In this document: piece after piece, positions 1 to 40,079 of the stretch | Layout: each line of letters begins with the position of its first letter | Numbering within the stretch: position 1 is the stretch's first letter | DNA from: Gemmatimonadota bacterium | GTDB lineage: Bacteria > Gemmatimonadota > Gemmatimonadetes > Gemmatimonadales > JACORV01 | DNA: 40,079 nt | NCBI GenBank assembly: GCA_016209905.1 | Contig: JACQVG010000018.1 | Span: 1 to 40,079 of the forward strand | Direction: 5' to 3' | Program-made: the position numbers and the translations under genes | Notes under the pieces: generated by a model | Databases searched by the model: none | Told to the model about the DNA's origin: nothing | Seen by the model: the letters and a program-made list of their open reading frames with translations, nothing else

Positions 1-165
1 AAAAAGGCCGGCTTCCGCATCGCCCGCCAGGGCAAGCACATCGTGATGACGGACGGTGTGCGTATCCTCACGATCCCGCGCCACAATCCGATCAATGCGA
101 TCACTACGGGCGGCATCGTGCGCGACGCCAGCCTGAGCATCGAGCAATTCCGCCAGCTTCTCTAG
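1..165 (+). CDS. HicA-family toxin (mRNA interferase), C-terminal part, truncated by window start
   Basis: Frame 1 reads KKAGFRIARQGKHIVMTDGVRILTIPRHNPINAITTGGIVRDASLSIEQFRQLL*, the typical HicA/YcfA core (G-F..RQGKHIVM, IPRHNPI, GGI.RDA.LS.E.F). Confidence 0.8.
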   Translation, partial: KKAGFRIARQGKHIVMTDGVRILTIPRHNPINAITTGGIVRDASLSIEQFRQLL

Positions 166-177
166 GACCGGGCTGCC

Positions 178-303
178 GTCTAACGTGAGCGGCATAAGCT
201 GCAGCGCGGCCGACGACTGGGCAAGTGAGTCGAGCGCGACCCCGCACGAGCCGCGCACCTGGGCATGACCGGCCGCGCTGGCAGCTTCATTCGCTTGTTA
301 GGC
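178..303 (-). repeat. attC-like integron recombination site (126 bp imperfect palindrome)
   Basis: Minus strand GCCTAAC-AA-GCGAATGAAGCTGCCAGCGCGGCCG...CGGCCGCGCTGCAGCTTATGCCGCTCAC-GTTAGAC: R''=RYYYAAC, R'=GTTRRRY, matching L''/L' arms with one extra base in L'' as in aadA1-type 59-base elements. Confidence 0.8.
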
Positions 304-600
304 GCCACCGGACAACTCGGGAGGCTCGGGTAGCTGAGCGTCGTGCCACACCGCAACCACCCAGACCGCGCGCCCCTGGGTGCGATAGAAGAATCGATAA
401 GGAGGCAGCACGACCTCGCGGTGAGGCAGGTCGGGGAACTCCGGGATGCGGCGCCCCGACGCAGCGTACCGCTCGAGTCGGCGCAGAGCCCTCTCGGCTC
501 GCTGCCGGAACCGTCGAGCCGCCAGTGGTCGGTCTTGGGCGATGTAGCCAACAGCCGCTACAAACTGCGCGCGGCCAGCCGGCGTGAACTGAACGCGCAC
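298..600 (-). CDS. RelE/ParE-family toxin
   Basis: MRVQFTPAGRAQFVAAVGYIAQDRPLAARRFRQRAERALRRLE...GRRIPEFPDLPHREVVLPPYRFFYRTQGRAVWVVAVWHDAQ; ParE-like, follows a Phd gene. The TAA stop lies inside the attC R'' core. Confidence 0.88.
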   Translation of the reverse strand: MRVQFTPAGRAQFVAAVGYIAQDRPLAARRFRQRAERALRRLERYAASGRRIPEFPDLPHREVVLPPYRFFYRTQGRAVWVVAVWHDAQLPEPPELSGGA

Positions 601-603
601 GGG

Positions 604-879
604 CTAGGCCCGCTGAAGCAACTCGTCGGCCTCAGCCAGCACCGCGTCCAGGGCATGGCCGCGACCGGCCCGTATCTCTTTCTCTCCGCGTGCCAGCAAC
701 TTGAGAATCTGACGCTCGCGCTCACCCTGACGGTAGGCATCAATGCTCAGCAAGACGGCCGCCGCCCGACCGCGTTGAGTGACCACAAGCGGCTGCTTCG
801 AGCGGCCGACGCGCTTAAGGGTGCCCGCCGCATCCTGGCGGAGATCCGAAACCGGAATGATGTCGGGTACACGTGCCAA
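604..879 (-). CDS. Phd/YefM-family antitoxin
   Basis: ARVPDIIPVSDLRQDAAGTLKRVGRSKQPLVVTQRGRAAAVLLSIDAYRQ; Phd/YefM N-terminal pattern; TTG start. Confidence 0.88.
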   Translation of the reverse strand: MARVPDIIPVSDLRQDAAGTLKRVGRSKQPLVVTQRGRAAAVLLSIDAYRQGERERQILKLLARGEKEIRAGRGHALDAVLAEADELLQRA

Positions 880-1393
880 CGGGTCCTCGGGCTTTGGTAC
901 AACCTAAGGTACTGTTGCTGGTACTGCCTGGCAAGGCCCCGGTGGTGCCTAACTAGTAATTGAACAGAACTATCTAGCACGCCGGTCGAGCATCTCCTCG
1001 CAACCTATCGCTCGCCAGAGCGTGGGCGAGAAGCGGTTCAACTCCCCGGCACCAACGAAGATGTGGCTGCGGCGGAGCGAACACCAGCCGGTGATAGACT
1101 GCACGAAATCGCGGTTCATCCGCAAGGCCGAGGCCCGGCGGTGGCGAAGGTACGGGTCGGCCATCGCGCCCCAGCCGGAGCTTCGACCGCATGAGGGTCA
1201 AGAGTTGCGGATTGAACCACGCGATGGTCCTTGAGGCCAAGCCTCTCCCGAACGATATTCGCTACGAGCACGTTGCCCTCCAAGCAGTCCCGGTTGTCTC
1301 GACCAGGACCGGGAATAGCCGACAGGACACGTGCTCTTCAACATTCACGTCCTACGCGGCAGCACGGATTCTCGAGAGGAGCATCATTCCGGA

Positions 1394-2644
1394 ATGCCGA
1401 TCGGCGACGCCTTCCTCCTCGCGCTGCGCGCGATCTGGGCCCACAAGCTCCGCTCGTTCTTCACCCTGCTCGGCATCATCGTCTCCGTGGCGTTCCTGGT
1501 GGCGGTGCTCGCGATCATCCACGGGATGAACGCCTACGTCCGCGAGAACATCGTCCAGGCGATCGCCGGCTCGAACACCTTCCAGGTCCGCCGCGATCCG
1601 CTGCTCTCCGGGTTCAACTTCGACGAGCTCGAGTGGCGGCGGATCGAGCGCCGCCCCGTCGTCTCGCGCGATGACGCCGAGGCGGTGGCGCGCGCGATCC
1701 CCGACGCCAGAGCGGTCGCGATCCAGACCGGCTTCCCGCCGCCGTTCTCGGAGGTCCGGTGGCACGGGCAGTCGGCGGACGGGGTCATCACCCTCGGTAT
1801 CACCCCCGCGTGGCACCGGATCCAGGAGCACCAGTTCGCCATGGGGCACGGCCTCAGCGACGTGGACGTCTCGCAGCGCCGGCCCGTCGCGGTGATCGGC
1901 TGGGACGTGTACACCCAGCTCATGGGCGAGCAGGTGCCGCCGGTCGGCCAACGGGTGCGCGTCAACGGCCACGAGGTCACGGTCGTCGGGGTCGTCGGCC
2001 ACCGCGGCACCGTGCTGGGCCAGTCGCGGGACAACATGATCCTCCTCCCCTTCCCGACCTTCGAGGGCTTCTTCGGGCGGCGCAAGACGACCGTCGTGTT
2101 CGTGAAGATGGCGGAGGTCGGCGAGCTCAGCGGGGCGATGGCGCGCGCCGAGCAGGCGATGCGGGTCCGGCACCGCCTGCGGCCCATGCAGGAGAACGAC
2201 TTCACCATCGAGGCGTCGGACGCGCTGGTGGGGTTCTGGACCCGGCTCACGTCCCTGCTGTTCGCGATCATCCCGAGCGTGGTCGTCATCGGCGTGCTGG
2301 TGGGCGGGATCGTGATCATGAACATCATGCTCATGACCGTGAACGAGCGCACCCACGAGATCGGGATCCGCAAGTCCCTCGGCGCGCGCGCGCGCGACAT
2401 CCGGCGGCAGTTCCTGATCGAGTCCGCCACGATGGCGCTGATGGGCGGGGCGATGGGCGTCCTGGCCGGGACGCTCTTCGCCTCGCTGATCGCGACCGTG
2501 ACCCCGCTGCCCGCGAGGGTGAGCCTGACCTCCGTGCTCGGCGCCCTCGCCCTGGGAGCGGCGGTGGGGATCGTCTTCGGCGTCGTGCCGGCCGCGCGGG
2601 CGGCGCGGCTCGACCCCGTCGTGGCGCTGCGGGCGGAGACGTGA
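1394..2644 (+). CDS. ABC transporter permease, MacB/FtsX type
   Basis: MPIGDAFLLALRAIWAHKLRSFFTLLGIIVSVAF... with C-terminal NERTHEIGIRKSLGARARDIRRQFLIESATMALMGG and PAARAARLDPVVALRAE. Confidence 0.9.
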   Translation: MPIGDAFLLALRAIWAHKLRSFFTLLGIIVSVAFLVAVLAIIHGMNAYVRENIVQAIAGSNTFQVRRDPLLSGFNFDELEWRRIERRPVVSRDDAEAVARAIPDARAVAIQTGFPPPFSEVRWHGQSADGVITLGITPAWHRIQEHQFAMGHGLSDVDVSQRRPVAVIGWDVYTQLMGEQVPPVGQRVRVNGHEVTVVGVVGHRGTVLGQSRDNMILLPFPTFEGFFGRRKTTVVFVKMAEVGELSGAMARAEQAMRVRHRLRPMQENDFTIEASDALVGFWTRLTSLLFAIIPSVVVIGVLVGGIVIMNIMLMTVNERTHEIGIRKSLGARARDIRRQFLIESATMALMGGAMGVLAGTLFASLIATVTPLPARVSLTSVLGALALGAAVGIVFGVVPAARAARLDPVVALRAET

Positions 2645-3888
2645 ACGGCCTGCACCGGCTCCGGCTCGCCGCCGAGGGCGTAGTGATCGCCCTCGACGCC
2701 ATGCGCTCCAACAAGCTGCGCTCGGCGCTCACGATCCTCGGCGTGCTGATCGGCGTGACGACGGTGATGACCATGGCAGCGCTGATCCAGGGGATCAACG
2801 ACGACATCACCTCGCAGATCGAGAACGCGGGGCCGACGACTTTCTACGTCGTCTGGTGGTGGAACGGGGGCCTCCAGGTCGGGCGGCCGCCCGCCGAAAT
2901 CCGCCTGCGCCCGTACCTCGTCAAGGCGGAGGCCGACGCCCTCGAACAGCTGCCGGAGATCGAGTACACGGCGATGTACGGGTTCACCAACCAGCGGGTC
3001 AGCTACAAGGGCGACCAGACCCGGCCGATCACCATCTACGGCGGGAGCCGCCACGGCCTGGAGATTGACGGCGGGGTCATGGTGGCCGGACGCCAGTTCA
3101 CGCGCGACGAGGAGCTGGTGGGCGCGCCGGTCGTGGTGCTGTACGAGGAGGTGGCCGACCGGCTCTTCGGTCCCTCGATCCCGCTCGGCAAGGTCGTCCA
3201 GATCGGCACGCGCGGCTACCGCGTGATCGGCATCTACCGACGACCCGACAACCTCTTCGCCTCCGACGGACAGAGCGAAGCCGCCGTCATTCCGTTCCAG
3301 AGCCTGCGCCACAACTTTAGGTTCCCGGAGGAGCAGAACTCGATCGTCGCGAAGCCGAAGCCGGGCGTCCCCGTGTTCCGGGCGCAGGACGCGGTGACGC
3401 GGGAGCTGCGCCGGGTGCGCAACATCCCCGTCGGCGCCCCGAACACGTTCGACATCGTGACCCAGGCGCAGGTGCTCGACACGTGGAACAAACTCACCAG
3501 CGTGTTCTTCCTGGTCATGCTGGTGCTGGCCGGCGTGTCGCTGATGGTCGGCGGCATCGGCGTGACCGCGATCATGATGGTCTCCGTCACCGAGCGCACC
3601 CGCGAGATCGGCCTGCGCAAGGCGCTCGGGGCGCGGCGGCTGGATATCCTGTGGCAGTTCCTGGTGGAGGCGGCGACGCTGACGGCTCTGGGCGGCACGG
3701 CGGGCCTGGTCTTGGGCGGCGCCGTCGCCGCGACGGTCGCGCGGCTCACGCCGATCCCCGCCCAGGTGCCGCTCTGGTCGGTGGTGGCCGCCGTCGGCGC
3801 CAGCGTCGCCGTGGGGGTCGGGTTCGGCATCTTCCCCGCCAATCGGGCCGCGAGGCTGGACCCGATCGAGGCGCTGCGCTATGAGTGA
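2641..3888 (+). CDS. ABC transporter permease, MacB/FtsX type
   Basis: VNGLHRLRLAAEGVVIALDAMRSNKLRSALTILGVLIGVTTV... TERTREIGLRKALGARRLDILWQFLVEA; GTG start overlaps the preceding stop. Confidence 0.9.
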   Translation: MNGLHRLRLAAEGVVIALDAMRSNKLRSALTILGVLIGVTTVMTMAALIQGINDDITSQIENAGPTTFYVVWWWNGGLQVGRPPAEIRLRPYLVKAEADALEQLPEIEYTAMYGFTNQRVSYKGDQTRPITIYGGSRHGLEIDGGVMVAGRQFTRDEELVGAPVVVLYEEVADRLFGPSIPLGKVVQIGTRGYRVIGIYRRPDNLFASDGQSEAAVIPFQSLRHNFRFPEEQNSIVAKPKPGVPVFRAQDAVTRELRRVRNIPVGAPNTFDIVTQAQVLDTWNKLTSVFFLVMLVLAGVSLMVGGIGVTAIMMVSVTERTREIGLRKALGARRLDILWQFLVEAATLTALGGTAGLVLGGAVAATVARLTPIPAQVPLWSVVAAVGASVAVGVGFGIFPANRAARLDPIEALRYE

Positions 3889-3897
3889 GGGAGGCCC

Positions 3898-4614
3898 GTG
3901 AAGCTCGATCTCTTGGCCATCGCCGCCCACCCCGATGACGCGGAGCTGACCTGCGGCGGCACCCTCGCCGCCGCCGCGCGGCAGGGTTACCGCGTCGGCA
4001 TCCTCGACCTCGTCGCCGGCGAGGCGGGCACGCGGGGCTCGGCGCCGACGCGCGCCCGGGAGGCCGCCCGGGCGGCACGCGCCCTCGGCGTACGGATGCG
4101 CGACAACGCCGGCCTCACGGACGCCCATCTCTTCAACACGGACGCCGCCCGGCGCCTCGTCGTCGGCTGGATCAGACGGCTCCGCCCGCGAACCGTCATC
4201 CTTCCCTTCCCCGTGGGCCGCCACCCCGACCACCGCGTCGCCTCGGAGCTCGGCCGCGACGCCTGTTACCTCGCCGGCCTCGCGAAGCTCGACGCGCCCG
4301 GCAAGCCGCACCGCCCGGCCAAGCTCCTCTACGCCCTGGCCTACCGCGAGGACCCGGTGAAACCCACGTTCGTCGTGGACGTCTCGGCCACGTTCGCCGC
4401 CAAGATGCGTGCCATCCGCTGCTATGCGTCGCAGTTCGAGGGCGCTCACACGGCGGGCGAGATCTTCCCCACGGGCCAGCACCTCTACGACCTGATCGTG
4501 ACCCAGTCGGCCCACTACGGGTCGCTGATCCGGGCGAGGTACGGGGAGCCGTTCTTCACCTACGAAACCGTGGCGATCAGGGACGTCGTCGCGATGGAAG
4601 TCCGGTCGCTCTGA
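3898..4614 (+). CDS. bshB1: PIG-L family deacetylase, BshB1-like (bacillithiol biosynthesis)
   Basis: MKLDLLAIAAHPDDAELTCGGTLAAAARQGYRVGILDLVAGEAGTRGSAPTRAREAARAARALGV; BshB1-like AHPDDAE motif. Confidence 0.82.
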   Translation: MKLDLLAIAAHPDDAELTCGGTLAAAARQGYRVGILDLVAGEAGTRGSAPTRAREAARAARALGVRMRDNAGLTDAHLFNTDAARRLVVGWIRRLRPRTVILPFPVGRHPDHRVASELGRDACYLAGLAKLDAPGKPHRPAKLLYALAYREDPVKPTFVVDVSATFAAKMRAIRCYASQFEGAHTAGEIFPTGQHLYDLIVTQSAHYGSLIRARYGEPFFTYETVAIRDVVAMEVRSL

Positions 4615-4670
4615 ATCGTCGGGACGCGAGGTCGCCACCCCGCCGTTCGGTGAGATAGATTACGGCCGTC

Positions 4671-5870
4671 ATGCCCGATCGCCTCTATCTCGACCACGCC
4701 GCCACCACGCCGGTCCGGCCGGAGGCGCGCGACGCGATGCTCCCGTTCCTCGGGGACGCCGCGTTCGGCAACCCGTCTTCCGGCCACGCGTTCGGCCGCG
4801 CGGCGCGCGCCGGCCTGGAGAACGCGCGGCAGCAACTCGCCGCCGCGCTCGGAGTCCGAGCCCCCGACGTCATCTTCACGTCCGGCGGCACCGAGGCCGA
4901 CAACCTAGCCGTCCTCGGCGCCGTGCTGGCCGCCCGCCCTTCGCTCGGCGGCGGAGGCGCCGCCCACCTCGTCTCCTCCCCGACGGAGCACAAGGCGATC
5001 CTGGGCGCGCTCCACGAGGCCGAGCGCCACGGCGCGAGGGTGACGTTCCTGCCGGTGAACGCGACCGGTCTCGTGGACCTCGCGGCTCTCGACGACCTGC
5101 TCGCCGGCCGGGCACCGGGCGGCAGGCCGACGCTCGTGTCGGTCATGTGGGTCAACAACGAGGTCGGCACGGTGCAGCCGGTGCGCGCGATTGCGGACCG
5201 GTGCGCTGCGGCCGGCGTGCCCTTTCACACCGACGCGGTGCAGGCCTTCGGCAAGCTCGCGGTGAACCTGGCCGCCGTGCCCGTGAGCGCCGCGTCGCTC
5301 TCGGCGCACAAGATCGGAGGTCCGAAAGGGATCGGCGCGCTGGTGGTGCGCGATCGCCGGGCCGTCGGCCCGATCCTCCACGGCGGCGGGCAGCAGGGCG
5401 GCCTGCGCCCGGGGACGGAGAACGTGCCGGGGGCGGTCGGCTTCGGGGTGGCGGCCGAGCTGGCGGCCGGGGAGCAGCCGGAGACTCACGCGCGGCTGGG
5501 CGCGATGCGCGACGCGCTGGAGACGGCGCTGCGGGAGCGGCTGCCCGACCTGGTGGTGCACGGGGCCGGGGCGGAGCGCGGACCCAACATTCTGAACGTC
5601 AGCGCGCCCGAGACCGACTCGGAGGCGATGCTCATGCACCTCGACCTCGCGGGGCTCGCCTGCGCCTCGGGCTCCGCCTGTACGACCGGCGTCGTAGAGC
5701 CCTCGCACGTGTTGACGGCCATGGGCGTGCCGCGCGACCTCGCCGTCGGCGCGGTCCGCCTCTCGCTCGGCGCGCTGTCCTCGCCCGACCGGGTCCCGCA
5801 GATCGCGGACGCGTTCGCGGGCGTCGTGGCAAAGGTCCGCCGACTGCGCTCGGTCCTGGCGCGGGCCTGA
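4671..5870 (+). CDS. Cysteine desulfurase (NifS/IscS family)
   Basis: YLDHAATTPVRPEARDAMLPFL..NPSSGHAFGR; SLSAHKIGGPKGIGAL PLP-lysine motif; ASGSACTTG cysteine loop. Confidence 0.93.
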   Translation: MPDRLYLDHAATTPVRPEARDAMLPFLGDAAFGNPSSGHAFGRAARAGLENARQQLAAALGVRAPDVIFTSGGTEADNLAVLGAVLAARPSLGGGGAAHLVSSPTEHKAILGALHEAERHGARVTFLPVNATGLVDLAALDDLLAGRAPGGRPTLVSVMWVNNEVGTVQPVRAIADRCAAAGVPFHTDAVQAFGKLAVNLAAVPVSAASLSAHKIGGPKGIGALVVRDRRAVGPILHGGGQQGGLRPGTENVPGAVGFGVAAELAAGEQPETHARLGAMRDALETALRERLPDLVVHGAGAERGPNILNVSAPETDSEAMLMHLDLAGLACASGSACTTGVVEPSHVLTAMGVPRDLAVGAVRLSLGALSSPDRVPQIADAFAGVVAKVRRLRSVLARA

Positions 5871-5916
5871 AGCTGTGCCGCTCCCCCGCTGACGCCCCCG
5901 GCCCGATGGCCTCCTG

Positions 5917-6975
5917 ATGGCTCCCCGCGTCCTGGTCGCCATGTCCGGCGGCGTGGATTCGTCCGTGGCGGCGGCCCTCCTCGTCGAGGCGGGCTTCGAC
6001 GTCGTGGGCGTCACGATGAAGCTCTTCTGCTACGCCCGCACGCCGGTTCCCGACCGGCCGTGCTGCTCCCTCGACTCGATCCTAGACGCGCGCGCGGTCG
6101 CCGAGCGCCTCGGCGTTCCCCACTACACGCTCAACTTCGAGGATCGCTTCGGGCGGGACGTGATCGAGAACTTCGTGGCCGAGTACGCTCGCGGCCGGAC
6201 ACCGATCCCGTGCGTGCGCTGCAACGCGTTCACGAAGTTCTCCGACTTGCTGGCGCACGCCGATGCCCTCGGCTGCGAGGCGCTCGCCACCGGCCACTAC
6301 GCGCGAGCGGAGCAGGGCTCGCTCTACCGCGCGCTCGACCGCGCCAAGGATCAGTCCTACTTCCTGTGGGGCGTGCGGCGCGAGGTCGTTCCCAGTTTGC
6401 TCACGCCGGTGGGCTCACGGACCAAGGAGCAGACTCGGGGCGTCGCGCGCCGCCTCGGGCTGGTCACGGCGGAGAAGGTCGAGAGCCAGGAGATCTGCTT
6501 CGTGCCGACCGGCGACTACGTGAGCGTCCTGGAAGAGCGCCTGCCCGCGGGCGCGGCGGCCCTCGCGCCGGGGCCGATCGTCACGACCCGCGGCGAGACG
6601 ATCGGGGAGCACGCCGGCTTTGCGCGCTACACCGTCGGCCAGCGGCGCGGCCTCCCCGGCGGCTCGTCCCGGCCGCGCTTCGTCGTGGCGATCCGGCCGG
6701 AGACGCGAGAAGTGGTGGTCGGCTCCGCCGACGACCTCGACCGCTGGGATGTCGAATTGCGCGAGCTCAACTGGCTCGCCGATCCGTTGGCCGCGGGCGA
6801 GGAGTGCGAGGTCCAGGTGCGCAGCCACGCGCGGGCGGTTCGCGCCGAAGTGCAAGCCGTCAGCGCCGAGGCAATATCGCTCGGGCTGCGTGAGCCGGCG
6901 CGCGCCGTCGCACCGGGCCAGAGCGGGGCTCTCTACCGCGGCGACCGCCTCCTGGGCGGCGGCGTCATCGCGTAG
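5917..6975 (+). CDS. mnmA: tRNA-specific 2-thiouridylase MnmA
   Basis: VLVAMSGGVDSSVAAALL PP-loop; TPIPCVRCNAFTKF; ESQEICFVPTGDY. Confidence 0.93.
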   Translation: MAPRVLVAMSGGVDSSVAAALLVEAGFDVVGVTMKLFCYARTPVPDRPCCSLDSILDARAVAERLGVPHYTLNFEDRFGRDVIENFVAEYARGRTPIPCVRCNAFTKFSDLLAHADALGCEALATGHYARAEQGSLYRALDRAKDQSYFLWGVRREVVPSLLTPVGSRTKEQTRGVARRLGLVTAEKVESQEICFVPTGDYVSVLEERLPAGAAALAPGPIVTTRGETIGEHAGFARYTVGQRRGLPGGSSRPRFVVAIRPETREVVVGSADDLDRWDVELRELNWLADPLAAGEECEVQVRSHARAVRAEVQAVSAEAISLGLREPARAVAPGQSGALYRGDRLLGGGVIA

Positions 6976-6980
6976 CGGGC

Positions 6981-7484
6981 ATGGAAGTCATCCTGATCCG
7001 GCACGCGAAGGCCGGAGCCCGAGACCCCAACACCTGGCCCGACGACGACGACCGTCCGCTGACCTCCCAGGGGCGCAGCGAGCAGCGCGCGGCGGCGAGG
7101 GCGATGAAGAAGATGGGGATCAAGTTCGACTTCCTCGTGACGAGCCCGCTCGCGCGCGCCAGGCAAACGGCCGAGATCGTGGCCGCAGTCTATGGCTGGG
7201 TGGAGCCGCCCCAGCAAGCCGACCAGCTCGGCCACGGCTGCTCGGTGCCGGCCGTGATCAAGCTCCTCGCCAAATTCCCCCCCGACGTGCGGGTGGCCCT
7301 CGTCGGCCACGAGCCGGACTTCTCCTCCCTCGCCGCCGCGCTGATCAGCCATTCGGGCCATGTCGGCATCACCCTCAAGAAAAGCGGCGTCGTCGGGATC
7401 GAGTTCGACGGGGCGGCCGCGGCCGGCGCCGGGACGCTGATGTACCACCTCAAACCGAGCCAGCTCAGGGCCGTGGGCCGGTAG
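6981..7484 (+). CDS. Phosphohistidine phosphatase SixA-like
   Basis: MEVILIRHAKAGARDPNTWPDDDDRPLTSQGRSEQRAAARAM; RHA histidine phosphatase motif. Confidence 0.85.
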   Translation: MEVILIRHAKAGARDPNTWPDDDDRPLTSQGRSEQRAAARAMKKMGIKFDFLVTSPLARARQTAEIVAAVYGWVEPPQQADQLGHGCSVPAVIKLLAKFPPDVRVALVGHEPDFSSLAAALISHSGHVGITLKKSGVVGIEFDGAAAAGAGTLMYHLKPSQLRAVGR

Positions 7485-7558
7485 GCGCGCGTCGGGCCCC
7501 CCCCGCCCCCGGGCGGAAGCGCCTGCCGCGTGGTGCACCGCTCGCTCCAGGAAAGCGA

Positions 7559-7583
7559 AGGCGCCCCGCTGTAGGGGGCGCCT
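7559..7583. terminator. Hairpin between converging genes (putative bidirectional terminator)
   Basis: AGGCGCCCC-gctgtag-GGGGCGCCT, perfect 9-bp stem between sixA end (7484) and the minus-strand cupredoxin end (7614); no strong T-tract. Confidence 0.6.
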
Positions 7584-7613
7584 CGTCACTCGACTGGCTA
7601 GGCCGCCGCTCGG

Positions 7614-8015
7614 CTAGTCCCCCCCGACCGGAGTCACCACGATCATGCCGCTCATCTGGCCGTGCGTGGGACCGCAGTCAAACGTGCAGTACCACTCGCG
7701 CCCACCGAGCCAGTCGGCGACGAACGTCACCTCGGCCGGAATGCCGGGGTAGGCCGTGACCTCGATGTCCGTCCCCTGCACCCTGAAGCCGTGCGCCGAA
7801 TCCATCGCGCGCAGCGTGACGTGGACGGTGTCGCCGCGGCTGGCGCGGATGACCTGCGTCAGGTAGCCGCCCATCCTGGCGTCAATCACCACGTCCACAC
7901 GCTTGGGGCCGGCAACCTCGCTCGCGGTTGCGCTGAGCCGCGCCGCGGCGGCGCCGGGCAGGAGAAGGACGAAGATGAGCTGGAAGATCTTTCGAGTCAT
8001 GGTGTTAGACTCCAT
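7614..8015 (-). CDS. Single-domain CuA cupredoxin (cytochrome oxidase subunit II/NosZ C-terminus-like), exported
   Basis: Signal-like N-terminus; DSAHGF and YCTFDCGPTHGQMSG give the CuA ligand pattern H...CxxxCxxxHxxM. Confidence 0.82.
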   Translation of the reverse strand: MESNTMTRKIFQLIFVLLLPGAAAARLSATASEVAGPKRVDVVIDARMGGYLTQVIRASRGDTVHVTLRAMDSAHGFRVQGTDIEVTAYPGIPAEVTFVADWLGGREWYCTFDCGPTHGQMSGMIVVTPVGGD

Positions 8016-8028
8016 GGCAATGGTACTT

Positions 8029-8055
8029 TGTGAAAATGTTCACAAGATTTGTGAA
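8029..8055. promoter_or_regulatory. CRP/FNR-family-like operator upstream of the CuA cupredoxin
   Basis: TTGTGAAAATGTTCACAA contains TGTGA-N6-TCACA with perfect symmetry, plus an extra TTGTGAA half-site; lies next to TACCAT (-10-like) on the minus strand. Confidence 0.6.
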
Positions 8056-8293
8056 AAAAATAACAAGCGCTGGGCGCGTAGTATAGCGGCAACCCTCCGC
8101 GAGTGGAAGGGGCTGTCCGGGAAAGGCCGTCTCGGATCGGGGCGCCGGCGCGCGCGGGGCCGCGCAGCCGTCCACCTCACCGCCGTCGGTGAGGCGTGGC
8201 CTGCGCCTCGCCTGTAGAAGGGCGCGCCCACCCGCTATATTCGTGCGTCCGCGGACTCGCGCGCATGTCACATCCACCCCGGAGAACAGACGG

Positions 8294-8479
8294 ATGACCA
8301 AGGGAAAGGGCGACAAGGCGGCCGCGATGGCTGCCGATGAGGGCTACTGCGTCAAGTGCAAGGCCAGGCGGACCATCACCGGCGCCAAGACGGTCAAGAT
8401 GGCCAACGGCCGACCGGCCCTGAAGGGCACCTGCTCCAAGTGCGGCACCGGAATGTTCAGGATCCTCCCCCCGAAGTGA
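8294..8479 (+). CDS. DUF5679 small zinc-ribbon protein
   Basis: EGYCVKCKARRTITGAKTVKMANGRPALKGTCSKCGTGMFRI; two CxxC knuckles. Confidence 0.8.
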   Translation: MTKGKGDKAAAMAADEGYCVKCKARRTITGAKTVKMANGRPALKGTCSKCGTGMFRILPPK

Positions 8480-8480
8480 G

Positions 8481-9710
8481 ATGACTCGAACCGCCGAGTA
8501 CCTCGACGAAGTCGAGCGGTGCAGTGCGCGCAACTACAAGCCGCTTCCCATCGTGCTGGAGCGAGGCGAGGCGGCCTGGGTCTGGGATGTGGAGGGCAAG
8601 AAGTACCTCGACTGCCTGAGCGCGTACTCCGCGCTCAACCAGGGCCACAGGCACCCGGCCATCGTGAGGGCGGCGAAGGAACAGCTCGACCGGCTCACGC
8701 TGACGTCCCGCGCCTTCCACAACGACCGGATGGGGCCGTTCCTGCATCAGCTCTGCGAGCTGGCCGGTTTCGCGAAGGCGCTCCCTATGAACACGGGCGC
8801 CGAGGCGGTCGAGACGGCAATGAAGGCGGTCCGCAAGTGGGGCTACCGCGTGAAGGGCGTGCCGGAGGGCAAGGCGGAGATCATCGGGTGCGAGAACAAC
8901 TTTCACGGGCGCACGATCTCGATCATCTCCTGGTCCACGGAGCCGCAGTACCGCGATGGCTTCGGGCCGCTGACGCCGGGCTTCACTCTCGTTCCCTACG
9001 GCGATGCCGCGGCGCTCGAGCGCGCGATCACGCCGAACACGGTCGCGTTCATCGTCGAGCCGATCCAGGGGGAGGGCGGCGTGATCGTGCCCCCCGCCGG
9101 CTACCTCAAGCGGGCGCGGGAGATCTGCACCAGGCACGGCATCCTGTTCGTGGCGGACGAGATCCAGACGGGTCTCGGCCGGACCGGAAAGATGTTCGCG
9201 TGCGAGTGGGAGGGCGTCCGCCCCGACGCGATGATCCTCGGCAAGGCGCTCTCCGGCGGCCTGTATCCGGTCTCGGCATTCCTGGCCGACGAGGCGGTCA
9301 TGGGCGTCTTCACCCCGGGGGACCACGGCTCGACGTTCGGGGGCAATCCGCTGGGCGCGGCGATCGGTTGTGCGGCGCTGCGGGTGTTGGTGGAGGAGAA
9401 ACTCGCCGACCGGGCGCTGGAGCTGGGTGGGTGGTTCCTGGCCGAACTCCGGAAGATCGGTTCGCCGCACGTTGCCGACGTCCGCGGGCTGGGCTTCCTG
9501 ATCGGGGTCGAGATCAGGAAGGCGAGCGGTGCGGCGCGCCCCTACTGCGAGGCGTTGATGGAGCGAGGCATCCTGGCCAAGGAGACGCACGACCAGGTCG
9601 TGCGCTTCGCGCCGCCGCTCGTGATCGCGAAGGCCGATCTCGAGTGGGCTCTCCCCCGCATCGCCGAGGTGCTGGCGATGAGTTTCGAGCCGGCGATGGC
9701 GGCGCCCTAG
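8481..9710 (+). CDS. rocD: Ornithine aminotransferase
   Basis: NYKPLPIVLERGEAAWVWDVEGKKYLDCLSAYSALNQGHRHP; GCENNFHGRTISIISWSTEPQYRDGFGP; ADEIQTGLGRTGK. Confidence 0.92.
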   Translation: MTRTAEYLDEVERCSARNYKPLPIVLERGEAAWVWDVEGKKYLDCLSAYSALNQGHRHPAIVRAAKEQLDRLTLTSRAFHNDRMGPFLHQLCELAGFAKALPMNTGAEAVETAMKAVRKWGYRVKGVPEGKAEIIGCENNFHGRTISIISWSTEPQYRDGFGPLTPGFTLVPYGDAAALERAITPNTVAFIVEPIQGEGGVIVPPAGYLKRAREICTRHGILFVADEIQTGLGRTGKMFACEWEGVRPDAMILGKALSGGLYPVSAFLADEAVMGVFTPGDHGSTFGGNPLGAAIGCAALRVLVEEKLADRALELGGWFLAELRKIGSPHVADVRGLGFLIGVEIRKASGAARPYCEALMERGILAKETHDQVVRFAPPLVIAKADLEWALPRIAEVLAMSFEPAMAAP

Positions 9711-9727
9711 ACCGGCCTGAAGGAATC

Positions 9728-9771
9728 TTCACCCTCGATTCACGGTTGTCCCCCACCGCCCCGTCTACGTT
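9728..9771 (+). promoter_or_regulatory. Direct-repeat regulatory box plus -10 for the cytochrome c-nosZ operon
   Basis: TTCACCC-TCGA-TTCACGG (11-bp period) from 9728; TACGTT -10-like hexamer at 9766 (38 bp after repeat start). Confidence 0.6.
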
Positions 9772-9800
9772 CCGCCGCATCTTATCCGAAGGATCGAGCA

Positions 9801-10217
9801 GTGTCGGCAGTTCGATTCGTGCCAGCGCTCCTCGCCGTGCTCGCGCTCGCCGCGTGCAACCGGGCGGACTCGGCGGACCGGGAAGAGCGCGAGGAGCGGG
9901 CTGAAGAGAACCCACTGATCGAGATGCAGCCGGAGGCGGCGCGGCGCGACCCCCGGACGCAGATCTTCCTCGCCAGGGGCTGCGCGCAGTGCCACGCGAT
10001 CAGCCGCCTGCAGGTGGTCTCGCCGACCAACGTCGGCCCCGACCTGAGCACCGCGGCCGCCGACGTGCCGCGGCGGTTTGGCGTACAGCTCGACCAATTC
10101 CTACGCAGCCCGACGGGCACCATGCAGATCGTGCTCTCGGGTCAGATCCAGCTCTCGGTGCAGGAGCGCGATTCGATCGTCGCCCTGCTCCGCCGGCTCG
10201 ACACCAACAACCCGTGA
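9801..10217 (+). CDS. c-type cytochrome lipoprotein, nos-associated
   Basis: Lipobox LAAC in MSAVRFVPALLAVLALAACNRAD; haem motif GCAQCH; immediately upstream of nosZ; AAGGA RBS. Confidence 0.85.
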   Translation: MSAVRFVPALLAVLALAACNRADSADREEREERAEENPLIEMQPEAARRDPRTQIFLARGCAQCHAISRLQVVSPTNVGPDLSTAAADVPRRFGVQLDQFLRSPTGTMQIVLSGQIQLSVQERDSIVALLRRLDTNNP

Positions 10218-10243
10218 CCCGCTCACGGGGGAGGCAGCCGACC

Positions 10244-12157
10244 ATGCAGCGCCCCGCAGTGCTTCTCGTCACCGGACTCGTCGCTGTGGCGGGCTGCGGT
10301 CCCAGGGGAACCCAGGGCCGCAACGCCCAAATCGCCGACGTGGCCACGGCTTCGCGAGCCACGTACGTCGCGCCCGGCCGGCAGGACGAGTTCTACCTGT
10401 TCTATTCCGGCGGCCACTCCGGCCAGGTCTACGTCGCCGGCGTGCCCTCGATGCGGCACATCTCGACCATCCCCGTCTTCGCACCCTACCCGGCGACCGG
10501 GTACGGCTTCGACGAAGACAGCCGCCGCATGCTGGGCGAGTACAGCTGGGGCGATGTGCACCATCCCGCCCCGAGCCGCACCAACGGCGACTACGACGGC
10601 CGGTGGCTGTTCGTGAACGACAACGCGAACAATCGCGTCGCCCGCATCGACCTCCGGGATTTCAAGACCAAGCAGATCCTGGGTCCGATCCCGAACTCGA
10701 GCGGGAACCATGGCTCCTCGTTCACGACCGCGAACACCGAGTACGCGCTGGTCGCCTCGCGGTTCTCGATTCCGATCCCGAAGGGCACGGTGGCGCCGCT
10801 CGCGCGCTACGCCACCGACTATCGCGGTATCGTGAGCGGGATCAAGATCGACAGCGCGACCGGCACCATGTCGCTCGACTGGCAGATCGAGACCCCGCCC
10901 ATGAACTGGGATCTCGCGTCCACCGGCAGAGAGCTCTCCGGCGACTGGGCCGTGTGGAGCTGCTACAACGCCGAGCGCGCCACCGGTCGCCTCGAGGTGA
11001 CCGCCTCACGGCGCGACCGCGACTACCTCGCCTTCATCAACTGGCGTCGGGCGGCCGAAGCGGCCCGCGCGGGCCGCTTTCGCATGGTGGGCGGCGCCCG
11101 GGTGCTGAACCCCCGTGACGTGCCGGGCCTGATGTACCTGATTCCGCTGGCCAAGAGCCCGCACGGCGCGGATTTCTCGCCCGACGGCCGGTACGTGGTG
11201 GGCAGCGGCAAGCTCGCGCCCTTCGCCACCGTGTACGACTTCCAGAGGTTCCTCGACGCGGTGCAGCGGAACGACACGGTCGGCAACGAGGACGGGATCC
11301 CCGTCCTGCGCTACGAGTCGGTGCGCGTCGCCGAGGTGCCGGTGGGCCTCGGTCCCCTCCACACGCAGTTCGACGCGGACGGGTACGCCTATACGTCGCT
11401 GTTTGTCGAGTCGGCGATCGCCAAGTGGCGCCTCGGCCCGTTCGACGGCAACGACTCGGCGCTCGTCGTGGCCAAGATCCCGGTGCACTACAACGTCGGG
11501 CACCTCGTCGTCGCGCACGGCGACGCCCGCCATCCGGTGGGACGCTACCTCGTCTCGATGAACAAGCTGTCCCACGGGCGGCATCTCTCCGTCGGCCCGT
11601 CGCAGCCGGAGTCGAGCCAGCTCATCGACATCACCGGCAGCGGGATGACGATGCTGTACGAGGCGTACACGGAGCCCGAGCCGCACTACGCCATCCTGAT
11701 GCAGGCCGGCCTGCTGCGGCCGATCGAGGTCTACCCCCGCGAGGAGAACCGGAACCCCAACGCTATCTGGTCGCCGCAGGAGGCCCGGGTCACCCGCACG
11801 GGGAACCGCGTCGACGTGCGGATGTTCGCGGTGCGCACCTATTTCGCGCCCGACAACATCGAGGTGAACCAGGGCGACTCGGTCCGCATCTACGTCACCA
11901 ACACCGAGCAGAGCACGGACGAGCTGCACGGGTTCGGGCTCGCCGAGTACAACATCAACATCGTGATGGACCCGGGCGAGACGAAGACCGTGGCGTTCCG
12001 CGCCACCAAGCCCGGCGTGTTCCCGTTCTACTGCACGAACTTCTGCTCCGCGATGCATCAGGAGATGCAGGGCTACCTCCTGGTCCGGCCCCGGGGCGGC
12101 ACCACGGTCGCGCAGGCGCAGCGCCGTCGCAGCACGCCGCGGCATCGCGCCGACTGA
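10244..12157 (+). CDS. nosZ: Nitrous-oxide reductase NosZ, clade II/Sec-type (predicted lipoprotein)
   Basis: WGDVHHPAPSRTNGDYDGRWLFVNDNANNRVARI; KSPHGADFSPDGRY; C-terminal CuA FYCTNFCSAMHQEMQGY. No twin-arginine; VAGC lipobox. Confidence 0.95.
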   Translation: MQRPAVLLVTGLVAVAGCGPRGTQGRNAQIADVATASRATYVAPGRQDEFYLFYSGGHSGQVYVAGVPSMRHISTIPVFAPYPATGYGFDEDSRRMLGEYSWGDVHHPAPSRTNGDYDGRWLFVNDNANNRVARIDLRDFKTKQILGPIPNSSGNHGSSFTTANTEYALVASRFSIPIPKGTVAPLARYATDYRGIVSGIKIDSATGTMSLDWQIETPPMNWDLASTGRELSGDWAVWSCYNAERATGRLEVTASRRDRDYLAFINWRRAAEAARAGRFRMVGGARVLNPRDVPGLMYLIPLAKSPHGADFSPDGRYVVGSGKLAPFATVYDFQRFLDAVQRNDTVGNEDGIPVLRYESVRVAEVPVGLGPLHTQFDADGYAYTSLFVESAIAKWRLGPFDGNDSALVVAKIPVHYNVGHLVVAHGDARHPVGRYLVSMNKLSHGRHLSVGPSQPESSQLIDITGSGMTMLYEAYTEPEPHYAILMQAGLLRPIEVYPREENRNPNAIWSPQEARVTRTGNRVDVRMFAVRTYFAPDNIEVNQGDSVRIYVTNTEQSTDELHGFGLAEYNINIVMDPGETKTVAFRATKPGVFPFYCTNFCSAMHQEMQGYLLVRPRGGTTVAQAQRRRSTPRHRAD

Positions 12158-12171
12158 CACCCGAATGGAGC

Positions 12172-12203
12172 GCGGGGAGCGGCCCGGGGGCCGTTCCCCC
12201 CGC
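12172..12203 (+). other. Intercistronic hairpin between nosZ and the downstream membrane protein gene
   Basis: GCGGGGAGCGGCCC / GGGCCGTTCCCCCCGC, nearly perfect 14-bp GC stem. Confidence 0.6.
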
Positions 12204-12218
12204 CCCGCGGTGAAGACC

Positions 12219-12869
12219 ATGGCTCTACCCGCATCGCTCCAAGGTCCCGGTCGCATCGCCCTCTGGCTCGACGGCACGCTGAACAAGCCTGCCCGCATCG
12301 CGATAGTGCTCGCAAGCCTGCTTCTCCTCGTCTCGTTCGCCCTCCCCATGTGGCGCATCACGATGTTCGCCACGCAGTTTCCGGACGGGCTGGAGATGGC
12401 GATCTACCCGCAGCGGATTGCGGGCGGCAACGGCGGCCGGGACCTGAGCGAGATCAACACCCTCAACCACTACATCGGGATGAGGACCATCCAAGCCCGG
12501 GACTTCGCCGAGATGAGGTGGATTCCGTTCGCCCTCGGCGTCTTCGTGCTCCTGGCGGCGCGCGCGGCGGTGTTCGGCAAGGTGGGCAACGCCCTCGACC
12601 TGCTGGTGCTTTTCACCTACTTCGGCCTCTTCTCGCTCGGCTCGTTCTACTACCGGCTGTACAGCTACGGTCACCAGCTCGACGCCGAGGCCCCCATGAC
12701 GGTGGCGCCGTTCACGCCGCCGCTGATCGGGCACCACCGGCTCGCCAACTTCGATGTCTACAGCTTCCCCGGCCTCGGCAGCGGGCCGTTCCTCCTCTTC
12801 GGCGCCGTCCTCGCGGCGGTCCTGGTGGCGGACTACCGGCTGAAGCGGAGGAACCGGGTGGTGGCATGA
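12219..12869 (+). CDS. nos-cluster integral membrane protein, position of NosB-like proteins
   Basis: MALPASLQGPGRIALWLDGTLNKPARIAIVLASLLLLVSFALPMWRITMFATQFPDGLEM...; several TM segments; between nosZ and nosD. ATG 12219 preferred over 12165 because the earlier start falls in the hairpin. Confidence 0.75.
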   Translation: MALPASLQGPGRIALWLDGTLNKPARIAIVLASLLLLVSFALPMWRITMFATQFPDGLEMAIYPQRIAGGNGGRDLSEINTLNHYIGMRTIQARDFAEMRWIPFALGVFVLLAARAAVFGKVGNALDLLVLFTYFGLFSLGSFYYRLYSYGHQLDAEAPMTVAPFTPPLIGHHRLANFDVYSFPGLGSGPFLLFGAVLAAVLVADYRLKRRNRVVA

Positions 12870-14206
12870 CGCTGCTCGCGGCGCTCCTCGCCCTCGCGGC
12901 CGACACGGTCCGCGTGACGGCCGGCGACGCGGCCGCGCTCCGGGCCGCCCTCGACTCGGCGCCCGGCGGCAGCGTGGTCGCCGTCGGCCCCGGACGCTAC
13001 GACGGGCCGTTCATCGTGACCCGATCCCTGACCATCCTCGGCGAAGGGCGACCCACGCTGGGGGGGCGGAGGCAGGGGACGATCGTGCGGATCACCGCGC
13101 CCGACGTCACCCTGCGCGGCTTCCGGCTCGAGGAGGGAGGCCCCGACACCGATCGCGACGACGCCGGCGTGCTGGTGGAGGCCGTCCGCGCCCGCCTCGA
13201 AGACCTCGAAATCCGGGACGTGCACCACGGCGTGTATCTCAAGCAGGCGCATCACGCCGTCATCCGCGGGGTGACGATCCGTGGGCGCGCGGCGCTCGGG
13301 CCCAATCAACGCGGCGACGGGATCCACTTCTACTTCTCCACCCACGTCTTCGCCGAAGGGAACGACATCGCGGACGTGCGGGACGGGATGTACTTCTCGT
13401 ACAGCGACACGACGGTCGTTCGCGGGAACCGGGTCACGCGCTCCCGCTACGGTCTCCACTACATGTTCTCGCACGCGAACCGGTTCGAGGACAACCGCTT
13501 CACCGCCAGCGCGGCAGGAACCTCGATCATGAACTCGCGAGACGTCCTCGTGCGCGGCAACCTCTTCGCGCACAACCGCGGCGTCGAGTCGTTCGGCCTC
13601 CTGCAGCAGACGACCGAACGCGTCACGCTGGAGGAGAACGTGTTCCTCGACAACGGGGTCGGCCTCTTCTTCGACGGCGCCGTGGACGGCGTCGTGCGCG
13701 GCAACCTGGTGGCAGGGAATTTCGTCGGCCTCGAGATCTACCAGAGCGCCGAGCGGAACCGCGTGTGGGACAACGCGATCGTCGGGAACAGCTACCCGGC
13801 CACCGGGGCCGGCCGGGGCAACGTCTTCTGCGTGAACGGGCGCGGCAACTACTGGGACGACGGCCGGCGGTACGACCTCGACGGCGACGGAGTGAGCGAC
13901 GTGCCGTTCGAGACGGCCTCGCCGCTGACGGAGCTGTCGCGGGGCAGACCTGCGCTGCGACTCTTCCTGGCGAGTCCGGCCGCCGCCGCGCTGGGCTGGG
14001 CCGAGCGAACCTTCCCGGTCTTCGACATCGCGTCCGTCACCGACAGCTGCCCCCTCGCCGCGCCGCCCCGTGATTGGCACGCGGCCGGCGCGTGGGAGGC
14101 GCCGCGCGGCGGGAACGGCCCCACCTTGGTAACCGCCGGGGCGACTCTGCTGCTCGGCCTCGCCCTGCTGCTCCGGGGCGCACCGAGGGGGAGGGGGCGC
14201 GCATGA
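12866..14206 (+). CDS. nosD: NosD-like periplasmic parallel beta-helix protein
   Basis: Right-handed beta-helix repeats (HANRFEDNRFTASAAGTSIMNSRDVLVRGNLFAHNRG; LEENVFLDNGVGLFFDGAVDGVVRGNLVAGNFVGLEIYQSAERNRVWDN), C-terminal hydrophobic segment. Confidence 0.9.
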   Translation: MTLLAALLALAADTVRVTAGDAAALRAALDSAPGGSVVAVGPGRYDGPFIVTRSLTILGEGRPTLGGRRQGTIVRITAPDVTLRGFRLEEGGPDTDRDDAGVLVEAVRARLEDLEIRDVHHGVYLKQAHHAVIRGVTIRGRAALGPNQRGDGIHFYFSTHVFAEGNDIADVRDGMYFSYSDTTVVRGNRVTRSRYGLHYMFSHANRFEDNRFTASAAGTSIMNSRDVLVRGNLFAHNRGVESFGLLQQTTERVTLEENVFLDNGVGLFFDGAVDGVVRGNLVAGNFVGLEIYQSAERNRVWDNAIVGNSYPATGAGRGNVFCVNGRGNYWDDGRRYDLDGDGVSDVPFETASPLTELSRGRPALRLFLASPAAAALGWAERTFPVFDIASVTDSCPLAAPPRDWHAAGAWEAPRGGNGPTLVTAGATLLLGLALLLRGAPRGRGRA

Positions 14207-14922
14207 TCTGCGTCGAGCGGCTGACCAAGCGCTTCGGCTCCCGGGAGGCCCTGCGCGACGTCTCCGTCTCGGTCGCTCCCGGCGAAGTGGTGGCCGTCGT
14301 CGGAGCGAACGGCGCCGGGAAGTCCACGCTGCTCAAAGCCGTGGTCGGGATCGTCCGGCCCAGCGGCGGACGCATCACGGTGGGCGGCCACGACGTCGAA
14401 GCCGAGGCCGTGGCGGCGCGCCGTCTCGTGGGGTACGTGCCCCAGCGGCTCGCCTTCCCCGACCACGTCACGCCCCACGAGCTGTGTCGCCTGGTCGGCA
14501 CGCTCCGGGGCGTGGGGGCATCCGACGCCGACGCCGGCGCGACCCTGGACGCCGTGGCGCTCGGCGAGCGCGCGCGCTCGGGGGTGCGGGACCTCTCCGG
14601 AGGCCAGCGGCAGCGGCTGTCCCTCGCGCTCGCCCTGGTCGGCGCGCCGCGCGCCCTCGTTTTCGACGAGCCGTCCATCTCACTCGACGCCGACGGGGCG
14701 GAGGTCGTTCGCGCGGCGATCCTCTCCGCCAAGACCCGAGGTGCGGCGATCCTCTTCGCGACCCATCACCAGCACGAGGTAGCGGCGCTGGCAGACCGTG
14801 TCGTGGTGCTCAGCCACGGGCAGGCGGTGGCCCGGGCCGGGGCCGCCCAGATTCAGGGGCCGGGCAGTTTTGAAGCGTTCTATCGCGACGCGCTCCGCCG
14901 TGAGGTGTCCCGTGCGGCGTAG
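14203..14922 (+). CDS. nosF: ABC transporter ATP-binding protein NosF-like
   Basis: Walker A GANGAGKSTLL, signature LSGGQRQRLSLA, Walker B ALVFDEPSISLD; between nosD and nosY; ATGA overlap. Confidence 0.88.
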   Translation: MICVERLTKRFGSREALRDVSVSVAPGEVVAVVGANGAGKSTLLKAVVGIVRPSGGRITVGGHDVEAEAVAARRLVGYVPQRLAFPDHVTPHELCRLVGTLRGVGASDADAGATLDAVALGERARSGVRDLSGGQRQRLSLALALVGAPRALVFDEPSISLDADGAEVVRAAILSAKTRGAAILFATHHQHEVAALADRVVVLSHGQAVARAGAAQIQGPGSFEAFYRDALRREVSRAA

Positions 14923-14946
14923 CCGGCACCGCCCTGAGGAGCGGCC

Positions 14947-15825
14947 GTGACGACCGTCGCCGAGCCGGCGCCGCTCAGCTTCGCCCGGCCTAGGGCGATC
15001 CGGCCGCTCGGCCGCCAGCTGGCGGCGCTCGCCCGCTACGAGCTCGCCGTGGAGATGCGGGGCAGAATCCTGCCGGTCTTCGCCGTCGGCTTCGCGCTCG
15101 CGGCGCTGGCGGTCGCGCTCGTGGGTATGTCGGCGGGCGGCACGATCCTCGTGCAGGGATTCGGCCGGACGGCGGTCAGCCTGCTCCAACTCTCCCTCTG
15201 GGTCGTCCCGCTGGTCGGGCTGGCGGTGAGCGCTCTCGCCGCAGCCGACGGCTACGACATGGAGACGCTGGCCGCGCAGCCCATCGGCCGGGGCACCCTG
15301 GTCGTGGGCCGCGCGCTCGGGCGCTTCGTCGCGCTGGGCGCGGCGGTGGCGGTCGGTTACGGCGTGGCGGGCGTCGTGATCGCGGGGGCGGCCGGGACGG
15401 GCGACGCGCTGCGCTACCTCGGCCTGGTGGGCGTGGCGGTCGCGCTGGCGGCAGCGAGCACCAGCCTCGGCACGCTGGCGGGCGTCGCTGCGCGCACCCG
15501 CACGCGAGCGCTGGCGCTCGCCGTCGGACTGTGGTTCGTCCTCGCGCTGGGGTTCGACCTGGCGGCCATCGCCGCGCTCGGCGTTCTGCCGCGCGCCCAG
15601 CTGACCTGGTGCCTGTCGGGGCTCCTCCTCCTCGACCCGGTGGATACGGCGCGCGCCATCGGCGTGGGTCTCCTCGGTGCGGAGGCGATCGCCGGGCCGA
15701 TGGGCGCGGCGCTGCGGCGTGTCCTCGGTCCTTGGGGTCTCTTGGCGTTGTGGGTGGGGCTCGCGGCGTGGACGGCGCTGCCGCTCGCCCTCGCGGCCCG
15801 CCTCTTCGCGCGCCGTGACCTCTAG
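14947..15825 (+). CDS. nosY: ABC permease NosY-like
   Basis: Polytopic protein after nosF: LARYELAVEMRGRILPVFAVGFALAALAVALVGM...; GTG start. Confidence 0.85.
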   Translation: MTTVAEPAPLSFARPRAIRPLGRQLAALARYELAVEMRGRILPVFAVGFALAALAVALVGMSAGGTILVQGFGRTAVSLLQLSLWVVPLVGLAVSALAAADGYDMETLAAQPIGRGTLVVGRALGRFVALGAAVAVGYGVAGVVIAGAAGTGDALRYLGLVGVAVALAAASTSLGTLAGVAARTRTRALALAVGLWFVLALGFDLAAIAALGVLPRAQLTWCLSGLLLLDPVDTARAIGVGLLGAEAIAGPMGAALRRVLGPWGLLALWVGLAAWTALPLALAARLFARRDL

Positions 15826-15840
15826 GCCAGGGAGGCTTCG

Positions 15841-15874
15841 CTCGGCTTTGGCGCCCCCGTCGCGGGGAGCCGAG
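15841..15874 (+). terminator. Hairpin after nosY
   Basis: CTCGGCT ... CCCC-gtcgc-GGGG-AGCCGAG nested stem; no T-tract. Confidence 0.4.
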
Positions 15875-15943
15875 TATCGTGACTTGACGTCGCCGGGGGT
15901 GGAACGGGAATGGAGCGGGGCCCCGGGACAAGGAGTGGGCGCG

Positions 15944-16864
15944 ATGACGTGGAACCCCATCATCGTCGGCGTGGACGGCTCGCAGGAGTCGGTGCGGGCG
16001 GCGGTCATCGGATGCGCGGTGGCGAAAGCGGCCGGCACGGACTGCCAGCTCGTCCACGCGGTGCCCGACTACTGGGGGGCGACCTGGATGCCCGAAGTCG
16101 CGGGCGACCCGGCGGAGTTGAACGAAGCGTTGAGAGGCCACGCCCGCACGCTGCTGGTGAGCGCGCTGGAGGGAAGCGTGCCGAGCCGGCTGCTGCGCAA
16201 CCTCGACGTCCGCGTCGGCCGGGCGCCGATCGTGCTGGCTCACGTGGCGGCCGAGCGTGGTGCCGGGCTGGTGGTGCTGGGCGGCAAGCACCACAAGGGC
16301 CTGGGCCGGCTGGGCAGCAGCACGCTGCAGCACATGGTGCGCACCTCCGACGTCCCGCTGCTCGCCACGGACGGCACCTCGGGAACCGTCGAGCGCGTGC
16401 TCGTAGCTGTGGACCTCTCGTACGCCGCCAGGCCTGCCATCGAGGCCGGTGAGCGGTTCGCCAAGCTGTTCGACGCGCAGCTTCGAGTCATGCACGCCGT
16501 CGAGCCGGTCCCGGTGATCCCGGGCTTCCCGCTGGACATCGGCGACGACGACTGTTACCGCAGCGTCGAGCGGCTCCTTGAGATGACGGTGTGGCCGCTC
16601 GTCGAAGCGCCGGGAGCGGAGAAAGTCGTGCGGCGGGGGCGGGCGGCCGCGGTCATCGTCAGCGAGGTGACCCAGTGGCGGGCGGACCTCGTGATCGTGG
16701 GCTCGCACGGGAAAGGGTGGGTGGACCGGCTGCTGATCGGCAGCACGTCGGAGCGGCTGCTCCACCTCCTGCCTACGCTCACGCTCGTCATCCCGGTCGC
16801 CAGGCCGAGCGATGCCGGCCCTCTGCCGGCGGTCGCGCCGCCGCCGGCCGGCACGGCGAGGTAG
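15944..16864 (+). CDS. Universal stress protein, two UspA domains
   Basis: NPIIVGVDGSQESVRAAV...; RVLVAVDLSYAARPAIEAGERFAKLFDAQLRVMHAVEPV; DLVIVGSHGKGWVDRLLIGSTSERLLH. Confidence 0.9.
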   Translation: MTWNPIIVGVDGSQESVRAAVIGCAVAKAAGTDCQLVHAVPDYWGATWMPEVAGDPAELNEALRGHARTLLVSALEGSVPSRLLRNLDVRVGRAPIVLAHVAAERGAGLVVLGGKHHKGLGRLGSSTLQHMVRTSDVPLLATDGTSGTVERVLVAVDLSYAARPAIEAGERFAKLFDAQLRVMHAVEPVPVIPGFPLDIGDDDCYRSVERLLEMTVWPLVEAPGAEKVVRRGRAAAVIVSEVTQWRADLVIVGSHGKGWVDRLLIGSTSERLLHLLPTLTLVIPVARPSDAGPLPAVAPPPAGTAR

Positions 16865-16938
16865 CCGGACCGCCGCCCTAGACGTAGGTTTCGCGCGGAC
16901 CCCCGCGGACCCCCGCGGCCGCTCGCGCCGAGGACCGG

Positions 16939-18207
16939 TTGCCTTCCCACCGCACCGCCGGAGAGCCGCTGACCTCCGACCCCGACACCTTCCGCATCCG
17001 GGAACGGTTCGAGCGGCTGCTCGCAGCCGGGATCTCCATCTCCTCCGAGCGCTCCCTGGACCGCGTGCTCCAGCAGGTCGTGGACTCCGCGCGCGCGGTC
17101 GTCGAGGCGCGCTACGCCGCCCTTGGCATCCTGGGCGAGGACGGCGCCACGCTGGTGCGCTTCGCCGCGTCGGGCCTGAGCGAGGCCGAGCGGGAACGAA
17201 TCGGCGCCTGGCCGCGCGGCCGCGGGCTGCTCGGGGCGGTGATCCGGGATCGGAAGCCGCTGCGCATCGCGGAGATCGGCGCCCATCCGGAAGCCTACGG
17301 CTTCCCCGCCCACCATCCCGCCATGCGCTCGTTCCTCGGCGTCCCCGTCGTCGGGCGCACGGGACCGGTCGGGAACCTGTACATGGGCGACAAGATCGGG
17401 GCGCGCGAGTTCAGCGCGGAGGACGAGTCCATCGCCGTCCTCCTGGCGGCCCAAGCGGCGGTCGCGGTGGAGAACGCCCGACTCTACGACGAGACGGCCC
17501 AGCTGCTGGGCAGGGTGCAGGCGATGCAGCGCCAGCGCGATCAGTTCTTCGCCATGATCAACCATGAACTGCGCAACGCGCTGACCGGTGTGTACGGATG
17601 GGCCGAGCGGCTGCTCCGCTCCCATTCGGGAAGGGCGGCCGCCCGCGCGGCGCGGGAGGTCTACGAAGGAGCGGAGAGGGCGGTCACGCTGATGAACAAC
17701 CTGCTCGACCTGAGCCGCCTGGACGCCGGGAAGGTGCAGGCGGTGTGGCGCCAGGCCGCGCTCCGCGACGTCGTCGAGCGCGCCCGGGCTCTCGTCCAGC
17801 CGGCCGCGGATGCCAAGCGGATCGCGCTGGAGGAGGAGTTCCCGGAGCCCTCGCCCCGCTGCCGCACCGACACCATGCGCTTCGAGCAGATCCTGGTGAA
17901 CCTGTTGAGCAACGCCATCCGCCACAGCCCGTCCGGCGAGACGGTCGCCGTCAGGGTCGAGACCACGGCGGACGAGATCCTGGTGCACGTCATTGATCGC
18001 GGGCCCGGCATCCCGCTCGAAGCGCAGGGCAAGATCTTCGAGCCCTACATCCGCGTGGACCCGGAGTCCGGCCTGGGCTCGGGCCTGGGCCTGCCCGTCT
18101 CGCGCCGCCTGGCGGAGCTGCTGGGCGGCCGGCTGAGCGTGCACAGCGCGCTGGGCCGCGGCGCGACGTTCACGCTGGCGGTTCCGAGCGCTCCGCCCGG
18201 CGAATGA
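16939..18207 (+). CDS. Soluble GAF-domain sensor histidine kinase (DevS/DosS-like GAF, HisKA-type core)
   Basis: GAF with AHPEAYGFPAHHPAMRSFLGVPVVGRTGPVGNLYMGDK; H-box FFAMINHELRNALTG; NLLSNAIRHSP; DRGPGIP; GSGLGLPVSRRLAELLGG. No TM segment visible. TTG start. Confidence 0.9.
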   Translation: MPSHRTAGEPLTSDPDTFRIRERFERLLAAGISISSERSLDRVLQQVVDSARAVVEARYAALGILGEDGATLVRFAASGLSEAERERIGAWPRGRGLLGAVIRDRKPLRIAEIGAHPEAYGFPAHHPAMRSFLGVPVVGRTGPVGNLYMGDKIGAREFSAEDESIAVLLAAQAAVAVENARLYDETAQLLGRVQAMQRQRDQFFAMINHELRNALTGVYGWAERLLRSHSGRAAARAAREVYEGAERAVTLMNNLLDLSRLDAGKVQAVWRQAALRDVVERARALVQPAADAKRIALEEEFPEPSPRCRTDTMRFEQILVNLLSNAIRHSPSGETVAVRVETTADEILVHVIDRGPGIPLEAQGKIFEPYIRVDPESGLGSGLGLPVSRRLAELLGGRLSVHSALGRGATFTLAVPSAPPGE

Positions 18208-18214
18208 ACCTTTC

Positions 18215-18258
18215 TTCACGCCGGGTTTAGCGGCGATTCAGCCGTCGCGAGGTATGGT
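18215..18258 (+). promoter_or_regulatory. Direct-repeat box plus -10 for the response regulator gene
   Basis: TTCACGC-CGGG-TTTAGCG-GCGA-TTCAGCC (11-bp period) from 18215; TATGGT at 18253 (38 bp after repeat start). Confidence 0.65.
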
Positions 18259-18264
18259 GCCCGA

Positions 18265-18936
18265 ATGAAGATCCTCGTCGTCGAAGACGATCGCAAAGTC
18301 GCCGGGTTCATCGAGCAGGGCCTCCGTGAGGAGGGCTACTCCGTGGACGTCGCCCCCGACGGCGACGAGGCGACGATGCTCGCCCACGTGTACGATTACG
18401 ACGTGATCGTTCTCGACGTGATGCTGCCGAAGAAAAGCGGACTGCACGTTGCGGCGGAGCTTCGGCGCGAGGGCCGGGGGACGCCGGTCCTCATGCTGAC
18501 CGCGCGGGACGCCACGGAGGACATCGTCCGCGGACTCGACGCCGGTGCCGACGACTACCTCACCAAGCCGTTCAAGTTCGATGAGCTGCTCGCGCGGGTG
18601 CGCGCCCTCGTGCGCCGCGGCGGCGCGACCCGGACGGAGCTGTTGACGTACGGGCCGATCGAGCTCGACCGGCTGAAGCACAAGGTCCGCGTCGGCGGGA
18701 GGGGGCTGGAGCTGTCTCCCAAGGAGTTTCACCTGCTGGAGCACTTCCTCCTGCGCCCGGAGGAGGTGGTGCGTCGCACCGAGCTGTTGGAGAAGGTGTG
18801 GGACATGCACTTCGACCCCGAGAGCAACGTCGTGGACGTGCACGTCGGGAATCTGCGGCGCAAGCTTCGGCAGGCCGCCCAGATGAGCCTGATCCACACC
18901 GTGCGCGGCGTCGGCTTCCGCCTCCAGAAACCCTAG
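18265..18936 (+). CDS. OmpR/PhoB-family response regulator
   Basis: MKILVVEDDRKVAGFIEQGLREEGYSVDVAPDG; DVIVLDVMLPKKSG; winged-helix LSPKEFHLLEHFLLRPEEVVRRTELLEKVWDMHFDPESNVVDVHVGNLRRKL...IHTVRGVGFRL. Confidence 0.95.
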   Translation: MKILVVEDDRKVAGFIEQGLREEGYSVDVAPDGDEATMLAHVYDYDVIVLDVMLPKKSGLHVAAELRREGRGTPVLMLTARDATEDIVRGLDAGADDYLTKPFKFDELLARVRALVRRGGATRTELLTYGPIELDRLKHKVRVGGRGLELSPKEFHLLEHFLLRPEEVVRRTELLEKVWDMHFDPESNVVDVHVGNLRRKLRQAAQMSLIHTVRGVGFRLQKP

Positions 18937-18953
18937 GCCTCGATGATGGGATC

Positions 18954-18997
18954 TTCACGCAACTTTCACGCTGCCTTCATCCGGCGCGGGCTAGGCT
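18954..18997 (+). promoter_or_regulatory. Direct-repeat box plus -10 in front of an apparently gene-less region
   Basis: TTCACGC-AACT-TTCACGC-TGCC-TTCATCC (11-bp period) from 18954; TAGGCT at 18992 (38 bp after repeat start). Confidence 0.65.
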
Positions 18998-19003
18998 CGC
19001 TGT

Positions 19004-19256
19004 GACCACCCGAATCGGTGGTCGGTGCGGGATCGCCCCTGAGGAGGGGCCGGCGCTCAAAACGCCGCCGACGGATCGGTTCGCTCGGAGTCACCGGCCG
19101 CACGTTCACTGGCTCGCGCCGGTACGAGAACACGAAACCCGGCGACAAACAGGCACTCGAGGAGCGGACGCCATCGGGTCAGGCACGACCCGACCAAAGT
19201 GATCGGTCGGAAGAAATGTCCTCCAGCCCCCGCGCTCCCCCGGAGAACGGGGGCTG
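19004..19256 (+). ncRNA. Candidate structured small RNA
   Basis: Predicted TSS about 19002-19005; hairpins GACCACC/GGTGGTC (19004-19023), GCCCCT/AGGGGC (19035-19050), CGGCG/CGCCG (19051-19067), CGGGTC/GACCCG (19175-19192), CCGACC/GGTCGG (19190-19210) and 3' stem CAGCCCCCG/CGGGGGCTG (19224-19256). Confidence 0.4.
19224..19256. terminator. Hairpin between the candidate sRNA and the dnaJ 3' end (possibly bidirectional)
   Basis: CAGCCCCCG-N15-CGGGGGCTG perfect 9-bp stem; minus-strand flank ATTTCTTCC, plus-strand flank ATCTCTTCC. Confidence 0.55.
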
Positions 19257-19271
19257 ATCTCTTCCAGCCTC

Positions 19272-20384
19272 CTAGTATCTCAGCCCCGTCGCGTCCGCGA
19301 ACTGCTTCAGGATGGCTTCCTGCTCGGCCGAGAGCTTGGTGGGAACCTCCAGGCTGACCTCCACCAACTGGTCGCCCCGCGCGCTGTTCTTCTCGATGCC
19401 CTGCCCCTTGATCCGGAACTTGCGACCGGGCTGGGTGCCGGCCGGAATCCGGAGCACGACGTGCTTGCCGTCGAGCGTGCGCACCTTGAGCTTCGTTCCG
19501 AGCATCGCCTGGGCGACGTTGATCGGCACCACGCAGTGCACGTCGAGTCCGTCGCGGTGGAAGAATCGGTCGGGCTCGACCTGGAAGGTGATCACGAGGT
19601 CGCCCGCTGCCGCGCCGCCCGTCCCGCGCAACCCCTGCTCCTTGAGGCGCAGCTTCGCGCCGGAATCGGCGCCGGCAGGCACCTCGATCATCAGGCGTTT
19701 CTCGAGCTTGACGTCGCCGACCCCGTGGCAGGTGCCGCACCGCCGTGACGCGACCCGGCCCTTGCCGCGGCAGGCGGGACACGGTCGCTTGACCGCGAAG
19801 CCTCCGTAACCGAACGAGACCTGCCCGCTCCCCTGGCACTCGGAGCAGGCCGTGAGCGTCGCGCCCGGCGCGGCCCCCGAGCCTCCGCAGGTCGGGCAGC
19901 CTTCCGTCACGGGCACAACCACCGGCACCTTGCCGCCGAGCGCCGCTACTCGGAACGGGAGGGTCACCACCGTCTCCACGCTCTCGCCCCGCTCGCGCCC
20001 GCCGCGCTTCGCCTCGCCGCCGAAGATGGAGGAGAACAGGTCGCCGATCCCGCCCAGACCAGCGTAATCCTTGAGGTCGAAGTCCTCGAACCGCGCACCC
20101 GCGCCGCCGCCGGCCGGCCGGCCCGGGGCGCTGCGCGCCCCGAAGCCGGTGAATCCGCCGTAGCGGCGGAGGCGGTCGTAGTGCTTGCGCTTTTCGTCGT
20201 CGGACAGGACGGCATACGCTTCGGTGATCTCCTTGAAGCGTTCGCCGGTCGTCCTGTCCCCCCCGCCGGGGCTGGCGTCGGGATGGTGCTTCTTCGCCAG
20301 TTTCCGGTAGGACCGCTTGATCTGGTCCTTCGTCGCCGATTCGGCGACGCCCAGTATCCGGTAGTAGTCCTTCTGCTGCGACAC
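19272..20384 (-). CDS. dnaJ: Chaperone DnaJ
   Basis: KDYYRILGVAESATKDQIKRSYRKLAKKHHPD; CxxCxG zinc repeats CPTCGGSG, CSECQGSG, CPACRGKG, CGTCHGVG. Confidence 0.95.
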   Translation of the reverse strand: MSQQKDYYRILGVAESATKDQIKRSYRKLAKKHHPDASPGGGDRTTGERFKEITEAYAVLSDDEKRKHYDRLRRYGGFTGFGARSAPGRPAGGGAGARFEDFDLKDYAGLGGIGDLFSSIFGGEAKRGGRERGESVETVVTLPFRVAALGGKVPVVVPVTEGCPTCGGSGAAPGATLTACSECQGSGQVSFGYGGFAVKRPCPACRGKGRVASRRCGTCHGVGDVKLEKRLMIEVPAGADSGAKLRLKEQGLRGTGGAAAGDLVITFQVEPDRFFHRDGLDVHCVVPINVAQAMLGTKLKVRTLDGKHVVLRIPAGTQPGRKFRIKGQGIEKNSARGDQLVEVSLEVPTKLSAEQEAILKQFADATGLRY

Positions 20385-20387
20385 CGG

Positions 20388-21071
20388 CTAGCTCGCCGCT
20401 TCGTCTTCGGCCCGCGCCGTCCAGGTCAGCACCGCCACGCGCGCCGGTCTGAGGAGCGTGCCCCGGAAGCGATAGCCGTGCTGGAACACATCGCCGACCG
20501 TGTGGTCCGCCTCCGGCGAGGGCGCGGCCAGCGCCGCCACCGCCTCGTGACTGTTGGGGTCGAAGGGCTGGCCGGCCGGATCGAGGCGCTCGAGCCCCGC
20601 GCCCTCGAGCACCTTGAGGAGCTTGCGCTCGACGAGCCCGACGCCTTCGTGGAGCGCGGCCGCAGACGTCTGCTCGGGGTCGAGCCGAGCGACGCGCGCC
20701 AGGTCGTCCACGACCTCCAGGATGCGCCGCAGCAGCTCCGCCTGCCCCCGGCCCCACGCATCGTCCCGCTCGCGAATCGCCCGCTTGCGATAGTTCTCGA
20801 GGTCCGCCGCGGTGCGCAGGCAGCGATCCTTCCACTCGGCCAGCTCGCCGGCGAGCCTTTGGACCGCCTCGTCGGCAGACTCGAGCACCGCCGCGGCGCT
20901 CGCGTCGCCCGGTGCCGCCGCCGCGTCACCAGGCTCGTGACCGACCGCCTCGTCCGTCACCGAGTCCGGTGCGGGCGCCGGTTCCGACGCCTCTCCCGCC
21001 GGGCCGTCCCCCCGGCCTGCGGTGGCGGGGGAGCCGACATTCGCCGCGCGGCCCTGATGCTTCTTTCCCAT
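20388..21071 (-). CDS. grpE: GrpE nucleotide exchange factor
   Basis: ELAEWKDRCLRTAADLENYRKRAIRERDDAWGRGQAELLRRILEVVDDLARVA...; upstream of dnaJ. Start taken at MGKKHQ. Confidence 0.9.
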   Translation of the reverse strand: MGKKHQGRAANVGSPATAGRGDGPAGEASEPAPAPDSVTDEAVGHEPGDAAAAPGDASAAAVLESADEAVQRLAGELAEWKDRCLRTAADLENYRKRAIRERDDAWGRGQAELLRRILEVVDDLARVARLDPEQTSAAALHEGVGLVERKLLKVLEGAGLERLDPAGQPFDPNSHEAVAALAAPSPEADHTVGDVFQHGYRFRGTLLRPARVAVLTWTARAEDEAAS

Positions 21072-21247
21072 GGTGCTCCCAGCTTGCATGGCGCAAGTCT
21101 GCGCCTTGAACGATAACGCGGGTGGCAAGGGCCGTGCCACCGCGGACAGCCACGACGGCAGTCGCTAGCGCGGCCCGTCGGATGGAGCCGCAGGCGCGGC
21201 ACCGTCCGCCGCGCGCCCACGAGGGACGCGCCGGCCGGCCTGGAGCT

Positions 21248-22615
21248 TCAGCCCACGACCGGCTCGAGCCGCGCCGTGAAGTGCGGAAGCACCGGGCTGC
21301 GCGACACGATCCTCAGGCCGCGGACGGCGCCGCGGCCGGCCAGCAGCGCCGCGCACACCTCGGCGACGTAGTCGAGGTGGCTATCCGTGTAGACCCTGCG
21401 TGGGACGGCGAGACGCACCAGCTCGAGTTCCGGCCACTCCCACGTCCCCGTCGCCTCGTCCGGCTTGCCGAACATCAGCCCGCCGATCTCGACCCCGCGG
21501 ACGCCTCCCTCCAGGTAGAGCGCGCACGCCAGCGCCTGAGCGGGAAACTGCTCCTGAGGGATGTGCGGCAGGAAGCGCCGCGCGTCGAGGTACACGGCGT
21601 GTCCCCCGATCGGCAGCAGCACCGGGGCGCCGAGCGCCTGGAGCCGCTCGCCGAAGCGTCTCACCTGGCCGACGCGATGCTCCAGGTAGCGTTCGTCGAG
21701 TACCTCCTCGAGCCCGCGCGCCATCGCCTCGAGGTCGCGCCCCGCCAGCCCCCCATACGTCGTGAAGCCCTCGATCAGGACCAACATGCTCGACACCCGC
21801 GCGGCGAGCGCCTCATCGTTCATCGCGATGAAGCCGCCGATGTTGACCAGGCCGTCCTTCTTCGCCGACATCGTGCAGCCGTCACCCAGGGCGAAGAACG
21901 CCCGCGCGATCTCCTCGATCGATCGGCCGGCGCACCCGGTGTCGCGCGTCTTGCAGAGGTATGCGTTCTCAGCGAAGCGGCAGGCGTCATAGTAGAGGGG
22001 GATGCCGTGACCGTGGCACCAGTCCGCCGTCGCGCGGGCGTTCCCCAGGGAGACAGGCTGACCGCCTCCCGAGTTGTTGGTGATGGTCAGCATCACCAGC
22101 GGGATGCGATCGCGCCCCACCTCGGCGAGCACGCGGTCGAGCTTCGCCAGATCCATGTTCCCCTTGAAGGGGTGATTGACTGTCTGATCGTACGCTTCGT
22201 CTATGACGCAGTTGACCGCCACACCCCGGTTGTGCTCGACGTTGGCGCGCGTGGTGTCGAAGTGGATGTTGTTCGGCACTCGGTCGCCCGGCCGCAGCAC
22301 GGTGCTGAAGAGGAGGTTCTCCGCCACGCGACCCTGGTGGGTCGGGATCACCTCACGGTAGCCGGTGACGCGCCGCACCACGGTCTCGAAGGCGTAGAAG
22401 TTGCGGCTCCCCGCGTACGACTCGTCGCCCAGCATCATCGCCGACCACTGGCGGTCGGACATGGCGGAGGTCCCCGAGTCGGTCAAGAGATCTATCGTGA
22501 TGAGCGAGGCCGGGAGGTTGAAGAGGTTATGCCCCGCCTGCGCGAGGGCCTCGGCGCGCTCGGCCCGCGTGGTGAAGGCCAGCGGCTCGACGACCTTGAT
22601 CTTGAAAGGTTCCAT
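21248..22615 (-). CDS. tnaA: Tryptophanase (tryptophanase/tyrosine phenol-lyase family)
   Basis: MEPFKIKVVEPLAFTTRAERAEAL...IDLLTDSGTSAMSDRQWSAMMLGDESYAGSRNFYAFE; AMSAKKD-type TMSAKKDGLVNIGGF; LLPHIPQEQFPAQALACALYLEGGVRGVEIG as in TnaA. Confidence 0.88.
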   Translation of the reverse strand: MEPFKIKVVEPLAFTTRAERAEALAQAGHNLFNLPASLITIDLLTDSGTSAMSDRQWSAMMLGDESYAGSRNFYAFETVVRRVTGYREVIPTHQGRVAENLLFSTVLRPGDRVPNNIHFDTTRANVEHNRGVAVNCVIDEAYDQTVNHPFKGNMDLAKLDRVLAEVGRDRIPLVMLTITNNSGGGQPVSLGNARATADWCHGHGIPLYYDACRFAENAYLCKTRDTGCAGRSIEEIARAFFALGDGCTMSAKKDGLVNIGGFIAMNDEALAARVSSMLVLIEGFTTYGGLAGRDLEAMARGLEEVLDERYLEHRVGQVRRFGERLQALGAPVLLPIGGHAVYLDARRFLPHIPQEQFPAQALACALYLEGGVRGVEIGGLMFGKPDEATGTWEWPELELVRLAVPRRVYTDSHLDYVAEVCAALLAGRGAVRGLRIVSRSPVLPHFTARLEPVVG

Positions 22616-22641
22616 GTCAGGACGCCCTGCGTCGCGGAGTG

Positions 22642-23490
22642 TCAGCGCTGAGGACGCGGCAGGACGCGGTCGAGCCACGGCTCGATGTCCGCGAAGGCGC
22701 GGTCCCGCTCGCGCTCGTTCAGTACTTCGTGAAAGAATCCTTCGTACACCCGGACCGTGACGTCGCCCGGCAGCCCCACCGCGAACGCCTCCGCCGCCGG
22801 ACGCGACACGATGCGGTCGTCGCCGGCGAGCAGGAAGAGGAGCGGCACCGTGATCCGGTCTCGCTGGGCGAGGAGCAGCGCCTGGGCGTCTACCGTCTCG
22901 CGATACGCCATCGGCGACATGACCTGGTGGCAGAGCGGGTCGCTCTTGACCGCCTCGCCCACCGCAGGGTCGGTGGACAGGTGGGCGAGCTCCACGCCGG
23001 TGGAGATCCCGATGGCGGGAGCGAGCCCCGCGAGCCACGAGGCGAGCGTGGTCTTCCAGGCCGGGATGCGTATGGCCAAGACCACCGCGGGGCTGGAGAG
23101 AATCGCGCCCGAGAGCCCCTGCGGTCCGGTCTCCAGGTAGCGCAGCGCGATCGCGCCGCCGAAGGAGTGGCCGAGGACGAGCTGCGGCCCCGGCGCCTCG
23201 GCGGCCGCGAGCTTCCTGAGCGCCACGACGTCGGACAGAAACTGCGCGAAGCGCGCGACGTGCCCGCGGGGTCCCGGCGACCGGCCGTGGCCGCGCAGAT
23301 CGAGCGCGAAGACGCTGATGCCGCGGCCGGCGAACCAGCCGGCGACGTGGCCGTAGCGTCCGCTGTGCTCGCCGAAGCCGTGCAGGAGGACGAGGGATGC
23401 CCGGTGCCGGCCCTGCGCGCGGGCGCGCCGGAGGGCCAGCCGCGCACCGTCCGCCGCCGTCCAGTGCTCGACCCGGTCGAACTCCCCCAC
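22642..23490 (-). CDS. Alpha/beta hydrolase, monoacylglycerol lipase-like
   Basis: LVLLHGFGEHSGRYGHVAGWFAGRGISVFALDLRGHGRSPGPRGHV; GHSFGGAIALRY; GTG start overlaps the cinA stop. Confidence 0.85.
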   Translation of the reverse strand: MGEFDRVEHWTAADGARLALRRARAQGRHRASLVLLHGFGEHSGRYGHVAGWFAGRGISVFALDLRGHGRSPGPRGHVARFAQFLSDVVALRKLAAAEAPGPQLVLGHSFGGAIALRYLETGPQGLSGAILSSPAVVLAIRIPAWKTTLASWLAGLAPAIGISTGVELAHLSTDPAVGEAVKSDPLCHQVMSPMAYRETVDAQALLLAQRDRITVPLLFLLAGDDRIVSRPAAEAFAVGLPGDVTVRVYEGFFHEVLNERERDRAFADIEPWLDRVLPRPQR

Positions 23491-24788
23491 TACAGCGTGC
23501 CTGCAGCCACGCGGCGCAGGTAGTTCAGCGCCGCCTGCGCGGCGCGTCGGCGCACGTCGTCGCGTTCGCCGGGGAAGACGTGCCGGAAAGCGCGCACGAC
23601 GTCGTGCCACAGCACCGCGATCCAGACCGTGCCGACCGGCTTCGCCTCCGTCCCGCCGGCGGGGCCCGCGATTCCGGTGACGGCGATCGCGGCGTCGGCG
23701 CCCAGAGCGCGCGCCACGCCCGTGCTCATCTGCCGTACCACCGCCTCGCTCACCGCGCCGTGCTCGGCGATGGCGTCAGCCGCGACACCCAGCAGCCCGA
23801 GCTTCACCTCGTCGTCGTAGGCGACGACTGCCCCCAGGAAGACGGTCGAGCTGCCCGGCACCGCCGTCAGGCGTGCGCCGAGGAGGCCGCCGGTGCACGA
23901 CTCCGCCACCGCGAGCTTCGCGCCCGCCCGCTCGAGCGCCAGGAGGACGACCGCCGCCAGGTCCTCGTCGCCGTCGCCGTACGCGTGCGGAGCGACGACG
24001 GCGCGCAGGGCGTCGCCCGCCCTGGCGAGCTCGGCATCGGCCTCGCCGGGCGGGAGCTCCCACGCCGTCAGCCGCAAGTCCACCCCGTCCACCGACGGCA
24101 GCGATGCCAGGGTGACCGCCGGCCCCAGCGACATCGCCGCTTCGCGCACCAGGTCCGCGAGCGCCGACTCGGCGACACCGGTCGTGCGGATGGTGCGGGA
24201 CCGGATGACTCGGGCGCCGCCGCTCCGATCGGCCGGCGCGCTCGCGCGGGCCGGGGCGCCCCGGTCCATCCGCGCCCGGAGCCGCGGGAGCACCTCGCGT
24301 TCGAGCAGGGCGCGCATCTCGCTCGGCACGCCGGGCAGGAGCACGGCGAGGCGCCCGGCCTCGTCCTCGATCCACAGGCCGGGCGCGGTGCCCAGCGGGT
24401 TGGGGAGGACGGTGGCCCCCTCGGGTACGTCGGCCTGGGAGCGGTTCGCTTCCGGCATGGGAGAGACGCCGCGGCGGCGGTGCTGCGCCTCCAGCGTCGC
24501 CAGGATCTGCGGGTCGCGCCGCAGGCGCTTCCCGAAAAGCTGGGCCACCGCCTGCCGGGTGAGATCGTCGTGCGTCGGGCCCAGGCCGCCCGTGACAATC
24601 ACCGTCCCGCAGCGCTCCAGCGCGGCCGCTACGGCCCCGCGCACCTCCGCCGCCTCATCGGCGACCGTCGCGCGACGGCGCACGCGCACGCCGCTCGCCG
24701 CCAGGGCGCGGCCCAAATCCGCCGCGTTGCTGTCCTGGACGAGGCCGAGGACGAGCTCGGTGCCGACGGTGAGAAGCTCGCAATCCAT
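23490..24788 (-). CDS. cinA: CinA-family competence/damage-inducible protein
   Basis: CELLTVGTELVLGLVQDSNAADLGRALAASGV; VTGGLGPTHDDLTRQAVAQ; C-terminal AVAESCTGGLLGARLTAVPGSS. Confidence 0.92.
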   Translation of the reverse strand: MDCELLTVGTELVLGLVQDSNAADLGRALAASGVRVRRRATVADEAAEVRGAVAAALERCGTVIVTGGLGPTHDDLTRQAVAQLFGKRLRRDPQILATLEAQHRRRGVSPMPEANRSQADVPEGATVLPNPLGTAPGLWIEDEAGRLAVLLPGVPSEMRALLEREVLPRLRARMDRGAPARASAPADRSGGARVIRSRTIRTTGVAESALADLVREAAMSLGPAVTLASLPSVDGVDLRLTAWELPPGEADAELARAGDALRAVVAPHAYGDGDEDLAAVVLLALERAGAKLAVAESCTGGLLGARLTAVPGSSTVFLGAVVAYDDEVKLGLLGVAADAIAEHGAVSEAVVRQMSTGVARALGADAAIAVTGIAGPAGGTEAKPVGTVWIAVLWHDVVRAFRHVFPGERDDVRRRAAQAALNYLRRVAAGTL

Positions 24789-25430
24789 CTACCGGCCGGC
24801 GGTCCGGAGGAGCGCGCGGTAGCGGTAGAGATACACGGCGAGCGAGGAGACCGTGAGAACGATGGCTGCGGCGAGGGTCAGCGCGACGACGGCGCCGTGG
24901 AACTGGTCCCAGTAGTCGCGCAGCCGCCCGGTCCAGCGCATCTCCACGATGAGATCCTTCCAGGCGAACCACGCGATCGTGGCCCCGATGAAGATGTTCT
25001 GGAAGACGGCCTTCAGCTTGCCGGCGCGGCCGGCCGGGATGATCACGCCGCGGCGCCTGGCCTGGAAGCGGAAGATCGTCATCAGAGTCTCGCGCCCCAC
25101 CAGGAGCACGGCGACCCAGAGCGGCAGGCTGCCCCACCACGGGATCTGATAGTCGGCCAGCAGCGTGGGGTGGCGCGTGATCCAGTAGATCGGGACCAGG
25201 GTGGCGAAAAGGAGGAGCTTGTCGGCGATCGGATCGAGCAGCTTGCCGAGGTCGGTGACCTGGTTGCGGCTGCGCGCGAGGTAGCCGTCCGCGACGTCGC
25301 TCACGGCGGCGACGACGAAGATCACGAACGCCACGACCTTGGGCCACGAGCCCTGGATGAACGGCAGGAGCGCGATGACGGGGGCCAGCCCGATGCGCGC
25401 CAGGGTCAGGACGTTGGACAGGGTCCACAT
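24789..25430 (-). CDS. pgsA: CDP-diacylglycerol--glycerol-3-phosphate 3-phosphatidyltransferase
   Basis: TLSNVLTLARIGLAPVIALLPF; CDP-alcohol phosphotransferase motif DVADGYLARSRNQVTDLGKLLDPIADK. Confidence 0.88.
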   Translation of the reverse strand: MWTLSNVLTLARIGLAPVIALLPFIQGSWPKVVAFVIFVVAAVSDVADGYLARSRNQVTDLGKLLDPIADKLLLFATLVPIYWITRHPTLLADYQIPWWGSLPLWVAVLLVGRETLMTIFRFQARRRGVIIPAGRAGKLKAVFQNIFIGATIAWFAWKDLIVEMRWTGRLRDYWDQFHGAVVALTLAAAIVLTVSSLAVYLYRYRALLRTAGR

Positions 25431-25438
25431 GACCCGGC

Positions 25439-26116
25439 TCAGCCCAGGGATTTCAGGACGAGCTTGCTGACCGCCTTGAGGGTCTCGAACACCCCGTCAC
25501 CGGTGATGGCGACGGCCTCGCGCGCCGGCGCCCGCTCCACCCACTCGCCGGTCGGCAACTGCCGGACGAGAAAGTCACCCGGGAAAACCGGGTCCGGCAC
25601 GGGCGTCTGCTTGTCGGAGTCGGCGACCGGCCAGCCCGGATTCAGCGCTGCCTGAAGCTCCTTGACCGGGGAGGCGTTCGGCAGATCCCGCTTGTTGAAC
25701 TGGACGACGAACGGGATCTTGGTGAGATCGTACCCGTACTCCCCCATGTTGTCGTACAGGTTCTGCATGGACTCGACGTTCGCCTCCAGCCGCTCGAGCT
25801 GGCTGTCGGCGACGAACACGACGCCGTCCACGCCCTTCAGGATGAGCTTGCGGCTCGCGTTGTAGTAAACCTGGCCCGGCACCGTGTAGAGGTGGAACCG
25901 GGTCTTGAAACCTCGCACCGTGCCAAGGTCCACCGGGAGGAAGTCGAAGAACAGCGTCCGCTCGGTCTCCGTGGCCAGCGAGATGAGCTTGCCGCGGGAC
26001 GCCGGGTTCACCCTGCCGAACACATGCTCCAGATTGGTGGTCTTGCCTCCGAGCCCGGGCCCGTAGTAAACCAGCTTGCAGTTGATCTCGCGCGAGGCGT
26101 AGTTGATCATCGACAT
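25439..26116 (-). CDS. mglA: MglA-family small GTPase
   Basis: [83 protein letters not shown]. Confidence 0.92.
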
Positions 26117-26128
26117 GGTGCGCGCCTC

Positions 26129-26620
26129 TCAGTCGCCGAACAGCTTGTCGATCTCATCTTCCGCCTCTTTGCTCGCGAAGCCCTCGAGCTTGGTTGACTC
26201 CGGCCCGGTCCGATCGAACATCGCCTCGAACAGCTTGCTAAGATCCTCGACCGCGGTCTTGACCTTCAGCCGCACCATGCCCAGCGTCGTGCGGTTGTCG
26301 AACAGCGCGACCAGAATCACGCGCCGGGCGACGTCGGCGAGGTACATGGATTCTTTCTCGCCCTGATGGAACAGCGATGAGAACTCCTGCTCGCCGATCA
26401 TCTTGGCCAGCTGGTCGTTGGCGCTGAAATCGGCTGCGGTGAGGGACGCGAAGGCCTGCGGATCGAATTGGGGGGGCTCGCCGACGCTGGCGACGACCTG
26501 GCCGGCGCGGTCCACCAGGAGGAGGCTCTTGACGTTGGTCTCCCGGAGGAGGCCGTTCATGTGAGCCGAAATGGCCTTGGAGTCTTCTTCCCGGAACGAC
26601 CAGCTGGACGCACCCGGCAT
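26129..26620 (-). CDS. Roadblock/LC7 (MglB-like) protein
   Basis: NGLLRETNVKSLLLVDRAGQVVASVGEPPQFDPQAFASLTAADFSANDQLAKMIGEQEFSSLFHQGEKESMYLADV; adjacent to mglA. Confidence 0.8.
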   Translation of the reverse strand: MPGASSWSFREEDSKAISAHMNGLLRETNVKSLLLVDRAGQVVASVGEPPQFDPQAFASLTAADFSANDQLAKMIGEQEFSSLFHQGEKESMYLADVARRVILVALFDNRTTLGMVRLKVKTAVEDLSKLFEAMFDRTGPESTKLEGFASKEAEDEIDKLFGD

Positions 26621-26633
26621 CGGCGCCTCGCCT

Positions 26634-26903
26634 CTAGTCCAGTTTGGCTTCCATGCGGCGCATGATGGCCTCGGCCCGCCGCCGCAGCGACGGATGCTCC
26701 TCCCACGCGATGTACTCGCGCAGCACCCGCACCGTCTCGACCCCCGGGTGCCCGCTCAAGTAGCCCAGCGCCGACAGGCGGCGGAGCGGACGGGCCGAGA
26801 ACAGCGAGGAGCGCCAGCGACCCATCGAGCGCTGCGCCAGCGCGGCGCCGACGACGAAGCCGGCTGCGAGCGACCCCATGAAATACCAGGCGCGGCGCCT
26901 CAT
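26634..26903 (-). CDS. Small membrane-anchored protein of unknown function
   Basis: MRRRAWYFMGSLAAGFVVGAALAQRSMGRWRSSLFSARPLRRLSALGYLSGHPGVETVRVLREYIAWEEHPSLRRRAEAIMRRMEAKLD; ATGA overlap with recR. Confidence 0.65.
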   Translation of the reverse strand: MRRRAWYFMGSLAAGFVVGAALAQRSMGRWRSSLFSARPLRRLSALGYLSGHPGVETVRVLREYIAWEEHPSLRRRAEAIMRRMEAKLD

Positions 26904-27499
26904 TCCTGCGCCATCGAATGCCGCGCGGCGATGGCCTGGGCAATCGTCTCGCCGTCGGCGTACTCGAGCTCTCCCCCCATCGGCAGCCCCCGGGCGAGGC
27001 GCGACACTCTCACGCCCAGCGGCCGGAGGACTCCCTCCAGGTAGTGGGCGGTCGCTTCCCCTTCGACCGACGGGTTCGTCGCCACAATCACCTCCCGGAT
27101 CCTCGATCCGTTCCCGACGCGCCGGACGAGCGCCGGAACGCTGAGTGCGTCGGGGCCCACGCCGTCGAGCGGAGACAGCCGTCCACCCAGGACGTGGTAG
27201 AGCCCGCGGTATTCGCCGGCCCGCTCGATGGCCAGCACGTCGGAGGCCTCCTCGACCACGCACAGCACCCCGGAGTCCCGTCGGGAATCGCTGCACAGCG
27301 CGCACGGGTCCGCCTCGGTCAGGTTGCCGCACTCCGAGCAGGCCCGCACGCGCTCTCCCAGCGCCGCCACGGCGCGCGCCAGCCGGGCCGACTGCTCACG
27401 AGGCTGCTTGAGAAGGAAATACGTGAGACGCTGCGCCGTCTTCCGACCGATGCCGGGGAGCTTGGCGAACTCGGCGACCAGCTCCTCGATGGCCGACAC
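26900..27499 (-). CDS. recR: Recombination mediator RecR
   Basis: AKLPGIGRKTAQRLTYFLL; CSECGNLTEADPCALCSD zinc motif; TOPRIM CVVEEASDVLAIE. Confidence 0.95.
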   Translation of the reverse strand: MSAIEELVAEFAKLPGIGRKTAQRLTYFLLKQPREQSARLARAVAALGERVRACSECGNLTEADPCALCSDSRRDSGVLCVVEEASDVLAIERAGEYRGLYHVLGGRLSPLDGVGPDALSVPALVRRVGNGSRIREVIVATNPSVEGEATAHYLEGVLRPLGVRVSRLARGLPMGGELEYADGETIAQAIAARHSMAQE

Positions 27500-27501
27500 G
27501 G

Positions 27502-27816
27502 CTACAACGCGAACGGCAGCGGGAACGGCAGGGCGCCTTGAACCTTCTTGATCTCGTCCTGCGCAATCTCCGCCGCCCGCTTCTGCACCTCTGACACGGC
27601 GGCCACCACGAGATCCTCGAGCATCTCGACGTCGCCCCCGAGGAGGCCGGGATCGATTCGAATCTCGCGGATCTGGCCGCGCCCGTCGGCGGTCACGGTC
27701 ACCATGCCCCCGCCCGCCGAGCCGGTCACCGTCCGCTGCGCCAGCTCGCTCTGAATCGCCGCCAGGCGCCCCTGCACCTGCTGCCCGAACTGCAGGAGCG
27801 CGCGAAGATCGGTCAT
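27502..27816 (-). CDS. YbaB/EbfC nucleoid-associated protein
   Basis: GMVTVTADGRGQIREIRIDPGLLGGDVEMLEDLVVAAVSEVQKRA; dnaX-ybaB-recR order. Confidence 0.92.
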   Translation of the reverse strand: MTDLRALLQFGQQVQGRLAAIQSELAQRTVTGSAGGGMVTVTADGRGQIREIRIDPGLLGGDVEMLEDLVVAAVSEVQKRAAEIAQDEIKKVQGALPFPLPFAL

Positions 27817-27854
27817 TGGCTACAACCTAGAGTCCGGGCGGGCCGGTGGCAAGC

Positions 27855-29543
27855 CTACTCCAACAGCTCCAGGTCCAGCGCATCGATGGCACGATCGAGC
27901 GCCGGGTCTCGCGCACGCAGCGCCCGCGTTCGCTCGGCCTTGGCGTCGCCGGGCGAGGCCCGCCGCGGCTTCGCGACCGCGGCCCGGGACGGCTCGGGAT
28001 CGGCGGAGGCCACCGTGACCCGGAGCGGCGCGCCGGCGACGCGGGCGATGACCGCCTCGACCGCCGCGCGGTGGCGGCCGAGTCCCTCGGCGGTGAGTGG
28101 GCTTCCGCCCAGCGGCCGCAGGGCGAGCGCGTCTCCCTCGAGGCTGTCCGGGAGGGCGTCCGCGAGTGCTTCGGCCACCAGCATCTTCTTGCCCGTCCGG
28201 GCGGCGACGACGATCTCCGGCCACAGCTCGCGCAACGCGTCCAAGGTGAGAGGACCGGACCGGCGCGCGGACGGCCGAGCGGGCTCGGACGCCTCCGGGC
28301 CTCGTGGGCCGGGGCTCGCCGGGCTGCGATCGGACAGTGCGCGCGGCGGCGAAGTCGGCTCAGCCTCCTCCGTCGCCCGGGCATCCCGGTGTGCGCCGAC
28401 CGCCTTCACGAGCTCGGCGATGTCCACCGTCCGGTCCATCAGCGCCCACCGGAGCAGCAGCGTCTCGAGGGCCAGACGCGGCGCGCCACCGCGCCGGATC
28501 GGCTCCTCCGCTTCCGCCAGGGCGCGCAGGATGCGGAGCAGGTCGCCGGGGGCCAGCTCGCCCGAGCGCCGCACGACCTCGGCGGCGAGCGCGGCGCTGA
28601 CGCCGTCCGGCGCGGCGCCGACGCGGGCGGCGAGCGCGGCACGCCACAGGTCGCCGGCTCCCTCGGCGAAGGCGGCGAGATCCACGCCGGCGTCCACCAG
28701 CTTGGCGACGAACGGGAACACCTCCCGCGGACGGCGCTCGATCACGAGGGAAAACAGCTCCGCGTAGACCTCGTCCCCCACCAGGCCGAGCACGTCGCGC
28801 ACCCGGGCGGCGGACACCACGCCGGAACCGAACGTCGTGACCTGCTCCAGGATGGAGAGCGCGTCCCGCACGCCGCCGTTGGCGACGCGCGCGATGAGCT
28901 CGACCGCGTCCTCGTCCGCCTCCACCCGCTCCGCGTCCGCGACCTCCCTCAGCCGCTCGGCGATGGCCCGCGGGCCGACGCGCCGAAAGTCGAACCGCTG
29001 GAGCCGGCTCATCACGGGAGCGGCGGTGTTCGTGATCTTGTGCGGCTCCGTCGTCGCGAAGACGAAGACGACGCCCGGCGGCGGCTCCTCCAGGATCTTG
29101 AGGAGCGTGTTCCACGCCTCGCGCGTCAGCATGTGCGCTTCGTCCACGATGTAGACCTTGAAGCGCCCCTCCTGCGACGCGGCGTACATCGCACGCTCCC
29201 TCAGCTCGCGCGCGTCGTCCACGCCGCGGTTGCTCGCCGCGTCGATCTCGACGACGTCGAGGCTGGTGGAGCCGCTCCAGATGCGCCGGCACGACACGCA
29301 CTCGCCGCACGGCTCGCCGGGCGCCGCAGTCGGCGCGCCCGCGTGTCGGGCATCGCAGTTCAGGGCCATGGCGAGGATGCGCGCCGCAGTCGTCTTGCCC
29401 ACTCCGCGCGGGCCCGCGAAGACGTAGCCGTGCGCCACGCGGCCCTGCTGCACCGCGCCGCGCAGCGCGCGCGCGACGTGATCCTGGGCGATCAGCTCGC
29501 CGAAGAGGCGCGGACGGTACTTGCGGGCGAGGGCTACGTGCAT
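27855..29543 (-). CDS. dnaX: DNA polymerase III subunit gamma/tau
   Basis: RKYRPRLFGELIAQDHVARALRGAVQQGRVAHGYVFAGPRGVGKTTAARILA; CGECVSCRRIWSG zinc motif; DEAHMLTREAWNTLLKILEEPP. Confidence 0.95.
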   Translation of the reverse strand: MHVALARKYRPRLFGELIAQDHVARALRGAVQQGRVAHGYVFAGPRGVGKTTAARILAMALNCDARHAGAPTAAPGEPCGECVSCRRIWSGSTSLDVVEIDAASNRGVDDARELRERAMYAASQEGRFKVYIVDEAHMLTREAWNTLLKILEEPPPGVVFVFATTEPHKITNTAAPVMSRLQRFDFRRVGPRAIAERLREVADAERVEADEDAVELIARVANGGVRDALSILEQVTTFGSGVVSAARVRDVLGLVGDEVYAELFSLVIERRPREVFPFVAKLVDAGVDLAAFAEGAGDLWRAALAARVGAAPDGVSAALAAEVVRRSGELAPGDLLRILRALAEAEEPIRRGGAPRLALETLLLRWALMDRTVDIAELVKAVGAHRDARATEEAEPTSPPRALSDRSPASPGPRGPEASEPARPSARRSGPLTLDALRELWPEIVVAARTGKKMLVAEALADALPDSLEGDALALRPLGGSPLTAEGLGRHRAAVEAVIARVAGAPLRVTVASADPEPSRAAVAKPRRASPGDAKAERTRALRARDPALDRAIDALDLELLE

Positions 29544-29550
29544 CGAGACC

Positions 29551-29582
29551 AGAGTTGCAGAGTTGCAGAGTGAGAGAGTTGC
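29551..29582 (+). repeat. Short tandem repeat AGAGTTGC x4 (one degenerate unit)
   Basis: agagttgc agagttgc agagtgag agagttgc; a further CAGAGTTGC occurs at about 29723. Confidence 0.7.
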
Positions 29583-29629
29583 AGGTGCAGACGGCCCCCC
29601 GAACGGCTATGCAGTTCCGAGTGGGTGAG

Positions 29630-29702
29630 CTGGGGCGGGAGGATTCGAACCTCCAACTTCCCGGTTAACAGCCGGGCGGTCTGCCAGTTGACCTACACCC
29701 CA
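29630..29702 (-). tRNA. tRNA-Asn (anticodon GTT)
   Basis: Minus strand TGGGGTGTAGGTCAACTGGCAGACCGCCCGGCTGTTAACCGGGAAGTTGGAGGTTCGAATCCTCCCGCCCCAG; acceptor TGGGGTG/CGCCCCA, anticodon stem CCCGG/CCGGG with loop CTGTTAA, T-loop TTCGAAT. Confidence 0.93.
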
Positions 29703-29751
29703 ACGAGCCGGCAGCGAGTTCGCAGAGTTGCGGGCCACTGGAAACGGGAGT

Positions 29752-29848
29752 GCCCCAGGCTCCCCGTCGCGACGCGAGACATCGCTTAGCGCTGCTGCCT
29801 GCGGGGCCCTGACGCGGTTCGCAAGCCCGTGCCCGACGGACCTGGGGC
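29752..29848 (-). ncRNA. ffs: Small signal recognition particle RNA (4.5S-like)
   Basis: Minus strand GCCCCAGGTCCGTCGGGCACGGGCTTGCGAACCGCGTCAGGGCCCCGCAGGCAGCAGCGCTAAGCGATGTCTCGCGTCGCGACGGGGAGCCTGGGGC: GAACC-N2-GTCAGG...AGCAGC-N2-TAAG core, terminal GCCCCAGG/CCTGGGGC and CCGTCG/CGACGG helices. Confidence 0.88.
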
Positions 29849-29854
29849 GATCAC

Positions 29855-29883
29855 AAGATAGTTGGACGCTGCGCCGACGCCAA
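29855..29883 (-). promoter_or_regulatory. Sigma70-type promoter of the SRP RNA gene
   Basis: Minus strand TTGGCG-17 bp-TATCTT, placing the TSS at about 29848-29850, the start of the terminal helix. Confidence 0.65.
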
Positions 29884-29908
29884 GGCGCCGGCGGGCACGA
29901 TGCCCGTC

Positions 29909-30805
29909 TCAACCGGAGAGGATCGCGCGCTGCGCCGCCTGGCGGCGCCGCAGCTCGTAGACCTGGGCGATCTCGCCGCCGAGGAGGAACACGAAGGTCA
30001 TGTAGTACACCCACCCGACGAAGAGCAGGAGCGCGCCGAGCGTGGCGTCGCTCACCAGCTGGTCGGCCCGGACCATTGTCCGGAAGTAGAGGCCGAGGAC
30101 CTGCTTGGCGATCTCGAAGCCGAGGCTGCACGTCACCGCGGCCACCAGCGCGCTGTCCCACCGGATGCGGCGCGCCGGGGCATAGCGGAACACGACCAGA
30201 AAGAGCAGGAGCACGAACACGTAGGCGAGGAGCTGGACGATCACGAACTCCAGGAACCCGATCGCCGGGTTGCGCTCCCCCAGCACGGCCAGCCCTTCGG
30301 AGGCCGCGGCATTCGCGACGAACAGGAGGCCGGTCACCAGCACCAGGGCGACGTCCTGGAGCTTGCCCCGCAGCCAGGAGCGCGTCTCCTCCGTGTCGAA
30401 GACCTCGCACAGCACCGCACGGAGCGAACCGAACAGCCGGGTGGAGAACCAGACGAAGAGCGGCAGGCCGAGGACGCCGAGCGTGCCGCGCGACTGGGTG
30501 ACTCCCTCGGCCAACCGGATCACCGGCTCGAAGGGGTCGGTGCCGCCGCGCGCCCTGGTGGGCAGCCACCGCTGCAGGTAGTCGCGCAACTCCACCTGCG
30601 CCGCGTCCGCCCCGGCGTTCAAGAGGTAGCCGACCAGGGAGAGGACCAGCAGCGCCAGCGGAATGGCCGCCAGGAGCGCATCGAAGGTGAGCCCGCTGGC
30701 GAGGAACGGCACGTTCGACTCCGCCGCGCCCTGGTAGACCCGGCGGACGAAGTTCCGTACGTCGTGCCACAGAAAGCGCCAGCGGAGCCCGGCAGTGGCC
30801 TCCAC
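29909..30805 (-). CDS. YihY/BrkB family inner membrane protein
   Basis: WHDVRNFVRRVYQGAAESNVPFLASGLTFDALLAAIPLALLVLSLVGYLL; VGWVYYMTFVFLLGGEIAQVYELRR. Start codon uncertain (GTG 30805 proposed). Confidence 0.88.
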   Translation of the reverse strand: MEATAGLRWRFLWHDVRNFVRRVYQGAAESNVPFLASGLTFDALLAAIPLALLVLSLVGYLLNAGADAAQVELRDYLQRWLPTRARGGTDPFEPVIRLAEGVTQSRGTLGVLGLPLFVWFSTRLFGSLRAVLCEVFDTEETRSWLRGKLQDVALVLVTGLLFVANAAASEGLAVLGERNPAIGFLEFVIVQLLAYVFVLLLFLVVFRYAPARRIRWDSALVAAVTCSLGFEIAKQVLGLYFRTMVRADQLVSDATLGALLLFVGWVYYMTFVFLLGGEIAQVYELRRRQAAQRAILSG

Positions 30806-30813
30806 GGCCAAGC

Positions 30814-31245
30814 CTATGCGACCGGCTCCTCGTCGCTCGCGGCCGGGCGGGCCGCGCGCCTTGCCTCGCGGGCCTCGCCGAGGCGGCGCTCCAGCTCCTC
30901 GCGCGCCGTGTGGGCCGCGGCGCGCCCCGCCTCCGCGACGTCGCCGGCCACCTGCCGACCCTCGCGCACGCCGCGCTTGGCCGTCTCGAGCCCCGCCTCC
31001 ACGCCCGCCCGCGCCCGCTCGTACGTGTCGGTCACCAGTTCCTGGAGCTCGTCCGCCTTCGACACCGCCAGGTCCGTGAGGCGGCGCCCGCGGGTCCGAA
31101 GGTTCGCGCGCATCTCCTCGCCGCTCATCGGCGCGAAGAGCAACGCGAGGGCCGCGCCGACGGCGACGCCCCACAGGAAGGGCACCACCGGGAAGCCGCG
31201 TTTCTCGACCACCACGACCTCGTCCTCGTCCTCATGCCGTGCCAT
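30814..31245 (-). CDS. YtxH-domain protein
   Basis: FLWGVAVGAALALLFAPMSGEEMRANLRTRGRRLTDLAVSKADELQE; TM followed by a long charged helix. Confidence 0.8.
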   Translation of the reverse strand: MARHEDEDEVVVVEKRGFPVVPFLWGVAVGAALALLFAPMSGEEMRANLRTRGRRLTDLAVSKADELQELVTDTYERARAGVEAGLETAKRGVREGRQVAGDVAEAGRAAAHTAREELERRLGEAREARRAARPAASDEEPVA

Positions 31246-31261
31246 ACGAAGTCCTCCCCTT

Positions 31262-32680
31262 CTACTCCCCTGCCTCGGCGTCGTCCGGCGCGGCGGCCAT
31301 GGTGACCGCCGGCTCGGGCCGCCGGATGGATGGAGCGCCCCCGTACCGCGCCACGACGTCGGCCGTGTCCGCCACCCGCAGCGACCTCAGCAGGAAGGCG
31401 AACTGCTCCTCCAGCGCGGCACCCAGGGCCGTCCGCACCACCTCGGGCAAGTTCCACCACTCCGCCTTGAACGGCCCCAGCGCCTTCTTACGGGTCTTGT
31501 AGAAGAACTGCTCGTCCGTCTCGCCCGCCTTGCGCTCGCCCGCGGCGTTCTCGCGCAGCCAGTCGTAGAGCTTCGCCTTGAACGCCACCGGCGTCGCCTC
31601 GTGCTCGAACAGCAGCGTCTGGAACGCCGTGGCGAGATGGATCTCGGCAGTCTCAATCTCGGGAAATCTGCCGAACGCGGAGGCCGGGAGGGTGGACGCG
31701 CCGTGCTGCACCGCGCCGGCCAGACCATAGCGCTCCCGCGCTTCCCGGGAGAGCGCCTCCAGCGCCTGGAGGTCGAGCTTGACCTCGGCGATGGACCCGT
31801 CCGGCAGGACGACGCCCCCGTGCGACGTGCCGGTCTGCACGCTGATCTTCGAGATGCCGGCCAGCTCCGGGCCGAACTCGGCGAGCGCTCGGGCGTAACC
31901 CTCCATGAAGGCGCGCAGCTCGTGGACGTCGCTGTTCTTGCCGCCGACCTCGCCGATCTCGGCCCCGACCGAGACCGTGAGCCCGGGGGGCTCGTGCGCG
32001 CGAATGCACGCCGTGATCTCGGCCGCCCGCTCGTAGTTGGCGCGCTGCTGGAGATCGAGGGTCGGTTGCGACAGGTCGACGAGCGTGGACGTGTCCACGT
32101 CGATGTTGTAGAACCCGGCGGCGAGCTCCTCCTGGATCAGCGACGTCACGGCCCCGACCTCTCCCTCGGGGTCGCCGGCGTACTTCTTGGCATTGATCTG
32201 GCAGTGGTCGCCCTGGATGAACAGCGGGGCCTGGAATCCCTCGCGCAGCGCCGCAGCGAGGAGGACCGCGACGTACTCCGCCGGGCGCTGGTCCGTGTAG
32301 GAGATCTCGGACCGGGCGATCTCGCAGATGAAGGCGCCGGCGTTGAGCTGCCGGGCCGCGCGGAAGAGGGCGCGCGCCGACTCGTAGGCCAGGCCGCGAA
32401 GGTTGATAGCGGGCACCGTGAACCCGCCGACCTCACCCCGGCCCCGCGCCAGGTAGAGCTGGTGGATCGACGCGGGCTTCGCGCCGACCTCCTGCCCGAT
32501 CTCCCACAGGAGCCACCGCGCGGCGTCGCGCGCGATGTCGTCACCGAACACCGCTGTGCAGACCAGCCGGTCGGTCGCCGGGCCCATCAGGTCGCGCGGA
32601 CGCGGAACCTGCACGCTGCCGCCCGCGCCCACCACCGCGCCGCCGAAGGGAGCGAGCAGTCTCTGGACGATATCGTTCAT
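31262..32680 (-). CDS. Class II aldolase-like (fructose/tagatose-bisphosphate aldolase superfamily) protein, divergent
   Basis: MNDIVQRLLAPFGGAVVG...; QGDHCQINAKKY, VDTSTLVDLS, VGAEIGEVGGKNSDVHELRAFMEGY, SVQTGTSHGG, VQHGASTLP occupy FbaA/GatY-like motif positions. Confidence 0.65.
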   Translation of the reverse strand: MNDIVQRLLAPFGGAVVGAGGSVQVPRPRDLMGPATDRLVCTAVFGDDIARDAARWLLWEIGQEVGAKPASIHQLYLARGRGEVGGFTVPAINLRGLAYESARALFRAARQLNAGAFICEIARSEISYTDQRPAEYVAVLLAAALREGFQAPLFIQGDHCQINAKKYAGDPEGEVGAVTSLIQEELAAGFYNIDVDTSTLVDLSQPTLDLQQRANYERAAEITACIRAHEPPGLTVSVGAEIGEVGGKNSDVHELRAFMEGYARALAEFGPELAGISKISVQTGTSHGGVVLPDGSIAEVKLDLQALEALSREARERYGLAGAVQHGASTLPASAFGRFPEIETAEIHLATAFQTLLFEHEATPVAFKAKLYDWLRENAAGERKAGETDEQFFYKTRKKALGPFKAEWWNLPEVVRTALGAALEEQFAFLLRSLRVADTADVVARYGGAPSIRRPEPAVTMAAAPDDAEAGE

Positions 32681-32724
32681 GGCGACTCCTGGCTGTCGTT
32701 CCGCGGGGAGAAATGTAGACCCGG

Positions 32725-33498
32725 TCAGACCTCGATCACCAGCCCGTCGTACGCCGGCCGAATCCCGGGCGGCAGCTCGGCTTCGAGCTCGGCGTGTCCC
32801 GTCTCGTGAGTCAGGTGGGTGAGATAGGTCCGCGGCGCCCCGATGGCACGCGCCGTTTCGACGGCTTCGGGGATCGACAGGTGGGTCGGGTGGACCCTGT
32901 GGAACAGCGCGTTCAATACGAGCACCCTGACCCCCGCGAGGGCGCTCCGGGCCTCCGCGGGGACCTCCTTGGCGTCGGTGATGTATGCCAGGTCGCCGAA
33001 CCGGTACCCGAAGACCGTCGTCGGGCCGTGGCCGAACGCCAGCGGCAGCACGGCGATCCCGGCGACGGTCGCCGGCCTGCCCGCCGGAAGCGGCGTGACC
33101 TCCACGTCGGGCCGGGGCGAACCGGGAAGGGGCCGGGCGTCGGGATCGAAGATGTAGTCGAACCGCTTGCGCATCCGCTCCAGCGAGTCGGCCGGCCCGA
33201 AGATCCGGAGGGTCCCGTGGCGACCGCCGGAGAGGGCGCGCAGGTCGTCGATGCCGTGGGTGTGATCGGCGTGGTCGTGGGTGTAGAGAACCGCGTCCAC
33301 CGCGCCGATGCCGGCGCGCACCATCGCGATCCGAAGCTCGGGGGGCGTGTCCACCAGCAGCAGGGCGCCCCGCTCCTCGACGACCACGGCGGTGCGGGAG
33401 CGTCGGTCGCGGCTGTCGGGCGAGCGGCAGACTCGGCAGGAGCATCCGATCTGCGGGATCCCGAACGAGGTGCCCGTTCCCAGAAAGTGCAGCCTCAC
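32725..33498 (-). CDS. PhnP-like MBL-fold hydrolase
   Basis: MRLHFLGTGTSFGIPQIGCSCRVCRSPDSRDRRSRTAVVVE; THDHADHTHGIDDLR; LTHETGH. Confidence 0.88.
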   Translation of the reverse strand: MRLHFLGTGTSFGIPQIGCSCRVCRSPDSRDRRSRTAVVVEERGALLLVDTPPELRIAMVRAGIGAVDAVLYTHDHADHTHGIDDLRALSGGRHGTLRIFGPADSLERMRKRFDYIFDPDARPLPGSPRPDVEVTPLPAGRPATVAGIAVLPLAFGHGPTTVFGYRFGDLAYITDAKEVPAEARSALAGVRVLVLNALFHRVHPTHLSIPEAVETARAIGAPRTYLTHLTHETGHAELEAELPPGIRPAYDGLVIEV

Positions 33499-33504
33499 GC
33501 CGGG

Positions 33505-34914
33505 CTACACCTCCTCGACCTTCATCATGTTGGTGGTGCCCGGAACGTCGAAGGGAACGCCCGCCATGACCACCAAGCGGTCGCCCTTCCGTGCGAGGCC
33601 GTGCACGAGGATCCGCTCGCGCGCGGCGTCGAGCATCGTCCCGTAGCGCGGCGGCTCGTCGGTCAGCATCGGCACGACGCCCCATACGAGGGCCAGCTGG
33701 CGGAAGACACGCTCCTTGTCCGTCACGCCGAGAATGGGCATGGGCGGGCGGCTGGCGGCGACGACCCGCACGCTGAATCCGCTCGACGTGAAGGTCACGA
33801 TGATGGGAACGCGCAGCATGCGCCCGGCCGCCACGGCGGCGGCGGCCACGGCATGTTCCGTCTTGACCGGGTCGCCGTCCTCGGGAGGCCACGCCTCGCG
33901 AGAGGGCCGCCCGGAATCGTGCCGCTCCATCTCGCGAATGATCCGGTCCATCGCCTCGAGTGCCTCGCGCGGGTAGTGGCCGGCGGCCGTCTCCGCCGAG
34001 AGCATGACGGCGTCGGTACCGTCCACGATCGCGTTCGCGACGTCCGAGGCCTCCGCCCGCGTGGGCCGCGGGTTGTGGACCATGGACTCCAGCATCTGGG
34101 TGGCCGTGATCACGGGTCGGCGGTGTCGGATCGCCATCCGGATTAGCCGTTTCTGGACCAGCGGCACCTCCTCGAACGGGAGCTCGACGCCGAGGTCGCC
34201 CCGGGCCACCATGATGCCGTCGCTCGTCTCGATGATCCGGTCCGCGTCCCTGAGCGCAGTGTCCTTCTCGAACTTGGCCACCACGTGCGTCCCCGCGGGC
34301 AGGAGCGCGCGCAGCGCCGCCACGTCCTCGGCGCGGCGCACGAACGAGAGACCCACGTAGTCCACGTCGTGCTCGGCCGCAAAGGCGGCGTCGGCGCGGT
34401 CCTTCTCGGTCAGCGTCGGCGCCGACACGTCCACACCCGGCAGGTTCATCCCCTTGTGGCTCGTGAGCTCGCCGCCGTACTCGACCCGCGCCTCGATGAG
34501 CGGCCCCCGCACCGCGGTCACCTCCGCCGCCAGCAACCCGTCGTCGAGGAGGATCCGCGCCCCGACCCGGACATCGGCCGCAAGGTCGGCATAGGTGGTG
34601 GGGATCTCGCCGGGCCGTGCCTGCCCCTGGGGCGCGAAGACGATCGTCTCTCGGGGGACGAGCGTCAGCGGCGCCGCCAGCTCGCCGACGCGGATGCGCG
34701 GTCCCTGCAGGTCGAGGAGCACCGCCACCGGCCGGCCGGCGTCGCGGGCCGTCGCGCGCACGGTGCGAACCAGCGCGGCGCGCTGCTCCGGCGTCCCGTG
34801 GCTGGCGTTCACGCGGGCCACATCCATTCCGGCGGCGATCAGCGATGCCACCACCTCCGGCGCGGACGAGGCCGGCCCCAAGGTGGCGACAATCTTGGTG
34901 CGGCGGACGGTCAG
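33505..34914 (-). CDS. pyk: Pyruvate kinase
   Basis: VRRTKIVATLGPASSAPEVVASLIAAGMDVARVNASHG; KFEKDTALRDADRIIETSDGIMVARGDLGVELPFEEVPLVQKRLI; ATQMLESM. Start unclear: no ATG/GTG/TTG at the domain start; CTG 34914 is the nearest candidate. Confidence 0.92.
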   Translation of the reverse strand: MTVRRTKIVATLGPASSAPEVVASLIAAGMDVARVNASHGTPEQRAALVRTVRATARDAGRPVAVLLDLQGPRIRVGELAAPLTLVPRETIVFAPQGQARPGEIPTTYADLAADVRVGARILLDDGLLAAEVTAVRGPLIEARVEYGGELTSHKGMNLPGVDVSAPTLTEKDRADAAFAAEHDVDYVGLSFVRRAEDVAALRALLPAGTHVVAKFEKDTALRDADRIIETSDGIMVARGDLGVELPFEEVPLVQKRLIRMAIRHRRPVITATQMLESMVHNPRPTRAEASDVANAIVDGTDAVMLSAETAAGHYPREALEAMDRIIREMERHDSGRPSREAWPPEDGDPVKTEHAVAAAAVAAGRMLRVPIIVTFTSSGFSVRVVAASRPPMPILGVTDKERVFRQLALVWGVVPMLTDEPPRYGTMLDAARERILVHGLARKGDRLVVMAGVPFDVPGTTNMMKVEEV

Positions 34915-34928
34915 GCGGACCCCCGGGG

Positions 34929-35396
34929 CTAGCGCCCCTTCTTGTACTCCTTGAGGAAACCCCTGAAGATCCGGAGGTGGTGCTCCTCGTCCGCGAGAAG
35001 CCGAACGCAGAGGTCCTGGGTCACGTAGTCCCGGCCTTCGCACATGGCGATGGTCGCGTTGTACTCTGCGCACGCGCTCTCTTCGGCGGCGATGACGCCC
35101 TCGATCACGGAGATCACGTCCGTGGGGTCCTCGGGTGGCTGGAGCTTCTTCTGCGCCGCCCTGAACTGCATCGAGCCGGGCAGCGTCCCGCCCAGCTCCT
35201 TGATGCGGTTGCCGAGGGAGGTCGCGTGCAGCAGCTCGTCCTGCACCTCGGTCGTCAGCGACTTCTTGATCTCCTCGGCACGCACCCCGTCGAGGTGGAT
35301 CGAGTTCGCCAGATAGTTGAGGACGGCCTCGATCTCCATCCAGTACGACCTGATCAACGCCCGGACGATTTGCTGCCTGGTGGCCGCTTTGGCCAT
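34929..35396 (-). CDS. Ferritin-like/bacterioferritin-like di-iron protein
   Basis: LIRSYWMEIEAVLNYLANSIHLDG..EEIKKSLTTEVQDELLHATSLGNRIKELGG; AAEESACAEYN; LADEEHHLRIF. Confidence 0.85.
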   Translation of the reverse strand: MAKAATRQQIVRALIRSYWMEIEAVLNYLANSIHLDGVRAEEIKKSLTTEVQDELLHATSLGNRIKELGGTLPGSMQFRAAQKKLQPPEDPTDVISVIEGVIAAEESACAEYNATIAMCEGRDYVTQDLCVRLLADEEHHLRIFRGFLKEYKKGR

Positions 35397-35435
35397 GCGG
35401 GAGACCCTCGGGTGCGGGACGCTAGCAATGTAGCC

Positions 35436-35454
35436 TCCGCGCCGGTGGCGCGGA
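35436..35454 (-). terminator. Hairpin downstream of the 515-aa gene
   Basis: TCCGCGCC-ggt-GGCGCGGA perfect 8-bp stem; no T-tract. Confidence 0.35.
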
Positions 35455-35465
35455 ATGAGGCCGCC

Positions 35466-37013
35466 TCACGCGCTGGACGGCGGGAAGCGCGTCGCGATCC
35501 ACAGCCGCCACCGCGCGTGCCGCTGCATGGCGCGCACGTACGCGCGCTCGCGCCTGCCCTCCTTTGCCCTCATGAGCCTGACGAGCCCGCGACGCTCCGC
35601 CGGCGTCCAGGCCCCGAGGTCCCCCACCAGCGCCGCGACCGGCACGAGGCGCTCGGGCACCCGGCGGGCGCCGAGCCGACGTGCGACGCGCCGGCTGAGG
35701 TCCCGGAGCGCCCGAGCCCGATCGCCCGCGTACCGCCGCTCGATCAGGCGCGTCACCGCGAGGCCGATCGCCTTGACGTCCGCGTCACGGAAGTCCTCGA
35801 CCGTCGTCCCGTCAGTGGCGAGCACCAGGTCGCTGCGGGCGAGGCGGCGCAGCTCCGCGGGACCCGAGCGCGCGCCCGGCCGACGGTTCAGACGCGCGCA
35901 CTCCCGCTCCGCCGCTGTCCGCGCCCGCGCATCCACCGGACGGAAACCGAGCTTGTAGTAGAACCAGAACGACCCGGCCTCGATCCCTTCCGGGTTCTCG
36001 TGCCCGAGCTGATAGCGCCGCATGATGAACTTCCGGACGCCGAAATGGTGGTGGAACAACGCGGCGAACCGCCCGAAGACGAACGCCGATTCGCCCGCCC
36101 GGTAGGTCGGAAACACATTAATCGCGATATCCGCCCGGTCGAAGAGCAGGACGGCGTAGCCGTAGCCGATCGGAATCCCGTTCTTGACGAGCAGGGCGCC
36201 GTAGTCGCTCTCGAGGGTGAGGCGCAGCGCCCGCGCCAGGCCGATGACGTAGATCTCCAGGCCCCGGCCCGCCGCCACGCGGTAGACCTCGTCCCGGTTG
36301 CCGTGCACGATGACGTGGAACTCGCGCTCGCGCTGGGACAGCGCGGCGCGCGCCGCGTCAATGACGCGATCCGCGCGGCTCGGGGCGAGCGGCTCGAGCG
36401 GGCCGAGCGGGCGCCGCACCTCGGCGGCGAAATCGGCAGGCCGCTCCCGCAGCAAGGTGCGGTGGTAGAAGATCCGCCGCACCGGAAGCCGCGCGTGCGT
36501 CACCGCCTCGGCGCAGGCCGAGAGGTCCCAGCGGAGCGGCAGGTTCAGCCCCTCGAAGAGGTGCCGCTCCAGTTCCCCCGGGAACCCCCGCGCGCGCAAC
36601 GCGTCCAGCAGCCACGCGAGGTCGGTCCGCCGGTCTGGGCCCTTGGCCCACCGGATCCAGCCCCACGACGGCACGTCGTCGTCGTCCAGCCCTTCATTCT
36701 CCGCCCAGGCCACCACGAGCGAGAACAGCGCGGCGATCTCGTCCCAGCGGTGGCGCTTGTACGCCGGCCAGTCGATCTCAACGGCCCGGCCGTAGCGGTC
36801 GCTGAGCCACCGCGCCATGGCGTGGTTGAAGGGGTAGTGATACGCAGTACCGGCGATGCCGGAGTTGGCGAGCTCCGCCCGGTAACGCCCAACCCGGCGC
36901 TCGAAGCCGGCGAGCGACCGCGCGGCCCGCCGCCACTGCGCCGCGCTCCTCGGGAAGGCACGGGCGAAACAGAGGCGCTCGTGCAGCGCGAGGAGGTCGC
37001 CTGCCGAGCTCAC
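35466..37013 (-). CDS. Protein of unknown function (515 aa) with a GNAT-like segment
   Basis: Long ORF with protein-like composition; LLVKNGIPIGYGYAVLLFDRADIAINVFPTYRAGESAFVFGRFAALFHHHFGVRKFIMRRYQLGHENPEGIEAGSFWFYYKLGFRP resembles the acyltransferase C-terminal pattern. Confidence 0.75.
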   Translation of the reverse strand: MSSAGDLLALHERLCFARAFPRSAAQWRRAARSLAGFERRVGRYRAELANSGIAGTAYHYPFNHAMARWLSDRYGRAVEIDWPAYKRHRWDEIAALFSLVVAWAENEGLDDDDVPSWGWIRWAKGPDRRTDLAWLLDALRARGFPGELERHLFEGLNLPLRWDLSACAEAVTHARLPVRRIFYHRTLLRERPADFAAEVRRPLGPLEPLAPSRADRVIDAARAALSQREREFHVIVHGNRDEVYRVAAGRGLEIYVIGLARALRLTLESDYGALLVKNGIPIGYGYAVLLFDRADIAINVFPTYRAGESAFVFGRFAALFHHHFGVRKFIMRRYQLGHENPEGIEAGSFWFYYKLGFRPVDARARTAAERECARLNRRPGARSGPAELRRLARSDLVLATDGTTVEDFRDADVKAIGLAVTRLIERRYAGDRARALRDLSRRVARRLGARRVPERLVPVAALVGDLGAWTPAERRGLVRLMRAKEGRRERAYVRAMQRHARWRLWIATRFPPSSA

Positions 37014-37014
37014 C

Positions 37015-37857
37015 CTACGCGCACTCGCGCGCGATCGTCTCGCCGAGGAGACGCTGGAGCCGCTCCGTCACGGGCCGCGCCTCGGGCAGGGTCCTTCCGT
37101 CCAGTTGGTGGATGGGGGCGACGCCGAACGACGTGCTGCTCACGAATAGCTCCTCCGCCTGCGCCAGCTCGTGGTGGAAGATCGGCGTCTCGCGGCAGGG
37201 GATGCCGTGCTCGCGGCAGAGCTCGAGGACGAGGGCGCGCGTGACCCCGGGGAGGATGTAGTTGGACAGCGACGCCGTGCGGACCTCACCCTCGAACACG
37301 GCGAAGAAGTTGCTCAACGTCCCCTCCAGCACGACCCCGTCGCGAACCAGGAGCGCCTCCTGCGCCCCCCGCTCCGCGGCGCGCTGGTGCGCCAGCACGT
37401 TCGCCACGAGGGAGACGACCTTGATGTCGCACCGCGCCCAGCGCTCGTCCGGCGCCAGGATGACCGTGAGCCCCGGCGCGCTCCAGGCAGGGTTCGGCGT
37501 CAGCTCCCAGGCGTAGGCGAAGATCGTCGCCTTCGTGTCGGGAGGAGGAAAGGCGTGCTGGCGCGGCGCGGCCCCGCGCGTCACCTGGAGGTAAATCAGC
37601 GCGTCGCCGCCGCCCAACCCGTTCTCCTCCACGAGCCGCGCCGGCACGTCGGTGAGCGGCGAGAGGTACACGCCCAGGCGGATCTTCGCGAGGCTGTCGG
37701 CCAGCCGCGCGAAATGTGCCTCGAGGCGGAACGGCCTTCCGCGGTACGCCCGGACGACCTCGTACACGCCGTCGCCATAATTGAACCCCCGATCCAGCGG
37801 GCTGATGCGCGCCTGCTCCAGGCGCAGAAACTGGCCGTTGAGATAGACCGTCGTCAT
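37015..37857 (-). CDS. Class IV aminotransferase (branched-chain/D-amino acid aminotransferase family)
   Basis: MTTVYLNGQFLRLEQARISPLDRGFNYGDGVYEVVRAYRGRPFRLEAHFARLADS; IKVVSLVANVLAHQRAAERGAQEALLVRDGVVLEGTLSNFFAV. Confidence 0.9.
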   Translation of the reverse strand: MTTVYLNGQFLRLEQARISPLDRGFNYGDGVYEVVRAYRGRPFRLEAHFARLADSLAKIRLGVYLSPLTDVPARLVEENGLGGGDALIYLQVTRGAAPRQHAFPPPDTKATIFAYAWELTPNPAWSAPGLTVILAPDERWARCDIKVVSLVANVLAHQRAAERGAQEALLVRDGVVLEGTLSNFFAVFEGEVRTASLSNYILPGVTRALVLELCREHGIPCRETPIFHHELAQAEELFVSSTSFGVAPIHQLDGRTLPEARPVTERLQRLLGETIARECA

Positions 37858-37924
37858 GGCTCCCGATGATTCTAGCGGCTCCTCGCGCCGGCGCCAGAGC
37901 CCGGCTAGCTTCCCCGGCGGCCTC

Positions 37925-38629
37925 ATGCGCTTTGCACGGTACGGGTTGGCGGCGATCGGCCTCATCGCCCGCGCCGCCGCGGCCGACGCCCAGGCGGCGC
38001 TGGAGCGCGAACGCCGCTCGATGGTCGAGCGCCAGATCGTGGAGCGCGGCGTCCGGGATTCCGCGACGCTCCGGGCGATGCGGACGGTACCGCGGCACGA
38101 ATTCGTTCCCGCGCAGTTTCGCGGCGCCGCGTACGCCGACTCGCCGCTGCCCATCGGCTTCGGCCAGACCATCTCTCAGCCCTACATCGTCGCGTACATG
38201 ACGGCGCTGCTGGGTCCTGCCCCCGGGGCCCGCGTGCTCGAGATCGGCACCGGCTCGGGCTACCAGGCCGCCGTGCTCGCCGAGCTCACCGACGACGTCG
38301 CGACGATCGAGATCATCGGCGAGCTGGCCACCAGCGCACAGGAGCGGCTGCGGAGGCTCGGCTATGGCCGAGTCCGGACGCGGCATGCTGATGGCTTCTA
38401 CGGGTGGCCGGAGGCAGCACCGTTCGACGCCATCATCGTCACCGCGGCCGCCGGATTCATCCCTCCGCCCCTCGTCGAGCAGCTGCGGCCGGGAGGCCGC
38501 ATGGTGATTCCCGTCGGGAGCATCTACGGCGCGCAGTTCCTCGTTCTGGTCGAGAAGGCGGTGGACGGCAGCCTATCCACACGCACGCTGCTCCCGGTCC
38601 GGTTCGTGCCGCTCACCGGAGACCACTAG
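37925..38629 (+). CDS. pcm: Protein-L-isoaspartate O-methyltransferase, exported form
   Basis: MVERQIVERGVRDSATLRAMRTVPRHEFVPAQFRGAAYADSPLPIGFGQTISQPYIVAYMTALL; VLEIGTGSGYQAAVLAEL; signal-like N-terminus. Confidence 0.92.
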   Translation: MRFARYGLAAIGLIARAAAADAQAALERERRSMVERQIVERGVRDSATLRAMRTVPRHEFVPAQFRGAAYADSPLPIGFGQTISQPYIVAYMTALLGPAPGARVLEIGTGSGYQAAVLAELTDDVATIEIIGELATSAQERLRRLGYGRVRTRHADGFYGWPEAAPFDAIIVTAAAGFIPPPLVEQLRPGGRMVIPVGSIYGAQFLVLVEKAVDGSLSTRTLLPVRFVPLTGDH

Positions 38630-38635
38630 CCTCCC

Positions 38636-40079
38636 GTGACCGCCGCGGTGTTCGCGATCTCGGCGGCGGCCCTCGCGTTCGAGATCGTCCTGCTCCGCAT
38701 CTTCGCCATCGAGCACTACCACCACTTCGCCTACGCGGTGGTCTCGATCGCGATGCTCGGAGGCGGAGCGAGCGGGACGCTGCTGGTTCTCCTGCGCGAT
38801 CGGGTGCGGGGCCGTGAGGAGCGCCTGTTCCGCGTGAGCGCGGCGGCATTCGTGGTGCTGCTCGCCGCGGCGCCGTGGATCGCGCGCCAGCTCCCGTTCG
38901 AGCCCACGGCGCTCGCCTGGAGCGGGAGGCAGTGGGGCGTTCTTTTGGCGCTGTATGTCACGCTCGCGCTCCCGTTCGCGGCGGCGGCGGCGGCGGTGAT
39001 CCTGGCCCTGCTCGCCGAACCTGCCCGGACCCCTGCGCGCTACGCCGCCAGCCTCGCGGGCTCGGGGATGGGCGCTCTGATCGCGCTGGCCTGCCTGTTC
39101 CTCCCGGCGCCGTGGACGCCGCACGTCACTTCCTTCAAGGCGCTGCCGCAGGTCGAGGCGTATCCGGGCGCCCGGAAGCTGGCCGAGCGCTGGAGCCCTC
39201 TCGGCTGGCTGGTCGCCGTGCAGACGCCCGCGTTCCACTACGCCCCGGGCCTCAGCCTCGGCTTCCGCGGGTCCCTGCCGCCGCAGACGGGCGTCTTCCT
39301 CGACGGGGACTTGGCCGGCGCGGCGACCGGCTGGGCCGGCGCGCCCGACTCCGCGGCCTTCCTCGACTGGCTCCCGGCGGCGGCGGCGTATCGGCTCGGC
39401 GCCGCCGAACGCGTCCTGGTGATCGGCGCGGGGGCGGGACTCGAAGTGCTGAGCGCCCTGGCTCACGGCGCCGGGCGCGTGGTCGCCGTCGAGCTCAACC
39501 CGCAGGTGGTGAGGCTAGCGTCGGCGCTCGATGGGGCCTCGAACGCCTACGGTGACCGGCGCGTGGAGGCCGTGATCGCGGATGCGCGCAGCTTCGCGGC
39601 CCGCAGCCGCGAGCGCTACGACCTCGTCGTGATCTCGCCCGGCGAGCCGTTCGGGGCCTCGGCGGCGGGAGTGCACGCGCTCGCCGAAGACTACCTCACC
39701 ACGGTGGAGGCGCTGCGCGCCTACGTCCGGTTGCTCGCGCCGGGAGGCGTGCTCGCGATCACGCGCTGGGTCCGCAGCCCGCCGCGCGACAACGTGCGGA
39801 TGATCCTCACGGCGGCTGAGGCGTTGCGGGCATCGGGCGACACGCTGGTGGGCCGGCACCTGGCCTTCATCCGGGGCTGGTCGGCCGCGACGCTCCTCGT
39901 CAAGCCGCAGGGCTTCACGGGCCCGGAGCGAGACCGGCTGCGCGCTTTCGCGTCATCGCGCCTCTTCGACCTGGATTGGCTGGCAGGCGAAGCGCCTACG
40001 GGGTCGGTACACAACCGACTGGAGCGGCCGGTCTACGCCGAGGCGGCGGCTGCGGCGACCGGGCCGGAGAGCGCGGCGG
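38636..40079 (+). CDS. Membrane-fused spermidine synthase-like methyltransferase, truncated by window end
   Basis: GTG start; hydrophobic N-terminus VTAAVFAISAAALAFEIVLLRIFAIEHYHHFAYAVVSIAMLGGGASG; RVLVIGAGAGLEVLSALAHGAGRVVAVELNPQVVRLA. Confidence 0.8.
   Translation, partial: MTAAVFAISAAALAFEIVLLRIFAIEHYHHFAYAVVSIAMLGGGASGTLLVLLRDRVRGREERLFRVSAAAFVVLLAAAPWIARQLPFEPTALAWSGRQWGVLLALYVTLALPFAAAAAAVILALLAEPARTPARYAASLAGSGMGALIALACLFLPAPWTPHVTSFKALPQVEAYPGARKLAERWSPLGWLVAVQTPAFHYAPGLSLGFRGSLPPQTGVFLDGDLAGAATGWAGAPDSAAFLDWLPAAAAYRLGAAERVLVIGAGAGLEVLSALAHGAGRVVAVELNPQVVRLASALDGASNAYGDRRVEAVIADARSFAARSRERYDLVVISPGEPFGASAAGVHALAEDYLTTVEALRAYVRLLAPGGVLAITRWVRSPPRDNVRMILTAAEALRASGDTLVGRHLAFIRGWSAATLLVKPQGFTGPERDRLRAFASSRLFDLDWLAGEAPTGSVHNRLERPVYAEAAAAATGPESAA

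Follow-up and report, generated by a model that had tools for sequence, protein, structure and literature searches.

A stretch of about 260 nt between a response regulator gene and dnaJ in a Gemmatimonadales bacterium probably encodes a small noncoding RNA, which would found a new Gemmatimonadales family and be run by a DosS-like gas-sensing two-component system. Genome comparison shows the RNA family, its fold, its conserved promoter and its co-occurrence with the regulator, and we regard it as nearly certain that family and fold are real. The RNA locus adjoins genes of N2O reduction (nos) within the same window, i.e. the whole analysed stretch of 40,079 nucleotides, and is present as a single copy in its own genome. 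The stop codon of the response regulator gene occupies 18934-18936 and the convergent dnaJ on the minus strand ends at 19272, so that no recognisable gene lies between them. Positions 18952-19266 hold three TTCAY boxes at 11-bp spacing, the -10 element TAGGCT and the structured RNA with a GC hairpin at its end.

A first-pass annotation of the window had proposed a structured sRNA under control of the adjacent regulator at 18954-19262. Upon direct reading all sequence elements named there were present. Homologues, covariation of the fold and the conserved promoter support the proposal, with the transcript itself as a prediction.

Homologues, fold and mode of action

DNA search of relatives gave two clear matches with 71-72% identity in genomes of another family. 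With one of them as query, two more full-length homologues and one partial homologue were obtained. A covariance model of five sequences revealed four additional full-length members, which constitute a second clade; diverged or compact members were retrieved with models built on the 5' part, either including or omitting the promoter. Altogether 17 Gemmatimonadales genomes carry the RNA (G000, G094, G044, G114, G117, G155, G154, G038, G153, G148, G076, G024, G135, G125, G134, G106 and G014), nine of them as near full-length homologues and the others in diverged or compact form. Identity of the homologues is about 71-74% overall, and they lie beside different genes. G134, G106 and G014 were assigned on weaker scores (48, 38 and 38 bits) together with inspection of promoter and terminator. 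Low-scoring matches of the R2 model were discarded by inspection, except G148 and G076, judged to be true members, and G058, judged a remnant; weak matches of the R3 model below about 38 bits were excluded from membership. Carrier counts are lower bounds, since only a small number of candidates is scored in each genome searched. A strict motif retrieved 8 stretches from a collection of 84,980 species. The named genomes are all Gemmatimonadales or Gemmatimonadota/Gemmatimonadetes metagenome-assembled genomes, and the distribution therefore seems confined to Gemmatimonadales/Gemmatimonadota. Plasmid and phage collections contained no match to the RNA. Neither the interval nor 13 homologue loci matched a family of Rfam 15 at gathering score; relaxed thresholds gave only sub-threshold matches, the best being twister-sister with 16.3 (34 required), and none is credible.

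The elements of the RNA as found in the window are:

19004-19023, plus strand: P1, 5'-terminal hairpin GACCACC (19004-19010) / GGTGGTC (19017-19023); 7 of 8 pairs with two-sided compensatory change in 11 sequences
19024-19034, plus strand: J1, linker GGTGCGGGATC; TGCGGG conserved
19035-19050, plus strand: P2, hairpin GCCCC(TGAGGA)GGGGC, from the comparative alignment
19051-19067, plus strand: P3, hairpin CGGCG/CGCCG, from the comparative alignment
19068-19210, plus strand: P4, closing helix around P5, P6 and P7, strands CCGAC/GTCGG (19068-19072 with 19206-19210) and GATC/GATC (19074-19077 with 19201-19204); interior absent or reduced in compact members
19079-19169, plus strand: P5, helix GTTCGCTC (19079-19086) / GAGCGGAC (19162-19169); 2 of 8 pairs changed on both sides
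19090-19146, plus strand: P6, core GTCACCGG/CCGGCGAC with inner stem GTTC-ACTGGC/GCCGGT-GAAC; two-sided changes in helices 7 and 8
19174-19193, plus strand: P7, hairpin TCGGGTC/GACCCGA, helix 10 of the five-sequence fold
19211-19224, plus strand: J3, linker AAGAAATGTCCTCC, A-rich followed by C-rich, conserved directly ahead of the terminator
19224-19266, plus strand: intrinsic-terminator-like GC stem of 9 bp (19224-19232 / 19248-19256) with a T-containing tail, helix 11 of the five-sequence fold

As a single sequence the interval folds only modestly better than its shuffles (z -2.2; 4 of 200 shuffles as good). Being only mildly unusual in this respect, the structure rests mainly on comparative evidence. 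RNAalifold assigned 84 pairs to the alignment of five sequences, 15 of them with two-sided compensatory change; 500 shuffles gave a mean of 5.8, none reaching 15, and slid partners at most 5. Within the 5' module of eleven sequences two-sided change affects 9 of 19 pairs, seven of these in P1; shuffles average 4.4 and never attain 9. The shuffles ignore relatedness; the slide control retains it and agrees. Compensatory change in homologues, put forward by the first-pass annotation as a test of its proposal, is thus present.

P6 contains an internal loop, CCGCACG opposite ACGAAA, and its ACTGGC/GCCGGT stem (19108-19123) includes one G-U pair. The U-run of the terminator is weak in the window (GATCTCTTCC); homologues have clear, strong T-runs. 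By eye, the second clade shows the same layout (P1, linker, P2, P3, a long P4 around P5/P6/P7, linker, terminator), built from helices that differ in sequence. In compact members promoter, P1 and terminator are retained and the interior is partly or wholly missing; the compact member of G024 has a core similar to P6. The second-clade terminator, CCCCCGGTGCACGGGAGGGC[AG]CCGGGGGTTTT, is near-identical including its loop in five genomes (L060-L063, L235), with adjacent helices that diverge, and this loop may have a role beyond termination. A second compact copy is possible in G148 (L247, G148:C190:20157-20297), with the same promoter box, 5' hairpin and terminator. Apparent remnants were found at L049 (G100), with the 5' half replaced, at L050 (G110), with the terminator only, after a cupredoxin gene, and at L051 (G058), with the first hairpin only; the RNA locus seems to decay repeatedly.

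Regarding its mode of action, we somewhat favour a trans-acting RNA that would base-pair with messages. J3, with the consensus AAATNTCCYYC, would be the most sRNA-like candidate seed, and its C-rich part before the terminator is suggestive of an anti-Shine-Dalgarno sequence. Hfq was detected in none of the 18 genomes examined, by searches whose controls did find Hfq; the RNA thus does not group with Hfq-dependent sRNAs, and any pairing would be Hfq-independent. A duplex scan over 21 window genes (84 tests) gave no clear signal, with a best z of about -3.6. A plain antisense regulator would be expected to be smaller and less elaborately folded, which counts against base-pairing. Alternatively, a structured RNA under the same control could act as a scaffold, protein-binding or ligand-binding RNA with no pairing to mRNA. 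We consider this unlikely, even though it would account for the eleven helices, for the conserved internal loop and multi-branched core, for the layout retained in the second clade, and for a putative seed that is not always free, since it lies base-paired within a hairpin in that clade. However, in G024, G076 and G106 the core is missing or cut down, though promoter, 5' hairpin and terminator are kept, so the elaborate core is not always needed. It is rather improbable that the conserved multi-branched core itself does the work, as a protein scaffold, ligand sensor or catalyst that the heme gas sensor turns on together with N2O reduction; this would represent a class of structured RNA without known counterpart.

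Promoter, response regulator and sensor kinase

The regulatory elements in the window are:

9726-9771, plus strand: box with TACGTT ahead of cytochrome c (9801)-nosZ-nosDFY; third-best matrix match in the window
16939-18207, plus strand: sensor kinase GAF-HisKA-HATPase_c; GAF nearest to the DosT/DosS heme GAF-A, heme-ligand histidine H126 kept
18213-18258, plus strand: promoter of the response regulator gene, degenerate triple box TTCAC/TTTAG/TTCAG with TATGGT, 6 bp before the ATG; second-best matrix match in the window
18265-18936, plus strand: OmpR/PhoB-type response regulator with a Trans_reg_C domain, presumed activator of the RNA
18954-18980, plus strand: triple box TTCAC-N6-TTCAC-N6-TTCAT, 11-bp direct repeats, third copy at the -35 position; kept in 11 of 11 aligned RNA promoters
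18992-18997, plus strand: -10 element TAGGCT, constant in its distance to the boxes; TANNNT unchanged in all 11 homologues

The individual boxes of the RNA promoter (TTCAC 18954-18958, TTCAC 18965-18969, TTCAT 18976-18980) are spaced by exactly 11 bp, and the exact spacing of triple box and TANNNT is held in all 11 aligned promoters. Transcription is predicted to start at about 19004. A generic sigma-70 scan found no promoter with a -35 element, as expected if the third box replaces the -35. Without mismatch the triple box occurs once in the window, and with up to one mismatch once in the entire own genome. Pattern searches of whole genomes showed the box enriched over its reversed form, e.g. 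24 versus 2 in G148 and 12 versus 0 in G117.

A box matrix was trained on the ten non-window RNA promoters only and both window strands were scanned. Highest scores were obtained for the RNA (35.5), the response regulator gene (18213; 13.2) and the nos operon (9726; 11.3), followed by 3.5 and -2.4. Restricted to informative positions, the matrix found 22 sites above threshold at 13 loci, including response regulator genes and one HSP20 gene, and none in the reversed sequence. Related repeats also precede orthologues of the regulator gene in other genomes. The box with TACGTT in front of cytochrome c-nosZ-nosDFY suggests that the nos operon is under the same regulator as the RNA. The tie to the adjacent two-component system, as drawn in the first-pass annotation, is strengthened by the boxes in homologue promoters and before the regulator gene and nos operon, and by co-occurrence. 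With conserved boxes, and the same box before the regulator gene, the RNA has the make-up of a two-component-controlled sRNA with its own promoter and a predicted regulator site.

The ATG of the regulator gene follows its -10 by only 6 bp (18253-18265), with equal spacing before the G094 and G038 orthologues; its message is therefore probably leaderless. At L111, L113, L123, L134, L143 and other loci, triple boxes were also seen ahead of a Pfam-confirmed HSP20 gene and ahead of genes that by eye resemble those for alanine dehydrogenase, a PHA regulator, an Rrf2 regulator and pyruvate phosphate dikinase. This gene set is reminiscent of a dormancy or hypoxia regulon.

An orthologue of the response regulator is present in 17 of 17 RNA-bearing genomes, and, with a cut-off of E 1e-75, in 80 of the order's 288 genomes; the G094 orthologue, which matches over residues 1-120 inside a longer frame, is below this cut-off. 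The naive hypergeometric probability of the co-occurrence is about 1e-10, a figure that overstates its strength, given the relatedness of the genomes and the single family that accounts for 16 of the 17 carriers. Eight cases have RNA and regulator gene close together on one contig: they adjoin in the window and are about 3-12 kb apart in G094, G038, G153, G155 (measured from the RNA to a part of the kinase gene), G125, G134 and G014. They are about 430 kb apart in the single-contig genome G154. With models of limited sensitivity no RNA match was obtained in many regulator-positive genomes, among them G001, a species of the same genus.

Control of the RNA by a box-binding OmpR-type regulator is very likely, and control by the adjacent regulator (18265-18936) is likely. 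A real RNA with boxes that serve another OmpR-family regulator is quite improbable. The box could be common to several OmpR-type regulators, and it stands ahead of varied genes in other genomes. Against this, the promoter of the adjacent regulator gene itself contains the box, both in the window and in orthologues, and no RNA carrier lacks this regulator.

Among PDB entries the GAF domain of the kinase is closest to DosT/DosS heme GAF-A entries, with DevS entries named as such; the best is 2vzw (E 2e-38), which we take to be DosT. In the alignment the proximal heme ligand His149 of DosS corresponds to H126 of the kinase and Tyr171 to Y148 (DosS numbering via the published construct, GAMDP plus residues 63-210). 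At sequence level the kinase is thus a DosS/DosT-type heme sensor, a GAF domain with the proximal heme histidine; it would bind heme, and low O2 or NO should be the conditions that induce the RNA. In 10 of the 11 other RNA carriers searched, the search having preceded the five later carriers, the kinase has close homologues with 47-66% identity. The homologue in G155 is in two contig pieces, and G024 is the exception, with a generic kinase as best match. The regulator is not of DosR type, as it has an OmpR/PhoB-type Trans_reg_C domain. DosR is a response regulator of the NarL/LuxR class. Universal-stress genes are a recurrent association: the window has a tandem one at 15677-16864, upstream of the kinase, and in the second clade one is divergent from the RNA.

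Genomic context and proposed circuit

Neighbours of the RNA vary between genomes. G094 and relatives have sulfocyanin upstream and an LTXXQ/Spy-like gene downstream, G117 has HSP20 upstream, the second clade has a universal-stress gene in divergent and a beta-CASP nuclease in convergent orientation, and G024 has thioredoxin nearby. Promoter, RNA and terminator are constant, which gives the RNA the appearance of a transcription unit of its own. A reading as 5' leader or attenuator of an adjacent gene would fit the LTXXQ (Spy-like) gene that comes after the RNA in G094, G114 and G117. However, the next gene is convergent in the window (dnaJ) and in G155 and G153 (beta-CASP), and a terminator-like hairpin closes the RNA in all full-length members. 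On gene orientation and terminators a cis-leader was rejected; this reading is mostly refuted and very improbable.

No more credible is a small protein gene in place of the RNA, starting with GTG at 19018 and open for 79 codons. This frame is also open in G094, G044 and G114, but has 13 codons in G117, is broken by indels in every pair compared, with a large part of the alignment out of frame, and finds no conserved counterpart in the second clade. Substitutions between the window and G094 are spread evenly over the codon positions (14/11/17). Peptide coding was rejected on the frame-breaking indels and the flat codon-position substitution. The interval is noncoding and terminator-like by comparison with homologues, and the absence of a conserved protein reading frame, on which the first-pass annotation had staked its proposal, holds. 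CsrB/RsmZ-type titrating RNAs are two-component-controlled structured RNAs, and P2 offers an AGGA in its loop, but sequestration of CsrA was rejected as practically without probability and is refuted for most carriers, because CsrA was found in only 1 of 18 genomes examined (not in the other 17) and GGA is mostly paired and not enriched over shuffles.

A two-component-run sRNA tied to anaerobic metabolism is a kind already known, with DrrS and PaiI, and in denitrification sRNA-29, as examples. DrrS (MTS1338) is a DosR-regulated sRNA of Mycobacterium tuberculosis, which is destabilised by an unpaired 5' extension and stabilised by its 5'-terminal stem-loop (PMC5360333). By description, and not by sequence, the RNA reported here resembles DrrS in its tie to a DosS/DosT heme-GAF sensor system and in a predicted transcript that begins directly with a hairpin. 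It differs in having an OmpR/PhoB-type regulator, which DosR is not, and in its length of about 260 nt, as compared to about 108 nt for DrrS, which is cut from a longer precursor and has no poly-U terminator (PMC5360333). PaiI of Pseudomonas aeruginosa is an anaerobically induced sRNA under the two-component system NarXL and affects denitrification (PMC5703892); compared by description, it shares two-component control and the anaerobic link and differs in regulator class and host. In Paracoccus denitrificans, sRNA-29 alters denitrification and N2O emission via a GntR-type regulator (PMC6686037), a similar link to N2O without one to a DosS-like system. In the open-access literature we found no description of the RNA family, of such an RNA in this host group, or of a nos locus at which a DosS-like sensor is combined with a regulator of OmpR type and an RNA.

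We propose that low O2 or NO would be sensed by the DosS-like kinase, leading to activation of the regulator. Once phosphorylated, the regulator would bind the three TTCAY boxes overlapping the -35 position and start transcription, raising its own gene, the nos operon and the RNA. The transcript would fold into the 5'-terminal hairpin, which would protect it, two further hairpins, a multi-branched domain with the conserved internal loop, a linker and the terminator. As an Hfq-independent trans-acting regulator it would pair with target messages through its unpaired linkers, above all the C-rich segment ahead of the terminator, and may thereby have a role in N2O respiration.

Gemmatimonadota are common in soil and consume N2O. 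Control of their nos genes is poorly known, and almost no regulatory RNAs are known from the Gemmatimonadales of soil, to which this RNA would add a new one. The proposed circuit is concrete: it links a DosS-like kinase to an OmpR-type regulator whose DNA box is defined, and its targets are three promoters, those of nos and the new RNA among them. As a new structured RNA family in genomes without detected Hfq, its mode of action would be informative either way.
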